DNA from: Leptospirales bacterium
GTDB taxonomy: Bacteria > Spirochaetota > Leptospiria > Leptospirales > Leptospiraceae
Direction of reading: 5' to 3'
Length of the DNA: 64,000 nucleotides
NCBI GenBank assembly: GCA_013297885.1
Contig: JAAFIR010000002.1
Coordinates: forward strand, 62,001-126,000
Both the position numbers and the translations under genes were made by a program. A model generated the notes under the pieces. It did not search any database. It saw only the letters and a program-made list of their open reading frames with translations, and had not been told where the DNA came from. This document shows positions 1 through 64,000 of the stretch, piece by piece; positions within the stretch are counted from its first letter, which is position 1, and every line of letters starts with the position of its first letter.

Positions 1-677
1 TTTCTTTAATAAAAATTACTGAATCTAAATTAGAATTTTCAATTAAAGACAGCGGAATTGGAATTAAAGATGTTTCAAAATTATTTCAAGTATTTAGCCA
101 AGAAGATTCTTCTATTACTAGAAAATTTGGTGGAACTGGACTTGGTTTAGTCATAACAAAAAATTTAATTCAACTGATGAATGGTGAAATTAGAGTAGAA
201 TCTGAAATTGGAAAAGGTTCAAACTTTATTTTTCAAATTGAACTAGAAAAACCAATTTTAACAAATGAAAAAATGGAAGTAGTAAATGATTTGAAATCTA
301 ATAATATTGATTTTTCAAAAATAGAAATTTTACTTGCTGAAGATAATAAAATTAACCAAATGGTTTTTTCTAAATTTATAAAAAAATTAAATTCAAAATT
401 AGATATTGCTGAAAACGGTTTAGAAGCGTTAAATAAAACTAAAGAAAAATCATATGATATAATTTTTATGGATATGAATATGCCCATAATGGATGGACTT
501 GAAGCAACTAGAAAAATAAGAGAATTAAAACTATCAAAAGAACCTTATATAATTTCTCTCACTGCAAATGTTTTAGAAGAAGTTAAGGAAGATTGTATTA
601 AAGCTGGGATGAATCAATTTTTAACCAAGCCATTTAGTTTTGAACAAATTAAAAATGCTATTGAAAATGCAATTTAA
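1..677 (+). CDS. Hybrid histidine kinase, C-terminal part (5' end outside window)
   Basis: The reading frame is open from base 3 and runs to the TAA at 675-677. It covers the end of a HATPase_c domain (DSGIGIKD N/G-box region, then GGTGLGLVITKNLIQLMNG) followed by a complete receiver domain with acidic residues (LAEDNKIN), phospho-acceptor Asp in FMDMNMPIMDG and the conserved Lys in LTKPF. It is a cytoplasmic phosphorelay protein with an unknown signal. From base 54 to the stop it is almost identical to the end of the next gene (3 differences in about 629 bases), whereas the 53 bases before that are clearly diverged. The sensor part lies to the left of the window. Confidence 0.9.
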   Translation, partial: SLIKITESKLEFSIKDSGIGIKDVSKLFQVFSQEDSSITRKFGGTGLGLVITKNLIQLMNGEIRVESEIGKGSNFIFQIELEKPILTNEKMEVVNDLKSNNIDFSKIEILLAEDNKINQMVFSKFIKKLNSKLDIAENGLEALNKTKEKSYDIIFMDMNMPIMDGLEATRKIRELKLSKEPYIISLTANVLEEVKEDCIKAGMNQFLTKPFSFEQIKNAIENAI

Positions 678-682
678 GTAAC
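54..682 (+). repeat. Direct repeat copy 1 (kinase 3' end)
   Basis: This stretch matches 1898-2526 with only three differences that I could find (positions 113, 182 and 588, the last changing Glu to Gln). The offset is a constant 1844 bases with no indels. Similarity falls sharply upstream of base 54 and downstream of the shared TAAGTAA, so the block ends inside the ATPase domain rather than at a gene boundary. Confidence 0.93.
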
Positions 683-769
683 TAATTAAAATTAAAAAAA
701 TAAAAAATTTTTATAATTTGTTTTATTGACCATATTATAATTATAATTAGTCTAGATTTAGTAACTAGT

Positions 770-2521
770 ATGATTTTTTTTAAAAAAATTTTAAGATTAA
801 ATGAAGCGATTTCTATAGAAGAAAAATTATTCAATCTTGTTATTTTGTCATCATTAATTATGTTGGCAATTTTAGATTTATTAGTTTTAATCGCTACACC
901 TGATTTTATTGAAGTAATAATTCTTCAAGGAGTTGCAAGTTTAGTATTTATATTTCTAGGCTATAAAGCTCTTTACAAAAAAAAATTCAACTCTTTTTAT
1001 ATCAAATTTTATATAGTTTCTACATTAATAATTACGGATTTAATTTATTTTTCTTCAAACGGAGTTCTTGGAAGTTCGATTTTTATTTTATTATTATTTT
1101 CTGTTGTTGGTTTATTATTACAAAAAAAGACTCGAGATAAAATTGTTTTTTCTACTCTAAGTTTTGTTAATTTTATAATTATTTATATAGTTACTAAAAT
1201 TTTTCCTAAAATTGTTACTCCATATAAAAACGAGTTTGAAAAAGAGCTAGATTTTTTTGGAACTGGTATTGTAGTAATGTTTTTTTTACCATTAATTATT
1301 AAATTTTTTAAAGACGCTTATGATCTTGATCGTGAAAAAATTTTGGATGATCAAGAAAAATTGGTAATATTAAATCTTGAACTTGAAAAAGAAAAACAAA
1401 AATCAGAAGAATTGGCTAAAATAAAATCTACTTTTTTAGCTAATATGAGTCACGAAATTAGAACACCACTAAATGGAATTTTGGGAATGACTGAATCCTA
1501 TTTTTTTTCTTTCACAAATGAAGACAAAGACCAAGCAATTAAAACAGTTCAGAATTCTTCAAAACTATTATTGTCTATTGTAAATGATATATTAGATTTT
1601 TCTAAAATTGAATCAGGAAAGTTAGAACTTGAAAAAAGAAATTTTAATTTAGAAATTTTACTTAAAGAAACTCTAAATAATTTTTTAATGAATTCAAAAA
1701 TATTTTCAAATACTCTTTCTTTAAAATATCAAATCGAAAAAAATGTTGAAAAGTTTTATTCAGGTGATGAATATCGAATTAAACAAATTTTATTAAATTT
1801 AATTTCTAATGCAATCAAATTTACAAACAAAGGAGAAGTTCTAATTTCATTAAAAAAAATTTCAGAATCAAAGCTTCAATTTTCTGTTTTAGATACTGGA
1901 ATTGGAATTAAAGATGTTTCAAAATTATTTCAAGTATTTAGCCAAGAAGATTCTTCAATTACTAGAAAATTTGGTGGAACTGGACTTGGTTTAGTCATAA
2001 CAAAAAATTTAATTCAACTGATGAACGGTGAAATTAGAGTAGAATCTGAAATTGGAAAAGGTTCAAACTTTATTTTTCAAATTGAACTAGAAAAACCAAT
2101 TTTAACAAATGAAAAAATGGAAGTAGTAAATGATTTGAAATCTAATAATATTGATTTTTCAAAAATAGAAATTTTACTTGCTGAAGATAATAAAATTAAC
2201 CAAATGGTTTTTTCTAAATTTATAAAAAAATTAAATTCAAAATTAGATATTGCTGAAAACGGTTTAGAAGCGTTAAATAAAACTAAAGAAAAATCATATG
2301 ATATAATTTTTATGGATATGAATATGCCCATAATGGATGGACTTGAAGCAACTAGAAAAATAAGAGAATTAAAACTATCAAAAGAACCTTATATAATTTC
2401 TCTCACTGCAAATGTTTTAGAAGAAGTTAAGCAAGATTGTATTAAAGCTGGGATGAATCAATTTTTAACCAAGCCATTTAGTTTTGAACAAATTAAAAAT
2501 GCTATTGAAAATGCAATTTAA
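770..2521 (+). CDS. Membrane hybrid sensor histidine kinase/response regulator
   Basis: 583 aa. The first ~185 residues form about six hydrophobic segments with short loops and no recognisable ligand domain. A coiled linker (~186-220) leads to HisKA with the phospho-accepting His near residue 228 ([16 protein letters not shown]), then HATPase_c (NLISNAIKFT, DTGIGI, GGTGLGLVI) and a C-terminal receiver with Asp near 515 (FMDMNMPIMDG). The signal is unknown. It lies 92 bases downstream of another kinase and shares that gene's 3' end almost exactly. No good ribosome binding site is seen before this ATG, but the frame is convincing from here. It converges on the next gene with a 5-base gap. Confidence 0.93.
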   Translation: MIFFKKILRLNEAISIEEKLFNLVILSSLIMLAILDLLVLIATPDFIEVIILQGVASLVFIFLGYKALYKKKFNSFYIKFYIVSTLIITDLIYFSSNGVLGSSIFILLLFSVVGLLLQKKTRDKIVFSTLSFVNFIIIYIVTKIFPKIVTPYKNEFEKELDFFGTGIVVMFFLPLIIKFFKDAYDLDREKILDDQEKLVILNLELEKEKQKSEELAKIKSTFLANMSHEIRTPLNGILGMTESYFFSFTNEDKDQAIKTVQNSSKLLLSIVNDILDFSKIESGKLELEKRNFNLEILLKETLNNFLMNSKIFSNTLSLKYQIEKNVEKFYSGDEYRIKQILLNLISNAIKFTNKGEVLISLKKISESKLQFSVLDTGIGIKDVSKLFQVFSQEDSSITRKFGGTGLGLVITKNLIQLMNGEIRVESEIGKGSNFIFQIELEKPILTNEKMEVVNDLKSNNIDFSKIEILLAEDNKINQMVFSKFIKKLNSKLDIAENGLEALNKTKEKSYDIIFMDMNMPIMDGLEATRKIRELKLSKEPYIISLTANVLEEVKQDCIKAGMNQFLTKPFSFEQIKNAIENAI

Positions 2522-2526
2522 GTAAA
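1898..2526 (+). repeat. Direct repeat copy 2 (kinase 3' end)
   Basis: This is the partner of 54-682: it covers the last part of the HATPase domain and the whole receiver domain of the second kinase, and is about 99.5% identical by eye. Such identity next to a diverged 5' part is the pattern expected of recent gene conversion or unequal recombination between tandem paralogues. Confidence 0.93.
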
Positions 2527-3789
2527 TTAAGAAAACTCCTCAAAAAGTGATAAATTATCTTCATATGAATTTTTAATTTTAGAAGCAAGTCCAAGTGAAA
2601 GAATTATCATTTCTATAGTTGAACCAATTTGTAAACCATATTCATTTAAAAGTGATTCAGAACCATTTATAAATCCTTTAAAAGAATATAGACCTATTCC
2701 AATAATAAAAATTCCCCAAGCAAATAAATAATATAATGCTGGTTTGTATCCTCTGTCCACACAAATACTTGAAACAAAAATAATTAGTACTACAAATAAA
2801 ATAACTGTAGTTGCTATCAAAAATAAATTTAATTGGTAACTTAAAAAAAATGGACTAAAAATAAAAAAACAAACACCAATCATCATCCCTATTAAAAACT
2901 TATCTAAAACAGGAACTAACCTATCTGTATTCAGAAAAGTCCTAGTGAACTGAAGTCCAAAAAATAGTGTCATTGCTGACATAATAGGAACACTTTTAGA
3001 TGACATGACTGGGGTATTTGGCCAAAAATGTTGAAATGCTATTCCATTTAAAATAGATTGTGCAATAGCAGAACTTAAAATAAACAACAAATAATAAAAA
3101 TAACCTTTATCTTTTAAAATAAAAAATAATATAAAATTATAAATAATCAAAACAGATAAAATTCCATAATAAATTCCAATTGCAAAATTTTCTTTAGATT
3201 GTTTTTGCAAAATTGTTTCATGGGAATAAATATAAATAGGAAATTGCATTACTCCATCAGTTTCAATTTTAAAATAAAAAGTCTGAATATTAGATTTTTC
3301 TAATCTAATTGGAAAAATAAAACTTCTTTCTGAAATTGGTCTTTTGTGAAAAGGAATTGCTGAACCAGTTGAAGTTTTATACCATTTTCCATTTTCAGTT
3401 TGGTAATAAAATTCTAATTTTTCTAAAAGTGGGTATGGGATTTGTAAATACCAATCAGAAGTATTTGTTTCATTTAAAATTTGAACCCTAGCCCAAATTA
3501 TATCTTTTGTAAAACCTAAATTAGGAATTTCAGATTTGTTTTCAATAAAATATTCCGACTTTCTTATTTTTGAAAATTTTAAACTTGGATTATCAGTTCT
3601 TAAAATTTGAACAGCCCTTCCAAGAGAATAAGAATCTTTTTCTGAATCCAAAACTGAAATTTTTTGACCAATTTCAACACTTAAAATTTCTAAGGATAAA
3701 AATAGAAATAAAAAGAATTTAAACTGTTTAAATATCGGCACATTTATTAAAAATAGGAATATAAATTTTAAATCAAGTACTAATTTCAT
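2527..3789 (-). CDS. 7TMR-DISM receptor protein lacking an output domain
   Basis: 420 aa. A hydrophobic N-terminus (signal/anchor) is followed by a periplasmic beta-rich domain (~40-205) of the 7TMR-DISMED2 type (WARVQILNET, WYLQIPYPLLEKLEFYY, PIRLEKSNIQTFYFKIETDG). Seven membrane helices (~205-405) follow. Family members normally continue into a coiled coil plus a histidine kinase, GGDEF or phosphatase domain. This one stops about 15 residues after the last helix (LASKIKNSYEDN). The stop lies 5 bases from the end of the converging kinase gene, so the output domain may have been lost in the rearrangement that produced the kinase repeat. It may otherwise signal through a partner. Confidence 0.85.
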   Translation of the reverse strand: MKLVLDLKFIFLFLINVPIFKQFKFFLFLFLSLEILSVEIGQKISVLDSEKDSYSLGRAVQILRTDNPSLKFSKIRKSEYFIENKSEIPNLGFTKDIIWARVQILNETNTSDWYLQIPYPLLEKLEFYYQTENGKWYKTSTGSAIPFHKRPISERSFIFPIRLEKSNIQTFYFKIETDGVMQFPIYIYSHETILQKQSKENFAIGIYYGILSVLIIYNFILFFILKDKGYFYYLLFILSSAIAQSILNGIAFQHFWPNTPVMSSKSVPIMSAMTLFFGLQFTRTFLNTDRLVPVLDKFLIGMMIGVCFFIFSPFFLSYQLNLFLIATTVILFVVLIIFVSSICVDRGYKPALYYLFAWGIFIIGIGLYSFKGFINGSESLLNEYGLQIGSTIEMIILSLGLASKIKNSYEDNLSLFEEFS

Positions 3790-3867
3790 TTACTTTATTC
3801 TAAATTAAAAACTTGAAAAATTTCAAAAAATATTATGTCGTAAAACTTTTCTTAATTCCTAAAAGTT

Positions 3868-4004
3868 GGGCGATGTCAGTTTAAGAAGAAAAAAAGATTG
3901 TTAATAAAAATTTCAAATTGAAAAACTTCTAAAACTGACCCGTGCTTCAAAATGCTTTGGTCGTTTCACGACTCTCTAGTAGACATTTTGAATCACTATC
4001 GCTA
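3868..4004 (-). repeat. Two-hairpin intergenic element, copy A
   Basis: Read on the minus strand it starts TAGCGATAGTGATT and ends ATCGCCC. The first stem pairs TTCAAAATG with CATTTTGAA, flanked by GTG (3994-3996 complement) pairing with CAC (3942-3944 complement). The second stem pairs GTCAGTTTTAGAAG with a near-perfect complement (3875-3939). It fills the gap between two genes and is far richer in G+C at its conserved ends than its surroundings. Other copies are at 5414, 32022, 39428 and 57723. Confidence 0.75.
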
Positions 4005-4016
4005 GTTTTGAAAAAA

Positions 4017-4808
4017 TTAATTTACTTCCCAAAACACAATTTCAGGTTTACAAAAAAGTCTCATTCTTGGAGCGATCTTACCTTCTAAACCAACTCCTCT
4101 TGTAACATAAAGATGAGTTTTATTCTCAACATAAGAACCCATTTCATATTTTTTTCCAGTAACTGAGCTAGTAAATATTGCACCATAAAATGGTACACGA
4201 ATTTGACCACCATGAGTATGACCACAAAGATATATATCAATTGAATAATTTTTTATTTCAGGCATGATTTCAGGTGAATGAAAAAGTAAAATTGTTAAGT
4301 TAGTTAAATTCATTTTTTGAATCAATTTTTCTGCAACTTTAAAATCAATTTTTTGTCTATGATCACAATCTACTCCCAGAATATTTATTTTTTCTCCATT
4401 TGGGAATTCTAATATTGAATATTGATCTCTTAAAACAATTACTCCAGCAGATTCTAAAATTTTCTCAATTTGTTCTCTATTATCCACTGGTGGAGATCCC
4501 ATTGAAGCAAAAACTCCATATTTAGATTTTAATAAACTTATAAATTTTTTTAAATCCTCATGAGATTTTTCATCATTTACATTTGATAAATTTAAATAGT
4601 CACCTGTTAAAAAAATAAAATCAGGGGGATTTTCATTAATGTACTGAATTATTTTTTTTTCTCTCAAACCGTATCTTTCAATATGTATATCTGATAAATG
4701 AATAAAACTAAATTTTGAATTTAACTTATCAGTTGAGAAATTTAATTTAGTAACTGAAAAATTAGAAGGTTCAAAAATCATTCCTTGAATATAAAAAAAA
4801 AGTCCCAA
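4017..4808 (-). CDS. Metallophosphoesterase domain (second part of a frameshifted membrane gene)
   Basis: 263 aa, YkuE-like calcineurin fold. Visible metal-site motifs are SDIHIERYG (DxH), TGDYLNLS (GDxx), LLFHSPE (His) and CGHTHGGQIRVP (GHTH). The usual GNHD motif is replaced by GSPPVDN (about residue 105), so a catalytic Asn/His pair is missing or displaced. Read from TTG at 4808, the sequence overlaps the upstream membrane ORF by 38 bases across a T9 run. Removing one T would give a single protein of about 406 aa. Either the gene is split by a frameshift or this part uses a rare internal TTG start. Substrate unknown. Confidence 0.8.
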   Translation of the reverse strand: MGLFFYIQGMIFEPSNFSVTKLNFSTDKLNSKFSFIHLSDIHIERYGLREKKIIQYINENPPDFIFLTGDYLNLSNVNDEKSHEDLKKFISLLKSKYGVFASMGSPPVDNREQIEKILESAGVIVLRDQYSILEFPNGEKINILGVDCDHRQKIDFKVAEKLIQKMNLTNLTILLFHSPEIMPEIKNYSIDIYLCGHTHGGQIRVPFYGAIFTSSVTGKKYEMGSYVENKTHLYVTRGVGLEGKIAPRMRLFCKPEIVFWEVN

Positions 4809-5238
4809 GAAATTGAAGAATTAAAAATAAATAAAAGCTATATTCTGTAGAATTTTCTAAAATAGCTGACATGATTGAAACTAAAAATCTTGGAAACTGA
4901 ATTACTAAAATTTGTTCAGAGAAATTCCCAAATGAAATTCTTAGTTTTGGTAAACTCAAAATTAAAATTGAATCTAAAAGAATTATTATAAGATAGATGA
5001 AAAAATATTTAGGAAAAGTTTCAGTTATTAAGAAATAATAAAATAATAAAAAATTTATTAGTATTAAAAAAAGTAACGAAAATAATTTATTCCAAAAATT
5101 ATCAGGTATAGAAATCGAATGTAAAATTTTATTTAAAAGAAATATTTTTTTTGGAATAGAACTCAGTTCAATTCTATAGTTTGATTCTTGTAGAGAAGTA
5201 GTTTTTTTCATTAATAATAGTTTTTTTAAAATAATCAA
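4771..5238 (-). CDS. N-terminal membrane part of the split metallophosphoesterase gene
   Basis: 155 aa. A short polar N-terminus is followed by four likely membrane helices (around 48-70, 75-95, 108-125 and 130-150). The final residues after FLG are read out of frame: with one base fewer in the T9 tract (complement of 4793-4801) the chain continues into the phosphoesterase domain. Membrane-anchored metallophosphoesterases with several N-terminal helices are a common arrangement, which supports a single original gene from 5238 to 4017. On its own the fragment has no recognisable function. Confidence 0.7.
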   Translation of the reverse strand: MIILKKLLLMKKTTSLQESNYRIELSSIPKKIFLLNKILHSISIPDNFWNKLFSLLFLILINFLLFYYFLITETFPKYFFIYLIIILLDSILILSLPKLRISFGNFSEQILVIQFPRFLVSIMSAILENSTEYSFYLFLILQFLGTFFLYSRNDF

Positions 5239-5413
5239 TTCTGTCTATATAAATCGGGCTTAGTACTAGTTTAAAAATTTTTCTAATTTACACTTTTTTA
5301 AGCTTTATAATTTTTTAATTTGTAAAGATTTTTTTAATAATTTATTTAATTATTTTTAAAGTTATTTTTTTTAATAAAATATTTTTTATTTAAAAAATTA
5401 AATTTTTCGATTC

Positions 5414-5552
5414 TAGCGAACGGGATTGTAGCGTTTCTGAATCCTCTGACTTTAGTCACAGGATTCAGAAGTAGCGAAAAGCCCGATTTTTTCTCACTTG
5501 GACTAAAGTAAAATTATCATTTAATCAAAGTTAAGTGAGAAAAAATTCGCCC
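5414..5552 (+). repeat. Two-hairpin intergenic element, copy B
   Basis: It starts TAGCGAACGGGATTG and ends ATTCGCCC. GGG at 5422-5424 can pair with CCC at 5482-5484. The first hairpin is 5435-5470 (TTCTGAATCCT against AGGATTCAGAA). The second pairs TCTCACTT with AAGTGAGA (about 5492-5540). Its first hairpin is clearly related in sequence to copy D at 39428-39566, which lies in the opposite orientation. The rest of the 5239-5639 gap is A+T-rich with nothing else recognisable. Confidence 0.78.
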
Positions 5553-5639
5553 TAAATCATAAAAAAAAATTAAATTAAAAGTTTGAATTGGTTTAAAATG
5601 TTTTTGTAAAATTTAATCTTTTTAATTAAAATTAACTGA

Positions 5640-6236
5640 TTAAATTTTTAAATTATTATGAATTTGAAATAATGTATCAAATACATTTGATCGAGCTTTT
5701 AAAATTGGTTGTTCCATTTCTTTTAAAAGAGTCAAAGTAGTTCTCTTAGAACTTAATCCAAAAAAATTAATTATTTCTTGTACTGACCAATTAGCTTCTA
5801 TCAAAAAAAATAATAATGTATTTTTTAATATTTTAGGACTTAATTTGTAACCTTGCTTTTTGGAAGCTTCTTTTAAAATTTTTTGTACTGTTCTTTCATG
5901 GATTTTTTCACCTCTTCCTTTTAACAGAAATTCTTCTTGGTTACGATGACAAATTAGTGTTCTTAAATCTGCTAAAATTGGTAAAGGGATATACATAGAA
6001 CGATATAAATAATTTCTTTTATAAATCTTGATTTTATTTTCAATTATATCAATATCTTTAATTTTAAGGTTGATTAACTCTTTTACTGTGATACCTAAAC
6101 CAAGGAGCATTTTGAAAATTAAAAGATGGTTAAAATTTCGTTTTAACAGAATCATTGTTTTGTTGATTTGTTCTTTATTCAAGATATTAATTTTAGTTAA
6201 ATTATTTGTAATTTTATTTTTCATAAACTCCCTCAT
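5640..6236 (-). CDS. Tyrosine-recombinase-fold protein with lost catalytic residues
   Basis: 198 aa, about the size of a phage-integrase/Xer catalytic domain without most of the N-terminal core-binding domain. The fold is followed clearly: LLGLGITVKELINLKIKDID (box I region), YRSMYIPLP, HERTVQKILKEASKKQGY, LSPKILKNT, then IINFFGLSSKRTT. In active enzymes these contain Arg (GLRxSE), HxxR (tpHxLRHT), His (LGH) and Tyr. Here they read GIT, KILK, FGL and no tyrosine, so all the key residues have been replaced. The frame is nonetheless intact. It probably binds DNA without cutting it, or is a decaying integrase. A 28-bp palindromic repeat lies about 125 bases upstream. Confidence 0.7.
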   Translation of the reverse strand: MREFMKNKITNNLTKINILNKEQINKTMILLKRNFNHLLIFKMLLGLGITVKELINLKIKDIDIIENKIKIYKRNYLYRSMYIPLPILADLRTLICHRNQEEFLLKGRGEKIHERTVQKILKEASKKQGYKLSPKILKNTLLFFLIEANWSVQEIINFFGLSSKRTTLTLLKEMEQPILKARSNVFDTLFQIHNNLKI

Positions 6237-6359
6237 ATATTTTTTTTGACTATAGTTTTTCTCTCCATATGCTAATATTTTCTTTAGGAAAAAAAATTTT
6301 TAAAAAAAGTTCGTTTTTTGATAGGAATATGTCACATTTTTCTCCTTTAATATATACTA

Positions 6360-6387
6360 GCTGCCAAAAGTAATTACCCATTACTTT
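6360..6387. repeat. 28-bp palindromic repeat, copy 1
   Basis: Its reverse complement is identical over 28 bases to 57538-57565. Within it AAAGTAAT and ATTACTTT flank a 5-base spacer (GGGTA on the minus strand). With one mismatch the arms extend to 11 bases. Two 11-base arms around a short spacer resemble a tyrosine-recombinase core site, and a recombinase-fold gene starts about 125 bases away on the same strand. It is not followed by a T run, so it does not look like a terminator. Confidence 0.75.
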
Positions 6388-6416
6388 AGGCTAATTGTAT
6401 ATCCAGATTGAATTTT

Positions 6417-7004
6417 TTAATTATTAAATTTACAAATCCTTTTGTTATAGTTTTCAAAAAAAAATTTACAATTTATATCTAATTCTTTTTTATTTTGTAA
6501 AATTTCACAACAATTCAATTTGAAATGAACATTATTGGTTATCATTGATAATGTTTCTTTCATGCTTCTAAAATTATCTGAGAATTTTTTTTCATCTGTA
6601 TAAATATAAATTTGTAATTCATTTACACCATCTCTTGAAAAAACGAAATAACCTTTTTTATTTCCAGATTCTACTGTCGAAAAATAACCCTCTATTGAAT
6701 CAAATGTATATTCAGCTTCTTTGGAGAGATCGGTAAAATTAAGTAACTTAAAATTTTTTAACTTTATAATCTTATTAAACTTAGTTTTAAAATTATCTTT
6801 ATTCTGTTTTTTAGCTTCAATCTTAAGTAAAATAAATTCATTCATATTTGTTGCTAAAAAAGATGTCTCATCTTGAAAACTTTCTTTATTGATTTTCCAA
6901 ATTGGAGAAAGAGATAATCTTAAATTTCCTTTTTTGAAAGTATGAACAGTAAAATCGCTGGAATGAATATTTAGAAAAAATGTAAGAATAAAAAAAAATT
7001 TCAT
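6417..7004 (-). CDS. Hypothetical secreted protein
   Basis: 195 aa. The N-terminus (MKFFFILTFFLNIHSS) is a short signal peptide; the mature part begins near SDFTVHTF. The remainder alternates beta-like segments and includes a Cys-rich end (NCCEIL, INCKFF, RICKF) that could form disulfides in the periplasm or outside. An AAGGAG-type ribosome binding site lies just upstream of the ATG. No family recognised. It stands alone and is transcribed divergently from the glycolytic operon. Confidence 0.6.
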   Translation of the reverse strand: MKFFFILTFFLNIHSSDFTVHTFKKGNLRLSLSPIWKINKESFQDETSFLATNMNEFILLKIEAKKQNKDNFKTKFNKIIKLKNFKLLNFTDLSKEAEYTFDSIEGYFSTVESGNKKGYFVFSRDGVNELQIYIYTDEKKFSDNFRSMKETLSMITNNVHFKLNCCEILQNKKELDINCKFFFENYNKRICKFNN

Positions 7005-7177
7005 AAGAAACTCCTTTTTTTATCAAATTAAATTAAATTTTTTTTAAAATGATAATCGTATATCTTAGAATACTAAAATTAAAATTTGAACTAAAAATTC
7101 TTAAAAATTATCCAAAAAAAATAATTAAATCATTCTATTTTTTTGTTATATTTAAAAAAATTCTTATAAAATATACT

Positions 7178-7206
7178 TTGACTAATTATTACTTGATTTT
7201 AATTTA
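7178..7206 (+). promoter_or_regulatory. Candidate promoter of the gap operon
   Basis: TTGACT at 7178-7183 is followed 17 bases later by AATTTA (7201-7206), a poor -10. It is placed suitably upstream of gap, whose ribosome binding site AGGGAG is at about 7230. The background is so A+T-rich that -10-like hexamers are frequent. Confidence 0.3.
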
Positions 7207-7224
7207 GTAAATTATTCTTTATAA

Positions 7225-8250
<1,026 letters not shown>

Positions 8251-8252
8251 TA

Positions 8253-9440
8253 ATGAATCTACCCCGTATTGAAAATATTGATGTAAAAGGGAAAAGAATT
8301 TTTTTAAGAGTGGATTTTAATGTCCCTCTTGAAAATGGATCTGTTTCTGATGATACAAGAATTAAAAAAACGATGTCAACTATTGAACTTCTTTTAAACA
8401 GAGGTGCAAAATTAATTGTAGCTTCTCATTTGGGTCGGCCTGATGGAAAAGTAAATCCCAAATACTCTATGAAACCAGTTTTGGAAGCTTTTTCAAAAAT
8501 TTTAGGCAAAGAAGTTAAGTTTTCTGAAAACATTATTGGGCCTGAAGTTGTAAAAATATCAAATTCATTAAACGATGGTGAAGTTTTACTTTTAGAAAAT
8601 TTACGTTTTCATAAAGAAGAAGAAGAAAATGAAAAAGAATTTTCAAAAAAACTTTCTGAACTTGCTGAAATTTACATCAATGATGCTTTTGGTGCTGCTC
8701 ATAGAGCTCATGCTTCAACTGAAGGGATAACAAATTTTCTTCCTTCATACGCTGGAACTTTGATGTATCGTGAAATCGAAATTTTAACTAGCTTAATAAC
8801 TAAACCTGAAAAACCATTTGTCGCAATTATTGGCGGAGCAAAAGTTTCTTCAAAAATTAAAATTTTAAATAATTTGTTTAACAAAGTTGATGCGATGCTA
8901 ATTGGTGGTGGGATGGCTTATACTTTTTTAAAATCAAGAGCTGTTCCTGTTGGGTCATCTCTTGTTGAAAAAGAATTAGAACCCCAAGCTTTTCAAATGA
9001 TTGATAAAGCAGGTTTTGAAAAAGTTGATTTCCAACTTCCTGTTGATCATATTATTGCAGATAGTTTTAGTGATAAAGCCAAAACTAAAACAGTAGATAA
9101 AATGGGAATTATTGATGGATGGATGGGAATGGATATTGGTCCCAAAACAATTTCAGCCTATGAAAAAATCATCAAATCTGCTGGAACTATTTTTTGGAAT
9201 GGTCCGATGGGTGTTTTTGAAATGGATAAATTTGCAAATGGAACCATTCAAATTGCAAAAGCAATTGCTAAGTCAAATGCAAAAACTGTTGTTGGTGGTG
9301 GTGACTCAATTGCTGCAATAAATAAAGCAGGTGTTGAAGATAAAATCACACATATATCAACAGGAGGTGGGGCTTCTTTAGAATTTTTAGAAGGAAGAGC
9401 TTTACCTGGTGTTCTAGCTTTACTAAAAATTAAGGATTAA
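8253..9440 (+). CDS. pgk: Phosphoglycerate kinase
   Basis: 395 aa, full length. It transfers phosphate from 1,3-bisphosphoglycerate to ADP. The signature [11 protein letters not shown] near the N-terminus, SHLGRPDG, the hinge and nucleotide site ([20 protein letters not shown]) and the C-terminal [10 protein letters not shown] and [13 protein letters not shown] are all present. It is sandwiched between gap and tpiA with 2-base gaps, so translation is probably coupled. Confidence 0.98.
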
Positions 9441-9442
9441 AT

Positions 9443-10186
9443 ATGCCTAGAAAAATTATCAGTGGAAATTGGAAAATGAATTTGAATCTATCATCTGCAA
9501 TTACTCTTACAGAAGGAATTAAAACTGCTAAAACTAATCAAAATTATGAAATGTTAGTTTTTCCCTCTTCTATTCATTTACAAAAGGTCACAGAAATTTT
9601 AAACGGTTCAAATATATTGGTTGGAGCTCAAAATATCTATCCTTCTACACTGAATGCTTTTACAGGGGAAATTTGTGTTGACCAATTAAAAGATTTGGGC
9701 ATCACTTATGCACTTGTTGGTCATTCTGAAAGAAGACAATTTTTAAAAGAGTCCAATGAATTTTTAAACCAGAAAATTTTATTTTTATTAAAAGAAAATT
9801 TTACTGCCGTTTTTTGTATTGGTGAAACTTTAGAAGAAAGAGAATCTGGCAAAACTTTTGATGTTGTAAAAAAGCAAATTCATGAAGGTTTAAAATCTGT
9901 TTCCAAAGAAGATTCAAAAAAAATTATTTTGGCTTATGAACCAGTTTGGGCAATAGGTACTGGAAAAGTTGCAACACCCGAACAAGCTGAGGAAGTTCAT
10001 CTGTTTATTAGAAATGAATTAAAATCAATTTTTGATGAATCAATTTCAAATGATATTTCAATTCTATATGGTGGCTCAGTAAAAGCAGATAATATAAAAG
10101 CTTTAATGTCAAAACCTAATATTGATGGTGGTCTAGTTGGTGGAGCTAGCCAAAAAGTTGAAACTTATTTAGCTTTATTTCAATAA
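9443..10186 (+). CDS. tpiA: Triose-phosphate isomerase
   Basis: 247 aa, full length. It interconverts dihydroxyacetone phosphate and glyceraldehyde-3-phosphate. The N-terminal SGNWKMN (active-site Lys), catalytic His in VGHSERR, catalytic Glu in LAYEPVWAIGTGK with loop 6, and the phosphate loop YGGSVKADN are visible. It is the last gene of gap-pgk-tpiA. The downstream gene converges on it; I see no strong terminator in the 111-base gap. Confidence 0.98.
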   Translation: MPRKIISGNWKMNLNLSSAITLTEGIKTAKTNQNYEMLVFPSSIHLQKVTEILNGSNILVGAQNIYPSTLNAFTGEICVDQLKDLGITYALVGHSERRQFLKESNEFLNQKILFLLKENFTAVFCIGETLEERESGKTFDVVKKQIHEGLKSVSKEDSKKIILAYEPVWAIGTGKVATPEQAEEVHLFIRNELKSIFDESISNDISILYGGSVKADNIKALMSKPNIDGGLVGGASQKVETYLALFQ

Positions 10187-10297
10187 TATATTTATTTTTA
10201 GAAGATATAATCAGAAAATATTCGAACTAAGAAATAATTTTGACTTTTTTAGTAAATTGATTAGGGGTAAATAAAATTATCCGTTAATTTATATAAA

Positions 10298-11083
10298 TTA
10301 CATACATTTATAAATTTTCTGAAAAGATTCGTTTCTTTGAGAACAGTATGCCTGAATGATTGAATCAAAGAATCCATCATAATATTCTGCCCTGTGCAAA
10401 CACTTCTTAATAAAACGAGAATTTACCGCGAGTAAGTTTTCACTATAAATACAGTTTTGCACAATACCATTTAATAAGAAAAAAGAAATATTCCCTTCTA
10501 TAGTTTCAAATTCGATGATACTATTATATTTTGTTGTTATTTCAATTGTATTATATTCTCTCTCACCTGTAAAAGTTAAATTATTAAATGGAGAGTTGTC
10601 AAATCCATTTAAAAGTTCTAGCTTAGTCGTTTTAAATTTATAAAAAGTAAAATTTTTCCTTATTGCTGAAATAGTTTTTGATTTCTTAAAAATATCCTCT
10701 CGGAATACCAGCTTATCATCATTAGCTTTTTTAATATCTTCCTCTAATTTTTCTTGCTTATTTTTTTTTATAAACGGATCAAATACTAAATTATATAAAA
10801 CAAATGGATGGCCATTGCCATAGGAAATAAATTTGATTCCATCTAATAGAAGAATTAAAAAAATTATCGAAAAGAATTTAAAGTATGATTCTCTATTGAT
10901 TGGTTTACTAAGTAAAGCGAAGCATAAGAGTATAAAAATAGTGATATAAGCTGGTGTATGAATTAGAAATGAAAACATATATAAAATGTCAGCACCTGAT
11001 GCCCCGCTTAAAGATAGATAAAAAATTATATCAAGGAAATAAAGTGCGAGATATATTAAAATTGAAACTAGGTATAAATTCAT
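10298..11083 (-). CDS. Hypothetical membrane protein
   Basis: 261 aa. Three likely membrane helices occupy the first ~90 residues (4-25, 35-60, 70-90). A charged segment (KKNKQEKLEEDIKKANDD, ~118-135) follows, then a soluble domain with five or so scattered cysteines (CIYSEN, KKCLHRAE, AYCSQRN, KCM). No family recognised. It is a single gene converging on tpiA. Confidence 0.55.
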   Translation of the reverse strand: MNLYLVSILIYLALYFLDIIFYLSLSGASGADILYMFSFLIHTPAYITIFILLCFALLSKPINRESYFKFFSIIFLILLLDGIKFISYGNGHPFVLYNLVFDPFIKKNKQEKLEEDIKKANDDKLVFREDIFKKSKTISAIRKNFTFYKFKTTKLELLNGFDNSPFNNLTFTGEREYNTIEITTKYNSIIEFETIEGNISFFLLNGIVQNCIYSENLLAVNSRFIKKCLHRAEYYDGFFDSIIQAYCSQRNESFQKIYKCM

Positions 11084-11449
11084 AAAGTTACTAAATCTAT
11101 TTCTACTGAAAATATATGCAATAGTTTTTTTACTTTTAATCTATAATCTGACACCTTTGAAAGCGTTCATTGATACAAAAACTCATTTACCTATTGGTGA
11201 TAGTCTTTTAAAATCAAAAAAATTTACCTACACTAAGATATTTTCTAGAATTTTTTTCGAATCAAATTGTATCTGAATATTAAGTGTAAAAAAACATTAT
11301 TTAGAATTCTTCATTTTCAATTCTACATATTTCATCCACATCTTTGAAGTGGAAACAATTTCAAAAAGTGTTTATTTTTCATAAAAAAAATTTCTTGCTA
11401 ATTTATGATTCTATATAAAAATCAAATCATTCCAGTTAAAGGAGATTTT
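11084..11449. other. 366-base intergenic region
   Basis: A+T-rich spacer between two divergent genes. I see no ORF with coding character and no RNA gene or strong hairpin. It must carry the promoters for both neighbours, but I cannot assign them. Confidence 0.5.
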
Positions 11450-12544
11450 ATGGGAATCTTTGACAAATTAAAAAATGAATTTATAGATATAATCGATTGG
11501 ACAGATAATACTGATGACACAATCGTTTGGAAATTTCCACGTCATCAAAATGAAATCAAAATGGGTGCTAAACTCACTGTTAGAGAATCACAACAAGCAG
11601 TTTTTTTTAATGAAGGAAAATTAGCAGATGTATTCCAACCAGGAATGCATACATTAAATACTTCTAATATGCCTATCATGACCACATTACAAAGTTGGAA
11701 ACATGGCTTTGATTCTCCATTTAAAGCAGATATTTTTTTTGTAAATACAAAACAATTTTTAGACCAAAAATGGGGAACTCCAAATCCGATTATATTAGAT
11801 GATTCTAGATTTGGAATGATTGAAGTTAGAGCATTTGGTTCATTTGCATATAAAATTTCAGATGCTGGAAAATTTATTAAAGAAGTTTCTGGAACAAATG
11901 GTGAATATACTGTTGATGGAATAACAAACCAAATCAAAAATATTATCATTACAAAATTTACAGATTCTGTTGGGGAAGGAAATTTTCCAATTGAAAAATT
12001 TGCTGCCAACCTTGAAGAACTTTCTAAAATGGGTCAAGATAAATTGGCTGCTGATTGTGCTGAATACGGAATTACAATTACAAAATTTTTAGTAGCAAAT
12101 GTTTCTATGCCAGAAGAATTAAAAAAAGAAATTTTTGAATATTCTAGACTGAACAAAATTGATATGCAAAAACTCACACAATTCAAAGCAGCAAAAAGTA
12201 TAGAAACAGTTGCTGGAAATGAAGGTATGGGTGGAAGTATGATGGGTGCTGGAATGGGAATGGCAATGGGAAATATGATGGGGAACATGATGGGCAATAT
12301 GAATACTCAAAATACTAATCAAGCTCCTCCACCAATTCCTGGTGCAATTAGTTATTTTATTGCTGTAAATGGTCAACAACAAGGACCTTTTAATGCTGAT
12401 CAATTAAAGGCTGGAATTTCAAATGGTCAAGTTACAAAAGATACAATGGTTTGGAAACAAGGTATGGCAAATTGGATAAAAGCAAGTGAAAATCCTGAAA
12501 CAGCTTCTTTTTTTGGAGCAACACCTCCCCCAATTCCTTCTTAG
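11450..12544 (+). CDS. SPFH-domain protein with C-terminal GYF_2 domain
   Basis: 364 aa from the ATG at 11450, which has AAAGGAG 6 bases upstream; an ATG at 11405 has no such site. Residues ~1-250 are an SPFH/virion-core-like domain (VRESQQAVFFNEGKL, FQPGMHTLNTSNMP, VRAFGSFAYKI). A Gly/Met-rich linker follows with repeats of MGNMM (~245-275), then a GYF_2 domain (YFIAVNGQQQGPFNADQL, MVWKQGMANWIKA) and a proline-rich tail. Such proteins are thought to form cytoplasmic oligomers or scaffolds; the precise role is unknown. A terminator follows directly. Confidence 0.85.
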   Translation: MGIFDKLKNEFIDIIDWTDNTDDTIVWKFPRHQNEIKMGAKLTVRESQQAVFFNEGKLADVFQPGMHTLNTSNMPIMTTLQSWKHGFDSPFKADIFFVNTKQFLDQKWGTPNPIILDDSRFGMIEVRAFGSFAYKISDAGKFIKEVSGTNGEYTVDGITNQIKNIIITKFTDSVGEGNFPIEKFAANLEELSKMGQDKLAADCAEYGITITKFLVANVSMPEELKKEIFEYSRLNKIDMQKLTQFKAAKSIETVAGNEGMGGSMMGAGMGMAMGNMMGNMMGNMNTQNTNQAPPPIPGAISYFIAVNGQQQGPFNADQLKAGISNGQVTKDTMVWKQGMANWIKASENPETASFFGATPPPIPS

Positions 12545-12552
12545 CCCTTTTT

Positions 12553-12586
12553 ACAGGCTTAAATTTTATTTGAGCCTGTTTTCATT
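12553..12586 (+). terminator. Rho-independent terminator after the SPFH gene
   Basis: ACAGGCT (12553-12559) pairs with AGCCTGT (12573-12579), extended by A/T pairs, and is followed by a T-rich tail. It separates the SPFH gene from the signalling operon. Confidence 0.75.
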
Positions 12587-12640
12587 TAATAATTCAAATT
12601 TTTTGTTTACAAAATTCATCATTAATAATAATTTTAGACG

Positions 12641-14203
12641 GTGGATATTAATGATTTAATTGAAAATGATTTGATTCATTTATTTGATGGAATTGTATTT
12701 ATTATTGATTTTGAAAAAAATAAAATAAAGTATCTATCTGAAAATAATCACTTTGAAATTAATTGTAAAAATCATATTTTAGACTTAGATAATTTTTTTG
12801 TTAAATTAGATGAAAAAAATACAACTGTTTTTAAAGAAATTAATTCCCTAAAAACCAAATCAATTGAATATACTATAAAAAAAAATTTAAAATCTGAAAC
12901 CTTTTATAAAGCTAATTTTAAAAAAATTTCAGAAAGTATATTTCTTTTTCATTCTATTAACATAACTGAACAAAAAAAAATTGAAGATAGATCAAACAAA
13001 GAAAGTAACAGATTAAAAGCATTGTTAGATAATACAATTCAATTTTACTTTTTTTTAGAGAATAATTATAAAATTCTTTATATTAATTCTAAAGCCAAAG
13101 AGTTTTTTTTATCAGTTTTAAATCAAAATTTATTTGAAGGTTATAAATTAATAGAATATCTTCCATTAATTGAGAGGGAAAAGTTTGAATCTTGTTTTGA
13201 ACATGCATTTAATGGTGTTAGTATAAAGTACGAAACATCGATGCTTTTTGCAAATAATGTTATTGGTTGGTTTGAATTTAACTTTTTACCTGTTTATGAA
13301 AAGCAAAAAGTTAAAAGTATTTGTTTGAGTATTTTAGATATAACTGAAAGAAAAAAAAATCTTGATAATTTAAATGATCTAAATTCTGAATTAATAAATT
13401 TAAATAAAAGTTTGGAATTAAGAGTATTCGAGAGAACCCAAGAACTAACAGATGAAATTCAAATAAGAAAACTAGCAGAAATAAAATTAATTAAAAGTTT
13501 AGAAAAAGAAAAAGAATTAAATGAAATGAAAACTAAATTCATTTCGATAGTTTCTCATGAATTTAGAACACCAATGACGGTGATTTCTGCCTCTGCACAA
13601 TTATTAGAAAATTACTGGGAAAAGTATTTATTAGAAGATAAAAAAAAACATTTTGGAAGAATTAAAGAATCTATCAAAGGTTTAAATGACTTGATTGACT
13701 CGGTCTTAAAAGCAAATCAATCTGAAAGAGAAATTACAATCAAAAATGAAAAAATCATTTTAATAGAATTTATTGAAAATTTAATTTCGAAATTTGAGTC
13801 AATTTATCCAAATTTTGAATTTTTGAGAGAGTTTGAGATTTCTAATACTTATTTTATAAATTCAGATAAAAATTTGCTCAGCCATATCCTAGATAATCTT
13901 TTAAATAATGCAATAAAATATTCTGCATCATCTAGAAGAATTGAAATAAAATTAATAGACTTAAATGGGGAAGCATTTAAGTTTTCCGTTAAAGACTTTG
14001 GAATTGGAATTCCAGAAGAAGATTACAAAAAGATTGGTCATACTTTTTTTAGAGCAAGAAATGTGACTAAAATTTTAGGAACAGGAGTTGGATTAAATAT
14101 TACAAAAAACTTTGTAGAAAGACTTGGAGGAATTTTTGATTTTTCAAGTAATCTTGGACAAGGTTCGGAATTTAATATTGTTATTCCAAAGAGCTATGGA
14201 TAA
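12641..14203 (+). CDS. PAS-domain sensor histidine kinase
   Basis: 520 aa, GTG start. There are no membrane segments, so it is cytoplasmic. The N-terminal ~110 residues are a divergent sensor, followed by a PAS domain (~120-240; ends LDITERK), a coiled coil, HisKA with His near 304 (VSHEFRTPMTVISAS) and HATPase_c (NLLNNAIKYS, DFGIGIP, GTGVGLNI). It is the first gene of the chemotaxis-like operon. The next gene starts at an ATG overlapping its stop (ATGGATAA), so the two are translationally coupled and the receiver downstream is a likely partner. Confidence 0.9.
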   Translation: MDINDLIENDLIHLFDGIVFIIDFEKNKIKYLSENNHFEINCKNHILDLDNFFVKLDEKNTTVFKEINSLKTKSIEYTIKKNLKSETFYKANFKKISESIFLFHSINITEQKKIEDRSNKESNRLKALLDNTIQFYFFLENNYKILYINSKAKEFFLSVLNQNLFEGYKLIEYLPLIEREKFESCFEHAFNGVSIKYETSMLFANNVIGWFEFNFLPVYEKQKVKSICLSILDITERKKNLDNLNDLNSELINLNKSLELRVFERTQELTDEIQIRKLAEIKLIKSLEKEKELNEMKTKFISIVSHEFRTPMTVISASAQLLENYWEKYLLEDKKKHFGRIKESIKGLNDLIDSVLKANQSEREITIKNEKIILIEFIENLISKFESIYPNFEFLREFEISNTYFINSDKNLLSHILDNLLNNAIKYSASSRRIEIKLIDLNGEAFKFSVKDFGIGIPEEDYKKIGHTFFRARNVTKILGTGVGLNITKNFVERLGGIFDFSSNLGQGSEFNIVIPKSYG

Positions 14204-15284
14204 AGTTTTGATAATTGAAGATGATGATTTGATCAGAGAAAATCTAGTTGAATTATTTTCTATGGAAGGGTTTGAAGTTCATCAAGCTGAAAATGGATTT
14301 TTAGGAATAGAAAAAGCTAAAAAAATTTATCCTAATTTGATTCTTTCAGATATCATGATGGCAGAAATGAACGGTTTCACAGTTTATAAAATTTTAAAAC
14401 AAATTGATGAATTTCAGCTCACTCCATTTATTTTTCTTTCTGCATTAAATGAAAAAGAAAACATTCGGGAAGGAATGAATCTTGGAGCTGATGACTTTAT
14501 CACAAAACCTTTTGAAAATACTGAGTTAATAAATGTAGTGAAAAATAGAATCGAAAAAACTAAAAAAGTTAAATCTTCTCTTGAAGAATTAAAATCAAAT
14601 TTAGTTAGATCTATACCGCATGAATTTTTAACACCTCTTCATGGAATTATTGGATTTAGCGAATTGATTAAAGATGGCTTAAAAACTAATGAGATTGATA
14701 AATCGGAATTAATTGAATACGCAAATTATATAATAGAATCTTCAAATAAACTTTCTAGAATAATAAATAATTATATTTTATTTACTGAATTAGAAATTTT
14801 ATCAAAAGATCACCAAAAGAAAACTGAAATAAAAAATGAAAAAGTTCAAAGTCCAAATCAGTTAATTTATCATTATATTAAAGAAATTTCAAAAAAATTT
14901 GATAGAGAACAAGACATTGATTTTCAGTTTGATGAAGAAAAACCAATTTTTATTAAAAAAAATTATTTAGAAAAAATCATTACAGAACTATTGGATAATT
15001 CACTGAAATTTTCTGAAAAATTCGATAAAATTAATATCTCTACTTTTGAAAAAAATAATTTTCTCGAACTAAGTATTTCAGATAATGGAGTTGGAATGAA
15101 TGAAGCCCAGATTCTTAAAATAAATTCTTTTAACCAGTTTGATAGAAGTAAAAATGAACAATCAGGTTTAGGATTAGGTCTTTTTTTAACAAAAAAAATA
15201 CTTGAAATTCATGAAGGTCAATTTCATATTAAACCAAATTTACCTAAAGGTATAAATTATAGTCTTATTTTCAGGAAAGGTTAA
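14196..15284 (+). CDS. Receiver domain-histidine kinase hybrid
   Basis: 363 aa. I start it at the ATG at 14196, which overlaps the preceding stop; a start 72 bases earlier would add residues unrelated to a receiver. An N-terminal receiver (IIEDDDL, phospho-Asp in SDIMMAEMNGF, Lys in ITKPF) is followed by HisKA with His near 151 (SIPHEFLTPLHGIIGF) and HATPase_c (ELLDNSLKFS, DNGVGM, GLGLGLFLTKKI). A receiver placed before the kinase suggests that an upstream kinase controls its activity. Confidence 0.9.
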   Translation: MDKVLIIEDDDLIRENLVELFSMEGFEVHQAENGFLGIEKAKKIYPNLILSDIMMAEMNGFTVYKILKQIDEFQLTPFIFLSALNEKENIREGMNLGADDFITKPFENTELINVVKNRIEKTKKVKSSLEELKSNLVRSIPHEFLTPLHGIIGFSELIKDGLKTNEIDKSELIEYANYIIESSNKLSRIINNYILFTELEILSKDHQKKTEIKNEKVQSPNQLIYHYIKEISKKFDREQDIDFQFDEEKPIFIKKNYLEKIITELLDNSLKFSEKFDKINISTFEKNNFLELSISDNGVGMNEAQILKINSFNQFDRSKNEQSGLGLGLFLTKKILEIHEGQFHIKPNLPKGINYSLIFRKG

Positions 15285-15285
15285 T

Positions 15286-16539
15286 TTGGGAATTTTAAAT
15301 AGAAAACAAAACCACAAACCAGTTTTAATAGTTGAGGATAAAAGAGAAAATCAAATTTTATTAGAAACAATTTGTAGTCAAAATAATCTTAAAACTTTCA
15401 CAGCTTCAAATGGCAAGGAAGGACTTGAAATTGCTAAAAAAGAAAAGATTTCAATATATATAGTTGATTTAATGCTTCCAATTATGGATGGAAGAACTTT
15501 TATTGAAGAGCTTAAAAAAATTGACCAAGACTCTATTGTAATTGTTCAATCTGCTTTAGATTCTAATTCAGCAATTTTAGATGTTATGAGACTTGGTGTT
15601 TATGATTATTTTTTTAAACCTTTAGATATTGATTTGTTTAAAATTACATTAAATAAAGCTATTGAATATAAATATTTAAAAGATTTAGAAAAAGAAATGC
15701 TCTTAAATGAAAGTATCAAATTAAGAGAGCAATTAGAATGGTTAAATTATAAAGAAAATCTTAGAATAACAGGAAAAGATTCTTATCAAAAAAATTCAAT
15801 AGTAAATTTATCTACATCTTTATCTCAAGGAGCTGGGATTGGGGCATCTATTTCTTTAATTGATACTATAAAAGGAACAATTGAAGAAGATGGACAGTCA
15901 TATAAAGTTGATAAAGAATTGTTAGAAACATTATTTATTAATAATGAATTCACTAGAAAAACAATATTTGGTTTACATGAAGTTGTTAAACTTATGGAAG
16001 CTCCATTAAATTTAATTGAAATTAATTCAAAACATTTAATTGAAAAAATTCCTGAAATACTTAATGAAGTTATCCATACATTTGAACAAAAAAATCTAAA
16101 AATTAGTTTTCCAAAAATAGTTTCAGATTGTTTAATAGAAATAGATCTAGAAAAATTTTCCTTAATTTTAGAAGAATTAGTTGTGAATGCTTATAAATAT
16201 TCAGTTCAAAATAGTACGATCTCTATTTTTGCAAATATTTCAGGAACTTATTTTTGTCTTAGTGTAAAAAATGATAACCCAGATGATATTTATTCAGGAA
16301 TTCCAGTTGACCAAGAAAAATTAGTTCTAGAACCATTTTATAGAATTCATCCACCTGTTGAAGATATAATTGAAGTAGAAAAATTAAGCTTAGGTTTAGG
16401 ATTGACAGTTGTGGATTTTATTATAAATAAGTTATCAGGAATGTTTTTTATTCATAATGCCATCGATCACACTGGTAAGGTTGAAATCAACTGCGTTTTA
16501 GCAGAAATATTCCTGCCAATAAAAATGAAGAAGGGTTAA
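15286..16539 (+). CDS. Receiver domain-HATPase protein without a canonical phospho-His
   Basis: 417 aa, TTG start preceded by AGGAAAGG. An N-terminal receiver (VEDKRENQ, Asp in YIVDLMLPIMDGR, Lys in FFKPLD) leads through a helical linker to a HATPase_c-like domain (EELVVNAYKYS, LGLGLTVVDFI). Between them, where HisKA should be, there is no HExRTP motif; the region contains a Gly/Ser-rich SLSQGAGIGASISLID instead. It may be a pseudo-kinase or an ATPase-type switch. It sits between the two kinases and cheY, with 1-2 base gaps on both sides. Confidence 0.85.
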   Translation: MGILNRKQNHKPVLIVEDKRENQILLETICSQNNLKTFTASNGKEGLEIAKKEKISIYIVDLMLPIMDGRTFIEELKKIDQDSIVIVQSALDSNSAILDVMRLGVYDYFFKPLDIDLFKITLNKAIEYKYLKDLEKEMLLNESIKLREQLEWLNYKENLRITGKDSYQKNSIVNLSTSLSQGAGIGASISLIDTIKGTIEEDGQSYKVDKELLETLFINNEFTRKTIFGLHEVVKLMEAPLNLIEINSKHLIEKIPEILNEVIHTFEQKNLKISFPKIVSDCLIEIDLEKFSLILEELVVNAYKYSVQNSTISIFANISGTYFCLSVKNDNPDDIYSGIPVDQEKLVLEPFYRIHPPVEDIIEVEKLSLGLGLTVVDFIINKLSGMFFIHNAIDHTGKVEINCVLAEIFLPIKMKKG

Positions 16540-16540
16540 T

Positions 16541-16906
16541 TTGGATAAAAAAATATTAATTGTAGATGATTCAGCAGTTTTTAGAAAAGTAGTGGCTATG
16601 AATTTAAAACATGGTGGTTATGCTGTAGTTGAAGCTGTTGATGGTATAGATGCATTAAATAAAATAAAAATAGAAAAACCTAATTTAGTAATTTGTGATG
16701 TAAATATGCCAAATATGGATGGTTTAACATTTGTAATAAAAGTTCGTGAAGATGAAAATAACCGATTTATCCCAATAATAATGCTTACAACTGAATCTCA
16801 AGAAGAAAAAAAAAGAAAAGGGATGGAAGCTGGAGCAAAAGCTTGGCTTGTTAAACCTTTTGCACCAGAACAATTATTATCAGCTGTTGAAAAATTAATC
16901 ACTTAA
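16541..16906 (+). CDS. CheY-like single-domain response regulator
   Basis: 121 aa, TTG start. It has only a receiver domain: acidic DDS near the N-terminus, phospho-Asp in ICDVNMPNMDG, Thr in MLTTES and Lys in WLVKPFAP. It is a diffusible output or relay protein of the adjacent CheA and kinases. Its stop overlaps the start of the next gene by one base. Confidence 0.93.
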   Translation: MDKKILIVDDSAVFRKVVAMNLKHGGYAVVEAVDGIDALNKIKIEKPNLVICDVNMPNMDGLTFVIKVREDENNRFIPIIMLTTESQEEKKRKGMEAGAKAWLVKPFAPEQLLSAVEKLIT

Positions 16907-17282
16907 TGAAATTAGAATATATAATAGAGAGAAAAGAACAATCGATATTAATGAAACTTATTGGAAGACTTGGAATTTATGAAGTTAAAGAATTTAAAAA
17001 AATTCTATCTGAATTAATTACTTCTAAAAATAATATTGTAATTGATTTAAAGGATGTTAGCGAATTTCATCCAGCAACTGTTCAAGTTTTATATTCTTTA
17101 AAAAAATATTTAAAATTATATAACCTAAATTTAAAATTAATCAACCATTCAAGCCAAGTTTTACAAGTATTCAATTTATTTGGTTTAATTTCAATTTTTG
17201 GAGATAAGGTTCACATTTCCAAAAATTTAAAAGATAAATTAAAATTTTCTTATGGAACCAAAAAAAACTATGAGCTTATTTG
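16906..17282 (+). CDS. STAS-domain protein with altered phosphorylation site
   Basis: 125 aa. It follows the anti-anti-sigma (SpoIIAA-like) fold: an N-terminal beta strand pair, then VIDLKDVSEFHPATVQVL, where family members have DSSG around the phosphorylated Ser. Here the motif is HPAT, so Ser is absent and only Thr remains nearby. It lies immediately before cheA (TGATG overlap), a place where other bacteria have a CheX, CheZ or scaffold gene. It may link the chemotaxis-like complex to a partner-switching output; this is inference. Confidence 0.8.
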
Positions 17283-19466
17283 ATGGAATTAAATTTAGAA
17301 GATATTAAAGAAATTTTTATTGCAGAATCAAGTGATATTTTGCAAAAAATGGAAAATACTTTAATTGAATTTGAAAATAATAATATTTCAGAAGAAAAAA
17401 TTAATGAATTATTTAGATCAGTCCATACAATCAAAGGAAATGCTGGAGTTTTTGGATTTGAAAAAATAGTAAAATTTACTCATGTTGCTGAAAATGTTTT
17501 AGATTTAGCAAGAGAATCAAAACTAAATTTTGATAAAAATTTAATTAATATATTACTAGATTGTAGAGACCATATTTCTGATTTAGTAGAATCATCTGCA
17601 ACTAAACAACCAATTTCAGATGAGATCAATAATCACGAAATAGAACTTTTAAAAAAACTTAACTCTTATTTGGGCAATGAAGAAAAATCAGTTTTAAATG
17701 CACAAAGTATTATACAAAAAGATGTAATTACTAAGTCTGATTTTAGTAATAACAGATGGCATATCTCTTTAAGGTTTAAAGAAAATACTTTTAAAGATGG
17801 ATTAGATCCATACTCTGTAATTAATTATTTGAATAAAAGTGGAGAAATTTTAAATTTAAAAACAATTTTTTCTCATATACCTGACTTTGATTTATTGGAT
17901 CCAGAAAATTGTTATTTAGGTTTTGAAATTTTATACCATTCAACAAAAGATGCAAGCTTTATCCTTCAAGCCTTTGAATTTGTAGAATTTAATTGTGATA
18001 TAAAAATAATCTCACCTAATAAAACCAGAGAAGAACTTTTAGATTTTTTTAACCAAACAAAAGAAAAAAAATATAAACTTGCTAAATTATTAATTTTAAT
18101 GGGTTCATTAACTAAAAATGATTTAAGAAAAATTAAACCAAGAAAAGTAATAACTGATATTAAAATCCAAAAATCTATTTCAGAAAATTTTTTAATATCA
18201 AATATTGAATCTACAACTAAAAGCACAGACATTAAAAATCTTTTACAAAAAGAAGAATTAATTGATAATAAAAAAAATCCTAAAACTAAAGAATCAAAAA
18301 TAATAAGAGTTGATTCAGCAAAATTAGATACTTTAATTAATTTAGTTGGTGAATTAGTAATTGCAGGTGCAAACCTAAATCAAGTTAGTTTTAAAAGAAA
18401 AGATTCTGAACTTAGTGAAATTTCAGATTATTTAAATCGTTTAATTTCTGATATAAGAGAAAATTCTTTAAAAATTAGGATGGTTTATATTGGAGAAGCA
18501 TTTTCTAAGTTTCAAAGAACAGTTCGGGAAATTGGTCAAGAACTGAATAAAGAAATTTCATTAAAAATTACTGGTGCGGAAACTGAATTAGATAAATCAA
18601 TTGTTGAAAAAATGAATGATCCTTTAATTCATTTAATTAGAAATGCTATTGACCATGGGATTGAGTCTCCAGACTTGCGAGAAAAAAAAGGTAAATCTAG
18701 GACGGGACATTTAGAATTAAATGCATATTATGAAACTGGATCAGTAGTTATAGAAGTTATAGATGATGGGAAAGGTTTAGATAAAGAAAAAATTTTAAAT
18801 AAAGCAATTGAAAAAGGTTTAATTCCTCCAGATAAAAATTTATCTGATGATGAAATTTATAAACTTATATTTAAAGCCGGTTTTTCGACTGCAGACAAAA
18901 TTTCAAATATTTCAGGTCGAGGTGTTGGACTAGATGTAGTTGAAAAAAGTATTGAATCTTTAAGAGGAAGTATTGTATTAAATTCAGAAAATGACAAAGG
19001 TTCTAGTTTTAAAATTAAATTACCTTTAACACTAGCAATTATTGATGGTTTTTTATTTCAAATTGGAAAACATTTTTATATAGTCCCACTTTCACAAGTG
19101 ATTGAGTGTATCGAATACAGTTCTGCTTACAAAAAACATTCAGAAAATAAAAATTTTATTAATTTAAGAAATGAAATTTTACCTTTCCTTAGTTTAAGTC
19201 ATTTTTTTAAAATTGAAGAAAATAAAAATGTTAGAAAAAATATTCTAGTTGTTCAAAATGGTTTACAAAAAATTGGATTATTAATAGAAACTTTACATGG
19301 GGAGATTCAAACGGTAATCAAACCACTTGGAAAAGTTTTTATGAATTTAAAAGGAATCAGTGGAAGTACAGTATTAGGTTCTGGGGATGTAGCACTTATT
19401 TTAGATATTGGTAGTTTATTAAAAAAAGTAGAAGAAATTGAAAAATCAACTAATAGTATTAAGTAG
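17283..19466 (+). CDS. cheA: Chemotaxis histidine kinase CheA
   Basis: 727 aa from the ATG at 17283 that overlaps the previous stop. Domains in order: HPt/P1 with phospho-His48 (RSVHTIKGNAGVFGF); a middle domain (~155-255, WHISLRFKENTF to FEFVEFNCD) of the kind that binds receivers; P3 dimerisation (VDSAKLDTLINLVGELVIAG); P4 ATPase (HLIRNAIDHGIESP, DDGKGLD, GRGVGLDVV); and a P5 CheW-like domain to the end. It autophosphorylates under receptor control and passes phosphate to CheY/CheB-type receivers. Confidence 0.96.
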   Translation: MELNLEDIKEIFIAESSDILQKMENTLIEFENNNISEEKINELFRSVHTIKGNAGVFGFEKIVKFTHVAENVLDLARESKLNFDKNLINILLDCRDHISDLVESSATKQPISDEINNHEIELLKKLNSYLGNEEKSVLNAQSIIQKDVITKSDFSNNRWHISLRFKENTFKDGLDPYSVINYLNKSGEILNLKTIFSHIPDFDLLDPENCYLGFEILYHSTKDASFILQAFEFVEFNCDIKIISPNKTREELLDFFNQTKEKKYKLAKLLILMGSLTKNDLRKIKPRKVITDIKIQKSISENFLISNIESTTKSTDIKNLLQKEELIDNKKNPKTKESKIIRVDSAKLDTLINLVGELVIAGANLNQVSFKRKDSELSEISDYLNRLISDIRENSLKIRMVYIGEAFSKFQRTVREIGQELNKEISLKITGAETELDKSIVEKMNDPLIHLIRNAIDHGIESPDLREKKGKSRTGHLELNAYYETGSVVIEVIDDGKGLDKEKILNKAIEKGLIPPDKNLSDDEIYKLIFKAGFSTADKISNISGRGVGLDVVEKSIESLRGSIVLNSENDKGSSFKIKLPLTLAIIDGFLFQIGKHFYIVPLSQVIECIEYSSAYKKHSENKNFINLRNEILPFLSLSHFFKIEENKNVRKNILVVQNGLQKIGLLIETLHGEIQTVIKPLGKVFMNLKGISGSTVLGSGDVALILDIGSLLKKVEEIEKSTNSIK

Positions 19467-19472
19467 GGGAAA

Positions 19473-22400
19473 ATGAAGAACATTAAATTTTTGCATTTAT
19501 ATATTTTGAGCGTAATTTCGTTTATTGGGTTTGGAATATTTGTTTTAGTCCAAAGTGGAAGTAGTTCAAAACAGAAATTAGAAGAACTTGCTAAATATGA
19601 ATCTGAATTTAACTCTAAAATTTTATTAATTGATAAATCCTATATCTCTGCTTTTAAAATTAGAAATTCAGTTCCAGAATTAATCATTACTTTTGATCAA
19701 AGTTTAAATTCAAAACTTTCTAGTACTATTGGTTTTTATAAAACCAGTTATGAGGAAACAATTCTAAAACTTACAAATTTAAGCGAGTTAGAAAAATCTC
19801 AAGTTAATAAAATTAATCAAAGTTTTAAAGAAGTTTTTTTGAATATTGATAATTTTCAGGAGAATATTAGAAAGAAAAATGAATTTTTTGATGAAATCAA
19901 ATCTAATTCAAAAAATTATAATGATAATATAAAACTTGGTTTAGATGCTTGGTTAAAAAATTTAGAAGATCTAAAAGAGATTTCTGAAAAAGAAAAATCC
20001 GTTTCGTTGGAAAAATTAAATTTAAAAATTTCAAATTCTAACCAATTTCTACCCTACTCTATTTTAGGAATTTTATTCTTTTTATCAATTCTTGGTATAA
20101 TTGTATTTATTCAAAATACAAAACAAAGTTTTAGTTCTTTAAATCAAATTTTAAATGGTAAAGAAATTGATGTAAATTCTTCAAACGAATTGTTCCAACA
20201 ATTAAAATTTTTACAAATCCAACTAAAAGAAACAGGAGCTGGTGGTTCTGAATTAGAAGGATTAGTTGCAGCATTAAATAAATCTCAAGCTACAATTGAA
20301 TTTAATCCTGATGGAACAATTATTACTGCAAACCAAATGTTTTTAGATGCAATGGGCTATACTTTAGAAGAAATCAAAGGTAAACACCACCAAATTTTTG
20401 TTGAGCCAGAATATACTCGTTCTCAAGCTTATAAAGATTTTTGGAACAATTTGAATAATGGTCAATTTCAAATTGCTGAATATAAAAGAATCGGTAAAGG
20501 GGGCAAAGAAGTTTGGATCCAAGCATCATATTGTCCAATGCTTGACATTAACAAAAAAGTTTTAAAAATAATAAAACTTGCATCTGTCATAACCCAAAAG
20601 AAAAAAAATGAACTAGAAATGGCTGGATTAATAGCTGCTATTAATAAATCTCAAGCAACTATAGAATTTAATCCTGATGGCACAATTATTACTGCAAACC
20701 AAATGTTTTTAGATGCAATGGGTTATTCTCTTGAAGAAATTAAAGGTAAACACCATAGATTGTTTGTGGAAAATGAATTTGCAAATTCTTCAAATTACAT
20801 AGATTTTTGGAATAATTTAAATAACGGTCAATTCCAAATTGCTGAATACAAAAGAATTGGTAAAGGTGGCAAAGAGGTTTGGATTCAAGCATCTTACTGC
20901 CCAATTCTTGATTTAAATAAAAAAGTTACAAAAGTAATTAAACTCGCTTCAGTGGTAACTGATAAGAAAAAAAACGAAAATGAAATTGATAGTTTAATTA
21001 AAGCTTTAAACAAAACTCAAGCTTCAATTGAATTTGACTTAGATGGTAATATACTTTCTGCAAACCAATTATTTTTGGATGAAATGGGTTATACCCTTGA
21101 TGAAATAAAAGGGAAACACCACCAAATGTTTGTTGATCCTGAATATGCAAGATCAACTGAATACAAAAATTTTTGGACAAATTTAGCAAATGGAAAATTT
21201 CAAATTTTAGAATTTAAGAGAATTGGAAAAGGTGGAAAAGAAGTTTGGATCCAAGCTTCTTACACTCCAACTTATGACTCAAATAATAAAATTTTTAAAA
21301 TTATTAAACTTGCTTCGATCACTAGTGATCAGAAAAAAGCAGAAATGGAAACAACTAGAATCAAAGTTGCTTTAGATAACACATCAACAAATATAATGAT
21401 TGCTGATAATGAATTTAATGTTAAGTATATGAACAAAGCAATTGTAAAAATGTTTGAAGCTTCTGAGCATGATATTCAAAAACAATTATCAAATTTTAAT
21501 ATAAAAAGTTTAATGGATGTTAACATTGATACTTTCCACAAAGACCCATCTCACCAAAGAGGAATATTAAACAAATTTACAAACACTCACAAAGCACAAA
21601 TTACTATTGCCAACCGAATTTTTGATTTAATAGCAAACCCAATTATTAACGAAAAAGGGGAAAGACTTGGTTCTGTTGTAGAATGGACTGATGCAACTGA
21701 AAGAATTAAAAATGAAAAAGAAAAAGAAAAGCTAGATCAGGAAGTTGCAAGAATCAAAGTAGCTCTAGATAATACTTCAACAAATGTAATGATCGCTGAT
21801 AATGAATTTAATGTGAAGTACATGAACAAAGCAATTGTAAAAATGTTTGAAGCTTCTGAACTTGATATTCAAAAACAATTATCAAACTTTAATATAAAAA
21901 ATTTAATGGGTGTTAACATTGATACTTTCCACAAAGACCCATCTCACCAAAGAGGTATATTAAACAAATTTACAAACACCCACAAAGCCCAAATTAAAAT
22001 TGGAAGAAGAATATTTGATTTAATAGCAAATCCAATTATTAATGAAAAAGGGGAAAGACTCGGCTCAGTAGTAGAATGGACTGATGCAACAGAACAAATT
22101 TCAGTTCAAAAAGAAATTGATGATATAGTAGCAAAAGCAGGGCTTGGAAATTTTGATTCCAGAATTACAATTGAGGGAAAAACAGGATTTTTTGAGTCAC
22201 TAGGAAAAGGATTAAATTCATTACTTTCCACAACTAAAAATGGTTTAGATGATTTATCTGAAGTTTTAGAAGCAATGGCTAATGGAGATCTTTCTAAAAA
22301 AATTGAATCTGAATATGAAGGTTTATTTGGTAAACTAAAAGAAAACACAAATAACACAGTTGAAAAATTAAAAGAAGTAATCACTGAAACAAGAATGATT

Positions 22401-23213
22401 ACTGATAATTTGGTTAGTGCAGCAAGTGAAGTAAATTCAACTTCTCAAAGTTTGAGCCAGTCATCTTCAGAACAAGCAGCATCAGTTCAAGAAACATCTT
22501 CTTCACTTGAACAAATGAGTGCAAACATAAATCAAAATGCAGATAATGCGAAACAAACAAACCAAATTGCAACTAAATCAGCATCTGATGCTGCAGAAGG
22601 TGGAAGCTCGGTTTTAGAAACTGTTAAAGCAATGAAACAAATTGCAGATAAAATTGGAATTGTAGAAGATATTGCTTACCAAACAAATTTACTTGCTTTA
22701 AATGCAGCAATTGAAGCAGCGAGAGCTGGAGAACATGGAAAAGGTTTTGCAGTTGTAGCATCTGAGGTTAGAAAATTAGCTGAAAGAAGCCAAGTAGCTG
22801 CAAATGAAATTTCTAATTTAGCTGGAAGCAGTGTTGAAATCGCTGAAAAAGCAGGTAAATTAATCAGCGAAATTGTTCCTTCAATTAATAAAACTGCAAA
22901 TCTAGTCGAAGAGATTGCTGCTTCGTCTGCAGAACAATCTTCTGGGGTTGGACAAATCAATAAAGCTGTTTCTCAATTAGATTCTGTTGCACAACAAAAT
23001 GCTTCAGCTGCTGAAGAACTTGCTTCAACATCAGAAGAACTAACTTCACAAGCAGAAAATTTAAAAACTGTAATTAGTTTTTTTGTGAATGAAAGTGAAA
23101 CAAAACAAACTAAACAAACCAGAAAAGAAAATTCAATACCAAAAAAAGTTTCACAAAAAAGAGTTAATACGAACTTAGATTCTGAAAACTCTGACAATTT
23201 TGAAAGATTTTAA
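19473..23213 (+). CDS. Methyl-accepting chemotaxis protein with five PAS domains
   Basis: 1246 aa. TM1 (~8-27), a helical periplasmic part (~28-190, 4HB-like), TM2 (~192-214), then three PAS domains of one type (~263, ~384 and ~505; [22 protein letters not shown]) and two of another (~629 and ~760; [18 protein letters not shown]). A HAMP-like linker and a methyl-accepting/CheA-interacting domain (~980-1200; hairpin tip [16 protein letters not shown]) follow. The C-terminus is NFERF, similar to the NWETF pentapeptide that tethers CheR. The repeated PAS copies are alike at the DNA level, so they arose by recent tandem duplication. The [14 protein letters not shown] type is common in receptors that sense redox or energy state. 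Confidence 0.95.
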
Positions 23214-23698
23214 TGATGATTGAAGATAATATGTATTTAACTTTTAAATCTACTGGAGAAATTTTTGGAATAAAAATTTTGCAAGTAAAAGAGATAAAAG
23301 AATATTCTGAAGTTACTTCAATTCCTTTAATGCCTGAATATGTTAAAGGAGTTATAAATTTAAGAGGGAATGTTGTACCAATTATTGATTTACCAATTCG
23401 ACTAAATAAAGAAAAAACCGAAGTAACCAAAAGAAGTTGTATAATTATTTTAGAAGTCCAATATGAAATGGAAACTTTAGATATTGGAATATTAGTTGAC
23501 GCTGTTAGTGAAGTTGTTGAAATTCCAACTTCAATGATAGAAAGAACTCCTAGTTTCGGATCAAAAATCAGAAATGATTTTATTTTTGGAATAGGTAAAT
23601 TAGAAACAAAATTCATAATATTACTTGATATGAATAAAGTGTTATCAATCGATGAACTTTCTAAACTAGAAGAACAAGTCCATACCAAAATGGAATAA
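23213..23698 (+). CDS. cheW: Chemotaxis coupling protein CheW
   Basis: 161 aa. A single CheW domain: FGIKILQVKEI, the conserved MPEYVKGVINLRGNVVPIIDL and a C-terminal GIGKLETKFIILLDMNKVL. It links the receptor to CheA in the signalling array. ATG occurs twice in tandem at 23213 and 23216; the first overlaps the receptor stop codon. Confidence 0.95.
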   Translation: MMIEDNMYLTFKSTGEIFGIKILQVKEIKEYSEVTSIPLMPEYVKGVINLRGNVVPIIDLPIRLNKEKTEVTKRSCIIILEVQYEMETLDIGILVDAVSEVVEIPTSMIERTPSFGSKIRNDFIFGIGKLETKFIILLDMNKVLSIDELSKLEEQVHTKME

Positions 23699-23701
23699 AA
23701 T

Positions 23702-24502
23702 TTGGAATATAGACTAAGAGAAAATGAGTTTTTATTATTCAAAAATTTAATCTATGATAAAACATCTATTAATTTAGATAAATCAAAAATATCTCTTTTA
23801 GAAAATAGATTAGCAAAAAGGCTAAGGCATTATGAATTTTCTAATTTTAAAGAATATTTTGATTATTTAAATAATCACCAAAATTCAAAAGAACTTCAAT
23901 TATTTATTGATTTGATAACTACAAATGAAACAAGTTTTTTTAGAGAAAATCCTCATTTTGAGTTTCTAGAACAAAAACATTTACCAACATTAGAGAAAAA
24001 CAAAAAACTTAATATTTGGTCTGCTGCTTGTTCTAGTGGAGAAGAAGCATACACATTAGGAATGGTTTTAGAAAAAAACAAATTTAATTATGAAATTTTA
24101 GGGACAGATATTAGTGAAAGAATTTTAGAGAGTGCAAAAAAAGGAGTTTTTCCAATCGAGAGATCAATTAAAATTCCGTCTAAGTATTTAAAAGAGTTTT
24201 GTTTAAAAGGTAAAAATGAAATGGAAGGTTTTTTTAAATTTGATAAAAAAATTTCTGAAAAATTAAATTTTAAATATTTTAATTTGAATATGAACTTTGA
24301 TTCTCTCCCAACTTTTGATATAATTTTTTTAAGAAATGTTATGATTTATTTTGATCAAAAAACTAAAGATGAGTTGGTTTTTAGAATTACTAATAAGTTA
24401 AAAAAAGGTGGATTATTTTTTATTGGAATGGCAGAGACTTTAATTGAAAAAAATTCAAAGATAAAAATGATTTCACCATCTATTTATCGGAAACTGGAAT
24501 GA
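23702..24502 (+). CDS. cheR: Chemotaxis protein methyltransferase CheR
   Basis: 266 aa, TTG start. The N-terminal helical domain (~1-75, ITTNETSFFRENPHF at its end) and the SAM-binding domain (NIWSAACSSGEEAYTLGM, ILGTDISERIL, FLRNVMIYFD) are intact. It methylates glutamates on the receptor. The NFERF end of the neighbouring receptor would suit CheR tethering. Confidence 0.95.
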   Translation: MEYRLRENEFLLFKNLIYDKTSINLDKSKISLLENRLAKRLRHYEFSNFKEYFDYLNNHQNSKELQLFIDLITTNETSFFRENPHFEFLEQKHLPTLEKNKKLNIWSAACSSGEEAYTLGMVLEKNKFNYEILGTDISERILESAKKGVFPIERSIKIPSKYLKEFCLKGKNEMEGFFKFDKKISEKLNFKYFNLNMNFDSLPTFDIIFLRNVMIYFDQKTKDELVFRITNKLKKGGLFFIGMAETLIEKNSKIKMISPSIYRKLE

Positions 24503-24981
24503 CACCTGAACATGTATTAGAAATTTTTTTAATGCCAGGAGACTTTTATTGGGGTGATGAAAATACTAGAATACGAACAATTTTAGGTTCATGTATTTCA
24601 ATATGTATTTGGCATCCAATTAAAAGATTTGGTGGAATGTGTCATTATATGTTACCAGAAAGAAAAATGAAAAATGAAAAACCAAAGAGATTAGATGGAA
24701 AATATGGCTCGGAAGCATGGGAGTTATTTTTAACGGAAATTTCAAACTCCAATTGTAAAGCTCCAGAATTTGTGGCAAAAATTTTTGGAGGTTCTGAAAT
24801 GTTTTCCAAACAAGAACTTTTAAATACTGAAATTGCAATGGGAAGAAAAAATATTGAATATGCAAAAGCAATTTTATTAAAAAATAAAATTCAGATAGTT
24901 TCTGAAAATATCGGTGGCAATAGGCCAAGAAGAATCCATTTTGATATATGGAGTGGAAATGTTTGGCTAAAAAGAGAATGA
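24499..24981 (+). CDS. cheD: Chemoreceptor glutamine deamidase CheD
   Basis: 160 aa. Catalytic Cys in TILGSCISICIW and His in GGMCHYMLPE, then a Thr/Ser region and GGNRPRRIHFDIWSG near the end, all typical of CheD. It deamidates receptor glutamines and can modulate CheA signalling. Its ATG overlaps the cheR stop by 4 bases. Confidence 0.94.
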   Translation: MTPEHVLEIFLMPGDFYWGDENTRIRTILGSCISICIWHPIKRFGGMCHYMLPERKMKNEKPKRLDGKYGSEAWELFLTEISNSNCKAPEFVAKIFGGSEMFSKQELLNTEIAMGRKNIEYAKAILLKNKIQIVSENIGGNRPRRIHFDIWSGNVWLKRE

Positions 24982-24988
24982 GAATGAT

Positions 24989-26025
24989 ATGAATAAAATT
25001 AAAGTATGTATAATAGATGATTCTGCATTAGTAAGACAGACTCTTACAAATTTAATTCAATCAGATCCAAAGTTAGAATTAATTTTTACAGCTCAGGATC
25101 CAATTTTTGCTTCGGAAAAAATGAAATTGAACTGGCCTGATGTAATTATTTTAGATGTTGAAATGCCTCGTATGGATGGAATAAGTTTTTTAAAAAAAAT
25201 AATGTCTGAAAAACCAACTCCAGTAATAATTTGCTCAACTTTAACTGAGAAAAATTCCCCCACTTTTCATAGAGCAATAGAAAATGGTGCAGTAGAAATA
25301 ATTACTAAACCCGTTATTGGAATTAAAGATTTTGTAAATGAAATATCTGATTCTTTTTTAAACTCAATCCACTCTGCTGCAAGTTCGGATATGACTAAAT
25401 TAAAAGTAAATTTAAAAGAACTTTCAGAAAGAAAGGAAATTAGAAAAGATTATCTACAAAGAAATGATATAGAAACTACTGATAAAATTATTGCTATTGG
25501 GACATCAACTGGAGGAACAATTGCACTTGAAATTGTTTTAACAAAACTTCCTTTAAATTCTCGAGGAATAGTCATTGTCCAACAGAAAGTTTTGCAAATA
25601 GGCTAAATACTATTTGTAAAATCGAAGTAAAAGAAGCTGTTAATGGTGAGAGAATTTTAAATGGAATGGCATATATTGCACCAGGAAATAAGCATATGCA
25701 AGTTAAACGACAAGGTGCACAATATTTTATTGATATATCAGATGGACCTTTAGTATCAAGACATAGACCTTCCGTTGATGTTTTGTTTCGTTCAATAGCA
25801 AAAAATGTTGGTCAAAATGCTGTTGGAATTATTATGACTGGAATGGGAGATGATGGTTCAAACGGTTTAAAAGATATTAAAGATGCTGGGGGATTCACAG
25901 TTGCACAAAGTGAAGAGACCTGTGTTGTTTTTGGAATGCCAAAGGAAGCTATTAAAAAAAATGCTGTAACTAAAATTTTACATTTGAATGAAATTCCAAA
26001 TTTAATCCAAAAATATAGAATATGA
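24989..26025 (+). pseudogene. cheB: cheB, frameshifted by a 7-base deletion at the catalytic histidine
   Basis: The receiver half is intact (IIDDSALVR, Asp in ILDVEMPRMDG, Lys in IITKPV), followed by the methylesterase nucleophile region IGTSTGGTIAL. At 25584/25585 the expected reading [13 protein letters not shown] is broken: the DNA goes directly from GTCCAACA to GAAAGTTTT, and the frame stops at 25604-25606. The other frame then continues perfectly ([23 protein letters not shown], catalytic Asp in [11 protein letters not shown]) to 26025. Restoring seven bases gives 347 aa, the normal CheB length. The missing codons carry the catalytic His (HMP). As written the gene gives only a receiver-containing fragment, and demethylation would be lost. 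Confidence 0.92.
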
Positions 26026-26567
26026 ATAAAGAGAATTTTTTTAAAGAAAGGGTTGAAAGACCAAATGGAGCAGTTTTTTTTTCAATTGTTTCTTACAACG
26101 AAGAAGAAGTATTATTTAAAGCAAAAAAAAAAATTGAAAAAATATCATCTGGTTCAAATTTTAGTTCAAACGAACTTCAACCTTGGAAAACGTTAAAAAA
26201 TGAACTTCCATCATCAACTGAAAGTTTTCATTCAAGAATTTTTTCTTATAGCCAAAAAATTCATCGTGATGAAATTCCTGTTTTAAAACTTAATTGTATT
26301 AAAATTGCTGAAAGCTTACAAAAAGAAGATTCATCTTTAAAAATTATTCCAGGCTATTTAACTGAACATAATTTAATAATCACTTCCAGTTTTGATGATT
26401 TTCATAAAATTTATTTATTTAAAGGAATTTTTGCTGAAATAATCTATAAATTTGAAAAAAATAAATTTCATACTTATCCAAGTTGTCCAAGTTATTTTTC
26501 AAATAAAGAAGTAATTTACTTTTTTAATCAAATCAGGAATTTTTATTTTGAGAAAAAAATTAGTTAG
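26022..26567 (+). CDS. DUF4416 family protein
   Basis: 181 aa. The C-terminal half fits DUF4416 as I know it: [17 protein letters not shown], then [20 protein letters not shown], a [13 protein letters not shown] segment and [13 protein letters not shown] at the end. The function of the family is not known. Its ATG overlaps the cheB stop, so it is co-transcribed with the chemotaxis-like genes. Confidence 0.7.
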
Positions 26568-27072
26568 TTTAATTTTTCTTATTTTTTTCTGCAAACAAGA
26601 AGATTTAAAAATAAAAAAAATTGAATTATGTGAATATTTCAATTCAAGTGGTGAATGTAAAAAAGAACTCTCAGAGTTTCATACATATAATTTCGTAATT
26701 AAAGAAAAAAAAATTACTACTTGGGAAGAATTAGCTAATTCTATGTATTTCCATTCAAGAGAAACTCCTGGATTTATAATTAGGTTTAATCGCAGTTTTA
26801 CTGCTGAAGAAAAAATAGATTTTAAAAGAAAATATAACGCAGAATATTCTTTCTCTTCAGTTGAAGGAAAAATGGAAGGATTCGAAATCGGAGAAAACTG
26901 GATAGGAAGTTTTCAATATTTAGGTTCAATAATCAAACAAAGGCAAAAAAAATTTAAATTACTTGAAAAAAAAATTTCAAAAAATTTATTTCCAGCTGAT
27001 TTAAACATGAAATTTCAAATAAATGAATTTGAAGGTGAAATTAAAACTAATATAAATCTAATTATAGAATAA
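26548..27072 (+). CDS. Putative lipoprotein
   Basis: 174 aa, TTG start overlapping the previous gene. The N-terminus [15 protein letters not shown] ends in a relaxed spirochaetal lipobox with Cys at 15. The mature part has two more cysteines (ELCEYF, GECKKE) and mixed alpha/beta character. No family recognised. It is the last gene of the chemotaxis-like operon. Confidence 0.6.
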   Translation: MRKKLVSLIFLIFFCKQEDLKIKKIELCEYFNSSGECKKELSEFHTYNFVIKEKKITTWEELANSMYFHSRETPGFIIRFNRSFTAEEKIDFKRKYNAEYSFSSVEGKMEGFEIGENWIGSFQYLGSIIKQRQKKFKLLEKKISKNLFPADLNMKFQINEFEGEIKTNINLIIE

Positions 27073-27115
27073 TAATTATTCTATTCCTAAAAATAATTTC
27101 AAATTTTATAGAAAA

Positions 27116-28171
27116 ATGAGTTCAATTAAAGAAATAATTTCACAAAATTTAAAATTAGATGATTCAATAAAAGAATTAATTCAAAAAAAAATTAATCTAA
27201 AAACTAAACCAATTGGTTCTCTTGGAAAATTAGAAGAATATGCATTAAAAATTTCAATAATTCAAAACACAGATTCTCCAAAACTAGAAAATCCTCAAAT
27301 TATTGTTTTTGCTTCTGATCATGGAATTGCGAAAGAAGGATTAAGTCCATTTCCACAAGAAGTTACTTTTCAAATGGTGATGAATTTTTTGAACGGAGGA
27401 GCAGCAATCAATTCATTTTGCAAATCAAATGAAATAGAACTAAATGTTGTTGATGCTGGAGTGAATTATGATTTTGGAAATATAGAAGGATTAATTCATT
27501 CAAAAATTTCTTATGGAACAAAAAATATTCTACATGAAAAAGCAATGTCAAAAGAGGAATTAGAAAAAGCAATTCTTTCAGGATATAAAATTACTGATAA
27601 AATTTTAGATAATTCAAATTCGAATACAATTGGTTTTGGTGAAATGGGAATTGGTAATACAGGAATTTCTTCATTGTTAATGTCAAAACTACTTGGACTA
27701 AATTTAACAGAAACTGTTGGACGAGGAACAGGAAGTGATGATGAACAACTTATGAAAAAAATTTCAATTTTAGAAAAAGCTTCAAATCAACATAAAACTT
27801 CAAATGAACCATTAGAAATTTTAGAAACTTTTGGTGGATTTGAAATAGCAATGATAATAGGTGGAATTTTTGCTGCAGCAAAAAATAAATCAATAATTTT
27901 AATAGATGGTTTTATTGTTAGTATAGCTTATTTATTTGCTTATAAATTAAATCCTGAAATCAAAAATTATAGTTTTTTTTCTCATTTATCAGAAGAAAAA
28001 GCTCATATAAGTTTATTAAAATTTTTAAACCAAGATCCAATTTTAAAATTAAACATGAGACTTGGTGAAGGAACAGGTGCTGCTCTTGCTTATCCAATTT
28101 TAAAAACAGCAGTAGGATTTTTAAATGATATGGCATCATTTGATGAAGCAGGAGTCAGCAATAAAGAATGA
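27116..28171 (+). CDS. cobT: Nicotinate-nucleotide-dimethylbenzimidazole phosphoribosyltransferase
   Basis: 351 aa, full length. It makes alpha-ribazole phosphate from the lower-ligand base and nicotinate mononucleotide. Conserved stretches are KPIGSLGKLEEYA, VFASDHGIAKEGLSPFPQ, NGGAAINSF, GEMGIGNTG, the GRGTGSDDEQ loop and the C-terminal RLGEGTGAALAYPIL with catalytic Glu. It starts a three-gene cobalamin operon; no cobalamin riboswitch is visible in the 43-base gap upstream. Confidence 0.95.
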   Translation: MSSIKEIISQNLKLDDSIKELIQKKINLKTKPIGSLGKLEEYALKISIIQNTDSPKLENPQIIVFASDHGIAKEGLSPFPQEVTFQMVMNFLNGGAAINSFCKSNEIELNVVDAGVNYDFGNIEGLIHSKISYGTKNILHEKAMSKEELEKAILSGYKITDKILDNSNSNTIGFGEMGIGNTGISSLLMSKLLGLNLTETVGRGTGSDDEQLMKKISILEKASNQHKTSNEPLEILETFGGFEIAMIIGGIFAAAKNKSIILIDGFIVSIAYLFAYKLNPEIKNYSFFSHLSEEKAHISLLKFLNQDPILKLNMRLGEGTGAALAYPILKTAVGFLNDMASFDEAGVSNKE

Positions 28172-28926
28172 AAAAAGAATTTGAATTATTTTTAACTGCT
28201 TTGATGTTTTTTACAAGAATTCCTATTCCTGAAATTTCTTATTCTGAAGAAAAATTAAATAAGTCCTCTAAATATTTTCCATTAGTTGGGACATTTGTTG
28301 GAGCTATTTCAGCATTAAGTTTTATGCTTAGTAGTTTTATATTTTCAAAAGAAATTTCTATTTTAATTTCGATGCTAACTTCTGTATTAGTTACTGGTGC
28401 CTTTCATGAAGATGGTTTTACTGATTTTATAGATGGAATTGGTGGAGGCTACACTAAAGAAAAAATTTTAATTATAATGAAAGATTCTAGAATTGGAGCT
28501 TTTGGAGCAATTGCAATTTTTTTCATGTTCAGTTTTAAACTTATTGTATTAAAAGAAATTTCAGATAAATTAATTCCATTCATACTAATTTTATCAAATT
28601 CATTATCTAGACTCAATTCAATTTCGATATTGATGAGTTTAAATTATGTCAGTGAAAATGGGAAATCAAAACCAATTGCTACTAAAATGAAAAATAATGA
28701 ATTTATTTTTTGTATATTACTTGGAATTTTACCTATTTTTGTATTTCAAAATATTTATATTCTTTTTTTAATTCCAGTATTAATTTTTTTGAGATACTTT
28801 TTTATCAATTACCTCAAAAAAAATATTGGTGGATATACTGGAGATATTCTTGGAGCATTTCAAGTAATTTCTGAAATCATAATTTATCTAGAAGTGTTAG
28901 TTTTACAAAAATGGAAATTTATTTAA
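28168..28926 (+). CDS. cobS: Adenosylcobinamide-GDP ribazoletransferase (cobalamin synthase)
   Basis: 252 aa integral membrane protein with about six helices. Family motifs include TRIPIPE near the N-terminus, FHEDGFTDFIDGIGGGYTKE (acidic metal-binding loop), MKDSRIGAFG and GGYTGDILGAFQ. It joins adenosylcobinamide-GDP to alpha-ribazole. It overlaps cobT by 4 bases and the phosphatase gene by 16. Confidence 0.94.
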   Translation: MKKEFELFLTALMFFTRIPIPEISYSEEKLNKSSKYFPLVGTFVGAISALSFMLSSFIFSKEISILISMLTSVLVTGAFHEDGFTDFIDGIGGGYTKEKILIIMKDSRIGAFGAIAIFFMFSFKLIVLKEISDKLIPFILILSNSLSRLNSISILMSLNYVSENGKSKPIATKMKNNEFIFCILLGILPIFVFQNIYILFLIPVLIFLRYFFINYLKKNIGGYTGDILGAFQVISEIIIYLEVLVLQKWKFI

Positions 28927-29477
28927 TCAGACATACTAAAGTTGAACTTAGCACAGAGTATTGTTATGGTTCTTCGGATATTTCTCTTTCAGAAAACTTT
29001 TTTTGTGATTTTGAAAAAGTAAAATCAAAACTTCCAAATTTAGAAAATTATGAAATTCATTCAAGTCCTTTAAAAAGATGTAAATTGCTTTCTGAATTTT
29101 TATTCCAAAATCAAAAAATTAATTTTGATGATAAATTAATCGAATTTAGTTTTGGAGACTGGGAATTAAAAAAATGGACTGAAATAAAAAAAGAAGAATT
29201 TGACTTATGGAAAAAAGATTTTGTAAATCACAAAGTTCCAAATGGCAATTCTTATTTTGAAGTTTCAAAAAAAGTAGAAAGTTTTATAAATGAAAAAATT
29301 TTAAATTCAGAAAAAAATAAAATCATCGTTGCTCATGGTGGAATCATTAGACCTTTAATTTCTTATTTTCTTGGACTTGAATTAAAAAATTCTTTTAAAT
29401 TAAAAATTGATTATGGTTCAATTTCAAAAATAAAAATTGATAGAGAAATCATACATTTAGAATTTTTGAATTTATAA
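28911..29477 (+). CDS. cobC: Histidine phosphatase family protein, likely alpha-ribazole phosphatase
   Basis: 188 aa. Phosphoglycerate-mutase-like fold: IYLIRHTKVE (catalytic RHT), SSPLKRCKLLSEF, EFSFGDWE and the second His in VAHGGIIRP. Family and position after cobT-cobS indicate dephosphorylation of alpha-ribazole phosphate. The symbol rests on this context. Confidence 0.88.
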   Translation: MEIYLIRHTKVELSTEYCYGSSDISLSENFFCDFEKVKSKLPNLENYEIHSSPLKRCKLLSEFLFQNQKINFDDKLIEFSFGDWELKKWTEIKKEEFDLWKKDFVNHKVPNGNSYFEVSKKVESFINEKILNSEKNKIIVAHGGIIRPLISYFLGLELKNSFKLKIDYGSISKIKIDREIIHLEFLNL

Positions 29478-29556
29478 AATAAGAAGTCATTTGGTTAGAT
29501 AAATAGTAGTCCCAAAAAATTTAAATATAATAGGAAGTATTCTTAATTTACTCCAC

Positions 29557-31959
29557 CTAACGCCCATTAACCGCATAACGATACAAATTAATTTGGTTTA
29601 GAGTGCCTGATGTAATAGTTTGAAATTGAGTTAATGCACCATGACCTTGGTAAGCTCCGATGTTTGGAGTATAAATACAATCTTCGTTTGATTCACAAAT
29701 GCCGTTTTCGTTTCCAATTCCGTCTTCCATAATTTCAAGTGCATTACGAAGATAAACTGTGTAGCAAAAATTATTCATTGCTCCACCAGCTGCAGTGCAA
29801 GTTGCTGCATTGACTGGATTTGCATTTGGCCTATTGCAAATTGAACCAAAAACTGCTCCTTTGATATTAGCACAAGTTGGTGCTGTGGTGGGACTCCAAT
29901 AATGATAACCCACATCAGATCCAGTTGGAACAGGAAGAACAGCACGAGCAACTGTGTCAGTTGATCGGAGAGACCAATCCCAAATTGTACATGTTCCTGT
30001 TGTGCAAGCACCAGAGTGGATACTTCCATTTCCAAACCCTGAAAAACCGCTTCCATCTTTTCCCCACGCTCTAAATGGATTTTCAAAATTTGTCCAGTCA
30101 TTAATAGAATTAAGTACCAATGATCCATTTGAATCGGAAGAATTCACTGAATCGTCAACAGTAACTGGACCCACAAATGAATTAGAAACAGATGTTCCAG
30201 TAGTGAGAGATGCGTTCGATGTCCCTTGATTTGCACAAGTGGAAGTTGCTAATCCAAAAGAAGCATTAATAGTGCATGGAAATGCTATTGGACCAACTTT
30301 TAAATTTCCTGTAAAAAAATTATTCAATGAGCCTGCAACTATATTAAATGAAGTAGAACCATGTGCAAAAATTGTATCTCTAAAAGTCATATTCGAACCA
30401 GTAGAGGAATAATTATTTCCAGCCCCAGCATTTGCACTAATGATAGAATTGAAAGTTGTATAATTTGTAATACCTGAACTTAGCGCATCAACTTTTAAAA
30501 AAGAATTTCCAATAGTGAAGTTACTTAAAAAAAAGTTCGTTAGTTCAGAGCCCGTACCACTGACAGATAATTTTGCAGGAAGAGCACCGCTTGCAACTGA
30601 ATCTAGAATTATAAAATCTCTAACTTTAGAACCTCCACTAACTGATATATCAAAACCAGTTGTAATTGAAGAATTTGAATCATAAATTTTTCTAGCTAAA
30701 TTATTTTTACAATTATTACAACTAAAATTTAAGGCTGCAAAATCTTTGTTTGCTCCTGATGTAGTCCAATTTGAAAAATAATTATTACTTGTTCCTATAC
30801 CTGTAAAGGAAGAAATTTCACTGCCTGATGAAACTGTTCTAATTTTAATATTTCTATAAACTGAATATTTTGGTGCACCAGTTAAGCAAAAAGTAGCATT
30901 GCCAAAATTAAAATTGCCTTCTACCCAATTAAAATTTAAGGAAGTGTTATGACAATTTGCAGTAAAATTTACAAAAGAATTTTTTGGTCCAACTAATGAC
31001 AATTTATCAGCACTCATAGTGAATGTCCCGCTATAACTACTTAAATTTAGCAGAACAATTTGTCCAAGTGTACTAAAAGTTCCACCACCCACAGGACCAG
31101 CCACAACTGGATTTGTCCACCAAGAAGCAGGATTTGTTTTTGCAAAAGCTTGTCCGTTTTTTGTGATTGTGATTTGGTTTTGTAACCAAGCAGGTGTTGT
31201 GAAATTTACTAAGTCAGTAACTCCTTTGTCTTCTTTTAAACTGTATGAATAAAATCTTGCGTTTCCATTTACAACAACACATCTCCAGTTAAATGCTGAA
31301 AGTGATTCTGAGAGAAATAGTCCAGCACAAGAATTGATTCCAGTTAGCACTACTTGTCTATATTGCCCGCCATGAATACAACGATTGTATCCTCCATCTA
31401 TACTTGAATTACAAGAAGAGTCAGTTGCACTTATCCAGTCTGTTCCATCATTTGTAACATAATCATTCCAGTTGCGACCGTTATTTTGATAAACTGGATT
31501 TACAGCAAAAACTGAACACGAAATTTGTATTGTTGGAGTTGACGTTCTGCTGATACTTGCTGTTGTGGGACTAAGTGAACACAAAAAACCATCTGGGTGA
31601 GTATTGACTTCTAAATTGACTTGAGAATCTGTTGTGCTTATTGTAATTGAAGAATTAGAAGGGTTAATTGTAAAATTTTGTCCTCCAACATTTAAACTTA
31701 TCGTTCCAGTTGTTAAACCAGAAATATTCATACTACAACCAGTGCTACAGGAATTATTTGGATCAGAATTTGGATTTTGTGGTTGAGAAGGATTTTGTGG
31801 TTGAGTTGGATTTGTCGCTTGGTTATTACTTCTCAAGTTAGCAAAAATAAACCCAAAACCGCTGAGACTAGGTGAATTGAAATCAAAAATTGATTTCCTT
31901 GGCTTTAAACAATTTGAAAAACAAAAAATAAATAATAAAATAAAAATTAAAAAATTCAT
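29557..31959 (-). CDS. Large surface lipoprotein, beta-repeat type
   Basis: About 800 aa from the ATG at 31959 (MNFLIFILLFIFCFSNC, lipobox Cys at 17); a start 39 bases upstream adds a charged leader and is less likely. After the lipidated Cys there is a short Pro/Gln/Asn repeat linker (PTQPQNPSQPQNPNSDPN). A bacterial-Ig-like stretch (~75-145) and a long Ser/Asn/Gly-rich region resembling a parallel beta-helix follow. Paired cysteines are spread through the C-terminal third. Its G+C is higher than its neighbours'. Probably exposed on the outer membrane; ligand unknown. Confidence 0.75.
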   Translation of the reverse strand: MNFLIFILLFIFCFSNCLKPRKSIFDFNSPSLSGFGFIFANLRSNNQATNPTQPQNPSQPQNPNSDPNNSCSTGCSMNISGLTTGTISLNVGGQNFTINPSNSSITISTTDSQVNLEVNTHPDGFLCSLSPTTASISRTSTPTIQISCSVFAVNPVYQNNGRNWNDYVTNDGTDWISATDSSCNSSIDGGYNRCIHGGQYRQVVLTGINSCAGLFLSESLSAFNWRCVVVNGNARFYSYSLKEDKGVTDLVNFTTPAWLQNQITITKNGQAFAKTNPASWWTNPVVAGPVGGGTFSTLGQIVLLNLSSYSGTFTMSADKLSLVGPKNSFVNFTANCHNTSLNFNWVEGNFNFGNATFCLTGAPKYSVYRNIKIRTVSSGSEISSFTGIGTSNNYFSNWTTSGANKDFAALNFSCNNCKNNLARKIYDSNSSITTGFDISVSGGSKVRDFIILDSVASGALPAKLSVSGTGSELTNFFLSNFTIGNSFLKVDALSSGITNYTTFNSIISANAGAGNNYSSTGSNMTFRDTIFAHGSTSFNIVAGSLNNFFTGNLKVGPIAFPCTINASFGLATSTCANQGTSNASLTTGTSVSNSFVGPVTVDDSVNSSDSNGSLVLNSINDWTNFENPFRAWGKDGSGFSGFGNGSIHSGACTTGTCTIWDWSLRSTDTVARAVLPVPTGSDVGYHYWSPTTAPTCANIKGAVFGSICNRPNANPVNAATCTAAGGAMNNFCYTVYLRNALEIMEDGIGNENGICESNEDCIYTPNIGAYQGHGALTQFQTITSGTLNQINLYRYAVNGR

Positions 31960-32021
31960 TCTATATTTTATAACAATAGTAGAATCATATTTTTTCAAGT
32001 TTTTTTACTTTTTTTCACGGC

Positions 32022-32120
32022 TAAGCGATAGAGATACAAAATGTCGCGAACAAAGTGAGCGAGTGCAAAGCACCTAGCATTTTGTAGCTCGGTCGCAAGC
32101 GAAGCGTTAGCGAATCGCCC
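32022..32120 (+). repeat. Two-hairpin intergenic element, copy C
   Basis: Begins TAAGCGATAGAGATAC and ends GCGAATCGCCC. TACAAAATG (32034-32042) pairs with CATTTTGTA (32079-32087). The flanking GAG (32031-32033) faces CTC (32088-32090), where copies B and E have GGG/CCC and copy A has GTG/CAC. A short second stem (TCGC with GCGA) precedes the conserved end. It occupies the divergent gap between the lipoprotein and SpoIIE-type genes, so it could affect either promoter. Confidence 0.78.
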
Positions 32121-32213
32121 AAAAATAGATCTTACAAAATTAGAATATAAGTAAAAACCAAAAATTAGTTCTTTTGTAATGATTTCGTATCAAATAAAGC
32201 CTAATGTTATTCC

Positions 32214-34493
32214 ATGAGCTTTAGAGCAAAACTATTTGCAATCATCGGATTAAGTCAAATTATCCTTGTATCGTTATTAGTATTTTCATTTGTAATTTTA
32301 ATAGAAAAAGTAAAAAATGAACCCCAAGATTTAAGAGCTTTTGAACTTGCGAGTCAGTTTGAAAAAGAACTAAAATTAAATGAAGAAAGGTATAAAAATT
32401 TTATTTTAGATTTAAAATTAAACCAAAACTTAAATGAAAAATTAAAACTTGGTTTTAAAAATCGAGAATATTTAAAATCGAATTCAAAGGTTTTTAAAGA
32501 TTTGATGAAAAAAAATAATCTTAGTATTTTTGAATTGATTGATAAATCTGGAAAAGTTTTTTATAGATTTCATAGAGAAGCAGATTTTGGTGATGATAAA
32601 TCAGATCAAAAAATTGTTCAAAAAGCATTTCAATCAGAACCAATCTTAATTTTGGAATCAGGTCATTCTGGACTGGGATTAAGATATGCAAATAAGTTTG
32701 AAGAAAATGTTATTTTAATTGGTGAAGTTGTTAATTCAGAATTTTTAGATAAACTTTCAAGCAGCGAATCTGAAATTGCTATTTTTGACAATTCAAAACT
32801 AATTTCATTCTCAAGCGAAAAAATCAAAAATTATTCTGAGAAATATTCTTCTTATAAAGATATACCTGCAAAAAAAAGAATAAAAGTTACAGAGAATTAT
32901 TTTTATACTGTAAAATTACCTTATACCAATAATGGTTTAACTAATTTAAACCTAGAATTTTTAATTCTAATTGATGAAACAAATTTGAATTCTAAAACAA
33001 ATTTAGTTTGGTTGTATTTTACAATTTTTACATTTACTATTTTTTCTTTAATATTTTTCATTTCATTTTTATTCTCTAGAGACATTACTCGGGCTGTTAA
33101 ATCTTTAAATTTTGCGATGGCAAATATTGATGAAGATGAAAAGAAAATCTTAAATTTAGAAAGAAAAGATGAAATTGGACAAATGAGTAATGTATTTGTT
33201 CAAATGAAAGAAGAGTTAATTTCTCATCAACACAATCTTGAAGATAAAATTGATAAAAAAACAGCTGAATTACAAGAGTCTCTTGCTCAAGTTAATAAAT
33301 TAAGATTTCAACAAGACGGGGATTATTTTTTAACCTCACTGTTGATTGATCCACTTATGAAAAAAACTTATGCAAATAATTTAGTCTCTGTTAATTCAGT
33401 AGTAAAACAAAAAAAGTCTTTTGAATTTAAAGGAAAAAATGTTGAGATTGGTGGAGATATTTGTGTTGCTGATAAAATTGTTTTAAGAGGTGAAGAATAT
33501 ACTTTATTTTTAAACGGTGATGCAATGGGAAAATCCCTTCAAGGGGCTTCTGGTGTATTAGTAATTGGAACTGTGTTTAAAGCAATGATACAAAACACTG
33601 AAGAAATTGCTGAACTGAATAAAAAATATCCTGAAATTTGGTTATATGATTGTTATGATGAAATTCAAAAAGTATTTTTATCCTTTAATGGTTCTATGCT
33701 AATTTCATGTATAGTTGGACTCATTCATAATGAAACAGGAAGTTTGTATTACTTTAATGCAGAACATCCTTTTTTGATTTTATACCGAGATAAAGTAGCA
33801 AATTATGTAGATAAAGAAATTCACATAAGAAAAATTGGTCTAGAAAAAGATGATTCAATGCCGTTCAAAGTTTTCACTTTTCAACTTGAATCTGGTGATT
33901 CTGTTATTATTGGAACTGATGGAAAAGATGAAATTATGTTAAAAGATAAAAATAATGAAGAACAAGTAAATACAGATGAGCAATTAATACTTGATACAAT
34001 TCAAATTTTAGATGCTGACTTAGTTAAAATTAAAGAATCCATTTTTACAAATTCAAGAGTAATTGATGATTTTGCAATGATGAAAATAACATTTGATGAA
34101 AACTATAAATTAAAAAGAGATAAAATTTCTTCAAAAATAAATGAAAATTATAAAAAAGCTGTGGATTATTATAAAATTGGAAACTTAACTGAATGTATTT
34201 CAATTTTAGAAAAATTAATATTTGATAACCCAAATGCAATTTTATTAAAAAAGCAACTTGCAAAAGTTTATTTTAAAAATCAAAACTATCTTCAATCAAT
34301 TAGAATGTCTGAAGATTATTTAAGATATTTTCCGCTAGATAATAAAATTTTAGAATATACTTCATATTCTTACTTTAAATTAGATAAAATGCAAAATGGA
34401 ATTGATATATTAAAAAGAATTTCATTAAGAGAGCCTGAAAATTTTAGAATTAAAGAAATGATTGATCAATATAAAGTTGAACTAACACCTTAA
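32214..34493 (+). CDS. Membrane sensor SpoIIE-type phosphatase with C-terminal TPR repeats
   Basis: 759 aa. TM1 (~7-31), an extracytoplasmic sensor (~35-260, Cache-like), TM2 (~262-288), a HAMP-like segment (~290-345, RKDEIGQMSNVFVQMKEEL), a coiled coil, then a PP2C/SpoIIE phosphatase domain (~385-630; GGDICVADKI, FLNGDAMGKSLQGASG, GTDGKDEI) and TPR-like repeats (~640-750). It is expected to dephosphorylate STAS anti-anti-sigma proteins in response to an external signal. STAS proteins at 38898 and 53452 are possible substrates. Confidence 0.88.
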   Translation: MSFRAKLFAIIGLSQIILVSLLVFSFVILIEKVKNEPQDLRAFELASQFEKELKLNEERYKNFILDLKLNQNLNEKLKLGFKNREYLKSNSKVFKDLMKKNNLSIFELIDKSGKVFYRFHREADFGDDKSDQKIVQKAFQSEPILILESGHSGLGLRYANKFEENVILIGEVVNSEFLDKLSSSESEIAIFDNSKLISFSSEKIKNYSEKYSSYKDIPAKKRIKVTENYFYTVKLPYTNNGLTNLNLEFLILIDETNLNSKTNLVWLYFTIFTFTIFSLIFFISFLFSRDITRAVKSLNFAMANIDEDEKKILNLERKDEIGQMSNVFVQMKEELISHQHNLEDKIDKKTAELQESLAQVNKLRFQQDGDYFLTSLLIDPLMKKTYANNLVSVNSVVKQKKSFEFKGKNVEIGGDICVADKIVLRGEEYTLFLNGDAMGKSLQGASGVLVIGTVFKAMIQNTEEIAELNKKYPEIWLYDCYDEIQKVFLSFNGSMLISCIVGLIHNETGSLYYFNAEHPFLILYRDKVANYVDKEIHIRKIGLEKDDSMPFKVFTFQLESGDSVIIGTDGKDEIMLKDKNNEEQVNTDEQLILDTIQILDADLVKIKESIFTNSRVIDDFAMMKITFDENYKLKRDKISSKINENYKKAVDYYKIGNLTECISILEKLIFDNPNAILLKKQLAKVYFKNQNYLQSIRMSEDYLRYFPLDNKILEYTSYSYFKLDKMQNGIDILKRISLREPENFRIKEMIDQYKVELTP

Positions 34494-34515
34494 TTATTAA
34501 GTAAAATTTTTTTAA

Positions 34516-35253
34516 TTATAATTCACAAGTTAAAGAATAAAATTCAAAATTAGTAACAATTTCTAATTTTGAATTACATTTTTTAACTCCATAACTATCT
34601 GTAAAAACTTTTGTATTTGATTCTTCTTTATTTAAATTATTTAGAATAAAAGGAAATGATAGTGAATTTACAAAACTATCAGTTAAATTTTTTTCTTTTA
34701 AATGAAATTTACCTAAATAAAAAATTTTCCTATAAGAGTAGTTTTGAGATGCAAAACTAAGAAGTTTGTCAAATTCTTTAAGCTCATTTTTTCTATATTT
34801 ATCTGAATCAAAATTTATAAACATAATTTTTCTTTCATTTATTAAATCAACAGCGATAAGAAATACTGGATTTAAAAAATCAAAATCATTATAAATTTGA
34901 AAATTTACATTTGTTATTTTTGATTCGCGATAACAAAAAAATGAAATTTTTCTAATTTCTTCTTTTACGATAAATAATTTTTCACAACTAAATTCATTTT
35001 TTTTTAAAAAATCATCGTCTTTGTAATATTCTAAAACATCTTTTTCAAGTCTAGTTTTAGAATCTATTTCTGTAAAAATAAAAAAATCACAACTTTTTAC
35101 AAGTGCATAACTTTCTTTTTTAAAAAAATTTTTAGAATCTAAAAAACTTTTAAAACAAAGTTTAAAATTCATTGGTTCAATTTTTTTTACTTCATAAATT
35201 TCTTTCTCAGGGCTTAAGCAGTTTAGTAATACAAGTAAAAAAAGTTTACTCAT
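34516..35253 (-). CDS. Putative lipoprotein, possible degenerate endonuclease/phosphatase fold
   Basis: About 245 aa from the ATG at 35253 (MSKLFLLVLLNC, lipobox Cys at 12); ATGs at 35259 and 35277 are alternatives. This ATG overlaps the end of the AsmA-like gene by 8 bases. The middle and C-terminal parts (FFIFTEIDSKTRLEKD, IMFINFDSDKYRKNELKEF, YRKIFYLGKFHLKEKN) loosely resemble the endonuclease/exonuclease/phosphatase fold, but the catalytic HLDS and GDFN residues are replaced. The fold suggestion is weak. Confidence 0.55.
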   Translation of the reverse strand: MSKLFLLVLLNCLSPEKEIYEVKKIEPMNFKLCFKSFLDSKNFFKKESYALVKSCDFFIFTEIDSKTRLEKDVLEYYKDDDFLKKNEFSCEKLFIVKEEIRKISFFCYRESKITNVNFQIYNDFDFLNPVFLIAVDLINERKIMFINFDSDKYRKNELKEFDKLLSFASQNYSYRKIFYLGKFHLKEKNLTDSFVNSLSFPFILNNLNKEESNTKVFTDSYGVKKCNSKLEIVTNFEFYSLTCEL

Positions 35254-37129
35254 CTTCATTTTTTTTTCCAAATCCAAAAAAATTTTTCACTGACTCGTAA
35301 GAGCTTCTAACATACTCAGAAACAGTTGAACCAGCAATTCCACCAACAGTTGTTCCAATTGGACCTGCTAAAAATGTTGTACCTAAATATACTGAACCAA
35401 GCCAAACAGGATCAATATAAGAAACGTTATCAGGCATTGTTCCTTTATATAAAATTGGAATAAAAAAAACTTTTCCGGCCATTCCACCTAAACCAACTTT
35501 AATTTTATAATCAACTTTTCTATTAAAACTAATCTTACCCGATCCATTTGCATCCAACCCTACTCCCACCATTTTTAAATTTTGGGTTTCGATCAATTGG
35601 TTAGAAATTTTAAAATTTGTAATTAAAGATTGAAAGCCTGAATTTTTTCCTTTTGGTCCGAGAAAATTAACTAATTTTCCTAAACTAAATATGGGCTTTA
35701 AAAAATTTGCATAACCAAGAAGCTCACCATTTTTTATTTCAACTTTTCCATTTGCTTTTAAATTTTCACGAAAAGTTTCTATAGTATTTCCATTTGAATT
35801 AAATTTAAAGTTTGAAATTAAATTTCCTTTTAAAAACTTATCAAAAGTATATTTTTGAATTAGATCTTCAACTCTTATATTAAATACTAGACTTTCGAAA
35901 TCATATTTTGTATTGTTTGAAGCAATAATTTCACCTTTAAGAACAATTTTACCATTTAAGATATTTGCATTTTTTAAACTAATCCCAATTTTTGAATTAT
36001 AAATATTTAAATCCAAATCTAAATCTGTTAAATCATAATTTTCAAATTGAACTTTTTTTACTAAAATTTTCATATTAGAAGTGAAATCTTTTCCGTTAGT
36101 AATAGTTAAATCAGTTGAGTAGGAAACTATTTCAATGATTTTGAAAACATTAGCATATTCCCCATTTATAAATAAATTAAGTTTTATAATGTCTTTAAAT
36201 TGAACATTTCCAGTAGCTTTAGCAAATCCTACTGAAGGTATGCTGACGAATAAATCTTGAATAAGAACTTCTTCATTTTTCACTTTAAACACTAAAGTTG
36301 AATTTAAGTTTATTGTTGGGTAATAATTTGTTTTAATATACTTTAATTTTTCTAAATCTATATTATTTAATTTTACTATAATATCATTTGAGTCTTTTTT
36401 TTTGGTTAGTATAATTTCACCATTTAGAGTAGAATTATCAAATCTAGCTTCTCTAACTACTTTGTAATATTCTTTAAACAAAATTAAATTAAATTTATTA
36501 AATAGTATTTTTATCTTAAAATCTAATTTTTCAAAATCATAATTATCTTTTTCATAGATAATATTTGTTTCAAAATTGAAATTTCCATTTTCTGAAATAT
36601 AATCTAATTTTAATTCAATTTCATTTTGATTATCATGATTTGCTAAAATTTTTTTAAATTGGTATTCTTTTTTTTCAATACCTAAAAAAGTAATTTTTAA
36701 ATCTGTTGCTACTAACTCTTCAATTTTAATAAATGAATTAATAAGTTTAATAGTAGATTTGTTAAAACCTAATTCAGAGTTATTTTTTTTTGAATTATCA
36801 ATAATTAGTTCTATATTAGAAGTTAAAACTGATTTTAATATTATATTTCCAAATAATATTTTCCATGAAAAAAAAAGTGCAATCGATTTTGAATTTAAGG
36901 AAAAATCACTTTTATTACTTTGAATTTTAATGTCATAAAATTGAATTCCAGGTGAAGGGAAAAAATTAAATTCTGAAGAATTAAAGGCAATTTTATGTTC
37001 AATTGAGTTATAAACTTTTTCTAAAATCAAATTTTTATAGTAATCTTTATTTAAAGAAACAAATAAAGTTAAAAAAAAACTAATTAACAAAAATATGATA
37101 AAATAAGTTTTCTTTTTTAATTTTCTCAT
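35246..37129 (-). CDS. AsmA-like envelope protein
   Basis: 627 aa. An N-terminal anchor (~8-26) is followed by SSEFNFFPSPGIQFYDIKIQ, the AsmA N-terminal signature, long beta-rich periplasmic sequence, and a C-terminal AsmA_2-type part (GKVEIKNGELLGYANFLKPI, GSGKISFNRKVDYKI, LGTTFLAGPIGTTVGG). Such proteins are thought to bridge the periplasm and help lipid traffic to the outer membrane. It lies 2 bases downstream of gmd and overlaps the lipoprotein gene, so the three form an operon. Confidence 0.82.
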   Translation of the reverse strand: MRKLKKKTYFIIFLLISFFLTLFVSLNKDYYKNLILEKVYNSIEHKIAFNSSEFNFFPSPGIQFYDIKIQSNKSDFSLNSKSIALFFSWKILFGNIILKSVLTSNIELIIDNSKKNNSELGFNKSTIKLINSFIKIEELVATDLKITFLGIEKKEYQFKKILANHDNQNEIELKLDYISENGNFNFETNIIYEKDNYDFEKLDFKIKILFNKFNLILFKEYYKVVREARFDNSTLNGEIILTKKKDSNDIIVKLNNIDLEKLKYIKTNYYPTINLNSTLVFKVKNEEVLIQDLFVSIPSVGFAKATGNVQFKDIIKLNLFINGEYANVFKIIEIVSYSTDLTITNGKDFTSNMKILVKKVQFENYDLTDLDLDLNIYNSKIGISLKNANILNGKIVLKGEIIASNNTKYDFESLVFNIRVEDLIQKYTFDKFLKGNLISNFKFNSNGNTIETFRENLKANGKVEIKNGELLGYANFLKPIFSLGKLVNFLGPKGKNSGFQSLITNFKISNQLIETQNLKMVGVGLDANGSGKISFNRKVDYKIKVGLGGMAGKVFFIPILYKGTMPDNVSYIDPVWLGSVYLGTTFLAGPIGTTVGGIAGSTVSEYVRSSYESVKNFFGFGKKNEDE

Positions 37130-37131
37130 AC

Positions 37132-38142
37132 TTACAATTTATTTAATTCAAAATTTAACATTATTTCTGAAATTTTTTTAAAATCAAGTTTTGGACTCCA
37201 ATTAATTTTTTTTTCAGCTTTTTCATTTGAACCAGTAAAGTCATTTAATTCAGAAGGTCTGTAAAATTTTTTATTAATTTGAATTAAAATTTCATTATTT
37301 TTATTATTTAAACCAATTAGATTTTCACTAACACCTTCCCAAATTAGTTCAATATCAATTAAAGAATAGGAATATTTAATATAGTCTTTTAATGAATTTT
37401 TTTTACCAGTACAAATTATATAATCATCAGCTTCATTTCTCGACATGCTTAGAATAACTGCAGTCATGTATTCTTTTGCATAACCAAAATCTCTTTTTGA
37501 TTCTATATTACCAACTTCTAATATACTTTTTAATTTATTTTTTTTTATTTTTGAAACATGAATTGCAATTTTTTTTGTAAAAAAGTTTTCTCCTCTCAGT
37601 TCAGATTCATGACTAAAAAAGATTCCATTAACAGCAAAAATTCCATACACTTCACGGTACATTTTTACCATTTCGTGAGCATAATTTTTAGAAACTCCAT
37701 ATGGAGAATTTGGTTTTGGACAAGAATCTTCATAAATATTTCCAGTTTGGTTTGCAAAAATTTCAGCGCTACCAGCTTGAAAAAACTTTGTCTCTTTAGA
37801 GTGTAATAAAATACTATGTAAAATTTTTGTAACACTTAAGCCAACATTTTGCATGATTAAAATTGGATTATCAAAACTCTCTGAAACAGCACTAATTGCT
37901 GCAAAGTTATAAAACTCATCTGGTTGAATATTTTTGATAGACTCTTCAATGGAAGTTAAATTATTTAAGTCAAAATAAACAAATTCAATTTTTTTTAAAA
38001 TATTTAAGTAATCTAATCTCCATGTTTCAACTTTTGAGGGGTTTCTTACACCACCATATATTTTATAACCGTTATGAATTAATAAAGAAGCAAGCCACGC
38101 ACCATCCTGCCCAGTGATTCCAGAAATAAAAGCTTTCTTCAT
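37132..38142 (-). CDS. gmd: GDP-mannose 4,6-dehydratase
   Basis: 336 aa, full length. NADP-binding GITGQDGAWLASLL, the region corresponding to the catalytic Ser/Thr (GSAEIF), active-site YxxxK in SPYGVSKNYAHEM and the family stretch FFSHESELRGENFFTKKI are present. It converts GDP-mannose to GDP-4-keto-6-deoxymannose for fucose-, rhamnose- or perosamine-type sugars of surface polysaccharide. No second pathway enzyme lies beside it, so the final sugar cannot be inferred. Confidence 0.92.
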   Translation of the reverse strand: MKKAFISGITGQDGAWLASLLIHNGYKIYGGVRNPSKVETWRLDYLNILKKIEFVYFDLNNLTSIEESIKNIQPDEFYNFAAISAVSESFDNPILIMQNVGLSVTKILHSILLHSKETKFFQAGSAEIFANQTGNIYEDSCPKPNSPYGVSKNYAHEMVKMYREVYGIFAVNGIFFSHESELRGENFFTKKIAIHVSKIKKNKLKSILEVGNIESKRDFGYAKEYMTAVILSMSRNEADDYIICTGKKNSLKDYIKYSYSLIDIELIWEGVSENLIGLNNKNNEILIQINKKFYRPSELNDFTGSNEKAEKKINWSPKLDFKKISEIMLNFELNKL

Positions 38143-38246
38143 TATGGTTAGTTTTCTAGTTCAATCTTTGAGGTAAAGAAAAAACTTAATTTTAGAAAAA
38201 TGACTTTACAAGAATCATTATTCTGATAAGTTGAATTCTCCAAAAT

Positions 38247-38882
38247 ATGGCAAAAAGTTCAAAGTCAAATAACTTAATGAATGATTTTATATCAGAAAAA
38301 GGTTTAAAACTAAATTATAAACAAGTTTCAAATAAAGAACTAGATGAATTGTATGAAATTACTGAGATTATTTTAAAAGAAAAAAATGAATTAGAATATA
38401 AGTCTTTTTTACAAACTGTTCTTAAAGAACTTGTTCAAAATGCCGTTAAAGCCACCCAAAAAAGGTTTTTCTTTAAAAAAAATGGTATAGACATAAAAGC
38501 TGTAAATAATTCTGATTTAGAGAATTTTAAAGAATCTATCACAAGTGGATCTATTTTTTCTATTATGGAAAATGAGTTAATTGATTATGCTGTTGAAATT
38601 GTATTTAAAGACGAAAAGGACTCCTTCAAAATTAGTGTTAAAAACCATGGAGAAATGAATTCTACAGAAAGAAAAAATGTGGAGTTCATGTTTAATCGTG
38701 GTAAAGATGCCGAAGATGTTTCTGATTTACTTACTGAAGAAACAAATAATAAAGAAGGTGGCGGACTTGGACTTAGTATGATTTTAATTTTAATGCGAAA
38801 ATTGAATATCCCCCAAGAAAATTTATATTTTAGAACAAATGATTTATATACAATTTTTAATTTAATTGTACCATATAAATAA
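38247..38882 (+). CDS. HATPase-domain protein, anti-sigma-factor-like kinase
   Basis: 211 aa. A single GHKL ATPase domain: N box LKELVQNAVKATQ, a degenerate middle motif (KNHGEMNS) and a G box EGGGLGLSMILILMRKL. There is no HisKA domain. It is followed 15 bases later by a STAS gene, the usual pairing of a serine-kinase anti-sigma factor or switch protein with its antagonist. A loop of charged residues between the motifs is longer than in RsbW. Confidence 0.78.
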   Translation: MAKSSKSNNLMNDFISEKGLKLNYKQVSNKELDELYEITEIILKEKNELEYKSFLQTVLKELVQNAVKATQKRFFFKKNGIDIKAVNNSDLENFKESITSGSIFSIMENELIDYAVEIVFKDEKDSFKISVKNHGEMNSTERKNVEFMFNRGKDAEDVSDLLTEETNNKEGGGLGLSMILILMRKLNIPQENLYFRTNDLYTIFNLIVPYK

Positions 38883-38897
38883 AAATTAGGAGAATAA

Positions 38898-39224
38898 ATG
38901 GAACTGAAATTTAGAGAGCTAAACAAACATAAAATTTTTCAATTAATAGGTAGTTTAGATATTTACACTGCTTCAAAAATTAAAAAAGAAATTACACAAA
39001 TTATTGATGAAGAAGATTGTAAATCTGTCATATTAGATATGTCATCAGTAAATCATATGGATTCATCTGGAATTGCACTACTTGCAAATATCAAAAAGAA
39101 AATGAATAATGAAGGAAATAAATTTGCTTTGTTTTCTCCAACCAATGATATTATGGCTGTTTTAAAATTATCTTCTTTAGATACTTTTTTTACAATCTAC
39201 AATTCAGAAAAAGAAATTTCATAA
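38898..39224 (+). CDS. STAS-domain anti-sigma factor antagonist
   Basis: 108 aa, full-length STAS domain. The phosphorylation motif MDSSGIALLANI is canonical, with Ser around residue 58. AGGAG lies upstream of the ATG. Paired with the ATPase at 38247; its phosphorylation state presumably determines which partner the ATPase binds. Confidence 0.9.
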   Translation: MELKFRELNKHKIFQLIGSLDIYTASKIKKEITQIIDEEDCKSVILDMSSVNHMDSSGIALLANIKKKMNNEGNKFALFSPTNDIMAVLKLSSLDTFFTIYNSEKEIS

Positions 39225-39248
39225 GATTGCAAAATCTTTTTTTTTACA
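39223..39248 (+). terminator. Rho-independent terminator after the ATPase-STAS pair
   Basis: AAGATT and AATCTT form a 6-bp stem with a GCAA loop, followed by a run of T. It overlaps the STAS stop codon. Confidence 0.7.
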
Positions 39249-39296
39249 TCTAAAAGATAAATTGGGTTAACTCATCCTTGGAGCCAATTTTTTAAA

Positions 39297-39320
39297 AGGG
39301 TTATCTAAAAAAATAACCCT
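39297..39320 (-). terminator. Possible minus-strand terminator
   Basis: AGGGTTAT and ATAACCCT form an 8-bp stem. On the minus strand it is followed by TTTT. The only minus-strand gene that could use it is the photolyase, 265 bases upstream, beyond repeat copy D. Confidence 0.4.
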
Positions 39321-39427
39321 AAGGACAAACATTTTGAATTTACAAAAATTATGGAATCTAATTTTAAAAAATGGGAATTGATTTAGAGCATTTAGCCAAA
39401 GAATAAGTTTTATTTCAAAAAATTTTT

Positions 39428-39566
39428 GGCGAATTTTTTTTGCAAAACTTTTTGTAAGTTTCAAACATTGCTAAAACTTGTGGCAAAAAAAAACACGCTC
39501 TCAGCTACTTCTGAAACCTCAGACTAAAGTCCGAGGCTATTCAGAAACGCTTCCATCGTTTTCGCT
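39428..39566 (-). repeat. Two-hairpin intergenic element, copy D
   Basis: Read on the minus strand it starts TAGCGAAAACGATGG, has a first hairpin (TTCTGAAT.. CCTCGGACT with AGTCTGAGG.. TTCAGAA) closely related to copy B, and ends ATTCGCC. It occupies the convergent gap between the STAS gene and the photolyase gene. Its second stem is the least regular of the five copies. Confidence 0.65.
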
Positions 39567-39585
39567 ATGTATTGGAAAATTTAAT

Positions 39586-41139
39586 TTAAATTTTTAAAAA
39601 TTCTTTTTTTATATTTTTCGCTTTTGTTTTTATCATTTCCAATTTTTTTTTATCCATTTTTTTCAAATTTAAATAGGAATAATCTCTACTCCCAGATTTA
39701 TAAAATTCTTCTTTATCAGAAATAAAATTCCAGTACAATGAATTAAAAGGACAGGCATTTTCCTCGAAAGTTTTCTCAGGGTTGTATTTACATGACTTAC
39801 AAAGTTCTGGACCCATTTTTTTAATATAATTTGCTGAAGCAATATAAGGTTTTGTAGAAATTATTCCACCATCTGCATATAGCCCCATTCCAATTACATT
39901 TGGAGTTACAACCCACTCGTATGCATCAATGTAAATTTCCCAAAACCAATTATTTAATTCTTTTGGATTTATATTTAATAAATTAGCAAGATTAGATAAT
40001 ATCATAAGTCTTGTGATATGATGAGAATAAGCAAATTGGTTTAAATTTTTTACAGTATCATCAATACAAAACATTCCTGAGTTTCCTTTGTAATAAAATT
40101 CTGGCAAATGGTATTTATGATTAAAATAATTTAGTTCTTGGTATTTTATTTTATTTTTTAAATAAACCATTCTCATGTATTCTCTCCAACCAAGAATTTG
40201 TCTAATAAATCCTTCAACTGAATTTAAGGGAGATTTTTTTTTCGTATAACTCTGAATTGCCGCTTGGATACATTCTATTGGAGTTAATAAACCTAAATTT
40301 AAATATGGAGAAAGAAGTGAATGAAATAAAAAAGGATACTGAATAGAAATTGCATCTTCATATTTACCAAAAAGTGGTAAATAATTTTCTATAAATTGAT
40401 TTAACCATTCTAATGCTTCAGTTCTAGTAGTTGCATAAAAAAAAATTTCAGTTGAACCGATATGGTTTTTGTATTTTGAATTTACAAGCTCTATTACCTC
40501 ATTTAAAATTTTAGAATTATTTTTTTTAAAATTTGAAATTGGAACTAAATCTTTGTATTTAAAAACTTCTCTATTTTCGTCATCAAAATTCCATTTCCCA
40601 CCAATTGGTTTCTCATTATCCATTAAAATATTGTATTTTTTTCTCATATAACGATAAAATGTTTCTAATAGATATTTTTTCTTATCTTTAAAAATTTGAT
40701 CAAATTCATTTTCTTGGATTAAAAAAAGTTCATTTGTTATAATTTCTAAAAAATTTAATTTTTCTAGTTTTGAACCAATTTCCCATTCAGAAGGTTCTAA
40801 TAAAAAAATTTGATCTAATTGAAATTTTGTTTTTATTTCAAGTATAGCTTCATCATAAAAATTATCTGAATAATGATAAATAATTTCAAAACCAGAATTT
40901 GCTTTTTCCAAAGCGAATTCTCTCATTGAAGTTAAAAGCAAAACTAATTTTTGTTTATGGTAGTTTCTAAGTTTTGGTTTTGCAGATGTTTCAATAAATA
41001 TTAAAATTTCTTTTTTGGGATCAGTTATTAAAGAGTGGAATTCTGAAAGCTGGTCAAATAATATAAAAATAGTTTTTTTAGATTGAATTGATTTTTTTGT
41101 TGGTTTAAATTTTGATATTTTCTGATAAAAATAACTCAT
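39586..41139 (-). CDS. Iron-sulfur photolyase/cryptochrome (FeS-BCP type)
   Basis: 517 aa. An N-terminal Rossmann-like antenna domain (FILFDQLSEF) is followed by the all-helical FAD domain (EGFIRQILGWREYMRMVYL, YSHHITRLMILSNLANLLN, WFWEIYIDAYEWVVTPNVIGM). The C-terminal cluster CKSCKYNPEKTFEENAC plus a cysteine in GMFCIDD can supply the four ligands of the [4Fe-4S] cluster of this class. Members repair UV (6-4) photoproducts or act as light sensors. It is a single gene, divergent from the DUF2339 gene. Confidence 0.88.
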   Translation of the reverse strand: MSYFYQKISKFKPTKKSIQSKKTIFILFDQLSEFHSLITDPKKEILIFIETSAKPKLRNYHKQKLVLLLTSMREFALEKANSGFEIIYHYSDNFYDEAILEIKTKFQLDQIFLLEPSEWEIGSKLEKLNFLEIITNELFLIQENEFDQIFKDKKKYLLETFYRYMRKKYNILMDNEKPIGGKWNFDDENREVFKYKDLVPISNFKKNNSKILNEVIELVNSKYKNHIGSTEIFFYATTRTEALEWLNQFIENYLPLFGKYEDAISIQYPFLFHSLLSPYLNLGLLTPIECIQAAIQSYTKKKSPLNSVEGFIRQILGWREYMRMVYLKNKIKYQELNYFNHKYHLPEFYYKGNSGMFCIDDTVKNLNQFAYSHHITRLMILSNLANLLNINPKELNNWFWEIYIDAYEWVVTPNVIGMGLYADGGIISTKPYIASANYIKKMGPELCKSCKYNPEKTFEENACPFNSLYWNFISDKEEFYKSGSRDYSYLNLKKMDKKKLEMIKTKAKNIKKEFLKI

Positions 41140-41194
41140 ATATTTTAGACAAAAAAATCATTGCTAAAAAGAATAAGTTTAAAATAGTTCAGAT

Positions 41195-44182
41195 ATGTCC
41201 AAAGAAATTTTAGACTCACTCAAAGAAAAAATCTCAAAACTTGAATTTGAGCTTGGTTCAATTAAATCAGAACTAAACCAACTTCTCAAGAAAGAAAAAA
41301 CAAATCTATCTAATTCAAATGAAACAAACCAAGAAAAAACAAGTTTTACGATACAAAGACCAACAGGCACATTAGAAGTTGAAAAAAAAGATTCTACTAA
41401 GTCTAAACTAGATTTTGAAATGCTACTTGGTGGAAATATTTTAGGTAAACTTGGTATTTTTGCTATTATTCTAGCAATTTCTTGGTTTATCAAATATGCT
41501 TTTGATAATGAATTAATTAATGAATCTGTGAGAATTTTTCTTGGATTAAATATAGGATTTGTTTTTATTTCTTGGGGACTATTCCTTACAGCATCCAAAA
41601 TGAAAATTTTACCCGAATCGTTAATAGGTGCAGGAACTGCAATTTTATATATTTCTATTTATTCTGGCTTTTATTTTTATAATTTTTTTGGAATAAATGA
41701 AACTTTTTTCTATTTATTTTTTCTCTCAGTTTCGATTTCTCTCCTTGCAGGATTTGTAAATTCAGAAACATTATATGGTTTTAGTTTAATTGGTTTAATT
41801 TTATCCCCAATGCTTTTAAGCTCGGGTGAAAATTCTTATAGATTTTTATTTACATATTTAACTATTATCAATTTGATTTATTTATTTATTTCCACAAAAA
41901 ATGTTTGGAGAGTAGCTCCCTATTTATTAGCATTATCAAATGTAATTTTATATTCTGGTTGGGATTTAAATAACCATACAGAATATAATTTTTATTATTC
42001 TTTGACTTATTTAAGTATAACATGTTTCATATTTAGCTTTAAAGAATTTTATATTACTCCAAAACTATGCCTAGATTTTTCAAAATCAAGTATGGTTTTA
42101 TTCATTTTAGTTTTTTTATATTTTATAGGTTATTTTTCTTCAATAGTGTATATAAAACTTACTTTTTTAAATTCTATTCAAAATTTATATTTTATTGGAA
42201 TTTTATTTGGTTTAAATTATTTTTTTGAAAAAAGAATTGAATCTTCTCAAATAAAAGAATTTATTTTACCAAGAAGTATATTTATAATTTTCATTTTATT
42301 GTTATTTTTATCTTCTTTAAGTGTTTTTTTTAATGGAAATAATCTGAGTTTAAGTTTAATAGTTTTTGCAAGTTTTATTAGTTTAGTTGCTATTCAATCC
42401 AAAAGTCAAATTTATTTAGTTGGAAGTTTGGTAATTTGGCTCATTATACTGCTTCGTTTATTTTTATTTAATTGGAGTTTCTCAGAGCATCAATTTATTA
42501 TTTTAAATTCACGTTTTTTAACTTATTTTTCATGTTCAATTTCTTTATTATTTTTATACAGACTTCAGAAAAAAGAATTTCCAACAAAATTTACAAATAT
42601 ATTTATTTATTCTTCCATATTAGTTTTGATATTTGGAAGTTTAGTGGAAGTAAATTATTTTGTACATAATAGAAGTTATAGAAATTTGGGTTATACTTAT
42701 ACTATCCTATTTTATGCTATTGTATTTTTATTTTTTGGATTCAAAAATAATTATGTTTCTTTCAGAAGAATGGGTTTGTTACTAAGTTCAATTTTAATTC
42801 TCAAATTTTATTTATATGATATTTGGAATTTATCAGTTTTAGTAAGAATTGTTGCTGGACTCACATTAGGATTATCATTAATTATATTAAATACAGTTTA
42901 TCAAAAATTCAAGGACAAAATTTCCATGGACAAAATTTTAAAAATTTTTATTTTATTCAGTTTATCATCTTACTTTTTTACACAAAATGGAATTTATGCT
43001 GAAAGCTTTAAATCTAGCTCATATAAATTTCATTCTAATATTGAATTAAATTCAAACCCAAATGAATCAATTCAAATTGGAAAATTTATAATTTCAGAAG
43101 AGATTTCAAAATATCATGGAATTAATGATTTGAGATTAGTTTATAAAGAAAAATTAGTTCCTTATTATATTAAACAATCTACTTCTCAAACAGAGCAAAT
43201 AAAGGAAATTAAACCAAAAGTTGTTTTTGATAAAGTAAAAGAGAATACAAGAACTTATGTTTTAAAACTAGAATCCATTCCAAAAAATTTTGAATATTTT
43301 GAATTGGAATTTACAAATACAGAAAATTATGAGTCCAACGTTCAAGTTTCATTAGGAGAAACAGTAGAAAATTTTGAAGATAGTTTTTTAGTAAAAGTTT
43401 TTAAATATTCAGACACAGAAAGTGCCGGTAAAATTCCATTTTCTCCAGGAAAATACAAGTACATCAAACTTTTTTTTGACACTAAATCTGAATTTGACTT
43501 TTTATTTGCAAGATATAAAAAAGTCAGTGAAAACTTGGAATATTCTACGAATGTTGAAATTGGAAGTTTAAAAAAAAACCAAGACTCAGATAGATATGGA
43601 ACCAATTATTACTATTCTAACGAAGATCAAAAACCGATTTCTAGAATTGAATTAAATTTTACTGATGAAAAGTTTAATCGTTCTTTAGAAATTTATGAAA
43701 AAAAACCTGAAACAAAAAAATTTGAGATGATTGGATCTAGTTTTCTTATTCGTAAAAATGGAAAAGAAAGTTTTTCTGTTAACTTAAGTTCTTATTCTGG
43801 TGGCGAATTAAAATTTTTAATTATCAATCAAGATGATAAAGAATTAAATTTAAGCGAATTAAAATTTCATTCGCGAGTTTATGAAATTCAATTTAAAATC
43901 CCAACAGAATTCGAAAAAACAGAGTCAATTGATTTGTATTATGGCAATAAATATGCCTTTATTCCAAGATTTGATTTTATAGATACATTAAATGAAGAAA
44001 AAAAAGATATTCTAGAATTCAAAATAGGAAAACATTCAGAAAACCCGAATTATACGTTGAGTATTATAGAACCTCCAATTTCTACATGGATTTTAAGAAT
44101 TATTTTTTTGGTAGGATTTATTGGATTTTTAATTCCAATGTATAAACTTTTGAAAAAATATAATGATAGTTTTAAAGATTAA
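41195..44182 (+). CDS. DUF2339 membrane protein with a DUF3999-like C-terminal part
   Basis: 995 aa. A coiled N-terminus (~1-30) leads to a polytopic region (~75-590) with about 20 helices, starting FEMLLGGNILGKLGIFAIIL, the DUF2339 hallmark. After a predicted membrane/signal-like helix (~600-620, SYFFTQNGIYAESF) comes a beta-rich extracytoplasmic region (~620-960) and a final helix (~965-985), which looks like DUF3999. In other bacteria these two are often separate neighbouring genes, so this is probably a fusion. Function unknown. Confidence 0.78.
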   Translation: MSKEILDSLKEKISKLEFELGSIKSELNQLLKKEKTNLSNSNETNQEKTSFTIQRPTGTLEVEKKDSTKSKLDFEMLLGGNILGKLGIFAIILAISWFIKYAFDNELINESVRIFLGLNIGFVFISWGLFLTASKMKILPESLIGAGTAILYISIYSGFYFYNFFGINETFFYLFFLSVSISLLAGFVNSETLYGFSLIGLILSPMLLSSGENSYRFLFTYLTIINLIYLFISTKNVWRVAPYLLALSNVILYSGWDLNNHTEYNFYYSLTYLSITCFIFSFKEFYITPKLCLDFSKSSMVLFILVFLYFIGYFSSIVYIKLTFLNSIQNLYFIGILFGLNYFFEKRIESSQIKEFILPRSIFIIFILLLFLSSLSVFFNGNNLSLSLIVFASFISLVAIQSKSQIYLVGSLVIWLIILLRLFLFNWSFSEHQFIILNSRFLTYFSCSISLLFLYRLQKKEFPTKFTNIFIYSSILVLIFGSLVEVNYFVHNRSYRNLGYTYTILFYAIVFLFFGFKNNYVSFRRMGLLLSSILILKFYLYDIWNLSVLVRIVAGLTLGLSLIILNTVYQKFKDKISMDKILKIFILFSLSSYFFTQNGIYAESFKSSSYKFHSNIELNSNPNESIQIGKFIISEEISKYHGINDLRLVYKEKLVPYYIKQSTSQTEQIKEIKPKVVFDKVKENTRTYVLKLESIPKNFEYFELEFTNTENYESNVQVSLGETVENFEDSFLVKVFKYSDTESAGKIPFSPGKYKYIKLFFDTKSEFDFLFARYKKVSENLEYSTNVEIGSLKKNQDSDRYGTNYYYSNEDQKPISRIELNFTDEKFNRSLEIYEKKPETKKFEMIGSSFLIRKNGKESFSVNLSSYSGGELKFLIINQDDKELNLSELKFHSRVYEIQFKIPTEFEKTESIDLYYGNKYAFIPRFDFIDTLNEEKKDILEFKIGKHSENPNYTLSIIEPPISTWILRIIFLVGFIGFLIPMYKLLKKYNDSFKD

Positions 44183-44259
<77 letters not shown>

Positions 44260-44274
44260 GTATGATGGAAAAAA

Positions 44275-44310
44275 TTTTGTGACCCGAGAGGGACACTCGA
44301 CCTCTACACA
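44275..44310 (-). repeat. Partial duplicate of the tRNA-Arg 3' end
   Basis: Twenty bases (44275-44294) match 44457-44476, the 3' acceptor side of tRNA-Arg, and similarity continues imperfectly into the T arm. There is no matching 5' half, so this is not a functional tRNA. Duplicated tRNA 3' ends are a typical scar of element integration at a tRNA gene. The ~160 bases between the two copies contain no gene. Confidence 0.65.
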
Positions 44311-44461
44311 GATTTGCTTCCTTGCAAATCTAGTTACGAGGCGTCTTTCAAATGCCAAAAGACTTCCTGACTTTTGGACGAAAAAACTCGCTTCTTACAA
44401 GCTCATTTTTTCTCTCATTTGAAATCGTTCGAGTCCAACTAAACGTGTCAAATAATTTTTG

Positions 44462-44535
44462 TGACCCGAGAGGGACTCGAACCCCCGACCAACTGCTTAG
44501 AAGGCAGTTGCTCTATCCAGCTGAGCTACCGGGTC
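44462..44535 (-). tRNA. tRNA-Arg (TCT)
   Basis: Acceptor GACCCGG pairs with TCGGGTC. The anticodon stem CTGCC encloses the loop TTCTAAG, giving anticodon TCT, and the T arm contains TTCGAGT. CCA is not encoded. Confidence 0.94.
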
Positions 44536-44540
44536 AAAAT

Positions 44541-44614
<74 letters not shown>

Positions 44615-44677
44615 AAAGGTCATAATTTTAGAAATCTGAATCCAGTCAAGAGAATTCAGATTTTGAATGAAGTCGTT

Positions 44678-45034
44678 TTAATTACAATATACTTCAACTG
44701 ATCTTGGAGAAAGAAACCAACCCACAAAAAAATGTTGCCACCAATCCCAACCATCACCACGAATCACAACTGTCTCAACCCCTGATTTACAAACTGGAAC
44801 TTGGTGTTGATCTAATTCTTTTTTTGAAGTAAACCAAGTTGATTTAAACTTTTGTGGCCTGAGCGGAGTTACTGGTCTTGAATATTCTCTTATACCCATA
44901 AAATTAGTGATATAAGTTTTTTTGTAATCTGGTTTTCTATTTAACAAATCTGTATCAACTGATGAATTTTTTAAAATCAATTTAGGAGTACAATTTACTA
45001 AGATCAATAAGAGTAATAAAAATATTTTTTTCAT
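44678..45034 (-). CDS. Small lipoprotein
   Basis: 118 aa. MKKIFLLLLLILVNC ends in a lipobox with Cys at 15. A Trp-rich segment near the C-terminus (GDGWDWWQHFFVGWFLSP) is followed by VEVYC, resembling the GxYxPxxVxxxC end of Bor-like lipoproteins. It follows a likely paralogue (45038) by 3 bases, so the two probably arose by duplication. Confidence 0.65.
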   Translation of the reverse strand: MKKIFLLLLLILVNCTPKLILKNSSVDTDLLNRKPDYKKTYITNFMGIREYSRPVTPLRPQKFKSTWFTSKKELDQHQVPVCKSGVETVVIRGDGWDWWQHFFVGWFLSPRSVEVYCN

Positions 45035-45037
45035 GAT

Positions 45038-45382
45038 TTACCTACAAGTGATTTTGATTGTGTATGGGATATAAAACCCAAAAGAAACTTGAGCCAAAAT
45101 TGATTGTCCCCATGTTAGATAATGATCTACTTCATATGCCCCATTTGGACATTCTGATTTTAAATCTAAAACTTTGACACGAGCTTCTGGTTTTACATTA
45201 AAAATATTCCAACCAATCCAATATTTACCTTGAGTAGTTAATCCAAAATAATATAATTTATCTTTTAATTCTTTTACATTGGAAGGTCTAGCTTCTTCAG
45301 TGGGTCCATCAAATTGAACTCTTGTGTGATGACAGTTAAATAAAAATACAATCATCAATATTGTTAAAATTATTTTATTCAT
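45038..45382 (-). CDS. Small lipoprotein, Bor-like
   Basis: 114 aa. The signal peptide ends LFNC (Cys at 17). The mature part has YYFGLTTQG, a central Cys (LKSECPNGAYEV), then GFYIPYTIKITC, close to the pattern of Bor/Iss-type outer-membrane lipoproteins. Part of a three-gene lipoprotein operon with overlapping or nearly touching ends. Confidence 0.62.
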   Translation of the reverse strand: MNKIILTILMIVFLFNCHHTRVQFDGPTEEARPSNVKELKDKLYYFGLTTQGKYWIGWNIFNVKPEARVKVLDLKSECPNGAYEVDHYLTWGQSILAQVSFGFYIPYTIKITCR

Positions 45383-45863
45383 TTTTTATAACATCCTTGT
45401 ATAGTATGATTTCATTTTCTGATAATGATTTTTCTTCTAATAGGTTGTTTTGAACTGCACTGACCAGAACTGTTACTTTAGTCGATGGGGAACAATCTAA
45501 ACTAATTTCGGCTTGACCAACTGATCTGGCAGTGATTAAAGCATTTGAAACTGTTGCTACTGCAGTATTGGAAGAAGTGAGTGTTCTTGTCGTATTAGCT
45601 GAAGCACCAGCTTCAGTTAATGCAAGCTGAACGGATGTTTTTGTTCCAGCTACCCCAAGTAAAATTTGACTACTTGCGTTAGTAGTTGCAGTCCCTGGTA
45701 AAGTAATAGTCACTTCACATCCTGTTGTGGTTTGACGTGGTGGCAAAATTAATGGTAATGCTTGATTTTTCTTTTTTCCTGGTGGAATATAAGGTGTAAA
45801 TGGTTGGGCAACGCAGGTGGTGATAAAAAGAACTGCGATGAAGATGAAAACTTTTTGAATCAT
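45375..45863 (-). CDS. Lipoprotein with bacterial Ig-like domain
   Basis: 162 aa. Signal peptide with lipobox LFITTC (Cys at 17), a Pro/Lys linker, then an Ig-like BIG_2-type segment (TRTLTSSNTAVATVSN, ITARSVGQAEISLDC). Surface or periplasmic; ligand unknown. Higher G+C than its neighbours. It is first in the operon with the two Bor-like genes and overlaps the next by 8 bases. Confidence 0.68.
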   Translation of the reverse strand: MIQKVFIFIAVLFITTCVAQPFTPYIPPGKKKNQALPLILPPRQTTTGCEVTITLPGTATTNASSQILLGVAGTKTSVQLALTEAGASANTTRTLTSSNTAVATVSNALITARSVGQAEISLDCSPSTKVTVLVSAVQNNLLEEKSLSENEIILYKDVIKNE

Positions 45864-45918
45864 ATTATCCTCTTTTAAATATACTTAAACTAGCTTTTAA
45901 ATATGACATTTTTAATTT

Positions 45919-46701
45919 CTATTTTTTAATTTCAAGCAGTCTTTTTAATGCCAGTTTTCTCCAATAATTTTCAGGATAGTCACGAAGAAATACTTCTAAA
46001 AATAATTTTTCTGCATTAGAATCATCAATTTCACCATTTAAATAAATTTTTTCGTTTAACTCTTTATTCTTGATTTCTTTGAGTTTTTCATTTGCATTTT
46101 TTATTTTACCAATTTTTTTTTCACCAATATCAAAAATTTTTCCTTCTCTAATGAGTTTTAAATCTACTAAGTAAACACCTAAAAACTTAAATTGATTTGG
46201 AGTAATTTTTAAATTTAATATTTCTTTAGAATTATCTAAATCGATAAAAACTTCTTCATAATTTGATTGATTGGCTCTTTTTCCATGTGCCATTATTCTA
46301 ACTGAAGTAAATTTAAATGATGTAGTTCCTAGTATCTTTTCATTTTCAGAATCAAGATTAGATAAAATAAAATAAGTCACTGGGCTTAGTTTAAAAGAAA
46401 TTGAAGTTTTTTCAATATAATCTTTATTTGCAATTGTAATTGCTTCTTCTTCAGTTGTAAAATCAATTTGAATTGGATTTTTTAAATCTAGTTTGTTTTC
46501 TTTGAGTTCAAAAAAATTAGTTCTAGATGCAATTGGAGATTTAAACCTATTTGACTCATCAAAAATATTTTTTTCTTCTGAATCATAAATTAACAAACCA
46601 AATGCCACAGCTCCAGCATTTGTTTGGTTTGGTTCTTTTAAAATTAATTTGGGGGATTTACAAAATGTTATTAAAATCAAAAAGAAAAAAATTCTATTCA
46701 T
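45919..46701 (-). CDS. Putative lipoprotein
   Basis: 260 aa from the second Met (MNRIFFFLILITFC, lipobox Cys at 14); an ATG 6 bases earlier is possible. The mature part is beta-rich (~20-180), then helical with charged repeats (KKIGKIKNANEKLKEIKN) and a TPR-like end (AEKLFLEVFLRDYPENYWRKLAL). No family recognised. Confidence 0.6.
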   Translation of the reverse strand: MNRIFFFLILITFCKSPKLILKEPNQTNAGAVAFGLLIYDSEEKNIFDESNRFKSPIASRTNFFELKENKLDLKNPIQIDFTTEEEAITIANKDYIEKTSISFKLSPVTYFILSNLDSENEKILGTTSFKFTSVRIMAHGKRANQSNYEEVFIDLDNSKEILNLKITPNQFKFLGVYLVDLKLIREGKIFDIGEKKIGKIKNANEKLKEIKNKELNEKIYLNGEIDDSNAEKLFLEVFLRDYPENYWRKLALKRLLEIKK

Positions 46702-46732
46702 AAACAATATAGAATAGAATTTAATTTTGTTA

Positions 46733-47668
46733 TCAATAAGAATTTATTTTAAATTTATTTTTTAATTTGGGATTCAAATTTCTTTCAAATTCTTTTGGAA
46801 AACTAATCACATTTGAGTCTCCGTCTGAAATATAAGTATCTTTTGAATTTGCATATTTATTTAAAAAATTTTGAATATTTTTTTCAAATGCTTGAACTCT
46901 TCTCACATGTAAAATTTCAAATTCTTCATCATAAGGAGAAAAACTAGCTCTGTTGGAATAATCAAAAATTAAAGTATTTTGGTAAGAAATTCCTTTATGG
47001 GTTCCAGATAATAATTTTGCTTGAAAATCTTTTGGTGGATAAATTCCAAATGGCAAAGCAAGTGAAGTCATTTTATAATCTGGAAGATATTTGTTTAAAA
47101 GTTTTTGACTCTCTACAATTTGTTCTTCAATTTTATCTTTATATTTTTTTAAATTTGCATGCCAAAGAGTATGATTCTGTATTTCATAATTATTTTTAAC
47201 TAGAAATTCCAATTTTTGTTTTGTAAGTTTTTCTTGTCCAAATAAATTATTTGGTTTTTTAGCACCAGGTAAAATAAAAAAAGTTGCATTTAAATTAAAA
47301 TCAGGATATTTTTTTTTAAAACTTTCCATAATTCCCATGCCACATTCTGGGTTAATATTACCATTTTCTAATATATCAAATTGGCTTTGGCTAGAATCAT
47401 CAAAAGTGATAAAGATTGGTTTTTTATTTTTTGGAACATTTAAGTTTCTTTTTTCAAGATCAGAAATTTTTAATGGAAAAAAATTTAATTTGCGAATTAG
47501 TTCTAAATCTTCTCTAAATCCTTCTCTTGTTCTAGTATATGCACTGTCTTTTTCACCAATAACATGGTAAGTGATAATTAAAAATTTTCCAAGCTCGTTT
47601 GGTTTTTCATTTGCACTGGGATTTAAGGCATAGATAAATTGGATTAAAATTAAAAATAAAGTTTTCAT
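46733..47668 (-). CDS. Secreted polysaccharide deacetylase
   Basis: About 311 aa from the ATG at 47668 (signal peptide MKTLFLILIQFIYA); an ATG 9 bases upstream is also present. NodB-type catalytic motifs are visible: IITYHVI at the start of the domain, PIFITFDDSS (catalytic Asp pair) and NHTLWHANL (metal-binding HTxxH), with SLALPFGIYP later. Members remove acetyl groups from chitin, peptidoglycan or exopolysaccharide. It is divergent from the COG4299-type acyltransferase gene. Confidence 0.85.
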   Translation of the reverse strand: MKTLFLILIQFIYALNPSANEKPNELGKFLIITYHVIGEKDSAYTRTREGFREDLELIRKLNFFPLKISDLEKRNLNVPKNKKPIFITFDDSSQSQFDILENGNINPECGMGIMESFKKKYPDFNLNATFFILPGAKKPNNLFGQEKLTKQKLEFLVKNNYEIQNHTLWHANLKKYKDKIEEQIVESQKLLNKYLPDYKMTSLALPFGIYPPKDFQAKLLSGTHKGISYQNTLIFDYSNRASFSPYDEEFEILHVRRVQAFEKNIQNFLNKYANSKDTYISDGDSNVISFPKEFERNLNPKLKNKFKINSY

Positions 47669-47696
47669 AAATTCCATTTTTTTTAAATTAACCTAT

Positions 47697-48749
47697 GTGA
47701 AAAGAATCTTACCAAGAATAGAAACAATTGACTTGTTTCGCGGTTATACTTTAATATTAATGATACTAGTAAATAATCCTGGTGACTGGGGGGCAATATA
47801 CACTCCTTTAAAACATGCTTCATGGAATGGACTAACTATTGCAGATTTAGTATTTCCATTTTTTTTGTTTATCATGGGTGTCACAATTCCCATTTTAAAT
47901 GAAAAAAAATTATCAATTCTAGAAATTACAAAAAGAAGTTTGATTTTAATTTTTCTTGGTTTAGTTTTAAATTTAATTCCAAAATTTGATTTTAACACAA
48001 TTAGAATTCCTGGAGTTCTTCAAAGAATTGGACTTGTATATTTTTTTTCTTGTTTAATTTTTAAATTTCAAAAAAAAATCTTGGTTTTATTTATAATTTT
48101 TATTACACTATTGATTTTACATTCTTATTTAATTTATATTCCGATAAATGGGAGTGAAAAAGTTGAGTTAAAGCCAAATAAAAATTTTTCTAATTATTTG
48201 GATAATTTAATTCTCAAAAATCATCTTTGGGAATTTTCCAAAACTTGGGATCCTGAAGGAATTCTCGGAACAATTAGTTCGATTTCTTCTTGTTTAGCAG
48301 GAATTATTTTTGGACTATTTGTATTTCATTCTAAAAACATGATACAAATTCTTTTACTCTTTTTTTTATTTTTGGTTTTAATTTTACCGTTTAACAATAT
48401 TTTACCAATAAATAAATCTTTATGGACTGCTTCTTATGTAATTCTAACAAGTGGAATTGGAATTTTATTTTATTTGATTTTAAATTTTCTAAAAAGTTTT
48501 GATTTTGAATTTGTAAAACTATTTGGGAAAAATTCTTTATTTTTATTTTTTTACACTTCACTACTTGCAAAACTTCTTAACTTAAAAATTTTTGAAAATG
48601 GAAAACTTGGTTTAAAATCCTTATTATTTGTGAACATTCTTAAAAACCATTTTGAGATTTATTTTGCTTCTTTTTTATGGTCAATTTTTATTTTGGTATT
48701 TTTTTATTTTGTTTTAAAATTTAGGAAATTTCTAACAAATCTCACTTAA
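47697..48749 (+). CDS. COG4299-type membrane protein (heparan-glucosaminide acetyltransferase-like)
   Basis: 350 aa, GTG start, about ten helices. The N-terminus RIETIDLFRGYTLILMILVNNPGDW carries the family Asp-Leu-Phe-Arg-Gly and Asn-Asn-Pro motifs; HASWNGLTIADLVFPFFLF and GVLQRIGLVYFFSC are also typical. These proteins transfer acyl groups to sugars across the membrane. The neighbouring deacetylase and GH3 hydrolase suggest a role in cell-wall amino sugar processing. Confidence 0.85.
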   Translation: MKRILPRIETIDLFRGYTLILMILVNNPGDWGAIYTPLKHASWNGLTIADLVFPFFLFIMGVTIPILNEKKLSILEITKRSLILIFLGLVLNLIPKFDFNTIRIPGVLQRIGLVYFFSCLIFKFQKKILVLFIIFITLLILHSYLIYIPINGSEKVELKPNKNFSNYLDNLILKNHLWEFSKTWDPEGILGTISSISSCLAGIIFGLFVFHSKNMIQILLLFFLFLVLILPFNNILPINKSLWTASYVILTSGIGILFYLILNFLKSFDFEFVKLFGKNSLFLFFYTSLLAKLLNLKIFENGKLGLKSLLFVNILKNHFEIYFASFLWSIFILVFFYFVLKFRKFLTNLT

Positions 48750-48800
48750 ATCAAAACTTAATTGAATTGACAATAGTCTTGATTTTAAAAATAAATTATT

Positions 48801-50489
48801 ATGAAAAAAATCTTATTTCTATTTATACTTTTACTATCTTGCAAAAATAAAATTTTACCTTATGAACCTGAAAATTTTGATGAGAAATTAAATATTCTTG
48901 CTACAAAAATTATTTCAAAAATGACCGATGAAGAAAAAGCTGGTCAAGTAATACATCTCACTATACCAAAAAACTATTTAGATGAAGTAGCTATTTCAGA
49001 AATCAAGAAAATTAAACCAGGTGGAGTAATACTTTTTGGGATAAATCTAGGTAAAGAAAACGAAATTAGAAATTTAAATAAATCTTTGCAAAACGAAGCA
49101 AAGCTAAACTCCTTATTACCTCTGTTAATTTCAACTGACCAAGAAGGTGGAAGAGTTATTCGTGTTGAATCTAGTGTGACTAGTTTTCCAGGAGCTATGG
49201 CTGTGGGTCAAACTCTAAAAAAAGATTTTGCATTTGATGTTGGATTTATCACTTCATTTGAACTTCGTAGGGTTGGAATTAATTTACTTCTAGCTCCTAT
49301 TTTAGATATAAATAATAATCCTGAAAATCCTGTTATCAACACAAGATCATTCGGAATGGACTTAATTAGCTCAGAAATTGCGATTGCATATGAAAAAGGA
49401 GCAAGGCTTGGTGGAGCAACTCCTGTGATCAAACATTTTCCGGGACATGGGGACACAACTGTAGATTCACATCTAGGTTTACCTATCATTCAAAAAACTG
49501 AACAAGAACTTGAAAAACTAGAACTCATCCCTTTTAAAAAATCAATTGATGATGGTGCATTAGCTTTAATGTCAGCACATATCGTTTACCCGAAGTTAGA
49601 CGAAGAATATCCCTCCACACTTTCCAAAAAAATTCTCACAAATTTACTTCGAAATAAAATGAATTATAAAGGTGTAATTATAACTGATGCAATGGAAATG
49701 GATGCAATATCCAAAAATTTCCAAGACAAAAAAACTGGAACACTTGCAATTCAAGCAGGTGCAGATATAATTTTACTTACAAGTTTTGGAAAAAATTCTT
49801 TTTACTATTACCAAATGATTTTAGATTCAATTAAAAATAAAGAATTCAATTTTGAAGGAGTAAATCTTTTAGAAGAAAGTTTAAAAAGACAAATTAAACT
49901 AAAATTAAGAATGGGATTATTTCACACTTCTCATTCTAGTATAAAATTAGATGATAAAGAATTAGAAGATTATATCAAATTAAAAAGAAAACAAACCAAA
50001 CAAAAATATGAAGAATATAAAAAATCTGGAATTAAAGAATTAAACCAAAAAATTTCTATGGAAGCTATAAAATCTTTTAAAGATAATCTTACTCCTCTTT
50101 CAAAAGAGGAAATAGCAAAATCTATTTTTGTTTTTAAAAATGAGATTTTACAATCTGAAATTTCTAAACTTGGTTTAGTTTTTTTTTCTGATAATACAAT
50201 TAAAAAAGTTTTGAAAAAAAATAAATCAGATAGAATCATTTTTGATTCTAAAGACCAAAACGATTTAGATAATATAAAAAAAATTATCGAAAATGAATCT
50301 AAACGAGAAATTTTACTTTTACATATTGGTTCCCCTTTTTTGGATTTCCCAAAAGGAGAAAATGTTAAAATTATTTTTTCATTTTCACCAACAAAAGAAT
50401 CAGTTAAAGCAATTTTGAAAAGAAGCATAGACTCTGAAAAACAAATTGAAAGAGCGAATCTAAAATATAAAAATATCTTTTATGACTGA
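48801..50489 (+). CDS. Glycoside hydrolase family 3 lipoprotein (beta-N-acetylhexosaminidase-like)
   Basis: 562 aa. Lipoprotein signal MKKILFLFILLLSC. The GH3 barrel (~35-360) includes KMTDEEKAGQ, STDQEGGRVIR, NTRSFG, the KHFPGHGDTTVDSHL loop with its catalytic His/Asp, and VIITDAMEMDAI with the nucleophile Asp. The remaining ~200 residues are a second domain with weak similarity to GH3 C-domains. The KHFPGHGxTxxDSH loop is typical of NagZ-like enzymes that trim N-acetylglucosamine from wall fragments. It overlaps the next gene by 8 bases. Confidence 0.88.
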   Translation: MKKILFLFILLLSCKNKILPYEPENFDEKLNILATKIISKMTDEEKAGQVIHLTIPKNYLDEVAISEIKKIKPGGVILFGINLGKENEIRNLNKSLQNEAKLNSLLPLLISTDQEGGRVIRVESSVTSFPGAMAVGQTLKKDFAFDVGFITSFELRRVGINLLLAPILDINNNPENPVINTRSFGMDLISSEIAIAYEKGARLGGATPVIKHFPGHGDTTVDSHLGLPIIQKTEQELEKLELIPFKKSIDDGALALMSAHIVYPKLDEEYPSTLSKKILTNLLRNKMNYKGVIITDAMEMDAISKNFQDKKTGTLAIQAGADIILLTSFGKNSFYYYQMILDSIKNKEFNFEGVNLLEESLKRQIKLKLRMGLFHTSHSSIKLDDKELEDYIKLKRKQTKQKYEEYKKSGIKELNQKISMEAIKSFKDNLTPLSKEEIAKSIFVFKNEILQSEISKLGLVFFSDNTIKKVLKKNKSDRIIFDSKDQNDLDNIKKIIENESKREILLLHIGSPFLDFPKGENVKIIFSFSPTKESVKAILKRSIDSEKQIERANLKYKNIFYD

Positions 50490-51648
50490 GTATATAGCAA
50501 GTTATGACAAATCAAAACTAGGAATTTACATTCATTTTCCTTACTGTGTACATAAATGTTCTTATTGTGATTTTTATTCACTTGGAATGGGAAAAAATCC
50601 CATTTTACCCCAAAAAAAACTATTTGAATCATATAAAAATGAATTTTTACAAAGATTAAAATTAGAACCAAATTTAAAAAATTTTTCTGTTGAAACGTTT
50701 TTTATAGGAGGTGGAACTCCTTCTATGGCAGAAGAAGATTTAGTTTTTGAATTAGTTCAATTTTTAAAAAATGAATTGAATTTTATTTCTAATTTTGAAT
50801 TTACGATGGAAGCAAATCCAGAAGATATTTCAAAAGAAAAAATTGAAAAATTAATTTCAATTGGAGTAAATAGACTAAACGTGGGAGTTCAGAGTTTTTC
50901 TAAAACATTTTTAAAAACTTTAGATAGATACTATGATGAAGAAAAATATTTAAGTTTATTAGAAACTCTTTCTAGTTCAAAAATGAATAGAATTGGAATT
51001 GATTTAATATATGGAATTTCTGAACAAAGCCTAGAAGATTTTTTAGATGACTTGAATTTAGCATTAAAATATAGACTCAACCACATTAGTCTTTATTCAT
51101 TAACAGTTGAAAAAGGAACTGATTATTTTAGAAAAGTAGAATCAAATAAAGCTGCTCCACCAAATGAAGAATTACAAACTTTAATTTTACAAAAACTTCC
51201 TACCCTTCTTAAAGAAAAAAATTTTAACCATTATGAAGTTTCTAATTATGCAAAAAAAAATGAATACTCAATTCATAATTTAAAATATTGGAAGTTTGAA
51301 AATTATTTGAGTCTTGGTCCTTCTGCACATGGTTTTACATTAAAAGGTCGTTATGCTAACACAAAATCAATTGAAAAGTATTTAAAAAATGAATTTTCTT
51401 TTGAATATGAATCAAGTCTAAATAATTTTACTGAATTTGCTCTTTCAGCATTAAGATTGTTTTGTAAAATTGATTTTAATAGTTTTGAAGAAATCTTAGG
51501 AACAAATTTTTACAAAGTTGAAGAATTAATTAAAAATTGGCAAGTAAATAAATTATGTTTTTATCATAATAAAATATTTCAATGGAATGAGGAAGCAATT
51601 TTCGATTTGGATTCTAGGATCTTAGAATTTAGTATGTTGGAGCCCTAG
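50482..51648 (+). CDS. hemW: HemW-like radical SAM protein
   Basis: 388 aa. Radical SAM cluster motif CVHKCSYC (CxxxCxxC) after GIYIHFPY, then GGGTPS, EANPEDI, GVQSF, IDLIYGI, HISLYSLTVEKGT, HYEVSNYA and LSLGPSAHG, the standard HemW series. HemW is a heme chaperone, often annotated as oxygen-independent coproporphyrinogen oxidase; the CxxxCxxC motif without the extra Cys of HemN favours HemW. It converges on the phosphatase gene with a 27-base overlap. Confidence 0.9.
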   Translation: MTEYIASYDKSKLGIYIHFPYCVHKCSYCDFYSLGMGKNPILPQKKLFESYKNEFLQRLKLEPNLKNFSVETFFIGGGTPSMAEEDLVFELVQFLKNELNFISNFEFTMEANPEDISKEKIEKLISIGVNRLNVGVQSFSKTFLKTLDRYYDEEKYLSLLETLSSSKMNRIGIDLIYGISEQSLEDFLDDLNLALKYRLNHISLYSLTVEKGTDYFRKVESNKAAPPNEELQTLILQKLPTLLKEKNFNHYEVSNYAKKNEYSIHNLKYWKFENYLSLGPSAHGFTLKGRYANTKSIEKYLKNEFSFEYESSLNNFTEFALSALRLFCKIDFNSFEEILGTNFYKVEELIKNWQVNKLCFYHNKIFQWNEEAIFDLDSRILEFSMLEP

Positions 51649-52161
51649 TTTTCTAAAATTTTGTTCATCTTTAATTAAAAATAAAAATTTATATAATTTT
51701 ATTAACTCATTATCTGTATCATCATTACCCATATAAGGTTTAAATAAAATTGCATTTTTATAATGAAACTTAATTTTTTCAAAAGAATCATCTACTATTA
51801 TACTTCTATTCAAATTAAATCCTAAGTCTTTAACTTTAGATAATTTTTTAATATAAAACCAATGTGGATCTTTTTTGTCATACCGTTCATCACAAAATCT
51901 TCTATCCCAAACAAATTCGAAATTGTAATTTTTTAAATAGGATTGTTTAATAATCAATTTCAAATAATCAATTGTGGCTGTACTCCAAATTGCTATTTGA
52001 TAATGTTTTGTTATTTTATCTAAAAAAAATTTTAAGTTTGGTCTAAGATAAACAAAATAATCAGGAATAAAAATATCTGGATTTTTGTTTAATTTTTTTT
52101 CAGTTGAATGAATTAAAGTCTCATCAAAGTCTAAAACGAGAAGTGGTTTAAAATTAGACAA
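51622..52161 (-). CDS. FCP1/NIF-type HAD phosphatase
   Basis: 179 aa. HAD motif I LLVLDFDETLIHST (DxDxT), the FCP1-like VYLRPNLKFFLDKI and IAIWSTATIDYL, and motif III/IV IIVDDSFEKI. Family members are mainly eukaryotic CTD phosphatases, with scattered bacterial relatives of unknown substrate. It is 9 bases downstream of the LysM lipoprotein gene. Confidence 0.85.
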   Translation of the reverse strand: MSNFKPLLVLDFDETLIHSTEKKLNKNPDIFIPDYFVYLRPNLKFFLDKITKHYQIAIWSTATIDYLKLIIKQSYLKNYNFEFVWDRRFCDERYDKKDPHWFYIKKLSKVKDLGFNLNRSIIVDDSFEKIKFHYKNAILFKPYMGNDDTDNELIKLYKFLFLIKDEQNFRKLGLQHTKF

Positions 52162-52170
52162 GACTAAAAA

Positions 52171-53450
52171 TTATTTTTTGGGGATTAAAATCACTTGATT
52201 TGGGAAAATTTTATCAGGGTCTTTAATAGTATTTTTATTTGCTTCATAAATTTTTTTCCATTTATTTTTATTCCCTAAAATTTTATTATCTGCAGCAATC
52301 ATCCAAAGAGTTTCAGGTGGATCTTTTTTCTTTACAATATACTTTTTAAATTTAGAATTATTTTTAATATTTTTTTCTGAAGAAATATTTAAATTTGATT
52401 TATTTTTGGAGTTAAATTCATAATTGGAGTTATTTTCTCTAGAAGAAATTTTATCTATAGTTTTAGAATTTTGCTTTTCATTAGTATTTGATACTAAAAG
52501 ATTTTTATCTGATAGAATTCCACCACATAAATCAATTACATGATTTGACTCTTCAATAGAATCATAATATCTTTCTTTTCCAATTAAATCTATAGATTTT
52601 TTAAAAGACTCTTTTGATAAAGATAAGTTGTCTAAGGTCTCTGAATTTATTTGAGATGGATTGGATAATTTCTTTTCAGCAAGTGAGATTTGTTCATTTG
52701 CAATTTTTGCCTTATCTTTAGCGATTGGGAGTAAGAATTCAGATTTTAAATTTGCAACTTCTAATCTAATTTTTTCTATTGAATTCATTCCAGTTTTTAA
52801 CTCTCCATCATTTAAATTTTTCATCGCTTTTTTATGATCGTTTTTTAATGAAACTAATTTTGGAATTGGTTTATCTAAGTATTTTTCAATTTGAGAAAAA
52901 TCAGATTCTAAACTTTCAGATGAAGCAATTATTCCTGAACTTTGAGATAAAGATAGTTCTCTTGCTTTTTCAAAACTTTCTATTGATTCTTCATATTTTG
53001 AAATGGCAGAATTCATTTTTTCGCCTGGAATTTCAGGTATTGATAATTCATCTCCATCAGAAATTAAATTTTTTCCTTGTTCAAAATAATCAATTGCTAA
53101 CTGTTCTGAATTGGTTTCGATGGCAGCATTTTTAGATTTTACTACATCAGCTTTTAATTCTTTTAAAAAATCAGGGAGAGAATTTTTTATTGCTTCATCA
53201 GAAAAAGACTTAGATTTATTTGCTAATTCTAAAACCTTTTTTTCATCCCTATTTGGTTGAAATGAATAATTTTGAGCTTGAGAAAAGTTTTGTTCAGCAT
53301 ATTGATATTCAGTTGAAGAATATTTATTTGCTTTATAGACTTTGGCTTTTGTTAAGTTCTGCTTTGCTTCTGAGACTTCTTGTAGAGGTAGTGTTCCTCT
53401 ACAATAGCCTAATGATAGAATTAAAAGGAAAAAGAAATTTTTTTTTTCAT
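52171..53450 (-). CDS. LysM lipoprotein, frameshifted at a poly-A tract after the start codon
   Basis: From an ATG only at 53016 the gene would encode 281 aa. The same frame is open upstream to the STAS stop codon and encodes a lipoprotein signal (FFFLLILSLGYC) and repetitive helical sequence rich in Ala/Glu/Lys (KANKYSSTEYQYAEQNFSQA). The only suitable ATG (53448-53450) is followed by ten A bases and is out of frame by one; with eleven A the product is MKKKNFFFLLILSLGYC and 426 aa. The C-terminal ~55 residues are a LysM domain (ETLWMIAADNKILGNKNKW, IFPNQVILIP) that binds peptidoglycan. The long helical part is like other spirochaetal LysM lipoproteins. Confidence 0.8.
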
Positions 53451-53451
53451 G

Positions 53452-53790
53452 TTATTTTGTAAAAGAAGCTATTGCATCTGTTTCAACATCAAAAATTTCA
53501 AAAAATGAAGTAAGTTTAGTTAATTCAAAAACTTTTCTTACTGATCCAGCTACGTTAATGATTTTTAATCCACCTTGGTATTTTTTCAAGTTTGATAAAC
53601 TAGAAATAAGTGCACCAATTCCAGATGAATCAATATAGGATACTTTTTCTAAATTAATTATGATTTGGTATCTTTTTTCTTCAATTAATTTTGCAATAAT
53701 GTCTTTAATCTCTGGGGCATTGTACAGATCAATCTCTCCATTGATGTCGAGTAAAATGATGTTATTATTCTCTCTTCTTGTAATTTCCAT
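53452..53790 (-). CDS. STAS-domain anti-sigma factor antagonist
   Basis: 112 aa, full-length STAS domain with the canonical phospho-site YIDSSGIGALISSL around residue 58. It lies 1 base upstream of the LysM lipoprotein start. A candidate substrate of the SpoIIE-type phosphatase at 32214; no dedicated anti-sigma kinase is adjacent. Confidence 0.9.
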   Translation of the reverse strand: MEITRRENNNIILLDINGEIDLYNAPEIKDIIAKLIEEKRYQIIINLEKVSYIDSSGIGALISSLSNLKKYQGGLKIINVAGSVRKVFELTKLTSFFEIFDVETDAIASFTK

Positions 53791-53865
53791 TCTATAACCT
53801 TTCCTTGGGACTTATTAAAACTACTAGGTATTCCAAGCAAATTTAAAAAAACCAAAATCCAAAAT

Positions 53866-54993
53866 TTAGTCAACACTAAAAATTTCTTTTGAATAGATTT
53901 TTTTCCAATTTGCATAAAAATCCATAAACTTCTCTTCTTCTATCGCTTGTCTAATTTTTTGCATAAAATTTTTCATAAAATATAAATTATGATAAGTTGC
54001 AAGACTAAATCCTAAAAATTCTTTCACTTTTTGTAAATGTCTTATATAACCTAGATTATAATTTTTACAAACTTTGCAACCACATTCTTTATCTATGGGA
54101 CTATCTAAGAATTTCAAAGACTCATTTCTTAAATTCAGTTTTCCATTTGAAGTAAACACTTGACCGTTTCTGGCATTTCTTGTTGGAAGAACACAGTCAA
54201 ACATATCAATTCCATTTTTTACTCCTTCTAGAATATCAATTACAGTTCCAACGCCCATTAAATATCTAGGTCTGGTTTGCTCGTGGTAGGGTGCGATGTG
54301 CTCCAATACTTTTAAAAAATCTTCTCTTGTTTCACCAACACTTAAACCCCCGATAGCAACACCTGAAAAAGGCAAATTTTGGATCGCTTTTAAAGATTTT
54401 ACTCTTAGCTCAAGATCCGTTCCGCCTTGTGCAATTCCAAATAGATTTTGATTTCGTTTATCTTTTTCCCAATGTGCAATAGATTTTTCAGCCCAATAAT
54501 GAGTTCTAACTAAAGACTCTTCTAATCTTTCCCTTGTGGAATTTGCAGGTGCACAATCGTCAAGAACCATCATGATGTCTGAGCCAATTGAACGTTGCAC
54601 ATCTATAACTTTTTCAGGAGTAAATTCATGTTTCGAGCCGTCAATATGGGAACTAAATTTTACACCATCTTTTTGAAATTTAAATAAACCACTAAGACTA
54701 AAAACTTGGTAACCCCCAGAATCAGTGAGCATTGCTTTTTTGTAGGACATAAAATTTTTTACACCACCAAATTTTTCTAATACTTCAATACCTGGTTTTA
54801 AATACAAATGATAGGTGTTTGTTAAAATTAAATCATAACCAATTTCAGAAATATCTTCTTGAGAAATTGTTTTAATTGTTCCTCTAGTTCCAACAGGCAT
54901 AAACACTGGAGTTTCAACTTCAACACCATTTAACATTAATTTGCCACTTCTTGCAAAACTAGATTTACATGATTTACTTTCTTTAAATATCAA
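53866..54993 (-). CDS. tgt: tRNA-guanine transglycosylase (queuine tRNA-ribosyltransferase)
   Basis: 375 aa, full length. It exchanges guanine-34 for a queuosine precursor in tRNAs. Visible: [31 protein letters not shown] with an active-site Asp, [24 protein letters not shown] with the nucleophile Asp, and the zinc-site cysteines CGCKVCKNY plus His (THNLY-like ATYHNLYF). It overlaps fur by 4 bases in a qor-fur-tgt operon. Confidence 0.97.
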
Positions 54994-55490
54994 AGTTTGT
55001 TTCTTTTTTCGTTAATTCTAATAAAATGTTCACAAGAGTTTTTGGTTTTACATTCTCCAAAAATATTTAAACGATGAGCTTGTATTTTAAAACCATTTTC
55101 TTCAGCAATTCTTTCTTGATGAACTTCAATTTCAGGTACAACAAATTCTACAATTCTTCCACAATCAATACAAATGATATGATCATGGTGTTCATGACCA
55201 ATTGTATGCTCATAAAATTTAAAGTCTCTACCAAAATCATGCTCTGCTAAAAGTTTTGCTTCCACCATGATAGATAAAATTCTATAAATAGTTGCTTTTG
55301 AAATTTCATCTCTATGATCTTTTAACATATCTAAGAGACTATCTGCTGTAAAATGATGGTGAATGGAAAAAATAGTTTCAGCAACTAACATTCTCTGGGT
55401 TGTAATTTTTAAATCTTTCTTTTTTAAAAAATCAGAAAAGATTTCCATTTCTTTTTCGATTTCAGGATTTTTTTGTTTAACTGTTTTCAT
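54990..55490 (-). CDS. Fur-family metalloregulator
   Basis: 166 aa. A winged-helix DNA-binding domain ([38 protein letters not shown]) is followed by a metal-binding dimer domain ([17 protein letters not shown]). The first CxxC is present; the second is CKTKNSC rather than CxxC. It could be Fur, PerR or Zur; the residues visible do not decide. Overlaps both operon neighbours by 4 bases. Confidence 0.9.
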
Positions 55491-56455
55491 GGAATTAAAA
55501 TCGCCTTTCCGTAAGTTTTTCTGCTCCCTACTTCTCGTAAAGCAGATGGTGCTTCTATCAATGGATAAGTTTTGTAAATTAATGGTTTTACTTTTTTTTC
55601 TTCATACCAACGATTAAGTTTCGAAACACATTCCTGAATTTGTTCAGGTCTATTATTTTGGTACAAATTCCAATAGACTCCCATAACTGAAATATTATTT
55701 AAAAGCAAATAATTTACAGCCAAAGTTGGAATTCTTCCAGATGTAAAACCAACTACCACAATTCTACCTTCAAAGTTTGTGCATAGTATGGACTTGTCAA
55801 ATGCATCTCCACCAACAGGATCAATTACTACATCTACTCCACCAAGTTCTTTACGAATTTTTTTGGACCAAGTGGCTTCGTTATAATTTAGTGCAACATC
55901 AGCACCAAGCTTTTTTATAATTTCTAATTTTTCTTCAGAGCCTGCAGTTGCATATACTTTTGCACCAATTGCTTTTCCAATTTGAATTGCTGAACTTCCA
56001 ATTCCTCCAGCTCCAGCATGCACTAAAAGTGTTTCTGATTTTTGAAGTTTTGCACGAACTACAATTCCAAAATAAGAAGATTGGTATGTAACAATAAAAC
56101 CAGCTGCTTCTTCAAAACTCATATCTTTTGGAATTGGATAAATATTTTTTTCAAGAACTGCAACTTTTTCAGCATAACCACCAAGCCAAGAAAGAGCCAT
56201 CACTTTGTCCCCTACTTTCCATTTAGTGATATTTTTTCCTAACTTAGAAATCACGCCAGCAACTTCAATGCCGGGGCTAAAAGGTCTTTTGGGCCGCATT
56301 TGGTATTTGCCCCCGATAAGAAGCATATCTGGAAAATTCATTCCACATGCTCTTATATCAATTAAAGCTTCATCATCATTTGGAACAGGATCAGGAATTT
56401 CTTTCCACACTAATTCTTCTGGCTCACACCAATTTTCTGCAAGATATGCTTTCAT
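55487..56455 (-). CDS. NADPH:quinone oxidoreductase-like medium-chain dehydrogenase
   Basis: 322 aa. Zinc-free MDR family: GMNFPDMLLIGGKYQ, PGIEVAGVISKLG, the nucleotide fold VHAGAGGIGSSAIQIGKA and DVVIDPVGGD. It probably reduces quinones or enones with NADPH. First gene of qor-fur-tgt; co-transcription with the Fur-family gene may tie it to oxidative or metal stress, which is inference. Confidence 0.92.
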   Translation of the reverse strand: MKAYLAENWCEPEELVWKEIPDPVPNDDEALIDIRACGMNFPDMLLIGGKYQMRPKRPFSPGIEVAGVISKLGKNITKWKVGDKVMALSWLGGYAEKVAVLEKNIYPIPKDMSFEEAAGFIVTYQSSYFGIVVRAKLQKSETLLVHAGAGGIGSSAIQIGKAIGAKVYATAGSEEKLEIIKKLGADVALNYNEATWSKKIRKELGGVDVVIDPVGGDAFDKSILCTNFEGRIVVVGFTSGRIPTLAVNYLLLNNISVMGVYWNLYQNNRPEQIQECVSKLNRWYEEKKVKPLIYKTYPLIEAPSALREVGSRKTYGKAILIP

Positions 56456-56913
56456 AAAAGAAATAAGTTTTTATAAATCCATTTTAGCAATAATTAATTT
56501 TTAAAGTCCCAGAAAAAGAAATTTTATTATTTATAAGTTACTTTCCATACTTAAAACAAGTTTATAAATTCTTCCTAAAATCTTGGATGATAGATTTATC
56601 AATTTTCTTTTTGTAGGATTTAACTTCTTGAAATTTTCTATATTTTTTTATAAATTTTTGATTCGCCAATTTATAGTGACAAAAATTTCTACAACGTCTT
56701 AACACTCTATATCTTTGAAGCAATTAGCCATTCTATGCTACTTTTTTAATCCTTTGACTAAAATCTAAGAATTCAAAAAAAACTTAAATCCCTACTAAGT
56801 ATTTTAAAAATTAAATTTTAATACAAAAAATAATTAGGAGCAAATTCCATATTTATAAGATTAAAATTAGGTTTGGTTAATTAGTATAAATTTCTAAATA
56901 GTTTATTTTAACT
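56456..56913. other. 458-base intergenic region
   Basis: A+T-rich. I see no coding frame or RNA gene. It contains GATTCGCC near 56672 and a weak hairpin near 56748 (AATCCTT with AAGAATT) that recall the two-hairpin element, but not enough of either to call a copy. Confidence 0.45.
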
Positions 56914-57201
56914 TCATTTCAAACTTCTAGAATAATATTTCATTAACTCTTCAATTAAAAATTCAACAATAATTGAATCTTTTTCTGAAAAATTAACAGG
57001 ATTAAGATTAAGGAGTTTTTCATCAATGCGAAGTAATTTGTAGTTTATTAATTTCTCTTTTGGAGTTTTATTTTGGTTTTTTGAATGAAGAATATACATT
57101 TTTAAAACACCTTCATTTAAATCATTTATTTTAGTTTTGGAATGAATTTCAATAAAGTCTTTTAGTTTAATCATTAATTGGTTTTTGTTTAAATATTCCA
57201 T
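56914..57201 (-). CDS. Hypothetical protein
   Basis: 95 aa, mostly helical and charged, no signal peptide or membrane segment. No family recognised. It is an isolated small gene in an otherwise gene-poor stretch that also holds a gene remnant and repeats; coding status is likely from its length in this low-G+C context but not certain. Confidence 0.45.
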   Translation of the reverse strand: MEYLNKNQLMIKLKDFIEIHSKTKINDLNEGVLKMYILHSKNQNKTPKEKLINYKLLRIDEKLLNLNPVNFSEKDSIIVEFLIEELMKYYSRSLK

Positions 57202-57477
57202 ATCTAATCCACTTTATACTTTTGGTAGGTATTGAATATTAAATTTTGATTTAAATTTTTTACTATTAACTTTTGCAAAAAAAAATTTAAATTAATAGAG
57301 TCTAAAATTAGCTAAATTAAAGTTATAAAAAAAAATGTATATATTTATGAAATATTCTAAAAAATTTAATCTTTAGAAGAAATTGATTTATTTAGATATT
57401 AAAATCAATTAGATCTTTACTGGAATGATGAATTTAATACTTAAAAAACAAAAATTTTATGATAAAAAGAATACCGA

Positions 57478-57506
57478 TTGACAAAAATAATTAACTATTT
57501 TAAAAA
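57478..57506 (+). promoter_or_regulatory. Candidate promoter before the palindrome
   Basis: A perfect TTGACA (57478-57483) is followed after 17 bases by TAAAAA (57501-57506). It would direct transcription through the 28-bp palindrome into the Crp/Fnr remnant. Nothing else in the 57202-57534 spacer is recognisable. Confidence 0.4.
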
Positions 57507-57537
57507 ATAAAATTCAATCGGGACATACAACTATCCA

Positions 57538-57565
57538 AAAGTAATGGGTAATTACTTTTGGCAGC
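57538..57565. repeat. 28-bp palindromic repeat, copy 2
   Basis: Identical to the reverse complement of 6360-6387. Here the palindrome is perfect: 11-base arms (57535-57545 and 57551-57561) around the spacer GGGTA. It is fused directly to the 5' edge of the Crp/Fnr remnant. Confidence 0.78.
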
Positions 57566-57645
57566 AGGTATCTATCGCATCAATGCTTGGAATTACTGCT
57601 GTTTCTTTATCAAGAATCAAATCTAGAGTATTTGTAAAAAATTAA
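57562..57645 (+). pseudogene. Crp/Fnr-family regulator, C-terminal HTH remnant
   Basis: Translation gives QQVSIASMLGITAVSLSRIK and a further seven residues before TAA at 57643-57645. This matches the recognition-helix region of Crp/Fnr proteins (IASxLGITPESLSRIR). The rest of the gene is absent: upstream sequence is the 28-bp palindrome and A+T-rich spacer. It is a gene fragment, not an independent gene. Confidence 0.75.
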
Positions 57646-57722
57646 CAATTGTTAAACGATTTTTTTTTCTATATAGTTTACAAATTCTTCAAAATAAACT
57701 TATTTGTACACAAATGTAATTT

Positions 57723-57815
57723 CTGCGAAAGGGATTGAAACGGCGTAAATAAATTTTTAATGAAATTTATTTACGAGAGTTGAAAGCCCGGTCGCCACAT
57801 AGTGGCGATTCGCCC
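57723..57815 (+). repeat. Two-hairpin intergenic element, copy E
   Basis: Begins TGCGAAAGGGATTGAAACG and ends GCGATTCGCCC. The first stem is 13 bp (CGTAAATAAATTT with AAATTTATTTACG); GGG (57731-57733) faces CCC (57787-57789). The second stem is TCGCCAC with TGGCGA. It lies just upstream of the hydrolase gene. Confidence 0.8.
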
Positions 57816-57849
57816 AAATTTTTTTCAAAATTTTTTTTAAGGAATTCTA

Positions 57850-58700
57850 ATGTTAAGAATTTTAACAATATTTATTTTTATAATCGGTTTTGGATCAGCA
57901 GGTCCCATAAAGCAAAAAACGATCAAGTAATCAAATCAAAAACAATCATCTTTATTCATGGAATGTTTATGACCCCTCTAGCTTGGGCTGAATGGGAAAC
58001 ATATTTTAAATCTAAAGGTTATAAAACTCTTGCACCTGCTTGGCCTCTCGGTCACACTGGGGAACCTTCTGAGTTAAGAAAAAAACATCCCGATAAAGAA
58101 CTTGGTAAAATGACCCTTGAGCAAGTTGTAAAACATTATGAAGCAATTATCAAAGAGCAAAAAGAAAAACCAATTTTAATTGGTCACTCTATGGGCGGGC
58201 TTATTGTGCAGTTGTTAATGCAAAAAAATTTAGCTGAAGCAGGAATTGCTGTAAATTCTGCTCCACCAGAAGGAATGATAAGTTTTAAATGCTCATTTTT
58301 AAAAAGTAATCTTCCTGCAATCAGTGGAAACGTGGAAGAGCCATATTTTATGGATCAGGATGCGTTTAATTACGCTTTTGTACATACACTCACTGAGGCA
58401 GAACAAAAAGCAGCCTACCAAAAATTTGTTGTTCCTGAAACAAAACAAGTTGCAAAACGTCCTGACAAAAAACAAGGTGCTGTGGATTTTTCAAAAAAGA
58501 AAGAGCCACTACTAATGATTGCAGGTTCTGAAGATAAAATTATTCCTGCAAGTTTAAACCTAGATAATTTTAACGCATATTCAGTAAATCCGAGCATCAC
58601 AACTTTTAAAGAATTTGAAAATAAAACTCATTTTATTGTTGGTCAAAAAGGCTCTGAAGAAGTGACAGATTTTATTTTGAATTGGCTTAATGCAAAATAA
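57850..58700 (+). CDS. Secreted alpha/beta hydrolase, frameshifted after the signal peptide
   Basis: The ATG at 57850 has AAGGAA upstream and encodes MLRILTIFIFIIGFGSAG, a signal peptide, but that frame stops after 26 codons. The hydrolase frame has no plausible start before the domain: reading it further left only runs back through repeat copy E to a TTG at 57780. Adding one base near 57900-57905 (for example in the CCC) joins the frames into 283 aa. The domain shows FIHGMFMTPLAWAEW (oxyanion region), nucleophile GHSMGG, MIAGSEDKIIPA (Asp) and KTHF (His), so the catalytic triad is complete. Substrate unknown. Confidence 0.8.
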
Positions 58701-58744
58701 TTTTTTTGACATCTCACTTTAAATTGAAATTATGACTTTAGAAC

Positions 58745-58817
<73 letters not shown>

Positions 58818-58833
58818 TTCTACTTTTCTTTAA

Positions 58834-59163
58834 ATGCTTCCCTACATTGTTTTATATTCTAAAAATCTTCAAGTAACATTTCTTTTTTTTGAATTATTTG
58901 GTTTTAAACTTATCAAGGAACAACATGGAAATTCTCCAATTCATTATTCATTAAAATTGGAATCTTTATTCATAGAATTTTATCCTAAAAAAAAAGATAC
59001 TCAATCAGAATTTATTCTTGGCTTAGAATCTCAAAAAACTTTTTCTGAGATTATTCAAATCTCTAAAGGCAAAAATTATTTTTATAAAGAGTTTAATAAT
59101 TTTGTTTCAGTTTGGGATAGCTTTGGGAATAAAGTTCATTTGTATTATTTAAAAGAAGAATAA
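58834..59163 (+). CDS. VOC (glyoxalase/bleomycin-resistance) family protein
   Basis: 109 aa, a single VOC domain: IVLYSKNLQVTFLFFELFGFKLIKEQHG at the start, beta strands with LFIEFYP, and a C-terminal VWDSFGNKVHLYYL, which holds the usual DPxGNxxxL pattern. Function not assignable from the fold alone. It begins 17 bases after tRNA-Phe. Confidence 0.75.
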   Translation: MLPYIVLYSKNLQVTFLFFELFGFKLIKEQHGNSPIHYSLKLESLFIEFYPKKKDTQSEFILGLESQKTFSEIIQISKGKNYFYKEFNNFVSVWDSFGNKVHLYYLKEE

Positions 59164-59393
59164 TTTTTAGGGTTACTTTTTTTTAATTTACTAATTATTT
59201 TTTTACACAATAAAATGGATTAAAAAAAGCATAAAAAATTTTTGAAGTTTTTTTTGTTTAATTTGAAAGCCCAGTTTTTCCACTTAAACAATTTTATTTG
59301 AATTGAATGATATTTAACTAACCTACTTTCTCTTTAATGAAATTTAAGAAGGTTATTTTCTAAGAAAAATTTGCCCAAGTTTGAACTTAAAAA

Positions 59394-60134
59394 TTAAATA
59401 GCAACCCCTTCACCAAGTTCAAAATTTGATGTTACTGATGAAACGTCATCGTGTGATTCAAAGGCATCTAAAATTTTCATTACTTTTTCTGCAATTACAG
59501 GATCAGTAACTTCTACTGTTACTGAAGCTTGATATTTAACTTCAGATTCTAAAGTCAGTAAATTTTTACTATTCAATGCTTCTTGGATTTTTTCATAAGC
59601 TTCAGGAGAACCTGTGATTGTAAATTCTTCTTCTTCTAAAAGAACATCATCTGCTCCAGCATCAACAACTAAGTCAACTAAATCATCTTCTTTAATTTGA
59701 TTCGCTGTTAATACAATAATGGATTTTTTTTCAAATAATCTGCTCACAGCTCCTGGGTTTGAAAGTGTACCACCAAATTTAGAAAGAATACTTTTTATTT
59801 CAGGAGTGGTTCTTGATTTTTTATCTGTGACAACTGAGACCATAATTGCAATTCCACCAGGTGCATAACATTCAAATAAACAGTCTTCATAAGTTACACC
59901 TTCCAATTCTCCAGCACCTTTTTTTATTGCCCGCTCGATATTATCCTTTGGCATGTTTACTGATTTTGCTTTTAATACTGCAAGTCGTAATCTTGGATTT
60001 CCCTCAGGATCTGAGCCACCCATTCTTGCAGCGACAGTAATTTCTTTACCCACTCTAGTAAAAATGGCTCCTCTTTTGGAATCGATTGCTCCTTTTTTTC
60101 TTTTGATGGTAGCCCATTTTGAATGACCAGACAT
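59394..60134 (-). CDS. yebC: YebC/PmpR-family protein
   Basis: 246 aa, full length. N-terminal [53 protein letters not shown] and [10 protein letters not shown] are the family signature. Older work calls these transcription regulators; recent work links them to relieving stalled ribosomes. The downstream 230-base gap on the tRNA side holds a possible degenerate repeat-element end. Confidence 0.95.
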
Positions 60135-60245
60135 ATTATTTCCTCTAAGTTATAATCAAGTTAACTTCAAGATTTTTAAAAACAAAATTTAGTCAATTCT
60201 TAGTTGGTATTAAAAAAATACTTAAAAACTTTCTAAAAATATTCT

Positions 60246-60935
60246 TTAGTTTATATCTTCTAAAAAACTAAAATCTCCAACTTGTTCTTGTAGTGATTTT
60301 GTTTCAGACTTTAATCTTACTGTATGTGCAATACAATATATACAAAAATCACAAAGCTCATTATAAAAAGGGTGAAAAGTTGTACTAAGAAAATTCTCAC
60401 TTAAAGCTTTTCTTAAATTCACAAAAGCTTTTTCTTTTCCGTTGGTTAATTCAGATTCTTTTAAAGAGGAATTAATATTTTGAATCAAAAGTTTAAATAG
60501 AGTTTCAGTTAGTGGATGCCATTTAGTATAAATTCTGTTTGCAGAAAGTAATTGATTTAAAACTTTCTCTTTTAAAGCATCATTAGTAGGGAATTTTTTT
60601 TCTTCGAAGGATTTAAAAATTGAAGCTAAAATTGCCATTTCTGTTCTTTGCTTTAAAAACTCTTGCCTATATAATTCTAAAAAACGAAATAATGCAAAAT
60701 AAGTTACAGGTTTTCTATCAGATTTTAATTTTTTAATCTTCCCTTTTTGAGTTAATAAGGTATCTAAATCTTCTGGTTTAATTTCAAAAGGATCTTCTTT
60801 AAAAAAATCTTCTAAAAAAGAACTTTGTTTTGTTTCATATTGTAAAGGAAAAGGTCTGTCTAGTTTTAAAATTCTCTTGTCTGTAGAATTTTTATAAATA
60901 AGAAAGATAGATGTCAAATAATCTTCAAATACCAT
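60246..60935 (-). CDS. Hypothetical protein
   Basis: 229 aa, soluble, mainly helical, with two cysteines close together (ELCDFCIYC) near the C-terminus followed by IAHTVRL, which could bind a metal. No family recognised. It lies between the PAS hybrid kinase gene and yebC on the same strand. Confidence 0.6.
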   Translation of the reverse strand: MVFEDYLTSIFLIYKNSTDKRILKLDRPFPLQYETKQSSFLEDFFKEDPFEIKPEDLDTLLTQKGKIKKLKSDRKPVTYFALFRFLELYRQEFLKQRTEMAILASIFKSFEEKKFPTNDALKEKVLNQLLSANRIYTKWHPLTETLFKLLIQNINSSLKESELTNGKEKAFVNLRKALSENFLSTTFHPFYNELCDFCIYCIAHTVRLKSETKSLQEQVGDFSFLEDIN

Positions 60936-61036
60936 ATATTATTTAGATTCAAGTTTTAATTTTGAAATTCAGAATTTATTATTAACAATCTAAATAAAGA
61001 TTAGAAATTGCAATAGGAAGTTTTTGAAAAAATATT

Positions 61037-63415
61037 TTATGTTTTTGAATTATGAAGTTGTAATAGAATTTCATTAATTAATTCTGATTTGTTTACTGGT
61101 TTTCGAATAAAGCCATCTGAAAATTCTTTAATTCTTTCTTCTGCCTCTTTTAAAACATAAGCTGTTAAAACAAGAATTGGTATATGTTTCAAAGTATCCT
61201 CTTTTTTTATTATTTCTGAAGCTTCAAAACCATCTTTGATCGGCATCCTAAGATCCATTAGAATTAAATCAGGTAGAATTTCTTTTGCCATTAAAATTAC
61301 TTCTTCACCATTTTTTGCATCAAAAATTTCTAAATTTAATTCTTTTAAAAATTCACGAATTAATTTTCTATTGTATTCGACGTCATCAGCAATTAAAATT
61401 TTATTTCTATTTAAATTTACTAAAACTGGAAAACTTTCTTCCTTTTGAATATTTATGGACTCCACTTCAGGAACATTCTCTAACTTTAAATAAAAAGTGG
61501 AGCCTATTTCAGGATTTTTTCGTACTTCAATTTTACCATTCATTAATTCAGCAAGCCTTAATGAAATAGTCAAGCCTAATCCAGTTCCACCGAATCGATT
61601 TAAATTTTGTTCTAATTGTTGGTAAAATGCTTCAAAAATTTTTTCTCTTTCTGAATCTGTGATTCCAATTCCAGTATCTTCAACACTAATAATTAGATTA
61701 AATAAATTATTTATTTTAATCGAACTAAGTTTGACATAAACATACCCATTTTCAGTAAATTTAATTGCATTTCCAATTAAATTGATTAAAATTTGTCTTA
61801 GCCTGATTTCATCTAATAAAATTAGTTTAGGAAAATCTTTAGAAATAAAAAATTTTAATTGAATTTTCTTTTCTTCAGCTTTTAAAGATAAAATTTGTTC
61901 TAACTCTGAAATTAAATTTTGAATCATAGTTGGAACAGGTTTTAATTCCATTTTCCCAGCTTCAATTTTTGATAAATCTAAAATATCATTTACTAAATTT
62001 AATAAATTTTTACTACTTATACATAAAGCCTCCAAATAGGAATTTTGTTTTGAATCACTATATTCTAATTTTAATAATTCAGAAAATCCTAAAATTGCAT
62101 TTAATGGAGTTCTAATTTCATGAGTCATGTTTGCTAAAAATTCTGATTTTGCAAGAGAAGCAATTTCAGCAGTTTCTTTAGCTCGAATTAATTTTTTTTC
62201 AACTTGTTTTGATTCAGTGATGTCAGTTATGATTCCAACAATATATTTTTGTCCAAAATCATCATAAAAAAGTTTTTTATTTGTTCTTAAAAATTTAACT
62301 TCTCCAGAAGAATTGGAAATTTCTTCATCATTACTATTTTCTTCACCTGATGATAGAACTTTATTATCATTGTACCAAAAAAAATCTGCTTGTTCTTTTG
62401 AAAAAAAATCATAATCTGATTTTCCAATCATTTCTTCTTTATTAAAACCCATAAAACTGGAAAAAGCATCATTTAATAATATCCATGTGTGGTATTGATC
62501 TTTTACAAAAACAGGTGTGGGAATTGAATTAATTAAATTATTTAAAAAAATCTTCATATCTAAAAGTTTTTTTTCAAAAAAAACTCTCTCAGATAAATCA
62601 TAAAAATTACAAGAATATCCAATCGGCATAAAATCGTCATTTCTTGTTAATGAAATTCTTATTTTTGCAGGGAAATTAGTTTTATCTTTTTTTACTAATA
62701 AAACCTCTCCTCTCCATTCCCTATTTTGTGAAAGAGTTTCTTTTAGTTCTTTTTTAAATGGAATATTCATAAAACTAAATTTATTTTCTTTTTGACCAAC
62801 TAGTTCTGGTGTTTCAAAACCCAGAATTTTATGAGCAGACTCATTTGCATAAATAATTTCACCTTCAACACTTAAAAAAATAACACCTTCTTCATTATTT
62901 CTAAAAATGCTTTCCAACATTTTTACTTCTTTTTGTTTATTTTTCTGATCAGTAATATCTTGTGTAATTCCGACTAATTTTTTTGCTATTCCGTTTTCGT
63001 ATTCAACTGAGCCAGAACTAGTAGCATATTTAATTTGACCATTTGGGATAATTAATCTATATTCTGAAAAAAAAGGTTTTGCATTATAAATTGAATCTTG
63101 AATTTCAAAAATCACTCTCTCAAGATCATCTGGATGAATAAAATTTGAAAAAGTATCTAAGTTTTGTTCAAAACTTCCTTTTTCCCTCTCAAGAATTAAG
63201 TATATCTCATTTGACCACTCAATATAATTAGTAATTAAATTTATGTTAAATGTTGCAATTTTACCAAATTTTTTAGCTTGTTGAAAATAAAAATCTTTAT
63301 CATCTTGAAACTTTGAAAAATCATTACTATATTCTTCAAATAAAGATTTTACAATTTGAAATTGTTTTTTATCTGGAATTACTGAAGCTAGTCTCTTTAG
63401 ATAGCCTTCATTCAT
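61037..63415 (-). CDS. Multi-PAS hybrid histidine kinase/response regulator
   Basis: 792 aa, no membrane segment. Three PAS domains (~30-155, ending [11 protein letters not shown]; ~160-285; ~285-400, ending [11 protein letters not shown]), HisKA with His near 434 ([16 protein letters not shown]), HATPase_c ([26 protein letters not shown]) and a C-terminal receiver (IADDVEYN, Asp in [11 protein letters not shown], Lys in IRKPV). Its ATG overlaps the stop of a heme c protein gene by 4 bases, so the two are translationally coupled and may sense redox state together. Confidence 0.93.
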
Positions 63416-63762
63416 TTTTTTAATATTAATTCTTCCGGAACTTGAATTAGTCTTTTTTTATAAGATTTTTTATATTCTTTTTTGAATAATTTATGACAAT
63501 TTTTACATGAAGACATTAGTTTTCCTGAATCAATTGCTTCATCTGTTATTTCTTTCCACTTTGTTTTGTCTTCATCAATAGCAAAATTTGGAATTTCTAG
63601 TAAAATTTTTTTTAAATATTCTTTATCACCTTTCTTAAATTTTTTTTCAGCAGATTCAACATAATCTTCCATAAAATCATGAAGTGTCATTTCTTTATTA
63701 CCGTTAGAAAAAATATAACTAAAAGCTAAAATTGTAACCACTAAACTAAAATAAGTTTTCAT
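63412..63762 (-). CDS. Small secreted c-type heme protein
   Basis: 116 aa. Signal peptide [19 protein letters not shown], a helical mature domain and a single heme-binding CKNCH near residue 87 followed by a basic helix ([14 protein letters not shown]). One CxxCH near the C-terminus of a small helical protein fits the cytochrome c'/c556 type. AGGAA lies before the ATG. First gene of a two-gene operon with the PAS kinase. Confidence 0.75.
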
Positions 63763-63840
63763 AAAATTCCTTTTTTTATCTAATTAAACAGATTATGATA
63801 TATTAGTTAAAAAAATCAAGGAAATAAATTACAGTTTTTT

Positions 63841-64000
63841 TCATTTTATTTTTAATTGAATAATTGAAATTGGGTTAACTAAAGCTCCATCTATTTTAAG
63901 TCCGAGATGCAAATGAGGTCCTGTGGACATACCAGTAGAACCAATTTTACCTATTAATGCTCCTGCTTTTACCATTTCACCTTCACGAATCAAAGTTTCA
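63841..64000 (-). CDS. M23-family metallopeptidase, C-terminal end (partial)
   Basis: The last 52 codons of a gene continuing beyond the window: GEMVKAGALIGKIGSTG, then the HxH metal motif in GPHLHLGLKIDG and ALVNPISII. This is the LytM/M23 fold, which cleaves peptidoglycan cross-bridges or acts as a division factor when degenerate. The metal-binding HLH is intact. The stop is TGA at 63841-63843. Confidence 0.9.
   Translation of the reverse strand, partial: ETLIREGEMVKAGALIGKIGSTGMSTGPHLHLGLKIDGALVNPISIIQLKIK

Follow-up and report, generated by a model that had tools for sequence, protein, structure and literature searches.

In the DNA analysed here, a stretch of 64,000 nucleotides from a Leptospirales bacterium which we call the window, we find a gene for a tyrosine-recombinase catalytic domain that has lost its catalytic pentad and that has intact relatives in other genomes of the same bacterial family. 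With moderate confidence we interpret these proteins as a lineage-specific family of former recombinases of the XerA/integron-integrase type which now probably bind DNA as regulators, and we infer that the copy in the window has retained a function, too.

The frame is free of stops over its 198 codons, as an earlier note on this DNA had stated, and at the base composition of the window an open frame of this length has a chance of about 1e-8. Translation probably starts at the second ATG (6224-6222), because this codon is preceded by GAGGGAG at the distance of a ribosome-binding site; the protein would then have 194 aa and begin with MKNKITNN. In the 198-aa protein read from the first ATG, a match to PF00589 spans almost the entire domain (E = 1.3e-11; 45 bits, cut-off 27.1). 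The closest curated family is NCBIfam NF040815 (XerA/integron integrase; E = 1.1e-16), and the sequence match in the PDB is archaeal XerA (4a8e, E = 5e-8). An AlphaFold2 model of the 198-aa protein, built from an eight-sequence alignment (pLDDT 77, pTM 0.72), has XerA 5hxy as its top Foldseek match (E = 2e-7, TM 0.70); Cre, XerH, an integron integrase, the SPbeta-type repressors MrpR/YopR (8a0a and 8bj6) and SroF are also on the list. Models of the family reach pLDDT 77-80 and again match XerA best (TM 0.67-0.71), and 8bj6 reappeared in another Foldseek search with the family. By sequence and by fold the protein thus belongs by descent to the tyrosine recombinase/phage integrase superfamily. 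The integrase catalytic fold assumed in the earlier note is borne out, and the models did not point to an unrelated fold. A chance or shadow reading frame is ruled out by homology, fold and conservation. A phage or plasmid origin is rejected as well, as tblastn against the phage and plasmid collections gave no match.

The protein does not fall into the described subfamilies with which it was compared here. Only about 18 residues lie ahead of the catalytic domain, and a separate N-terminal core-binding domain is absent here as in every other member of the family. With 61 bits against a cut-off of 220 for XerA, and as a catalytic domain without a core-binding domain, it is not an equivalog of XerA, XerC or XerD. 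Nor is it an integron integrase IntI (TIGR02249, 25 bits against 265) or an XerD-like protein of the PRK02436 type, for which no match was listed for the window protein and the best relative reaches 32 bits against 178.

Table 1. Positions of the features discussed in the text (window numbering unless a locus is given)
Feature	Position	Strand	Basis or remark
Dead tyrosine-recombinase catalytic-domain gene	5640..6236	-	Pfam, NCBIfam, AlphaFold/Foldseek, residue mapping
Codon 50, box I Arg to Thr; T/N/Y in relatives	6087..6089	-	alignment
Codons 115-119 (RTVQK), beginning of the helix that corresponds to XerH alpha-K	5880..5894	-	alignment, AlphaFold model, PMC5241119
Codons 135-138, HxxR box to K-I-L-K; Arg kept and His lost in relatives	5823..5834	-	alignment
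Codon 161, third-box (LGH) His to Leu; His kept in 6/6 relatives	5754..5756	-	alignment
Codon 170, nucleophile Tyr to Leu; L/M/R in relatives	5727..5729	-	alignment
AATATGTCACA, one-mismatch variant of the TTATGTC element	6326..6336	+	upstream of window gene; weak
TTATGTC loci in related genomes	L063-L068, L119-L121, L126, L143-L161; window 6326-6336
Inverted repeat GCCAAAAGTAAT-TACCC-ATTACTTTAGGC (AAAGTAAT-TACCC-ATTACTTT), upstream of gene	6363..6391	.	core at 16 places in genome
Interspersed palindromic repeat downstream of gene, core of about 78 bases	5409..5558	.	about 40 copies in genome, several at contig ends

In the alignment the pentad R-H-R-H-Y corresponds to T50, K135, K138, L161 and L170 of the window protein, that is, none of the five residues of a functional tyrosine recombinase (R-H-R-H/W-Y) is left. 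The replacements named in the earlier note (box I Arg, HxxR, the later His and the Tyr) are all correct. Its wording that every catalytic residue is replaced holds for the pentad and is overstated beyond it, since the beta-hairpin Lys K74 (the position of XerD K172) and the box I Glu E53 survive, as they do in all seven members of the family. The six relatives likewise lack the box I Arg and the Tyr and have A, S, N or E in place of the HxxR His, so that three pentad positions are replaced in 7/7 members. The Arg of HxxR, the His of LGH and the beta-hairpin Lys are retained by all six. Loss of the second Arg and of the third-box His is confined to the window copy. By parsimony, the first Arg, the HxxR His and the Tyr would have been lost before the family diversified; the other two pentad residues would have followed later, in the lineage of the window copy alone.

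We searched 60 related genomes for relatives of the window protein. Intact proteins of 188-219 aa are present in six of the seven genomes from the same bacterial family (G001-G006), three of them from the same genus and three from other genera; five of the six are labelled 'Leptospiraceae bacterium' at NCBI. In the seventh (G007, 75% complete) the gene is absent and the STAS locus described below is present. The relatives are 28-35% identical to the window protein, and divergence is fast, with 30-40% identity between genera. In a scan of 393 genomes of the phylum with a seven-member profile, in which scores cover first-look candidates only, the members reached 235-307 bits; the others, mostly full-length integrases, did not exceed 114 bits. 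In a phylogenetic tree the seven members form one clade with 100/100 support, apart from 17 recombinases with intact catalytic boxes (active integrases and Xer proteins from the same and from other genomes).

In the relatives, the gene also keeps a fixed position in the chromosome. Its neighbour downstream, at a distance of about 70-160 nt and on the same strand, is in all six a gene for a STAS-domain protein, and behind this comes a gene for a membrane protein with a weak match to mannosyltransferases. In the genus of the window's genome, mreB, mreC and further cluster genes come next. The window's genome has the STAS cluster intact on contig C40 without a recombinase-like gene, and the sole copy found is that in the window. 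This copy is the most diverged member and has the longest branch of the tree (1.77). A topology which places it within its own genus withstands the test (p-AU 0.25), and a move of the original gene thus fits the data; horizontal replacement instead of relocation is possible. Two repeats bracket the relocated gene (Table 1), and movement mediated by repeats is thus conceivable.

Is the family maintained by selection? For the closest measurable pair, G001 and G002, dN is 0.21, dS is 1.9 and dN/dS is 0.11. Two other pairs within the genus have saturated dS and a dN of 0.27-0.31, and pN is smaller than pS in every pair. It is well supported that the family is kept under selection as an intact gene: the relatives are constrained, and neutral evolution of the orthologues, which the earlier note had considered as an outcome, did not emerge. 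Its suggestion that the gene has been kept and is not simply decaying therefore stands for the family, with intact copies in six genomes across four genera, one clade, a fixed position, a dN/dS of about 0.11 for the closest measurable pair and no stops in any copy. For the copy in the window, which has moved and evolves faster, it is less certain.

The window copy could be a translocated relic of a functional family, newly relaxed and on its way to a pseudogene, which we consider rather unlikely. Its place outside the intact STAS cluster and its long branch would fit such a relic. So would the identities to G001, which are 32% for the recombinase-like protein as compared to 50% for the mannosyltransferase-like protein and 85% for the STAS protein of the same genomes, and the additional loss of the second Arg and the third-box His, as relaxed selection might give. 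The frame, however, is intact, whereas neutral mutation of a family gene to 35% identity introduced 11-14 stops and left no open frame in 300 simulated runs. Residues constant in the six relatives, among them G107-R108 and R115-T116-x-Q118-K119, are kept in the window copy, its codon-position G+C matches the coding pattern, and a good ribosome-binding-site-like sequence precedes its start. In pairs with the window copy pN is 0.44-0.48 and pS is 0.60-0.74; dN/dS for its branch is unreliable because dS is saturated or close to saturation. From the intact frame, the kept residues and pN below pS we conclude that decay is unlikely over most of the history of the window copy, and a recently begun relaxation of constraint in its lineage is possible.

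If the family is maintained without the chemistry of a recombinase, DNA binding suggests itself as its function. R115, T116, Q118 and K119 are invariant in 7/7 members. They are common in active integrases, and the RTxQK motif is found in many active integrases of about 370 aa in related genomes. In the AlphaFold model the RTxQK helix lies 7-21 residues ahead of the HxxR box, which is the place of helix alpha-K of XerH, and in XerH this helix inserts into the major groove (PMC5241119). The family proteins are basic with a pI of 8.9-10.1. DNA binding by the family protein is therefore likely, and we favour putative binding without cutting because the helix is conserved while the chemistry is lost, because of the basic charge and because MrpR and TnsF (see below) are precedents. 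Most of the base-specific contacts of XerH are made by the N-terminal core-binding domain (PMC5241119), and since the family lacks this main base reader its binding specificity could be poor.

We suggest that the family arose in these steps. The ancestor would have been an active tyrosine recombinase resembling XerA and the integron integrases, and the common ancestor of the family would already have been devoid of the box I Arg, the HxxR His and the nucleophilic Tyr. The leftover catalytic fold would then bind DNA without cutting it, by way of the RTxQK helix in the major groove and the basic surface, and the protein would act as a regulator of transcription or of DNA architecture. Judged from position only, it would most likely act close by, on its own promoter and on the two genes behind it for the STAS and the mannosyltransferase-like protein. 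Parted from the cluster, the window copy would probably work in trans.

A TTATGTC element is found upstream of the gene in 6/6 relatives; the element in the window is weak because no exact copy is present (Table 1). TTATGTC or GACATAA occurs nine times in six upstream regions of 300 nt as compared to eight occurrences in the remaining 72 kb, a 42-fold enrichment and the top of 1077 7-mers, in sequences in which the element had been spotted before the test and with three of the six genomes being close relatives. The longer form TATTATGTCTYAT has 19 occurrences in four genomes as compared to 6 for the reversed control. Its orthologous groups lie upstream of or beside xerD, dnaN, the fliP operon and the parB/rep locus, and in the window's genome smc and ftsQ each have one site nearby. 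The pattern resembles a regulon for replication and division under some other regulator, with the recombinase-like gene as a probable target. The recombinase-like protein as reader of TTATGTC is disfavoured, since the element adjoins conserved replication and division genes, and the protein evolves fast and does not occur in G007. The TTATGTC string does not appear in the literature searched, and the sites of the element in these Leptospiraceae-related genomes suggest an undescribed regulon. In view of the neighbouring genes (for STAS and mannosyltransferase-like proteins and, within one genus, mreB-mreC) and of the element shared with dnaN, xerD, smc, ftsQ, fliP and the parB locus, we tentatively raise the possibility, itself still doubtful, that in this Leptospiraceae-related lineage a recombinase catalytic domain devoid of its core-binding domain now serves as a chromosomal regulator, passed on vertically and linked to cell shape and cell cycle.

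Several other observations were made in these genomes. A single palindrome TTATGTC-N11-GACATAA is present in the window's genome and is located directly upstream of xerD. One full Xer protein (XerD-like) is evident in each genome of the genus (G000-G003), and G004-G006 have an XerC-like second one; the genus possibly relies on one Xer recombinase alone. A search of seven genomes from the bacterial family for an E. coli-like dif core pattern gave no match. Near-identical C-terminal pieces of 59 aa from an integrase of the type with about 370 aa at two contig ends (G000:C51:2-178 and the end of G000:C20; L101, L102) suggest a multicopy element broken by assembly. In the window itself, the response-regulator part at the C-terminus of a sensor kinase is encoded twice in tandem (177-677 and 770-2521) with near-identical protein sequence, a recent duplication.

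Tyrosine recombinases act as oligomers with C-terminal exchange. The family protein could accordingly contact protein and not DNA, as a dead partner or decoy which modulates an active recombinase, either XerD or an integrase of about 370 aa. Both are present in these genomes as active enzymes, the genus of the window's genome shows no XerC-like second Xer, unlike G004-G006, and in this genus the TTATGTC element precedes both the recombinase-like gene and xerD. However, the family is also present in G004-G006, which have both Xer proteins, its C-terminal tail is conserved neither in length nor in sequence, and its strongest conserved patch is the DNA-facing helix; we regard such a role as unlikely. 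An active recombinase with unusual catalytic residues is highly improbable in spite of K74 and E53 being retained in all members, as the Tyr is replaced by Leu, Met or Arg, the box I Arg and the HxxR His are gone in 7/7 members and the alignment shows no conserved substitute nucleophile.

DNA binding without cutting, the reading which we prefer, can be compared with known systems. A chromosomal Xer homologue reported to be inactive in dif recombination is the XerD-like protein of streptococci (NF002685/PRK02436). Its model gives low scores for the relatives of the window protein (E = 2e-4 to 1e-7), well short of the 178-bit cut-off in each case, and XerA matches better. The closest relatives in sequence and fold are the XerA/integron-integrase-like enzymes (NF040815; PDB 5HXY, 4A8E, 2A3V), and many of the integrases of about 370 aa in related genomes share the RTxQK helix motif. 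These enzymes have the full pentad and a core-binding domain, whereas the Leptospiraceae family has neither. More similar in its fate is MrpR/YopR, the master repressor of the Bacillus subtilis prophage SPbeta (PDB 8A0A, 8BJ6; PMC10516654). It has the recombinase fold, has lost the box I Arg and the HxxR His, has kept the catalytic Lys, and is a DNA-binding repressor without recombination activity (PMC10516654). The Leptospiraceae family shares the fold with lost catalytic residues. MrpR, however, has a core-binding domain, about 320 aa and the Tyr and is encoded by a phage. The Leptospiraceae family is reduced to the catalytic domain, is without the Tyr, matches nothing in the phage and plasmid collections and occupies a fixed chromosomal place in the relatives. 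TnsF of the Tn6022 transposons is likewise an inactivated tyrosine recombinase, co-opted as a selector of DNA targets (PMC10293859), but it is a protein of 498 aa that also contains zinc fingers as well as a core-binding domain, and it acts within the transposon together with TniQ; no transposon partner was seen for the recombinase-like gene. MrpR and TnsF, the inactivated tyrosine recombinases which we found described as reused DNA binders, both stem from mobile elements, and the authors of the MrpR study considered that such recruitment may be commoner than anticipated (PMC10516654). The Leptospiraceae family would be an example fixed in the host and cut down to the catalytic domain. The order of its residue losses can be inferred, and it offers a testable path from an enzyme to a binding protein.
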